Source: a virus. From it: 20,721 nt of DNA. The stretch's first letter is position 1; each line of letters begins with the position of its first letter. The DNA lies in the IMG/VR virus record IMGVR_UViG_3300036772_000322, positions 1 through 20,721 of that record. One strand, 5' to 3'. This document shows positions 1-20,721 of this stretch, in pieces. The notes under the pieces were generated by a model. The model worked only from the letters and a program-made list of their open reading frames with translations. It was not told where the DNA came from and made no database searches. The translations under genes and the position numbers were made by a program.

Positions 1-97
1 TCCCAGTCGGTGCGCAGCCCGGTGTCATCGCATTGATGCCGTCACGGCCCCCGCGTTGCTTGGTCAGCGACTGCCCCCGCGGAACGCACTTTCAGTA
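1..97. other. Left edge, no supported gene
   Basis: On the minus strand a 19-codon open frame (42-101) starts with an ATGA overlap on the stop of the 113-aa gene, but it is too short to call. Another ATG at position 28 could open the next gene running off the edge, but no ribosome binding site precedes it. By gene order a major capsid gene is expected further left. Confidence 0.3.
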
Positions 98-439
98 TCA
101 TGTCGGCGTGGCGTGGCGCAAGGCCAGCGCCCGCTTGCTATCCTGCCAAAGTTCGCCACAAACCAGGATTACCCGTAGCGGCAACTCCACAACACGATGT
201 ACGCGGTCATCTGACCGTGGTTTGTGGGAGAATCTCGCAATCACAGCGTCACCCACCACGATCTCAGCCCAGGGCTCTGCTTTGTCGGGACACATGCGTA
301 GCTTCCACCTGTTGCCGTACCGAGCCACCATACGAGCGCGCGCGACTGGATCTGCCATTTCGTCAATCAACGATTCAAGCCAACTGCCGAGTGTTACCGT
401 CTCAGATGCGGGCTCAACTGTCTCTGACATGGTTGCCAT
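98..439 (-). CDS. Hypothetical phage protein, 113 aa
   Basis: No family is recognised. The start directly follows the stop of the upstream scaffold-like gene (TAA then ATG with no gap), so translational coupling is likely. A second in-frame ATG three codons in (position 430) gives a protein starting MSETVE, similar to the MSES start of the upstream gene, and may be the real start. The protein is soluble, with an acidic N-terminal third and a basic, mixed alpha/beta-looking remainder (WKLRMCPDK, WAEIVVGDAVIARFSHKP). It lies in the packaging operon between scaffold and the presumed capsid gene, so a structural or head-assembly role is possible but not shown. Confidence 0.65.
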   Translation of the reverse strand: MATMSETVEPASETVTLGSWLESLIDEMADPVARARMVARYGNRWKLRMCPDKAEPWAEIVVGDAVIARFSHKPRSDDRVHRVVELPLRVILVCGELWQDSKRALALRHATPT

Positions 440-1516
440 TTACCAGTTGGTGTGTCCATTGCCGCTGCGGCGCGCAGCACCCTGCTGAGCGGTCAGCAGG
501 GCCGCGCCGTTCTGCCAGCTTGGCTTGGCGTTGAACGCTTCGGCAGCGGCGGCGACCTGTTCGACCGGGCGCGGCGGCGGGGCCGAACCGCGCGGCGGCG
601 CTGCCCGAACCACCGGCGAGGGTGCGGCGGTACGCGGCATCGAACTCATCTGCCGGTCGTACGCCATCGCCTTCATCAGCGTCTCGAGGTACTTTGGGTT
701 GGTCAGCCCATCCAGTTCGGCGTCGCTGTATCCCGCCTCCTGGGTAGCCCAGCGGCGGATGTGCTGCTGCACCTCGCCGCGCTGCTGCGGGTCGGACCAG
801 AACGCATACTTCTCGCCCAGATATCGGTTGCCGTCCTCGACCGCTTTGGCGATGGCGGCGTCGCGTGCCTGGTTCTGCATCTGCTGCATCTGCACGTAAC
901 GCTGGTTGTGCGCCCAAGACTCGTAGAAGGCGTTCATCTGTTCGGCATAGGCTTGGGGGTTGGTCTGCTTCAGCATCGGGTCCGGCGGCTGGGTCTGCTG
1001 GAACTGCGCCTGCATCCGCTGGATTTCCGGCTGGATGGTCGGCAGGAACTGCGCCAGCAGCGCGTGGGCGTCCTGCAGTTCGCGCTGCTGTTGCGCCAGT
1101 TGCTGGGTCTTGTGGGTGTAGTCCTTCGCGAGATTGAGTTCGCGGCGCAGTTCCGCCTCGGAAAGCCGGCGTCCCTCGAACTCGAAGCTCTGCGGTGTGG
1201 CTGCCGCATCACCCTCTGGCGCGCCCTCAGCAGCGGCCTCGGCGGGCTTGAGGCCCAGGGCGCGCTCCATGGCATCGACGCCGCTGGCGCGCTTGGGAGG
1301 CGCTTCTGCGGAGGCTCCAGGCGCTTCCTGAGCCGCGACAGGAGCCGCCGGTGCCGCATCCTCCCTTTGGAGGGATTGGGGTGCCGGGCGGGCGCTGCGC
1401 AGCATCCGCGCGGCGTCGGAGATGGAGATGGCCGCCTGGGTGTTCGGTGCCGGAGAAACCGGTGCAGGCGCGTCAACTGACACGTCAGCAGCGGGCGTGC
1501 TTATGCTCTCAGACAT
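440..1516 (-). CDS. Probable capsid scaffolding protein
   Basis: A 358-aa protein lacking globular catalytic motifs. Residues 1-110 are Ala/Pro-rich and probably disordered. Residues about 115-250 are strongly helical and rich in Gln/Glu/Arg (YTHKTQQLAQQQRELQDAH, RYVQMQQMQNQARDAAIAKA), consistent with a long coiled coil. The tail from about 290 is Pro/Ala-rich and basic. This composition, and its place two small genes downstream of the portal where tailed phages usually keep scaffold next to capsid, support a scaffolding role: it would assemble inside the procapsid and leave before DNA packaging. The ATG at 1516 is preceded by AGGACAGAGCGACC, an acceptable ribosome site. Assignment rests on composition and order, not on a recognised domain. 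Confidence 0.65.
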   Translation of the reverse strand: MSESISTPAADVSVDAPAPVSPAPNTQAAISISDAARMLRSARPAPQSLQREDAAPAAPVAAQEAPGASAEAPPKRASGVDAMERALGLKPAEAAAEGAPEGDAAATPQSFEFEGRRLSEAELRRELNLAKDYTHKTQQLAQQQRELQDAHALLAQFLPTIQPEIQRMQAQFQQTQPPDPMLKQTNPQAYAEQMNAFYESWAHNQRYVQMQQMQNQARDAAIAKAVEDGNRYLGEKYAFWSDPQQRGEVQQHIRRWATQEAGYSDAELDGLTNPKYLETLMKAMAYDRQMSSMPRTAAPSPVVRAAPPRGSAPPPRPVEQVAAAAEAFNAKPSWQNGAALLTAQQGAARRSGNGHTNW

Positions 1517-1537
1517 GGTCGCTCTGTCCTGTTGGGG

Positions 1538-1834
1538 TTATTCCAGCGCTTTGGCGCGCTCGTCATCGTCCAGGCGGTCCTGGTTCACCTTGGCCATGGC
1601 TTGCAGGTGCCCGCGCAGCTCGTCGATCGCCATCACCTTGACGCGGTTGAGCTCGCGCTGTTCCGACGTCGTTCCGTACACAGCGTACTGCTCGCCGACC
1701 TTGCGCATTTCGGACAGGAACTGCTGCAGGATGTCGTCATGCAGGAGCCGCTGCGCGCCGGAGACGGCAATCTGCAACTCGCGCTCGTCCTGTTCGGCTG
1801 CATCGAGGTCGAGTTGGCTGTGGCCGTCGTTCAT
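1538..1834 (-). CDS. Hypothetical phage protein, 98 aa
   Basis: A small acidic, mostly helical protein (ends RLDDDERAKALE) with no recognised domain. Its ATG overlaps the stop of the preceding 73-aa gene by ATGA, so the two are translationally coupled inside the portal-scaffold segment. High Glu/Gln/Leu content and heptad-like spacing suggest a helical bundle or short coiled coil. A head-assembly accessory role is inferred only from position. Confidence 0.75.
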   Translation of the reverse strand: MNDGHSQLDLDAAEQDERELQIAVSGAQRLLHDDILQQFLSEMRKVGEQYAVYGTTSEQRELNRVKVMAIDELRGHLQAMAKVNQDRLDDDERAKALE

Positions 1835-2052
1835 GCTCTGGTTGGCGCCGGCACGTCCAGATGCTCGCGTAACATGTGGACGAAAAGCTCAACCATGACC
1901 GGCCTGGCGTAGTCTTCCTCCTGCATGATCCAATGCTCCACCAGCGCGCCGAGCATTGCGAACTTCAACTCCCGGCTCATGGCGTGCCGTTGCAGCACCT
2001 CGTCGAGTTCGTCTTGCACCGCATCCCAGCGCTTCTGCGTCATCCTAGGCAT
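1831..2052 (-). CDS. Hypothetical phage protein, 73 aa
   Basis: A small helical protein with no family recognised. The start ATG shares one base with the portal stop (TGATG). A second ATG three codons in (position 2043) is an alternative. It overlaps the next gene by ATGA. The middle (ELKFAMLGALVEHWIMQEED) is amphipathic rather than membrane-spanning. Immediate linkage to portal suggests a virion or assembly accessory protein. Confidence 0.75.
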   Translation of the reverse strand: MPRMTQKRWDAVQDELDEVLQRHAMSRELKFAMLGALVEHWIMQEEDYARPVMVELFVHMLREHLDVPAPTRA

Positions 2053-4868
2053 CAGGGACCAGCCGGCGGCGGACCACCGGGGCTAGGTGGTCGTGGCAAC
2101 GGTGGGCCGCCTGGTCCGGCAACCAACCCAGCGATCGCACGATTGGCAATCTGCCCATACGCGGTCGGCAACTGTCCGCTCTGCAGCGCCTGCCGCACGC
2201 CCATTGCGGTTGCCGGGTCCGGCTGCGCGGGCCGTGGCATCTGGGTCGGCTGGTTCGGGTTCGGCATCATCGGCCGGCCCTGCGGCGGACCCTGTGGCCG
2301 CTGCTGCTGCGGACCTCCTGGCTGCGGCTGCTGCAGCGATTGCACGCCGGTTGCCGGCTGCATCGGCGAGGTCGGCGGCGGCACGTCAGGCAGCAGCCCG
2401 ATGCGCGGCGCGCCGCTCTGCATGGCCTGCTGGAACTCGGTCAGGCTCGGCACCGGCGTGCCGAACTGGGCTGCGGCAACCCAGGTCTTGGTCCATGCGT
2501 CCAGCGCCGCTTTGTCGCGTTGCAGGTCGTCGTCCTGCAGCGCCTTGGCCCGCTCCGTCTGCGCCTTGCCGCGGTCGGTCTCCAGATCGGCGGCGTTCTT
2601 CTGCTGCTGGGCCATCGCCAGCAACTGGCTGTCGCTCGGCTGGTTGTTGGGCGGCGGCGGCTGCCAGCCCGGCGGCAACGCCTTGAAGTAGCTGGACACG
2701 TCGGCGATGTTGGCCGTCTCCAGCATACGCGCCAGCGTGTTCCGGTATTCCGGTATCCCGACCAGCGGATTGTCCATGCCGGTCTGGGTAATGATCATCT
2801 CCTGCTTGCCGGCGATCTGGCTGAGCATCGCCAACCGCTCCATCGGCATGCCCTTGCCGCCGACGTTCACCGATGCCTGCCACTGGGTGGCGAGCGCCCG
2901 AGGGTCGATCTGCACGAACTCGCCGCGGATGCGGATGGTGTTCGGCCGGTCCTGTTGGCGGGCCAGCATCTTCAACAGGCCATGATATAACGGCGCTAGA
3001 CCTGTTTCGGCCAAGGTCCGCGCCATCATGTCGAGGCGGTCCTGCGCGGCACTCGTCTGCTGGCTGATCGCAATCGGCGCGGTGGATTGCAATTCGTCCA
3101 CGGTAAGCCCTTGGCTCGCCCGGGTGATCCCCGTCCTGCTCTCTCTGACCGCTTCGAGCACATCGAGGATCGGCAGCGCCTCCTTGCCCTGGAACGGCTT
3201 GACCAACTCGGTCACGGCGCCCTGCTGCGCGACGCGGATGATGCTGCCGATGGCGGTCTGCCGGATGTCCGCCTGATTGACCTGACCCAAGGTCATCACG
3301 GTGCGCGGATACATCGACTGACCCAGGCTATCGAGGGTCGCGCGCATCACCCGGCTCTGCAGCCGTTGCAGGTCCATCACCATGTCGGCCTGGCTCATGC
3401 CGATCACGCGCCCCGGCTCGCGATACGGAGTAAAACAAGCCAGCGGGATTTCGTCGCAGCGTTCCCAGCGGATCATCCGCACCATGTCGCCAAGACAGTG
3501 CACATGCAGCAATTCGGCGCGGTGGTCGTTGTCGGCGTCGCAGCGTATCCAGCCCTCGATGTAGCGGCACATCGCCATGGATTTATCGTTGGGCGGACCG
3601 CCGCGCATGTTGTAGCCGGACAGCGGATCGCGCGACACGGCTTCGGTGCGGCGCCAGATCGACATGTCGCCGACCGTGTTGGTCAGCACGTCGTACTCTG
3701 GCAACCCGGCCTCGATCAGCTCGGTGGCCGGCACGTCGCGGACGTGGAACACCGCGCGCGCGGACTGCACGGTGTTGGCGTCCGGCACAATCCAGACGCA
3801 GTCGGACGGTACGTTCTCGACCACCGGCCACGCCTGCTGCGCGGTGCGGTGGATGGTCGCGGACCAATATTCCGGCGGGCCGCCCTGCTGCAGATACATC
3901 ATGCCGTCCGGCGTGCGCTGTATCCCCTGCATCTCATCCTGCGTCATCGGCCGCCGTATGATGCGCTGGGTTTCGATACCGGGCTGGGACAGCAGTATCT
4001 GCAATTGCGGCAATATGAGGTTGTTGCACACCTCGACGCGCGACTCCTGCAGCTTGCCCCAGTGCCAGCGCACCCAGCCGGCTTTTCTGGTCAGCGCATC
4101 GAGCAACGCGTCATGCAGGATCTGCCAGCCGGGGTTGGCGGTGAACAGCGCCCAGCGCGCATAGTCGGTGGCCTGACGGGCGAGCAGTGCGGCCTGCTGG
4201 TCGTTGCCGGTGATTTCGTAGCTGATCGGCTCGAACGACACCGGGTCCTCCACCCCGGTGAACACCCGCAGCAGAGACGGCAAGGTACTGCGGATGGTGT
4301 CGCGGACGACAGTGAGCACCAGATGGCTGCGGCCCTTGAGTTCGGTCTCGTCGCCAAAACCCTCGCCGCGATAGTAGCGGTTGGCGCTGATGCGCTCATT
4401 GTGCAGGTAGTTGTCGTAGGTCTGTGCGTTCTTGAAATAGAACTGCACGATGCCCTGGATTTCGGTGTCGGTCTTGCCCAGGCGTTCATAAATTATTTCC
4501 TGTTGCCAAGGCACCTCGTCGGGTTTGGCGGCGGGTATGAGCCCCTTGGCATAGGGCCGGATGGCTGCCGGTATGTCGCTGTTGTCGTCGGGCGGGATGT
4601 CGTCGCGCTTCGGCGCGATCAGCTGCATCAGGACGTGTTCCTGGCCGATCGGCGAGCCGGTGGGTCGCAGCAGCGTGGGCAGTTGCGGCAGTGGCGGTGG
4701 CGTTGATCCACCCATCATGCCCTGTGGCTGTCCTGGCGGCATACCTTGCGGCGGCCCAGGGGCCTGACCACCAGGCGGCATCATGCCAGGCGCCACAGGC
4801 CCTTGGGGCATGCCTGGAGGCCGCATCGGCATCTGGCCGGGAGGCATCGGTGGCAGCACGCCGCTCAT
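2052..4868 (-). CDS. Portal protein, P22-like family
   Basis: A 938-aa protein that should form the dodecameric ring at the capsid vertex through which DNA is packaged and ejected. The middle (about 130-720) has the layout and wording of P22-type portals: AQTYDNYLHNERISANRYYR early, an acidic clip/wing region (DNDHRAELLHVHCLGDMVR), GMSQADMVMDLQRLQSRVMR, and the late SVNVGGKGMPMERLAML segment. P22 gp1 is 725 aa, so this protein carries extra ends: residues 1-50 are a Pro/Gly/Met-rich collagen-like run and about 730-938 a helical then Pro/Gln-rich tail. It overlaps the upstream 64-aa gene by ATGA. Its position downstream of the large terminase fits. The family call is strong; the role of the extensions is unknown. 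Confidence 0.92.
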   Translation of the reverse strand: MSGVLPPMPPGQMPMRPPGMPQGPVAPGMMPPGGQAPGPPQGMPPGQPQGMMGGSTPPPLPQLPTLLRPTGSPIGQEHVLMQLIAPKRDDIPPDDNSDIPAAIRPYAKGLIPAAKPDEVPWQQEIIYERLGKTDTEIQGIVQFYFKNAQTYDNYLHNERISANRYYRGEGFGDETELKGRSHLVLTVVRDTIRSTLPSLLRVFTGVEDPVSFEPISYEITGNDQQAALLARQATDYARWALFTANPGWQILHDALLDALTRKAGWVRWHWGKLQESRVEVCNNLILPQLQILLSQPGIETQRIIRRPMTQDEMQGIQRTPDGMMYLQQGGPPEYWSATIHRTAQQAWPVVENVPSDCVWIVPDANTVQSARAVFHVRDVPATELIEAGLPEYDVLTNTVGDMSIWRRTEAVSRDPLSGYNMRGGPPNDKSMAMCRYIEGWIRCDADNDHRAELLHVHCLGDMVRMIRWERCDEIPLACFTPYREPGRVIGMSQADMVMDLQRLQSRVMRATLDSLGQSMYPRTVMTLGQVNQADIRQTAIGSIIRVAQQGAVTELVKPFQGKEALPILDVLEAVRESRTGITRASQGLTVDELQSTAPIAISQQTSAAQDRLDMMARTLAETGLAPLYHGLLKMLARQQDRPNTIRIRGEFVQIDPRALATQWQASVNVGGKGMPMERLAMLSQIAGKQEMIITQTGMDNPLVGIPEYRNTLARMLETANIADVSSYFKALPPGWQPPPPNNQPSDSQLLAMAQQQKNAADLETDRGKAQTERAKALQDDDLQRDKAALDAWTKTWVAAAQFGTPVPSLTEFQQAMQSGAPRIGLLPDVPPPTSPMQPATGVQSLQQPQPGGPQQQRPQGPPQGRPMMPNPNQPTQMPRPAQPDPATAMGVRQALQSGQLPTAYGQIANRAIAGLVAGPGGPPLPRPPSPGGPPPAGP

Positions 4869-5059
4869 GGCTTCAGCTTCTCGGCCAGGTGGTCATACTG
4901 CGCATCGAACCGCTTGCGGAGATCGTTGAGCCGCTTGCCCCAGCCTGCGTCGATGCGCTCGGTGCGTGTCGCCAGTTCCATTGCGATGCGTTCCAGCCGC
5001 GCCATCCGCCACGCCATGTCCTGCGTTGCACAGTGCCGCAGCAGGTCCTCGTCGCTCAT
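4865..5059 (-). CDS. Hypothetical phage protein, 64 aa
   Basis: A short helical, charged protein beginning MSDEDLLRHCATQDMAWRMA. The start at 5059 is chosen because ATG overlaps the stop of the upstream membrane-protein gene (ATGA); longer forms would overlap that gene fully. The stop overlaps the portal start. No domain is recognised. Likely coiled-coil (RMARLERIAMELATRTERID). It lies between a membrane peptide and portal, and its function is unknown. Confidence 0.75.
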   Translation of the reverse strand: MSDEDLLRHCATQDMAWRMARLERIAMELATRTERIDAGWGKRLNDLRKRFDAQYDHLAEKLKP

Positions 5060-5232
5060 CGCCACCACCCGAACAACAGCAGGATCAGCAGCACGAGCAC
5101 GACGATGCCGAGGCCGCCGATGCCGTAGCTGTAATACGGATAGGTGCCGTAATAGCCGCCGCGCCAACCCCAACCGCCACCGAACAACAGCAGGATCAGC
5201 AGCACCACCAGTAGAATACCGAGCGGGCTCAT
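5056..5232 (-). CDS. Small two-helix membrane protein, DUF3309-like
   Basis: A 58-aa protein with two near-identical hydrophobic segments, LGILLVVLLILLLFGGG and LGIVVLVLLILLLFGWW, flanking a Gly/Tyr/Trp-rich loop (GGYYGTYPYYSYGIGG). The layout resembles the short DUF3309-type membrane proteins common in proteobacteria. The two hydrophobic segments are coded by an exact 26-bp direct repeat (5069-5094 and 5180-5205), so the protein arose by internal duplication or keeps a repeat. Start: ATG at 5232, four bases after the previous stop; a TTG at 5259 would be an upstream alternative. It sits between terminase and portal genes, an odd place for a membrane protein. Function is unknown. Confidence 0.75.
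   Translation of the reverse strand: MSPLGILLVVLLILLLFGGGWGWRGGYYGTYPYYSYGIGGLGIVVLVLLILLLFGWWR
5069..5205. repeat. 26-bp exact direct repeat, copies 111 bp apart
   Basis: Copies at 5069-5094 and 5180-5205, both within the 58-aa membrane protein gene. Spacing of 111 bp is 37 codons, so both copies are read in the same frame and code for the same hydrophobic core (LLILLLFG). Confidence 0.9.
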
Positions 5233-5236
5233 ATAC

Positions 5237-5452
5237 TCATGTCCCGAGCAGGCCGCCAACGCGCGGTCCGGTTCGATTCAATCCAGGATCGGTGGCGCTC
5301 CATTGCGGCATTTGTTCCATGTTAGGATCAACGCTCGGGTCAACGTGACTTTTCAACGCCTGGACCCATGGCGAGTCAGTGCTGGGCTGCTGATACCTCT
5401 GCTGGAGCGCCTGGAGCGCTTGCAGCGATTGCAAGAGATCAACGACGTTCAC
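5237..5452 (-). CDS. Hypothetical phage protein, 71 aa
   Basis: Begins with GTG overlapping the large-terminase stop (GTGA), with a GGAG eight bases upstream inside the terminase gene. The N-terminus is a short Leu/Gln helix (DLLQSLQALQALQQRYQQ); the rest is polar and Pro/Gly-rich and probably disordered. No family is recognised. Its position between large terminase and portal suggests a minor packaging or head component, but this is only inferred. Confidence 0.7.
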   Translation of the reverse strand: MNVVDLLQSLQALQALQQRYQQPSTDSPWVQALKSHVDPSVDPNMEQMPQWSATDPGLNRTGPRVGGLLGT

Positions 5453-6915
5453 ACCTCCATCTCCACCATCGGCGGCATGACCGGGTTCGGATCGAACAGG
5501 CCGCTGTTCTGCTCGCTGGCGACCATCATCCCGTGTTCCGCCAGCGTCAGCATCAAGGCGTCGGCCGCGTCCGGGCTCGGCAGGCCACGCATGCGCATGC
5601 TCTGCTTGTCCTCAATCTTCAGCTTGCCGTCGGAGGTAAACACATACTTCGGCGCAACCAGGTCATCGCGCAGCTGCTCGTCGCGCGGCAGCCGGACGCG
5701 GCGGCTCTGCAGCCACTCGCGGACCCGGTGCCACAACTCGTCGCGCAGCCGCATGAAGCGCTCTTTGGTGGACGACTGCTCACCGACATTGATGCCAAGG
5801 ATGGGCAGGCCCTGCTCATGCAGCCGGTCGACCACGCCGGCGCCGACGCCGATGCTGTCGATGACGATCAGCTTCGGCTTGCTGCCTGCCAGATCGTATT
5901 CGGCCTTGACCGCGCCGGCGACCGCCATGGTGTCGAAGCCGCGCCAGCGCCGCGGCATCTCGGTGACCACGTAGCCCTTGCGCTTGACCAGGCAAGATGC
6001 GTCGTTGCCAAACCTGGCGCAGTCCAGTCCCCAGAGTTCGGGCGCGGTCGCATCGAGCGGCACGTCACGACCCATCGCGGTATCCACCAGTTCGGCAGCG
6101 ATGAAGCTGTCATCGTCGGCGGACGGAAACTGCCCGAGCACACGCACGCGATAGGCATTGCTGTTTTCGCCGTAGCGGCGCGCCATCTCGTCGATGTAGT
6201 CTGGCGTGACCCGCTTGGACGCGGCGCTGGAGACGGTCATACAATGCCAGCGGTCGCGCTCCAGGGTGTGGACCCGCCAAAAGAACCCGGTGTTGCGCGT
6301 CGGGTTGCCGATCAGCAGCGTGATGGCGCCGGCCGATGACATCGAGCCACTGGCCGCCTCGTACACCGCTTCATCGATGCCGGACGCCTCGTCGGCCACC
6401 AGCAGGATATTGCTGGAGTGCAGGCCGGCCATGGCCTCGGGCTGGTCGGCACGCGACGTTCTCGCGGTGATGAAGCACTCGTTGTTACTCTTGAGCTTGA
6501 TGTGATCGGCGGTGATGTCCCAGAGCGTGCGCCAGGCTTCGGGGAGCTGGTTGAACCACTTGTGCGTCTCCGGCACGAGCACATCGAACAGTTGCGGTGC
6601 GCTGGGTGCGGTGATGGCGCACTTGAACGGAGCATGTGTGTTTGCGAACCAGCAGATGACCCAGGCGGCGAGGCAGGACTTGCCGACGCCGTGGCCGCTG
6701 CGGATGGCGAGCCTGGTATGGCCTCTGGCCAGCGCGCGCAACGCTTCGAGTTGCCACGGGTCCGGTTCTGCCTGCAGCACCTCGCGCACGAACGCGATAG
6801 GGGCGCGGGCATAGCGGCCGATGGCGACGTGGAACGGATTGGGCGAGGCGGCGATCGCGGCAGCCCAACCGACCGGCGTGGTCTCGGTGTCGATCGCTTT
6901 GAACGACAGGGTCAT
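5449..6915 (-). CDS. terL: Terminase large subunit
   Basis: A 488-aa packaging motor: an N-terminal ATPase pumps DNA through the portal and a C-terminal RNase H-like nuclease cuts concatemers. Walker A is SGHGVGKS (73-80) and Walker B ILLVADE (170-176), with catalytic Glu176. The coupling motif is LIGNPTRNTG (201-210). Nuclease acidic residues are visible at Asp298 (WGLDCARFGNDAS), Asp353 (LIVIDSIGVGAG) and Asp449/Asp452 (SPDAADALML). The length is typical. The start directly abuts the TAG of the upstream 58-aa gene. All catalytic landmarks are intact, so the gene looks functional. Confidence 0.96.
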   Translation of the reverse strand: MTLSFKAIDTETTPVGWAAAIAASPNPFHVAIGRYARAPIAFVREVLQAEPDPWQLEALRALARGHTRLAIRSGHGVGKSCLAAWVICWFANTHAPFKCAITAPSAPQLFDVLVPETHKWFNQLPEAWRTLWDITADHIKLKSNNECFITARTSRADQPEAMAGLHSSNILLVADEASGIDEAVYEAASGSMSSAGAITLLIGNPTRNTGFFWRVHTLERDRWHCMTVSSAASKRVTPDYIDEMARRYGENSNAYRVRVLGQFPSADDDSFIAAELVDTAMGRDVPLDATAPELWGLDCARFGNDASCLVKRKGYVVTEMPRRWRGFDTMAVAGAVKAEYDLAGSKPKLIVIDSIGVGAGVVDRLHEQGLPILGINVGEQSSTKERFMRLRDELWHRVREWLQSRRVRLPRDEQLRDDLVAPKYVFTSDGKLKIEDKQSMRMRGLPSPDAADALMLTLAEHGMMVASEQNSGLFDPNPVMPPMVEMEV

Positions 6916-7092
6916 CTAATCCAGCGCCACGATGGCGTTGGTCAGCAGCGAGCCGGTCAGCTGCCCACCCGACAATGGTAACACACGATACCAACCGCCG
7001 CCGCCGCGGCCATAGGTGGTGCCGTCGAATGGCGCCTCGGGCAGGCTGTCGCCGGGCAGCACCAGATCGTCGTGATTCTGGTCGAGCCTCAT
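6916..7092 (-). CDS. 58-aa protein resembling a tail-fibre N-terminal module
   Basis: A short gene with a good ribosome site (AAGGGGTG before ATG) whose TAG abuts the terminase ATG. The protein contains LPEAPFDGTTYGRGGGGWYRV followed by LSGGQLTGSLL. From memory, similar wording (APxDGxxYGR...W, then GGxLTGxL) introduces repeat units in long phage tail-fibre or collagen-like proteins; here the module stands alone. It could be a remnant, a trimerising adaptor, or an unrelated small protein. The frame is fully open and tiles exactly with both neighbours (one-base overlap upstream, zero gap downstream), so it is very likely translated. Confidence 0.75.
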   Translation of the reverse strand: MRLDQNHDDLVLPGDSLPEAPFDGTTYGRGGGGWYRVLPLSGGQLTGSLLTNAIVALD

Positions 7093-7268
7093 CACCCCTT
7101 ACTCCGTCCCCAGGGGAAATACGGAGACCAGAAATAGTCAGCACCCAACCGCACAAAGAACTTGCCTATACGATCGTAGTGCCACCGTTCATGCGGCGGC
7201 ATCTGCAACCAGAGTCCCAACTTAACGAGCCAGCCACCAATCACCCACTGCCAGCGCTTGCGTGCCAT
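7092..7268 (-). CDS. 58-aa Trp-rich basic protein, hypothetical
   Basis: An open frame that tiles between small terminase and the fibre-module gene; the stop and next start overlap as TGATG. The protein is very rich in Trp, Arg and Lys (MARKRWQWVIGGWLVKLGLW, then HERWHYDRIGKFFVR and YFWSPYFPWGRSKG). The first part is an amphipathic or weak membrane helix. No family is recognised. Possible roles include a membrane-active peptide or a DNA-binding accessory for packaging; the sequence does not decide. Confidence 0.7.
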   Translation of the reverse strand: MARKRWQWVIGGWLVKLGLWLQMPPHERWHYDRIGKFFVRLGADYFWSPYFPWGRSKG

Positions 7269-7270
7269 CG

Positions 7271-7636
7271 CTATTCCGTGGGCGTTGGCGCATCGAGTAA
7301 GTTGGCAGGCAGTGACTGTGGTTGTTCGCTGTCGATGGTCTGCGGCGCTGCCTGGCGTTGTGCGAGTTCGGCGCTCACAGCGATGGCGGCGAGCAGATGT
7401 AGTTGCACTGGTGACGATCCATCACCGGCGGTGAGTTGCAATGGCACGATCTTGCCAATGAGGCCCATGAACGCCACTGGGTTTTCCTCAGCCTGACGTG
7501 CGAGATAATTGACGCCACCGACTTTTTGTAGCGCTTTCTCGACCATCTCCTTGATGGATTGCGGCACTTTGTTGGGAAAACCTGGCGGCCTTCCAGTGGA
7601 GACCAGGTTTTGCAGTGATCGAGCGGCTACGGGCAT
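7271..7636 (-). CDS. terS: Probable terminase small subunit
   Basis: A 121-aa protein two small genes upstream of the large terminase. The N-terminus GRPPGFPNKVPQSIKEMVEKAL has the GRPxGxxNK lead-in seen before helical DNA-binding segments in many phage small-terminase-like proteins; a second conserved-looking stretch is AFMGLIGKIVPLQLTAGDG. Expected role: recognition of the packaging site and regulation of the large subunit. The ribosome site before ATG 7636 is weak. The family link rests on motif wording and gene order; a general phage DNA-binding protein is the alternative. Confidence 0.7.
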   Translation of the reverse strand: MPVAARSLQNLVSTGRPPGFPNKVPQSIKEMVEKALQKVGGVNYLARQAEENPVAFMGLIGKIVPLQLTAGDGSSPVQLHLLAAIAVSAELAQRQAAPQTIDSEQPQSLPANLLDAPTPTE

Positions 7637-7661
7637 CGCAAGTTATCGCAAAGCAATTGAA

Positions 7662-7853
7662 TCAAGGCGGGCTCTTTTGTCTCTGTGCGCGAGACGTTTT
7701 GTTGCGGGCCGCGCCCTTGGCGGTCGCCTTCACGCTGCCTTTCTTGAGGTCGCCGGCTTTCTGCAGCGAGGCCACAGCGATCGGCCACGCGCTCTTGGTC
7801 GGAACGCCTCTGCCTTTGATGCGACTGACCGCTTTGTCCAATAGACCCGGAAT
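7662..7853 (-). CDS. 63-aa phage protein with apparent ATT start codon
   Basis: An open frame with clear coding character ending at 7662. It resembles small phage head-region proteins with the pattern LLDKAVSRIKGRG...AWPIAVASLQKAGDLKKGS, then a Lys/Ala/Arg-rich tail. An in-frame TAG lies four codons before the ATT, and there is no ATG or GTG start: the only early candidates are ATT at 7853, placed five bases after a perfect AGGAGG, and TTG at 7841, which is 17 bases from that site. ATT therefore fits best, giving a first Met and PGLLDKAV. It is the first gene of the late operon. The function of this family is unknown. Confidence 0.75.
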   Translation of the reverse strand: MPGLLDKAVSRIKGRGVPTKSAWPIAVASLQKAGDLKKGSVKATAKGAARNKTSRAQRQKSPP

Positions 7854-7864
7854 CGCCGCCTCCT
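7847..7864 (-). promoter_or_regulatory. Perfect Shine-Dalgarno before an ATT codon
   Basis: On the minus strand AGGAGG is followed by CGGCG and ATT (7851-7853). The spacing of five bases is ideal and no ATG occurs nearby in any useful frame. This site decides the start of the 63-aa gene. Confidence 0.7.
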
Positions 7865-7917
7865 ATGGTGAGGTTTTTCTGTGGGTTATCGGTCGTGGTT
7901 TAGAGTAGATTGGAGCT
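7854..7917. other. Divergent intergenic gap, no clear promoter
   Basis: Separates the late operon (minus) from the inserted nuclease gene (plus). No convincing -35/-10 pair was found for the late operon, in keeping with expression by read-through from the early operon. On the plus strand TAGAGT near 7901 is only a weak -10 candidate for the nuclease gene. Confidence 0.35.
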
Positions 7918-8406
7918 ATGCATCAGAAACACAAAGGCGCCTTAGCTGAGTTGCATGCCTGCGCTTGGCTGCTGAAACAAGGCTACGAGGTATTTCGAAA
8001 TGTTTCGCAGCATGGGATTGCTGACCTGATTGCATGGCGCCCTGGTCAGATGCCGATCATGATTGACGTGACAGCGCTGTACATCCGCGTGGCCGCTGAT
8101 GGGAAGAGTTGCGGCGCCAATGCGGTAAAGCCGAAGCATGCCTTGAGGACTGATGTGCGGTTTCTTTACGTGGACGCTCAGACCCACACTTGTGGGTTTG
8201 ATATACCTGTTTTAGTTGCATCGTTAGGCTACACCCTCCGACCCGTGCTCCAGGTAGAGCGCAAGATCTGTTCTGTGGAAGGTTGCGGCAAGAAGCATTC
8301 GGCCAGAGGGTTGTGCAAGAACCATTATTGTCAAGCCTTTATCACCCCTGCGCTACGAGAGAAGCGGTTGGAACAGAGACGGTCCTTAGCGCTCCGAACA
8401 GCATAA
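7918..8406 (+). CDS. PD-(D/E)XK-like nuclease with zinc-finger tail
   Basis: A 162-aa protein. The N-terminal half has the outline of small PD-(D/E)XK enzymes of the group I intron endonuclease/Holliday-resolvase type: KGALAELHACAWLLKQGYEV (Glu11), then GIADLIAW (Asp36), then MPIMIDVT (Asp50). The usual E/DxK lysine is replaced: Asp50-Val-Thr. Residues 118-136 (CSVEGCGKKHSARGLCKNH) form a Cys-x4-Cys-x9-Cys-x2-His zinc-knuckle like those attached to phage HNH enzymes. The gene opposes both neighbouring operons, is only about 50% GC in the lines counted (43% in 8161-8220), and its last 65 bases overlap the antiterminator gene tail to tail. All this suggests a mobile, free-standing homing-type gene. 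Whether it is catalytically active is uncertain. Confidence 0.7.
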   Translation: MHQKHKGALAELHACAWLLKQGYEVFRNVSQHGIADLIAWRPGQMPIMIDVTALYIRVAADGKSCGANAVKPKHALRTDVRFLYVDAQTHTCGFDIPVLVASLGYTLRPVLQVERKICSVEGCGKKHSARGLCKNHYCQAFITPALREKRLEQRRSLALRTA

Positions 8407-8905
8407 CTGCCACTTTGGCCCTTTCCCCCAGCACATCCAACACTAGGCCGGGATGACCCTCTAGGGAGCCTCTGGAGAGCGCTACAGCGGTTCCGGCGGC
8501 GATCTTGGTATCTTCCTGCGCCCGAGCCTGCTCGGCCTCCAGCGCGCTCCTGACGGCTTCCACAGCGGCTTGTGGGACTATGCCTGGACGACCATCGGCC
8601 ATGAGCAGGCGTCGGACGCCGCTGGTGTGCTGGATCGGCGCCCAGTGGCGGTCGACCTGGACGAACACGTAGGACGTGAACAACGGGGCGAGGACGTGGT
8701 GGCGCAGGGTTGGCAGCGAGCGGTCGCGGCGTAGGACGCGGACCAGCGGCAGGAAGGTGACGTAGCCCTGGCGCTCGAGGTTGGCGACGGCCCAGCGTTC
8801 GGCTTGCGGGTGGGTTTGGCAGACGGCCCAATAGCTACCGCACCGGCGCGGCGTTAGGTCCGGTTCGGCCGCATCTAACCGTCTGGCTGGTAGAGCGTCA
8901 AGCAT
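8342..8905 (-). CDS. NusG/RfaH-family transcription antiterminator
   Basis: A 187-aa protein. Residues about 22-120 form an NGN domain (GSYWAVCQTHPQAERWAVANL, FLPLVRVLRR, APLFTSYVFVQVDRHWAPIQ) and about 135-187 a KOW-type domain (VALSRGSLEGHPGLVLDVL, then AKVAVMLFG). It should bind RNA polymerase at the beta-prime clamp helices and suppress pausing or termination. Start: ATG at 8905, five bases after the stop of the 78-aa gene; longer forms read through that gene in another frame. As the last gene of the early operon, facing the packaging genes, it is a candidate late-gene switch taking the place of a lambda Q protein. The 3' end overlaps the inserted plus-strand nuclease gene. Confidence 0.88.
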   Translation of the reverse strand: MLDALPARRLDAAEPDLTPRRCGSYWAVCQTHPQAERWAVANLERQGYVTFLPLVRVLRRDRSLPTLRHHVLAPLFTSYVFVQVDRHWAPIQHTSGVRRLLMADGRPGIVPQAAVEAVRSALEAEQARAQEDTKIAAGTAVALSRGSLEGHPGLVLDVLGERAKVAVMLFGALRTVSVPTASLVAQG

Positions 8906-8910
8906 CGGCG

Positions 8911-9147
8911 TCAGTGTTTCGTTGCATCGAGTTGGTCCTCGATGCCGCGGTGGACGTTGTTGAGCAGGACGATGACCCAGCCCCTGGCGGCTTCGAGGCG
9001 GAACTCTGGCTCGATGCCGTGCAGGAGCAGCGACATCGCATAGCCCATGCAGGCGAGGGAGTTCTCGAGCTGGCAGCCGTGGAGGGTGGCGAGGATGGCG
9101 TGGGCGTGTGCGTCCATGTCGTGGACGGCATCGGCGAGGGTGGTCAC
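8911..9147 (-). CDS. Hypothetical phage protein, 78 aa
   Basis: A small helical protein, coupled by ATGA to the replication gene upstream. It contains a largely hydrophobic helix (LACMGYAMSLLLHGI) and the segment EFRLEAARGWVIVLLNNVH. No family is recognised. Position between replication initiator and antiterminator suggests an early accessory role. Confidence 0.75.
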   Translation of the reverse strand: MTTLADAVHDMDAHAHAILATLHGCQLENSLACMGYAMSLLLHGIEPEFRLEAARGWVIVLLNNVHRGIEDQLDATKH

Positions 9148-10073
9148 CGGCTGTACCGCCTGGCGCGCTCGATCTGCTCGGGAGTGCTGTCGGCGAGCGC
9201 TGCGGCGATCTGCTCCTCGACACTGCGCTCGGCTTCATGGGGTTGCCATTTGAGGCCCATGGTCACGTCAGCCCCCGCAACCGCAGGCTGTGACAGCAGG
9301 GCGTCGGTCTGGGCCTCGACGGAGCGCACTTCGCCGTAGGGGATGCGCATCGAGCACGCCTTGGTCACCATGCGGACGTGGGCGGCGGTGATCGCGTTGG
9401 GGTCGAGCTTGCCCTCCGGCTGCGGGATTTTTGCCTCGGCCATGAGCTCCGAGAGGCTGTCCGGCGACGGGTTTTCCGTGCGCGCTCGCGCGAGTTTCTT
9501 CTCTAAAGTAGGTAATTTAAGTACCTTTCTTTCTTCCTTCTCTGGCTCTGACTGTACCTCTGAGTCTGATTCTGGGTTAACGGGTGCCGTTAAGGGTTCG
9601 GTTAACGGTAGGGGATAAGGGTCAGGATAACGGTTGGGGTTAAGGGTGGCCTTAACCCCCTGCCGAGGGTGCGGCGGGTCATCCGCTCCCTTCCCGTTGG
9701 TCTTGTGCAGCAACTGTGGGTTGCCGCCTCGCTTGCCGGTCTCATAGCCTTTCTCGGAAGCGATGGCGTCCTTCACCATCCGCCGGCTATAGATCCAACC
9801 TACCGGATCGATGCTGTAGACGCGGGCGGCCCGCAGTTCCGCCAACAGCGTCGCTAGCTCCTTGAGCGTGGCTCCGGTAATCGCCGCTAGCTGCTTGGCT
9901 GTGGGCGGCTCGCCGTCCAGCAGCAGGTAACCCCGCGGCGTCGCCTCGTGCATGATGCACAGCAGCGCCATCCACAGACCGCGCGCCGCCAGACTGCACG
10001 ACCGCAGCCCGGCATCGCCGGCCCAGTCCTGCCACCAGAATTTCGACCAGCGATGACCGTTTGCATGGCTCAT
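9144..10073 (-). CDS. Phage replication-initiator-like protein carrying the origin
   Basis: A 309-aa protein. Residues 1-100 look like the winged-helix N-terminus of phage initiator-type proteins (HRWSKFWWQDWAGD, GYLLLDGEPPTAKQLAAITG, VGWIYSRRMVKD). A polar, Pro-rich linker follows (about 135-200). The C-terminal part is charged and helical. Start ATG 10073 has a GAGAGG ribosome site; an upstream in-frame extension to 10130 runs through another gene and is rejected. Inside the linker the DNA carries three 25-bp iterons and an AT-rich stretch, the arrangement of lambda gene O, whose product binds iterons inside its own gene. No helicase-loader gene was recognised nearby. The initiator role is inferred from domain outline and embedded origin. 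Confidence 0.72.
   Translation of the reverse strand: MSHANGHRWSKFWWQDWAGDAGLRSCSLAARGLWMALLCIMHEATPRGYLLLDGEPPTAKQLAAITGATLKELATLLAELRAARVYSIDPVGWIYSRRMVKDAIASEKGYETGKRGGNPQLLHKTNGKGADDPPHPRQGVKATLNPNRYPDPYPLPLTEPLTAPVNPESDSEVQSEPEKEERKVLKLPTLEKKLARARTENPSPDSLSELMAEAKIPQPEGKLDPNAITAAHVRMVTKACSMRIPYGEVRSVEAQTDALLSQPAVAGADVTMGLKWQPHEAERSVEEQIAAALADSTPEQIERARRYSR
9491..9545. other. AT-rich, strand-asymmetric stretch beside the iterons
   Basis: A markedly AT-rich stretch in an otherwise GC-rich gene, with long pyrimidine runs on the plus strand and an interrupted palindrome AGGTA-N7-TACCT at 9510-9526. Next to the iterons this is a good candidate for the duplex-unwinding element of the origin, as in lambda. 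Confidence 0.65.
9572..9646. repeat. Three contiguous 25-bp iterons, putative replication origin
   Basis: Units at 9572-9596, 9597-9621 and 9622-9646, each ending TAAGGG and each with two TWA(A)-type cores, so TAA trinucleotides recur at 9578, 9591, 9603, 9616, 9628 and 9641 (steps of 13 and 12). Adjacent units match at 18-20 of 25 positions. A seventh core on the opposite strand (CTTAACC) follows at 9651. The 25-bp period is not a multiple of three, so the repeat is kept for its DNA, not for a protein repeat. Confidence 0.85.
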
Positions 10074-10237
10074 GGACACACCTCTCTTGCTTCGGCCGAG
10101 AGGCTGTGCAAAAGAGGGTGTGGCGCACACCTCCTCGGCACATCTCTTGGCCGGTTGATACCAATACAGGCCCCGGACGGCGGGAACCGTTCGGGGTCTT
10201 TGCTTGTGCGCTGATTCTGTTGGTTTGTCACGGCCAT
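10070..10237 (-). CDS. Small hypothetical protein, 55 aa
   Basis: ATG at 10237 is preceded by AGGAG with eight-base spacing, overlaps the end of the 60-aa gene, and the stop overlaps the replication gene start by ATGA. This tiling supports translation. The peptide is basic, Pro/Cys-containing and of no known family (MAVTNQQNQRTSKDPERFPP...). The gene contains a strong hairpin (10168-10199), so the region might instead be an untranslated regulatory leader for the replication gene. Confidence 0.5.
   Translation of the reverse strand: MAVTNQQNQRTSKDPERFPPSGACIGINRPRDVPRRCAPHPLLHSLSAEAREVCP
10168..10199 (+). terminator. Strong GC hairpin inside the early operon
   Basis: Stem AGGCCCCGGACGG / CCGTTCGGGGTCT (13 pairs including two G-U pairs on the plus strand), loop CGGGAA, then TTGCTT on the plus strand. 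A weak U-tail makes it a possible terminator for plus-strand (antisense) transcription. On the minus strand no U-run follows, so there it may act as a pause or RNA-structure element ahead of the replication gene. Confidence 0.4.
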
Positions 10238-10410
10238 ACCGGCGGCTCCTGCTGCTGGCTTCGCAGCCACTCCAAACCCCAACGCTCGACCAGTATCTCC
10301 TCGACAGCTTCGATGAACGTCAGGCCCTGCGTCTCCATCAGCCACGCGATCTCGTCACGGGCGTCGCGCTCCGGGTCGCCGAGGTGGGGCGGAAACTCGA
10401 TGATTGGCAT
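10228..10410 (-). CDS. Small hypothetical protein, 60 aa
   Basis: Starts with ATG at 10410 sharing a base with the upstream stop (TGATG); a GTG three bases earlier is also possible. An acidic, helical protein (ERDARDEIAWLMETQGLTF, then EILVERWGLEWLRSQQQ) with no recognised family. Coupled at both ends in the early operon. Confidence 0.7.
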   Translation of the reverse strand: MPIIEFPPHLGDPERDARDEIAWLMETQGLTFIEAVEEILVERWGLEWLRSQQQEPPVWP

Positions 10411-10877
10411 CACGGCAACTCGCGCACCAACCGCTCGACCAGATACGCAATGCGGATCGTGTCCGCCGCATGCGTGCGCAAGTAACGCGCCGCCTCGGTC
10501 AGTTCCGGCTTGGTGATCTGCCCATACAGCAGCGGCACATATTCATCCCGCGAAGGCACGAACAGCGCATCACGGTCGATCTGTTCAACGATTGGCCGCA
10601 CGCTCGTCGGCCAGTTCATCGTGAGTTGCTCACCCGATGAGGGTCGCTCACTCCCGCTCGGTTCGGCCCGCGGTCGCTTCTTGAGCCAACCCTCAGATAG
10701 CGGCAGCGCGCCGTTCATCAGCAGGAACTGATGCAGATCAGGATCGGCCGTGATCTCCTCGCGCATTTCCAGCGTCATGATCAGCGCAACCGAAGGCGCG
10801 TGATTAGGCCGCCGGCAGGTCTTGCGTGCCTTCTCGAACAGTTCGCGTGCCGATATGACTGCCCCCGATCCCGACAT
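10410..10877 (-). CDS. Hypothetical phage protein, 155 aa
   Basis: The start ATG at 10877 has an excellent GGAGGAAA ribosome site and lies inside the end of the preceding gene, giving a 74-bp overlap in a different frame; the longer open frame to 11042 is rejected because it would run deep inside that gene. The protein begins MSGSGAVISARELFEKARKT and ends in a helical domain (TEAARYLRTHAADTIRIAYL). No domain is recognised. It is soluble, with a Ser/Pro-rich middle linker. Confidence 0.72.
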   Translation of the reverse strand: MSGSGAVISARELFEKARKTCRRPNHAPSVALIMTLEMREEITADPDLHQFLLMNGALPLSEGWLKKRPRAEPSGSERPSSGEQLTMNWPTSVRPIVEQIDRDALFVPSRDEYVPLLYGQITKPELTEAARYLRTHAADTIRIAYLVERLVRELP

Positions 10878-11583
10878 GCTTTTCCTCCAATATGTCACAC
10901 CATTGCTGCAGCCTGGCCAGCGCCTTCTCTGCCTGCGCCAGATCGTTCGTGGGGCTGCACAGTTCGTGTTGGGCCAACTCGACCAGATCAGCGTCAATTC
11001 TGACCAGCGCGGAAATTGCACCGGTAAAGTCGATGAAGGCATTGGTCAGATCTGATCGTTTGCGCTTTCGCGGCGGCCGCTTTGGCTTACCGAAGCGGTC
11101 ATTGAGCGCCTGCTCCACAATGCTGGTGAGTTGGCGTTGATTGGGCGTGGTCTTGGATTTGCGGCACTGCTGGAAATAGGTCTCGGCGGTGTCTAGCGAG
11201 ATACCAAGCGCCTCGACCGCCATCGCGTCGTCAAGATCGCTGCGCGCACCGGCAAGAGCCTCGGCGCGATGCGCGGCACTCTTGCTCAGGCCGGAGGCTT
11301 TCAACTGCTCCTCTTTCGTCTGCTTCCCACCACTGGGACGCAGATCGGTCCGCTTACGTTCCGCTTTGTCGAGAGACTTCGACAGTTCGCCATACCGGAT
11401 CGTGGCGCGGCAGAAGATCTCGCCCATCCAGCGATGCAGTTCGTGGTCTTTCTTCTGCTTGGCGTAGGCCCGCAGCTTGTCGGCCTTGTTACGTAGCTCG
11501 GCGGCCTCATCGACGCGGGCGCACTGATGCACCGCCAGCCGCATCGCATCGTATTGTGCCAGTGCTGTGCTCACGCTCGTCAT
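10804..11583 (-). CDS. Phage helical DNA-binding-like protein, 259 aa
   Basis: Start ATG 11583 overlaps the stop of the 99-aa gene (ATGA). Residues 1-85 resemble a common phage segment with the pattern ALAQYDAMRLAVHQCARVDE, AELRNKADKLRAYAKQKKD, then RRxGEL-type helices (here IRYGELSKSL). Residues 85-140 look like a ParB/KorB-like helical DNA-binding region (SGLSKSAAHRAEALAGA). A basic stretch (KPKRPPRKRKRSD, about 165-180) follows, then a helical C-terminus with a heptad pattern. Its function is not established; a role in early regulation or DNA handling is inferred. The longer form to 11838 is a shadow of the upstream gene. Confidence 0.75.
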   Translation of the reverse strand: MTSVSTALAQYDAMRLAVHQCARVDEAAELRNKADKLRAYAKQKKDHELHRWMGEIFCRATIRYGELSKSLDKAERKRTDLRPSGGKQTKEEQLKASGLSKSAAHRAEALAGARSDLDDAMAVEALGISLDTAETYFQQCRKSKTTPNQRQLTSIVEQALNDRFGKPKRPPRKRKRSDLTNAFIDFTGAISALVRIDADLVELAQHELCSPTNDLAQAEKALARLQQWCDILEEKHVGIGGSHIGTRTVREGTQDLPAA

Positions 11584-11879
11584 AGCGCCCCCTTCCCTGT
11601 TTCCCGTTGGGGCGGCATGCCGGCCACCAGGTTGGACCGCACCACGAACAGCCCGGCGGTGCCGTCCTCGGCCTGCCCGGCCTCGCCGCCATGCACCGTG
11701 CGCGGCAGCTTGGCCCGCTCGACCCAGTGCCGCACCTGCGGATAGCCGCGCTCGTGCCACCAGGCGTCCAGCTGCCACGCCAGCGCCTGCGCGCCGTCCT
11801 GGGTGCAGCGATCGCGCGGCTGCCGCGACCCCACGCAAAGCACCACGTCACGCTCCGGGCGGTAGTGCGGGACGGTCAT
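11580..11879 (-). CDS. Hypothetical phage protein, 99 aa
   Basis: A soluble protein coupled by ATGA overlaps at both ends. It contains a Trp-rich helical part (ALAWQLDAWWHERGYPQVRHW) followed by a short strand-like region (GLFVVRSNLVAGMPP). No family is recognised; early-operon accessory protein. Confidence 0.72.
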   Translation of the reverse strand: MTVPHYRPERDVVLCVGSRQPRDRCTQDGAQALAWQLDAWWHERGYPQVRHWVERAKLPRTVHGGEAGQAEDGTAGLFVVRSNLVAGMPPQRETGKGAL

Positions 11880-12091
11880 GGCGTGTCCATCCCCTCGACC
11901 TCGAGGTGCGCCGGCAGCGTCACCCGCCCGACCAGCAGATATCCGCCGCCGCCCATTGAACCAGGACGGGGATCGCGCACGCCCGACAGCTCGATGCGGG
12001 CTCCGAGCTGATCAACGATCCAGCCGCGCACCGTGTCGGGCTCGGTGCCGCGGTAGAGCTTTCCGGTGTAGGCGTGCGGCGCGTCGGTCAT
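11876..12091 (-). CDS. Hypothetical phage protein, 71 aa
   Basis: The start at 12091 (MTDAPHAYTGKLYRG) is chosen for its ATGA overlap with the VRR-NUC gene; the upstream ATG at 12130 lies inside that gene. A predicted mostly beta protein with the stretch GWIVDQLGARIELSGVRD and a Gly-rich turn before YLLVGRVTLPAHLEVEG. No family is recognised. Confidence 0.72.
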   Translation of the reverse strand: MTDAPHAYTGKLYRGTEPDTVRGWIVDQLGARIELSGVRDPRPGSMGGGGYLLVGRVTLPAHLEVEGMDTP

Positions 12092-12504
12092 GCGGCCCCC
12101 TTGATGAGCCGCTTGCGTGGAATGCCCCAAGTATCAAGGCAGTTCAGTGCGTCGCTCCAGTCACATGCGACGCCAATCTTGCAGCCGCTGAGCAGCAGAG
12201 TTGCCACGACGCTCCGTTGCGGATCACTTAGCGCGCCGTCTCGGCTTTTCATTTCGATCCAGTGGCATCTTCCTTGCCATATCACAATAACATCCGGAAC
12301 TCCGGCAGGAATGCCGCGGGCAATGCGAATGCCTGGCACCGCATCATGGCTGTTGCTCATATCGATACTGAACCAGCAGACGCCCTGCTCGCTGACATGG
12401 GCCTCGCGGGCGATCTCCATGCGGAACACCTTGGCGAGCGTGCGCTGTTCGCCGTGCTCATCCGGGTGCTCCACGGTCAGCGCGTATTGCCGCCGCGCGC
12501 TCAT
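12088..12504 (-). CDS. VRR-NUC domain nuclease
   Basis: A 138-aa single-domain protein of the VRR-NUC branch of PD-(D/E)XK nucleases, which in phages are small stand-alone enzymes thought to process branched or recombination intermediates. The core is present: GIPAGVPDVIVIW (catalytic Asp71), WIEMKS (Glu84 and Lys86) and the following helix DPQRSVVATLLLSGCKIGVA with its conserved Gln. Length is typical for the phage form. It overlaps a 37-aa membrane gene upstream and a 71-aa gene downstream by ATGA. With RecT in the opposite operon it is a candidate partner in recombination or replication repair. Confidence 0.88.
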   Translation of the reverse strand: MSARRQYALTVEHPDEHGEQRTLAKVFRMEIAREAHVSEQGVCWFSIDMSNSHDAVPGIRIARGIPAGVPDVIVIWQGRCHWIEMKSRDGALSDPQRSVVATLLLSGCKIGVACDWSDALNCLDTWGIPRKRLIKGAA

Positions 12505-12614
12505 GCCGCAGCGCCCACCCCAGGCGCCCCGACGAAGCCGATCACCAGCACCAGCGCCAGCAGGATCAGCGCCCAGAACAGCGCCCGCACCAGCGGCTCA
12601 ACCGCGGGGCTCAC
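12501..12614 (-). CDS. 37-aa single-helix membrane peptide
   Basis: A GTG-initiated frame whose start overlaps the preceding stop (GTGA) and whose stop overlaps the VRR-NUC start (ATGA). It translates to a short N-terminus (SPAVEPLVR) followed by one hydrophobic helix (ALFWALILLALVLVIGFVG) and an Ala/Gly tail. The perfect tiling at both ends in a tightly coupled operon supports it as a real gene. A small early membrane peptide could affect superinfection or membrane energetics; this is speculation. Confidence 0.68.
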   Translation of the reverse strand: MSPAVEPLVRALFWALILLALVLVIGFVGAPGVGAAA

Positions 12615-13048
12615 AACATGCCGTCCCAGGTCACCCGGAGAACCGTTTGGCCATCCGCACCCACAGCAGCCCGATCCGCGGCTTCAGCGCGTTCCATCTT
12701 AGCCTGAGCCAGTGCCACATCGGCGCGGTGCCTTGCTGCCAGGAGAAGACGCTCGGTCTCGGCGATCTCGCGGCGCAGCCGCTGCAGCCGTTCCTGGTAC
12801 AGACGCTCCTGCTCGGCCCGTAGTCGGGCGGCCTCCTCGGCCCGCAGCGGGCTGTCATCCTCGGCGTACCAGAGCCGCTTGGCCCGGCTGTAGGTCAGGG
12901 AGAGCGCCTTGGCTGCCTTGGCGATCAGCGACTTCTTGTTGTCCTGGGGGCCGTAGGGCTCGGCCGCGAGCCGCAGGATGACGCGCGCCTCCTCGTCGGA
13001 GAGCGTTTCCGAGACAGGGCCGGCCCGTTGTGGATAATTCGGCGGCAT
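12611..13048 (-). CDS. Helix-turn-helix / coiled-coil phage protein
   Basis: A 145-aa protein. The N-terminal half (about 15-65: TLSDEEARVILRLAAEPYG, KKSLIAKAAKALSLTYSRAK, RLWYAED) looks like a helical DNA-binding fold of the kind found in small phage regulators, with the RAKRLWY signature. From about 70 to 125 it is a charged coiled coil (RAEQERLYQERLQRLRREIA). The ATG at 13048 follows GGGGAAACGTC, an acceptable site. It is the first gene after a 117-bp gap in the early operon. Likely a regulator or DNA-organising protein; target unknown. Confidence 0.7.
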   Translation of the reverse strand: MPPNYPQRAGPVSETLSDEEARVILRLAAEPYGPQDNKKSLIAKAAKALSLTYSRAKRLWYAEDDSPLRAEEAARLRAEQERLYQERLQRLRREIAETERLLLAARHRADVALAQAKMERAEAADRAAVGADGQTVLRVTWDGML

Positions 13049-13165
13049 GACGTTTCCCCGGAAATCCTGCGCGCCGCCCCCGCGACACGCTTCTGTCGTG
13101 TCAGCGCAACAGGCTTGTCATCAGCAGATGCGTGGCTCGGGCGTGGTGGCGCGGACGCGGCATCG
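13049..13165. other. 117-bp gap in the early operon with a small hairpin
   Basis: No gene is supported (longest minus frame with ATG is 20 codons). A perfect 6-bp hairpin GACACG-N7-CGTGTC lies around 13081-13100. It may be a processing or pause site between the GIY-YIG gene and the HTH gene. No convincing promoter is visible. Confidence 0.35.
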
Positions 13166-13582
13166 CTACGCCAGCCCGTTGCGGTTGCGGTGTTCAGCCC
13201 AAAGTGCGGCGATCTGGTTGAACTCTTGCGCGAGCCACAGCGACTCTTCGTGGGTCAGTTCGGTTCGGGTCGCCTCGTCGCCAGTGCGCGGGGGCTGCGG
13301 CAGTAGCTTTGGCTTCGGCATAACGCCACGCTGGTACAACTCGACCAAGCCGACATCGCCGAGCATTGCGGCTGAGAAGCTATGCCACTCCCCGTCCATC
13401 AGCAGATCAGCGAAACGCTCGTGAAGCTGCCTCTCCTCCGCTTTCCCGCCCTCGAAGATGCGCAGGACAACCAGCCAGTCGGGGCTGCTGATCTGCATAT
13501 AACTCAGCCGCTTACGCACGTTGTTGGAGTGGCCGATCTTGACCGGGCCGCCATCGCCGCATTGCACCATGTAGACCGGCAT
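13166..13582 (-). CDS. GIY-YIG (T5orf172/MUG113-type) protein
   Basis: A 138-aa protein whose residues 1-72 match the short GIY-YIG nuclease variant of the T5orf172 group: VYMVQCGDGGPVKIGHS, then RKRLSYMQ with the catalytic-type Arg, then GGKAEERQLHERFADL with the metal-binding Glu, then GEWHSF. The remainder is a polar tail without a known domain. The start at 13582 follows the cro-like stop by one base and has GGAGG nearby. Phages carry many such proteins; they may act in homing, host DNA degradation or exclusion. It is the second gene of the leftward early operon. The exact substrate is unknown. Confidence 0.82.
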   Translation of the reverse strand: MPVYMVQCGDGGPVKIGHSNNVRKRLSYMQISSPDWLVVLRIFEGGKAEERQLHERFADLLMDGEWHSFSAAMLGDVGLVELYQRGVMPKPKLLPQPPRTGDEATRTELTHEESLWLAQEFNQIAALWAEHRNRNGLA

Positions 13583-13583
13583 C

Positions 13584-13784
13584 TCAGGCGGCCTCCGCCG
13601 GCTCGAAAAAGTCGTTGGGCTGGACCTTCCCGCAGGTCGCGGAGGCGATCCTGGCCATGACAGCCGGCTTCGGCGTCCGCTCGCCGTTGATGTAGCGATG
13701 GATCGCCTGAACGCTCACGCCGAGGCGATCAGCGAACACCGAGATGGGGATGGCGTGGGTATCGAGATACGCGCGAAGCTGCAT
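13584..13784 (-). CDS. Cro-like HTH regulator
   Basis: A 66-aa single-domain XRE/Cro-type helix-turn-helix protein: AYLDTHAIPISVFADRLGVS, with the recognition helix in VQAIHRYINGERTPKP. Divergent from the CI-like gene and first in the leftward early operon, as Cro is in lambdoid phages. It should bind the same operators and turn down the repressor gene. No ribosome binding site precedes the ATG; instead a good -10 (CATAAT) ends five bases before it, so the mRNA is probably leaderless. Confidence 0.85.
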   Translation of the reverse strand: MQLRAYLDTHAIPISVFADRLGVSVQAIHRYINGERTPKPAVMARIASATCGKVQPNDFFEPAEAA

Positions 13785-13789
13785 GGGGC

Positions 13790-13819
13790 ATTATGACCAG
13801 AGTGGTTAACTCATGTCCA
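13790..13819 (-). promoter_or_regulatory. Leftward early (cro) promoter, probably leaderless
   Basis: On the minus strand: -35 TGGACA (13814-13819), an 18-bp spacer, -10 CATAAT (13790-13795), then GCCCC and the ATG. Transcription would begin at or next to the ATG. The 11-bp operator at 13796-13806 fills the spacer right up to the -10. Confidence 0.7.
13796..13806. promoter_or_regulatory. Operator O1 (ACCA-N3-TGGT)
   Basis: ACCAGAGTGGT, perfect arms. It lies inside the cro promoter spacer, abutting the -10, so binding would block polymerase. Confidence 0.75.
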
Positions 13820-13830
13820 GCCCTTAATTC

Positions 13831-13841
13831 ACCAATTTGGT
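13831..13841. promoter_or_regulatory. Operator O2 (ACCA-N3-TGGT)
   Basis: ACCAATTTGGT, perfect arms extended to five bases. It lies between the divergent promoters, upstream of the cro -35 and near the expected -35 of the repressor promoter, where bound CI could activate its own gene. Confidence 0.75.
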
Positions 13842-13854
13842 TCTATCACGAATC

Positions 13855-13865
13855 ACCACATTGGC
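13855..13865. promoter_or_regulatory. Operator O3 (one mismatch)
   Basis: ACCACATTGGC, one departure from the ACCA-N3-TGGT pattern. It abuts the candidate -10 (GATCAT, 13866-13871) of the repressor gene, as O1 abuts the cro -10. A weaker site here would suit negative autoregulation. Confidence 0.6.
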
Positions 13866-13876
13866 GATCATCCGGT
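13866..13876 (+). promoter_or_regulatory. Candidate repressor-maintenance -10, leaderless
   Basis: GATCAT (4/6 of the -10 consensus) is followed by five bases and the ATG of the CI-like gene, the same geometry as on the cro side, and there is no ribosome site. No good -35 is seen, as expected for an activator-dependent maintenance promoter. Confidence 0.45.
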
Positions 13877-14224
13877 ATGCCGAACCGGATCAAGCAACTT
13901 CGCCTCGACAACGGGATGACGTTGAAACAGGTCGCTGCCAATGCAGGGACCAGCGTCCAGCAAATCTACAAGCTAGAGCGTGGTGATCGCCGACTGACGG
14001 ACGATTGGATGCGGAGAATCTCTCGCGCTCTAGGAGTCCCTGTTGCGGCGCTTTTGCCTGATCTTCCGGTAGATAATCGGCAATTCGTCGAGGACCCGGA
14101 GGAGATCAAAGTCCTCCGGTGGTGGCGCGAGATGGGGCCTGAAGAGCGGCGCATGATTGCGATCTTTGCGCGGGATAAAGGGATCGATCTGCTCAGCGAT
14201 CACCCGAAGAAGCGGCGGGCCTAG
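13877..14224 (+). CDS. CI-like XRE-family repressor, short form
   Basis: A 115-aa protein. Residues 1-58 are an XRE helix-turn-helix domain: IKQLRLDNGMTLKQVAANAG, with the recognition helix in TSVQQIYKLERGDRRL, and DWMRRISRALGVPVAALLP. The C-terminal part (KVLRWWREMGPEERRMIAIF) is a helical segment probably used for dimerisation. It lacks the S24/LexA-type peptidase domain of lambda CI, so RecA-driven self-cleavage is not expected and induction must work another way. Start: ATG 13877; the in-frame ATG at 13793 would read through the operators and is rejected. It should keep the prophage silent by binding the ACCA-N3-TGGT sites. Confidence 0.85.
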   Translation: MPNRIKQLRLDNGMTLKQVAANAGTSVQQIYKLERGDRRLTDDWMRRISRALGVPVAALLPDLPVDNRQFVEDPEEIKVLRWWREMGPEERRMIAIFARDKGIDLLSDHPKKRRA

Positions 14225-14338
14225 CCTCCGTCGAACAGCGCCATCCGGTAGATTTTCCCCGTTTTGGTTAAAATTCTGCTGGACTTCCGATGACCAATAT
14301 GGTGAATTGCCTCCGTCATCTGATGTGAGGCTATTGCT
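14225..14338 (+). promoter_or_regulatory. Rightward early promoter region
   Basis: No gene. TGGACT (14280-14285) is a -35 candidate matching the cro -35 in five of six bases. Seven bases later lies operator O4 (14293-14303), followed by a poor -10 (GAATTG or TGAATT, 14303-14309). The -35, seven-base gap and operator repeat the layout of the cro promoter exactly. TAAAAT at 14269-14274 is an alternative -10 without a good -35. TGAGG near 14326 is the ribosome site for the next gene. Confidence 0.5.
14293..14303. promoter_or_regulatory. Operator O4 (ACCA-N3-TGGT)
   Basis: ACCAATATGGT, perfect arms. The 16 bases from 14293 match O2 and its flank on the opposite strand at 14 of 16 positions. It is placed to repress the rightward early operon. 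Confidence 0.75.
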
Positions 14339-14860
14339 GTGCGCTACGATTTCGACCCGACTGACCACGTTGCGGCTCCCCTGTTGGAACGAACGGCACG
14401 TGACGGCGAGGGCGTTGATGGTCGCCTGCCACCCTGTGACGGAATTGTGGCATCGCAATTACCGCTGGCAAGTGATTATGTGTTGCACAACCGCAGCGAT
14501 GTGAAAGACGCGTTAACACAACGTGACTATCAACAAGTTGCCGGTTCACACGCAGACAATAACACAACCCGCCTGCCCACGCCGGACGACCTGATCGCCA
14601 TCGTTCTGGCTGACACCGACTTCGTGGGTGATCTTTCGGGTGACGGGCACATGCTCGAGGCGATGGCCGAGAACGCCACCGACCTCGCGGCTGACTACTG
14701 GAGCGAGGACCACGGCGGCATCCCGGTGCCGCTCAGCACCATCGTCGCCGCGCGGCTCGAGCTGATCGCCCAGACCCACGACATGCTCGCAGACCGCGCC
14801 GAGGCCGAGGCCGAATGGCGCCGCAGCGAGGACCGCGACAATCTTTATAGGAGCGCTTGA
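14339..14860 (+). CDS. Hypothetical early protein, 173 aa, start uncertain
   Basis: First gene of the rightward operon. A GTG at 14339 with GAGG upstream gives 173 aa; an internal GTG at 14501 gives 119 aa. Base composition is AT-richer up to about 14560 and then matches the rest of the operon, so the first 55-75 residues are less certain. The C-terminal part (LSTIVAARLELIAQTHDMLA, then RAEAEAEWRRSEDRDNL) is a charged helix. No family is recognised. The stop overlaps the next start (TGATG). Confidence 0.6.
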   Translation: MRYDFDPTDHVAAPLLERTARDGEGVDGRLPPCDGIVASQLPLASDYVLHNRSDVKDALTQRDYQQVAGSHADNNTTRLPTPDDLIAIVLADTDFVGDLSGDGHMLEAMAENATDLAADYWSEDHGGIPVPLSTIVAARLELIAQTHDMLADRAEAEAEWRRSEDRDNLYRSA

Positions 14861-15117
14861 TGACCGCATTCTTCACCTGGCATCGACGGTTTTCCGCCGT
14901 AGACCAGAAACACGTCATTTACGACGCAGACCGCACCATCGCGACGGTCTATCGCGCCGACGATGCCCGCTTGATCGCTGCCGCGCCGGAGATGCTAGCG
15001 GCGTTACGCATTCTCGCAGAAGCGGTGGGCAGCTCACCGGAGGCGCTGCAGATGGCGCGTCATCAATACGATGACGCCCTCAAGGTCATCGCTGAGGCGA
15101 CTGGAGAACAGCCATGA
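14860..15117 (+). CDS. Phage protein with ARLIAAAPEML motif, 85 aa
   Basis: ATG 14860 with AGGAG upstream. The N-terminal half looks beta-rich (VIYDADRTIATVYRADD). It contains DARLIAAAPEMLAALRILAE, a signature seen in a great many small phage early proteins of unknown function. The C-terminal helix follows. Coupled to the next gene by ATGA. Confidence 0.78.
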   Translation: MTAFFTWHRRFSAVDQKHVIYDADRTIATVYRADDARLIAAAPEMLAALRILAEAVGSSPEALQMARHQYDDALKVIAEATGEQP

Positions 15118-15305
15118 GCATCAAAGCATTTCCCGACCTGTCCGGCTACGCACCGAAGACCGAGGCCTGGCACGCGTTCGACGAGGACACGTACGACGCC
15201 GATTGCGACCAGGACGGCTTCTTCAGCACCTCGCTGGTCGGCACCGGCGCAACCGCAGAGGCCGCAATCGCCGACCTGCTCGAACAGCTGGAGGACGCAA
15301 CATGA
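15114..15305 (+). CDS. Hypothetical early protein, 63 aa
   Basis: Begins MSIKAFPDLSGYAPKTEAWH; acidic, with a short C-terminal helix (ATAEAAIADLLEQLEDAT) that resembles a small HicB-like half-domain ending, too short to assign. Overlaps both neighbours by ATGA. Confidence 0.7.
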   Translation: MSIKAFPDLSGYAPKTEAWHAFDEDTYDADCDQDGFFSTSLVGTGATAEAAIADLLEQLEDAT

Positions 15306-15544
15306 CCCATGCACACCGCGAGCCGGAACTCGTCCGCGCCGTCCCATCGGACAAGCTGTTCGAGGTGATGGCCGAGCAATACGCCGTGGAGCTGCTGCAG
15401 GCGCTGATGGCCGCAGTCGCTGGCGCCGCGCAATGGAGGCCGGAGGCTCAAGCGCTCTTGAGGAAGATCGCCAATGCCGAAATGCCCGAGCCGCCGCCGG
15501 CGTTCCCGCACCACACCGACATCGACGAAGATATCCCGCAATGA
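15302..15544 (+). CDS. Hypothetical early protein, 80 aa
   Basis: Start ATG 15302 is chosen for its ATGA overlap; a longer open frame from 15071 is a shadow. A helical protein (AEQYAVELLQALMAAVAGAA) with an acidic C-terminus (HHTDIDEDIPQ). No family is recognised. Confidence 0.7.
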   Translation: MTHAHREPELVRAVPSDKLFEVMAEQYAVELLQALMAAVAGAAQWRPEAQALLRKIANAEMPEPPPAFPHHTDIDEDIPQ

Positions 15545-15735
15545 CCTGGGAAATCTTGATGCGCGTGGCGGCGCGGATCGAGCCGAGCCACCCGACGGAG
15601 GCGCTGAAGCTGCGGCTGTGCGCCAGCGAGGTGCGGCACATGGAACGGCTGGCCGACGAGCTCGTGGCCGAGGCGGTCGCGCAGGAACAGCAGGTCGCGC
15701 CGCTGCGCAAGCCGCGGCTGAGAGCGAGGGCGTGA
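15541..15735 (+). CDS. Hypothetical early protein, 64 aa
   Basis: Start ATG 15541 overlaps the preceding stop. An all-helical protein (MTWEILMRVAARIEPSHPTE, then RLADELVAEAVAQEQQ) with a basic Arg-rich end. No family is recognised. Confidence 0.7.
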   Translation: MTWEILMRVAARIEPSHPTEALKLRLCASEVRHMERLADELVAEAVAQEQQVAPLRKPRLRARA

Positions 15736-15950
15736 TGAGCAGCGAGATTCGTATTGCCGTCGTGGTGCGCCTTCCCGAGGAACCCACCGGCACAGCACTC
15801 CCGGCCAAGACCGTGCTGGTCGCCTGGGAGGCATTCACGACGGCGATCAAAGGCACCGAAGTCGTCAGCAACGACTTTTACATGGGACCGCAGAAGCAGC
15901 GCCGCCGGCGCAAGCCCAAGCCCAAGTTGGTCGCGGAGACGGCGGCGTGA
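15735..15950 (+). CDS. Hypothetical early protein, 71 aa
   Basis: TGATG coupling to the previous gene. An N-terminal beta-like stretch (RIAVVVRLPEE) and a very basic C-terminus (QKQRRRRKPKPK) suggest nucleic-acid contact. No family is recognised. Confidence 0.7.
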   Translation: MSSEIRIAVVVRLPEEPTGTALPAKTVLVAWEAFTTAIKGTEVVSNDFYMGPQKQRRRRKPKPKLVAETAA

Positions 15951-16435
15951 GCACCACGACCTTTGCTGACGGCCTCGCCGCTGGCCTGAGAGACGCTGTG
16001 GCGGCCACTACGGCCTCGGTGGGCAGCGCAGGCCGCAGCTTCACCCGCGCCGTCCAGGCCGTCTCCCAGGCCACTGACGTGGTGGATGTCATGCGGGCCG
16101 CGGTCGACGTGGTGGTGGCTAGTGAGGCGCTCCACCGGGCCGCCATCGCCGCCGAGACCGCCGCGCGCGCCTCCCTGGCTGCCGCCATGGAAAGCTCGGG
16201 CGCCACCACGATCGCCGCCGAGCACCAGACCGCGCACCTGGCACGCAAGCCCGCATTCCTCAGTATCAACGATGGCTCGCTGATCCCGCGCGAGTTCTAC
16301 GTCCAGCCGCCACCGAAACTCGATGAGCGGGCGGTGAAGTCAGCGCTCAAGGACGGCCAGGAAGTGCCTGGTGTGTCGCTCGCCATCCCCAACGCCATGA
16401 GCCTGGTCATCCGGGCGAGGAAGGAACAGCCATGA
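15947..16435 (+). CDS. Gp157-like phage protein
   Basis: Starts with GTG overlapping the previous stop (GTGA). A 162-aa protein; residues 1-100 are Ala-rich helices. The C-terminal segment (IPREFYVQPPPKLDERAVKS, ALKDGQEVPGVSLAIPN, SLVIRAR) has the wording of the Siphovirus Gp157 family end: a folded tail with D...ALK.G..VPG and a final beta strand. Gp157-type proteins often sit beside single-strand annealing genes, and here it directly precedes RecT by ATGA overlap. The family match covers mainly the C-terminus, so the call is moderate. Confidence 0.65.
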   Translation: MSTTTFADGLAAGLRDAVAATTASVGSAGRSFTRAVQAVSQATDVVDVMRAAVDVVVASEALHRAAIAAETAARASLAAAMESSGATTIAAEHQTAHLARKPAFLSINDGSLIPREFYVQPPPKLDERAVKSALKDGQEVPGVSLAIPNAMSLVIRARKEQP

Positions 16436-17460
16436 GCCAGACAGCAACAGCGGAGGCGCCGCGCCCCGCAGTCGAGACCGAAGTCAGGTCGGCGCTGGAC
16501 GACATCATCCACCGCATGGAGACGGTGCAGCAGCGTCCCGCGCCGGTGCGCCTGAAAAGCTGGGAGGAAATTGAGAGATTCGCCGAAAAAGCGGCGCGCT
16601 CCGGCATGGTTCCCCGTGACTACATCGGCAAGCCGGACGCGATCTGCATCGCGGTGCAGATGGGCAGCGAGCTCGGGCTGGCGCCGATGCAGGCGATCCA
16701 GAACATCGCGGTCGTCAACGGCAGCCCGGCGATCTGGGGCGATGCGATCCCCGGCCTGTGCCGTGCATCCGGCAAATGCCGCAGTGTTCGGGAATGGCAC
16801 GAAGGCGAGGGGGATGATCTGACGTACTACTGCGAGGCCATCCGGGTGGACGACCCGCAGCCGGTGCGCGGCAAGTTCAGCGTCGCGGACGCGAAGCGCG
16901 CCAAACTTTGGTCGGATGAGCCGAAGCGGAAAAAGCAGGGGCGTGACGGGCCGTATGAGGTCGACGCCGGCCCTTGGTATAGCTACCCCGAGCGGATGCT
17001 GCAGATGCGCGCCCGCGGGTTCGCCCTTCGCGATGCGTTCCCCGATGTGCTGAAGGGGTTGCTGAGCGCCGAGGAGGCGCAGGACATTCCGTTCGAGGCG
17101 ACTGGACTGAAGCCAGCCATGCCGGCGCAGGAGCCTGTGGCTGCTCAGCCGTCCGAGCGGGATCGGCTCAATGCCTCCGTCCCGCTGACCCGCGATGTAC
17201 CGAAGATGACGCTGCGGGAATGGGCCGACGATCTGCTGGCGCGGTGCAATGCAGCGAACACCACCGAGGTGGCCGACGCGATCCTGCTCGAGGAGCGGGT
17301 GATGAAGCTGGACGACCCGGACACCAAGATCGGACCCGCGATGCGCCGCGATCTCCTACTTGCCCGCCAGGCGATGGTGGATCGGGTCTACGCGGAGCCG
17401 CCGGACACAGAGGACTGGCCGGCTGAGCCGGAGAAGGAATCAATGCTGACCAGCTCCTAG
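16432..17460 (+). CDS. recT: RecT-family single-strand annealing protein
   Basis: A 342-aa recombinase that anneals complementary single strands in phage recombination and replication. The family hallmark is present at 67-110: KPDAICIAVQMGSELGLAPM, then QAIQNIAVVNGSPAIWGDAI. Further conserved parts are the Trp/Tyr-containing WYSYPERMLQMRARGFALRD (182-201) and the acidic end of the core near 220. The C-terminal 110 residues are a variable linker and helix. No RecE/exonuclease gene is visible next to it; the VRR-NUC protein of the other operon, or a gene outside the window, may supply the nuclease. Confidence 0.93.
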   Translation: MSQTATAEAPRPAVETEVRSALDDIIHRMETVQQRPAPVRLKSWEEIERFAEKAARSGMVPRDYIGKPDAICIAVQMGSELGLAPMQAIQNIAVVNGSPAIWGDAIPGLCRASGKCRSVREWHEGEGDDLTYYCEAIRVDDPQPVRGKFSVADAKRAKLWSDEPKRKKQGRDGPYEVDAGPWYSYPERMLQMRARGFALRDAFPDVLKGLLSAEEAQDIPFEATGLKPAMPAQEPVAAQPSERDRLNASVPLTRDVPKMTLREWADDLLARCNAANTTEVADAILLEERVMKLDDPDTKIGPAMRRDLLLARQAMVDRVYAEPPDTEDWPAEPEKESMLTSS

Positions 17461-17543
17461 CGGCCCGCGGTATCCTGCTCGGGGTGGTGCTCGGCTCGAT
17501 GCTGTGGGGCCTGATCGGCGCTGGCGTGTGGTGGTGGTGGTGA
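17439..17543 (+). CDS. Candidate 34-aa membrane peptide without normal start
   Basis: In the frame offset from the RecT end there is an open stretch coding LLAARGILLGVVLGSMLWGL followed by IGAGVWWWW and a stop: one clear membrane helix of a type common in phages. An in-frame TGA at 17423 limits the start. The only early options are ATC at 17439 after GGAGAAGGA, or much later GTG codons that leave 18-19 aa. Either a non-AUG start, reinitiation after the RecT stop, or a decayed gene would explain it. Confidence 0.35.
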   Translation: MNADQLLAARGILLGVVLGSMLWGLIGAGVWWWW

Positions 17544-17652
17544 CTGGCCGCGATAATCGCAGTTATCACGGGCAATGGAATTTCCGGCGCCACGAGTCGG
17601 CAAACTTTACACTCGCGCCGCCGGCTGACCGCTAAGCCATTGATTTCGCTGG

Positions 17653-17668
17653 TGGCACAAAATTTGCA
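17653..17668 (+). promoter_or_regulatory. Sigma-54 (-24/-12) promoter for the PEP-CTERM gene
   Basis: TGGCAC-N5-TTGCA, an exact match to the RpoN consensus, with the GG and GC pairs ten bases apart. Transcription would start near 17679, leaving a leader of about 100 bases that contains small hairpins such as GACGG-TAG-CCGTC (17690-17702). Nothing else is seen in 17544-17777. RpoN control is known for host PEP-CTERM regulons, which supports the call. Confidence 0.7.
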
Positions 17669-17777
17669 CTTGCTAGCCCCAGCGGCTGCGACGGTAGCCG
17701 TCAGGGCCACGCCGTTGACGGCATCCGTCTCTGGGACGGCGCGGCCCGCTCCTCTCTCCTTGCAAGGGAACCATACC

Positions 17778-18320
17778 ATGAAACGTCTATTACTCGCCGG
17801 CGCCGCCCTTATCGGCATCACCGGCAGCGCTTCCGCCGTGCCGATCGCCGCCGGGTCGGTGCTGAACGTCGTCGGAGCGGCCAACTTCAACGCCACGACC
17901 GTGACCAGCTCGACGCCGGCCGGGCTGACCCAGAACACCGGGTCCTTCATGGCGCTGGTGAATTGCCTGAGTTGTGTGACGGTCAACCAGCCGGCGTTCA
18001 CGTACTCCCCGGCCGTCGGGACCGGCCTGCTGTTCACCGTGTCCGAGTTGTCGTTGATGGCAACGATCACCCTCGATGCTGGCGGCACCAGCACGCCCAC
18101 GCTGAACGCCTTGACGATCGACGCCCCGGCAACGCTGACGATGACCGGGTTTGACGCGACCCCCGGTAATTTCGTCTGGACGATCAATCAGTTCGGCACG
18201 CTGATCGGGTCGTTCTCGGCGACCGCCGAGGCGAGTGCGGTGCCGGAGCCCGCCACGCTGGCGATCCTTGGCACCTCGATCCTCGGCCTGGGGTTGCTGC
18301 GCAGCCGCCGCCGCAGGTAG
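17778..18320 (+). CDS. PEP-CTERM sorting-signal surface protein
   Basis: A 180-aa secreted protein. The signal peptide is residues 1-20 (MKRLLLAGAALIGITGSASA, cleavage after the Ala-Ser-Ala). The body (21-154) is Thr/Val/Ala-rich and beta-like (TVTSSTPAGLTQNTGSF, ATITLDAGGTSTPTLN) with one close Cys pair (CLSC). The C-terminus (155-180) is a complete sorting signal: VPEPAT, a hydrophobic helix (LAILGTSILGLGLL) and RSRRRR. Such proteins are processed by exosortase (EpsH/XrtA) and placed at the surface, often with exopolysaccharide. No exosortase is in this window, so the host must provide it. ATG 17778 has AAGGGAA upstream. With its own promoter and terminator it is a lysogenic-conversion type cargo gene. 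Confidence 0.88.
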   Translation: MKRLLLAGAALIGITGSASAVPIAAGSVLNVVGAANFNATTVTSSTPAGLTQNTGSFMALVNCLSCVTVNQPAFTYSPAVGTGLLFTVSELSLMATITLDAGGTSTPTLNALTIDAPATLTMTGFDATPGNFVWTINQFGTLIGSFSATAEASAVPEPATLAILGTSILGLGLLRSRRRR

Positions 18321-18373
18321 CCTCCACACACGCTCCGGGTGGCTTGCCCGAGAGCGACCCATCAAACCAACTG

Positions 18374-18398
18374 ACCCCGGCCTGCCGGGGTTTTTCTT
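18374..18398 (+). terminator. Intrinsic terminator after the PEP-CTERM gene
   Basis: ACCCCGG-CCTG-CCGGGGT stem-loop followed by TTTTTCTT on the plus strand; a classic rho-independent terminator. It separates the cargo gene from the convergent lysis cassette. Confidence 0.9.
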
Positions 18399-18400
18399 AT

Positions 18401-18670
18401 CTACTCCTTGCCGCTGAGGCTGGGCAGCGGCGGCAGTGTGGTCTTGCCCGCGTGCGGGATCGGCAACGCCGTTTCCCTGTGGGCCGCCTGCTGCGGCGCC
18501 ACCGGCCTGGCCATGCTGCGCGGCAGCCGGAGCGCGCGGGCCTTGCTAATGACGGCCTTGGCGGTGCGGCCGATCCGAGCGCCGATCTGCGGCGAGGTGT
18601 AGCCCGCCGCGCGCATCTCGATCAGGATCTTCACCTCGTCCGGCGGCCACTCGTCGTTGATGCTTCTCAT
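18401..18670 (-). CDS. GcrA-like DNA-binding protein
   Basis: An 89-aa protein. Residues 5-50 (WPPDEVKILIEMRAAGYTSP, QIGARIGRTAKAVISKARAL, RLPR) match the N-terminal HTH of GcrA: a Trp-led helix, a Ser-x-QIA-type turn and a recognition helix before the H/A-LGL-like end. GcrA is an alphaproteobacterial sigma-70 cofactor controlled by GANTC methylation. The tail here is short and Pro-rich, so the sigma-binding C-terminal domain of cellular GcrA is absent or diverged. Start 18670 is chosen for its ATGA overlap with the holin-like gene. A phage GcrA mimic could retune host cell-cycle promoters or regulate lysis. Confidence 0.78.
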   Translation of the reverse strand: MRSINDEWPPDEVKILIEMRAAGYTSPQIGARIGRTAKAVISKARALRLPRSMARPVAPQQAAHRETALPIPHAGKTTLPPLPSLSGKE

Positions 18671-18879
18671 TTGTCCACCCGCGCTAGGCAGGCGGCGATC
18701 ACCGGCGTGATCATCCGCTCGCGCGCCTCGTCCCTGCGGTCCAGGAACCACAGGAAACCGGCGAGGAACAGCAGCACTAGCAGCAGCAGCAGCAGGAACT
18801 GGGCCGGTAGAGCTGACACCAGACGGTTGCCGACCTGGGCGACCGCACCGACGACGCTGTGCGCCTCCTGCTCGGTCAT
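18667..18879 (-). CDS. Holin-like single-helix membrane protein
   Basis: A 70-aa protein: an amphipathic N-terminus (EQEAHSVVGAVAQVGNRLVS), one strong Leu-rich membrane helix at about 28-46 (FLLLLLLVLLFLAGFLWFL), then a charged cytoplasmic-type end (DRRDEARERM). The size and place directly after the cell-wall amidase fit a holin or a spanin-like lysis accessory. The Leu run is coded by a CAG/GCA-type repeat (about 18769-18796). ATGA overlaps on both sides. Identity as a holin is inferred from context. Confidence 0.68.
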   Translation of the reverse strand: MTEQEAHSVVGAVAQVGNRLVSALPAQFLLLLLLVLLFLAGFLWFLDRRDEARERMITPVIAACLARVDK

Positions 18880-19244
18880 GCTACCTCAACGACGTAGAAC
18901 CGTCCGGCATCATCGACCGCAGGACCAGCGCCGTGCTTCTCGCGGATGGTTCTTTCTTGTGCGCCGCCATTGCGCCCGACCCAGGTGTCGAACACGCGGA
19001 TTGCCCCACGTTCTTCATGGTGGAGAAACAACGCGGCGTGGCTGCTCCCGTCGGTTCGATTGCCGTAGTGATCGCCGTGGAATGTTGCGACAGCTGCGCC
19101 GTATGGGAGATCTGGCACGTCCTGCACCCTTGCGCCACGCCGCCAGTGCGCGGTCGGCGGCAGCCCAGTGGCCTCACGAACCATGGGCACGCAGTGTCCG
19201 GCCATGCCGACGAGGTGCTCGTGATTGTTTGCTGTGAACGGCAT
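18876..19244 (-). CDS. BPSL0067-like cysteine amidase, probable endolysin
   Basis: A 122-aa protein resembling the BPSL0067 group (NlpC/P60-like and Tae4-like peptidoglycan amidases). Visible hallmarks are GHCVPMVREATGLPPTAHWR with the presumed nucleophile Cys18, GAAVATFHGDHYGNR, SHAALFL with His69, and RVFDTWV with Asp86, giving a Cys-His-Asp set in the expected order. No signal peptide is present, in line with a holin-dependent lysin. It leads a three-gene cassette with the holin-like and GcrA-like genes. An AGGG sits upstream of ATG 19244. The enzyme would cut peptide cross-links of the cell wall at the end of infection. Confidence 0.8.
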   Translation of the reverse strand: MPFTANNHEHLVGMAGHCVPMVREATGLPPTAHWRRGARVQDVPDLPYGAAVATFHGDHYGNRTDGSSHAALFLHHEERGAIRVFDTWVGRNGGAQERTIREKHGAGPAVDDAGRFYVVEVA

Positions 19245-19327
19245 TAGTCATGCCCTATACTGGCGGGTGACGCGGTGCTGATAACGCCGCGCCACCCTGA
19301 CCACCGATGGTGATGGAGACACCACAA
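19245..19327. promoter_or_regulatory. Divergent lysis / endonuclease intergenic region
   Basis: TATACT at 19256-19261 is a good plus-strand -10 but the -35 is weak. Downstream lies a large hairpin: GGGTGACGCGG (19265-19275) pairs with CCGCGCCACCC (19287-19297) with one mismatch and an 11-base loop. A smaller CACC-GAT-GGTG hairpin lies beside the GGAG ribosome site of the endonuclease gene and could restrain its translation. Confidence 0.5.
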
Positions 19328-19867
19328 ATGGCTGAGCATTCCTATTGTAACTATGCGATCTTTGACAGCCTCGGTGTCGTACGCTGGATCGGTGCTACCA
19401 GACAAAGTCTGTACCTGCGGAAGAAACAGCACCGCAGGACAGCGCGTCAGGCGCGATATATCCACCACGATCCTAGTTGGCGGGCTCTGCTGGTAGACGG
19501 TGACTTTCAGATGGTCGGCTTCGCCTTCCGATTGACGCGGGAGGAGGCGCTTCGTAACGAGAAGGCGGCTATCTCGGCATTTGGCCGCAAGGATCTTGGC
19601 ACAGGCCAGCTTTACAATCTGGGCGACGGCGGGTTGGGGCTGCTTAACCCAACGCCAGAATTGCGAGTTGCGAAGCAGAAGGCGATCGCTGGAGAAAATC
19701 ATGCCACGCTGACCGCCGCGGCAACCGCTACGTGGCGCGGGCGAAAACATACGAGACGAACACTCGCTAAGCAGCGCGCTCACATCAAAACCCCTGAGCA
19801 CCGTGAAAAGCTTCGACAAGCCACCCTGGCCTACAATGCGAGGAAGGCGGCGGCTGCCACCGAGTGA
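19328..19867 (+). CDS. GIY-YIG homing-type endonuclease with NUMOD3
   Basis: A 179-aa free-standing endonuclease of the seg/I-TevI type. The N-terminal domain (about 5-95) has a diverged GIY-YIG core: CNYAIFDSLGVVRWIGATRQ, SLYLRKKQH with the Arg/Lys-His helix, and REEALRNEKAAISAF with the metal-binding Glu. The C-terminal part holds NUMOD3-like DNA-binding wording (WRGRKHTRRTLAKQRAHIKT, PEHREKLRQATL). Start 19328 is chosen for its GGAG site; the ATG at 19307 is less good. The gene is about 47-57% GC in the lines counted, below its neighbours, and interrupts the lysis/structural area. It overlaps the convergent proline-rich gene by 37 bp, where an 8-bp-stem hairpin (19849-19880) spans both ends. 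Probably a mobile gene. Confidence 0.85.
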   Translation: MAEHSYCNYAIFDSLGVVRWIGATRQSLYLRKKQHRRTARQARYIHHDPSWRALLVDGDFQMVGFAFRLTREEALRNEKAAISAFGRKDLGTGQLYNLGDGGLGLLNPTPELRVAKQKAIAGENHATLTAAATATWRGRKHTRRTLAKQRAHIKTPEHREKLRQATLAYNARKAAAATE

Positions 19868-20463
19868 AGCGACAGCCGCCAGTCATTAGTTAGCGCTTCC
19901 GGAGTCGGCGCGATCGGATTAGCCGGCCGTTCGCCGCCCGGCACCGGCTGGTGGCTCGGATAGGCTGGCGCACCGCCCCATACGTCCAGGCTCGGATCGA
20001 CCACGGTGTAGCCGATCACTTTCAACCCGCCCCCTGCGCTGACCGCGCAGATCGCCACCAGGAATTTCTGCGACGGCAGATCATGCCCCGGCGCCCCAGG
20101 TCCAGGATTTACCTGCGGCGGCGGCCCACCCGGAGCGATTGGTGGGGTTGGAAAGCCCGGCCCCTGGCTTGGGCCTGGAGGTGCGCCGCCGCCACTGATC
20201 GGGTGTGACGGACGCCCATAGCCCGGCAGGGTGTTGTCCACCACCGGCGGCCAGATCGAGCCGGGCGGCATCGGGTGACCGGGCGGCAGTTGGATCGGCG
20301 GCCAGATGCCGACCGGCGGCGGCCAGATGCCGGGCGGCGGCGGCGGCAGCGTGTTGTCGACGAAGGGCGGCGCGCCGCCCCAGATGCCGGGAGGCACGCC
20401 GGGCAGCGAATTGTCAGGTCCACCGGGAGCGCCGGTGACAATCAAAGCAGGTGTAGCGACCAT
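19831..20463 (-). CDS. Proline-rich phage protein, 210 aa
   Basis: Residues about 10-130 are a Pro/Gly-rich, probably extended region with imperfect repeats built from DNTLP/DNSLP, PPGIWPP and PGHPMPPG units. A compact C-terminal domain follows (SQKFLVAICAVSAGGGLKVI, GYTVVDPSLDVWGG), then a polar end. Pro-rich phage proteins with DNTLPG-like repeats occur near structural or lysis genes, but their role is unknown; a fibre-like virion decoration is possible. The ATG at 20463 has GGAGAG upstream with longish spacing. Alternative: a frame enriched by base composition, but the non-repetitive C-terminal domain argues for a real gene. Confidence 0.7.
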   Translation of the reverse strand: MVATPALIVTGAPGGPDNSLPGVPPGIWGGAPPFVDNTLPPPPPGIWPPPVGIWPPIQLPPGHPMPPGSIWPPVVDNTLPGYGRPSHPISGGGAPPGPSQGPGFPTPPIAPGGPPPQVNPGPGAPGHDLPSQKFLVAICAVSAGGGLKVIGYTVVDPSLDVWGGAPAYPSHQPVPGGERPANPIAPTPEALTNDWRLSLHSVAAAAFLAL

Positions 20464-20626
20464 GAGCTTGTGCTCTCCATTGGAGTTGGGTGATTGCCAT
20501 CATTTGCGGGTGGAGAAGGGACGCCGGGGCGATGGCGAACGCCGGCGGTGGTTCGGTTGCCGTAATGCACGCGGTGCATGGCGATTGGGGTGGACTTAGG
20601 CGCCCTCTCGTCCTACATTGGAGGAC
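20464..20626. other. Intergenic region between divergent genes
   Basis: A 163-bp divergent gap. It holds the palindrome at 20565-20579 and the strong TTGGAGGAC ribosome site before the RHH gene. No convincing -35/-10 pair was found. Confidence 0.5.
20565..20579. promoter_or_regulatory. Perfect palindrome, candidate RHH operator
   Basis: ATGCAC-GCG-GTGCAT, six-base perfect arms with a three-base centre, 47 bp upstream of the ribbon-helix-helix gene. Such regulators usually bind palindromes in their own promoters. Confidence 0.5.
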
Positions 20627-20721
20627 ATGAAGGAAGCGGGTTTCACGGTGCGGTTGGAGCCAGAGGTCAGGCAGGCGCTTGAACGTGCCGCGGAGGCCGA
20701 TGGCCGTTCGACATCCAGCCT
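20627..20721 (+). CDS. Ribbon-helix-helix (Arc/CopG-like) regulator, partial
   Basis: The gene runs off the right edge; 31 full codons are visible. ATG 20627 has a strong TTGGAGGAC site. The start reads MKEAGFTVRLEPEVRQALER and then AAEADGRSTSS: a beta strand with alternating residues (FTVRLEP) followed by the first helix, the layout of Arc/CopG-type repressors or of antitoxins. Whether a toxin gene follows cannot be seen. Confidence 0.7.
   Translation, partial: MKEAGFTVRLEPEVRQALERAAEADGRSTSS

Follow-up and report, generated by a model that had tools for sequence, protein, structure and literature searches.

Why should a phage carry a gene for a PEP-CTERM protein, and what decides when that gene is expressed? 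To our knowledge, PEP-CTERM/exosortase systems are widespread and the roles of their substrates are mostly unknown. A full-text literature search of partial coverage turned up no paper describing PEP-CTERM genes in phages. The window analysed here, the whole of a 20,721-base virus record (IMG/VR record IMGVR_UViG_3300036772_000322), contains such a gene. An earlier note on this DNA had placed the gene in a prophage, between RecT and a lysis cassette, with an exact sigma-54 promoter and a terminator of its own, and had proposed that it looks like a conversion gene wired to host envelope control and dependent on the host exosortase.

A PEP-CTERM gene flanked by phage genes

The window carries terminase, portal and scaffold genes and a replication region, followed by a divergent Cro/CI-like pair (13584-13784, minus strand, and 13793-14224, plus strand) on the same arm as the PEP-CTERM gene, and by Gp157-like and RecT genes on the plus strand. 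We recognised no host DNA in the record, which is a virus fragment of about 20.7 kb, and the label "prophage" goes further than the record does. The nearest named phages are Sinorhizobium phage phiM5-like podoviruses of Alphaproteobacteria (portal 35% and terL 48% identical).

The PEP-CTERM gene has phage genes on both flanks, in the position that the earlier note gave it. Upstream lies the RecT-like annealing protein (16432..17460, plus strand; PF03837, phrog_561), whose counterpart in the sister phage G003 is 77% identical. The convergent neighbour is a GcrA-like/D5-like small regulator (18401..18670, minus strand; phrog_323, with PF07750 below cut-off), which is 90% identical in locus L055. 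A GcrA-like gene is compatible with an alphaproteobacterial host, although this is only a hint. Beyond it follow a small transmembrane, holin-like protein (18667..18879, minus strand), for which family and profile searches gave no convincing match, and a BPSL0067-family protein, a probable lysin (18876..19244, minus strand; NF033857, 66.4 vs 27 bits). Because these lysis genes lie on the opposite strand, the PEP-CTERM gene is not part of a co-transcribed lysis cassette. There is also a GIY-YIG homing-endonuclease-like ORF (19307-19867, plus strand), with the lysin gene on one side and a proline-rich ORF (19831-20463, minus strand) on the other.

The gene itself is complete. It runs from an ATG at 17778 to 18320 on the plus strand, 8 nt after a ribosome-binding site (AAGGGA, 17764..17769), and encodes a protein of 180 aa, P0001, that scores above the cut-offs of both PF07589 (22.8 vs 20.7 bits) and TIGR02595 (22.3 vs 16 bits). 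Judged by eye and hydropathy, its N-terminus, MKRLLLAGAALIGITGSASA, resembles a signal peptide, with a basic start, a hydrophobic core and AxA. The C-terminal sorting signal (18241..18317, residues 155-180, tail VPEPATLAILGTSILGLGLLRSRRRR) consists of VPEP, a transmembrane helix and RSRRRR. Two AlphaFold predictions had a pLDDT of 45 and gave no recognisable fold.

P0001 has a full-length viral homologue, 66% identical, in G001 (locus L002), where a second PEP-CTERM gene stands directly behind it, and further homologues in L055, L210 and L248 (43-47% identical). Cysteines C63 and C66 are common to all five proteins. P0001 had no match among 50,697 phage records, which sets the window apart from phiM5 and its relatives, or among 72,556 plasmid records. 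Plasmid searches for a host yielded nothing useful, and genome-contig scans with an alignment of the protein and with terL found no related locus.

A host-type regulatory element upstream of the gene

Haft 2006 (PMC1569441) describes, ahead of proteobacterial PEP-CTERM genes, a sigma-54 site preceded by a 17-nt box whose last letters are TTTACA; the spacer between the two measures 62.8 ± 10.6 nt (range 32-92). This element was reported upstream of 99 of 167 genes, and its phylogenetic profile matches PrsR, PrsK and PrsT. The window has the same arrangement. The exact promoter reported by the earlier note, TGGCAC-AAAAT-TTGCA at 17653..17668 on the plus strand, is the one exact match to TGGCAC-N5-TTGCA in the whole 20.7 kb, where an order-1 model expects 0.03. 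Upstream of it lies a 17-nt box, AGTCGGCAAACTTTACA (17595..17611, plus strand), which ends in TTTACA and which we matched to the published motif 1, the predicted PrsR site, by its description in the text of that paper. An order-1 model of the intergenic stretch gives the box and promoter together a chance probability of about 5e-6. The 41-nt spacer between them is about 2 SD below the published mean, yet inside the published range. Within the spacer lies an IHF-like site, AATCAATGGCTTA (17633..17645, minus strand), an exact match to WATCARNNNNTTR. The earlier note had missed both the box and the IHF site, and their presence beside the promoter makes the promoter claim far stronger.

Judged from the position of the -12 element, transcription from this promoter would start near 17679, giving a predicted leader of about 99 nt (17679..17777, plus strand) that is G+C rich. 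We dropped a structured leader RNA as a candidate because the folding z-score is only -1.3. An intrinsic terminator with an 8-pair stem and a T run follows the gene (18373..18392, plus strand), as the earlier note had described. A simple scan found no sigma-70 promoter for the gene.

How does this unit compare with known bacterial ones? The window shares with the systems of Haft 2006 a signal peptide, a PEP-CTERM tail, the TTTACA box, the -24/-12 site and a layout in which one gene forms the unit behind a long upstream stretch. It differs in being carried by a phage, in its shorter spacer and in its IHF site, as IHF is never mentioned in the text of that paper. RpoN1 dependence has been shown experimentally for pepA of Aquincola tertiaricarbonis (PMC9850573), which has TGGCAC at -24. 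The window gene would likewise be of the RpoN type, with the same hexamer and a terminator behind the gene. However, PepA has no phage context, and P0001 is not a PepA, since it scores 37 bits against floc_PepA (NF033554), below the cut-off of 80, with the similarity in the C-terminal half.

A sister phage keeps the element and carries a different gene

G003 is a contig of 38,486 bp whose ends overlap the window by 276 bp at 98.9%. The two phages are closely related (terL 98.5% and portal 93% identical as proteins), and G003 has, across the end overlap, the order recT, PEP-CTERM gene, convergent lysin. Its PEP-CTERM protein is a different one, only 27% identical to P0001. The intergenic regions can be aligned in blocks only (GTCGG-AA-CTTTACACTCGCGCC, CTAAG-CATTGA, GGTGG and AATTGCA/TTGCTAGCCCC), and these surviving blocks are the box (TGTCGGAAATCTTTACA in G003), the IHF-like stretch and the -24/-12 core (GG/TTGCA). 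Of the -24 hexamer TGGCAC, G003 keeps just TGG (TGGACT), so its promoter is probably weaker. Since a sister phage has another PEP-CTERM gene at the same spot behind the same element, the gene is a true phage gene and not misjoined host DNA.

The element by itself predicts PEP-CTERM genes

We scanned IMG/VR for the element from DNA alone, with protein information unused. A broad pattern, CTTTACA with TGGCAC-N5-TTGCW, gave mostly chance matches (PEP-CTERM genes at 3 of 80 loci), and we therefore refined it to GTCG-N5-CTTTACA-N33..63-TGGnnC-N5-TTGC. This pattern found 22 loci, and at 14 of them a PEP-CTERM gene starts 5-65 nt downstream. L159 has the box, an exact IHF site and TGGCAC-N5-TTGCT with an out-of-phase spacer of 55, and no PEP-CTERM gene was found downstream of it.

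The scan loci with a PEP-CTERM gene, together with the window, G003, L064, L074 and L135, make 18 element-bearing loci when the related L306 and L311 are counted as one. Their spacers measure 41-42, 49-52 or 62-63 nt only, in steps of about one helical turn. Periodicity this strong arose in 0 of 20,000 uniform draws, and the exact IHF consensus occurs in 8 of the 18 spacers (0.06 expected from shuffled spacers), or in 14 with one mismatch at most (1.2 in shuffles); both tests were set up after the sequences had been seen, on loci that are not fully independent where related. Helical-turn spacing and frequent IHF consensus may be features of the PrsR regulon at large. Among the loci clearly surrounded by phage genes, most have the 41-42-nt spacer (the window, G003, L309, L260, L308, L312 and L064), and L309 repeats the order exonuclease, RecT, PEP-CTERM gene. 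L302 and L307, which are phage loci, and L300 have spacers of 49-51 nt, while loci of the 62-63-nt class may for the most part be host sequence at the edges of proviruses.

PEP-CTERM genes recur in phages in two settings

How common are such genes in phages? Scanning with two DNA patterns for the VPEPA tail returned at least 93 matches, of which we judged at least 90 to be true PEP-CTERM ORFs, in at least 88 viral records. Among the matches listed, terminase was present in 14 of 25 tested records. The bipartite element lies within 350 nt of 3 of 76 PEP-CTERM genes, compared with 1 of 3266 control ORFs, again among the matches listed. We accordingly rejected the idea that phage PEP-CTERM genes generally have a sigma-54 promoter. 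Nor is the element tied to the protein family, because the P0001 homologues in G001 and L055 lack it.

Many element-less PEP-CTERM genes among the matches listed belong to a late operon with proline-rich, holin-like and GcrA-like genes and terL. Of 92 PEP-CTERM regions in the same set, 27 have a same-strand gene homologous to the window's holin-like gene no more than 1.5 kb away. The same proline-rich gene is present in 25 and a GcrA-like gene in 12, and terL comes next in several. In L055 the PEP-CTERM gene begins 3 nt after the lysin gene, and L072 has a 4-bp overlap between its PEP-CTERM and holin-like genes. Related podophages with PEP-CTERM genes in such late lysis/packaging operons are L055, L063, L070, L072, L073, L205, L217, L254 and L260. 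Phage PEP-CTERM genes thus occur in two settings, one late in lysis/packaging operons without a promoter of their own and one host-wired, which includes the window. L260 combines both, with the element, the PEP-CTERM gene and, 20 nt on, the holin-like gene.

Other genes accompany phage PEP-CTERM genes. L063 has a right-handed beta-helix (NosD-like) gene (2600-3709) and an N6/N4 DNA methylase gene (3896-5203) beside its PEP-CTERM gene, and homologues of both recur near others. Related large proteins of 583-701 aa, of no recognised family, are encoded near the PEP-CTERM genes of L051 (16399-18150) and L002 (9283-11388), in phages that are otherwise different. In L003, a record of 77,970 bp, a PEPxxWA-type PEP-CTERM gene (7359-9050) is followed by a second one (both PF07589 matches), without a sigma-54 element.

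Host factors and lysogeny

An exosortase was found in none of 52 viral records searched, and neither the window nor G003 encodes a sigma-54 activator; the phages would therefore need both from their hosts. A tyrosine recombinase was absent from 40 of 42 records and a serine recombinase from 29 records. At L129 and L135 integrase matches were found, so the PEP-CTERM genes there may belong to host DNA bordering a provirus, and the same may hold for L306, whose record carries a sigma-54 activator. Neither recombinase type was found in the window or G003, though CI/Cro-like genes are present. The sequence supports an independent promoter and terminator for the gene, and lysogenic conversion is an uncertain reading.

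Discussion

We propose, with a probability of about 0.68, that the window gene is an accessory gene of the phage, a moron, whose product is an exosortase-sorted surface protein and whose expression is tied to the host's PEP-CTERM/exopolysaccharide regulon. The gene itself, its phage surroundings and the three-part regulatory element are well supported, and the proposed mode of action is modelled on known systems. Like phage morons and lysogenic conversion genes, it has by its sequence an independent promoter and terminator, occupies an accessory spot beside recT and has its cargo swapped between close relatives. It would differ from them in a promoter that needs host sigma-54 and an enhancer-binding protein, and in a product that needs a host exosortase. 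PrsK would switch on the host activator PrsR, which would bind the TTTACA box; IHF would bend the 41-nt spacer, and sigma-54 RNA polymerase would start near 17679 and stop at the terminator immediately behind the gene. The signal peptide would export P0001 and its C-terminal helix would hold it in the inner membrane until the host exosortase cuts it at PEP, releasing it to the outer surface or the exopolysaccharide. The host's matrix programme would then probably decide when the phage protein is made. The most likely outcome is an altered surface or matrix of infected or lysogenic cells, for example in phage access or aggregation.

The main rival is a role in the lytic cycle, in which these genes encode late proteins that act at the envelope or matrix as cells lyse and virions are released, with the sigma-54 element here as an added route of expression. 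PEP-CTERM genes in the late operons of many other phages suggest that such proteins act during infection, either instead of or in addition to lysogeny, and the scarcity of tyrosine recombinases, the lysin-adjacent gene of L055 and the combined arrangement in L260 agree with this. However, the recT-side genes of the window, G003 and L309 lie opposite or away from the lysis genes and have their own promoter, and that of the window has its own terminator, which speaks against a lytic role for them. A special case of the reading that we prefer is superinfection exclusion, with the matured protein masking or modifying a surface receptor in lysogens. Exclusion genes often show different versions at the same spot in near-identical phages. 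The unlike ectodomains of the window and G003 fit this pattern, as does the CI/Cro-like pair on the same arm, but no fold was recognised in P0001, and we entertain exclusion as a tentative idea.

Could the gene instead have no phage function, or not belong to the phage at all? Element-bearing PEP-CTERM genes are common in proteobacterial hosts, and one might have been acquired by chance, promoter included, as a passenger of no benefit to the phage. We consider this improbable, because G003 keeps the element and its place with different cargo, because at least 88 viral records have PEP-CTERM genes, and because gene families and neighbours are shared among phages. A chimeric assembly of host and phage DNA would account for a host-type gene and promoter. 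It was rejected and is for practical purposes refuted, since the independent contig G003 has the same recT-element-PEP-CTERM order and phage genes flank the gene in the window and at other loci.

The accessory-gene reading allows a broader, more speculative one. Phages of exopolysaccharide formers might, recurrently, sense the matrix state through the host's PrsK/PrsR-IHF-sigma-54 switch and place proteins by means of the host exosortase, either shielding lysogens or aiding virion exit from the matrix at lysis. Phage PEP-CTERM genes would also provide small natural substrates and promoters with which to test exosortase sorting and PrsR regulation, and the helically phased element of box, IHF site and sigma-54 promoter can serve as a search pattern for such genes in further genomes. 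Recurrent exosortase substrates in phages, some of them under a host element, would connect the biology of phages with the formation of biofilms and flocs.
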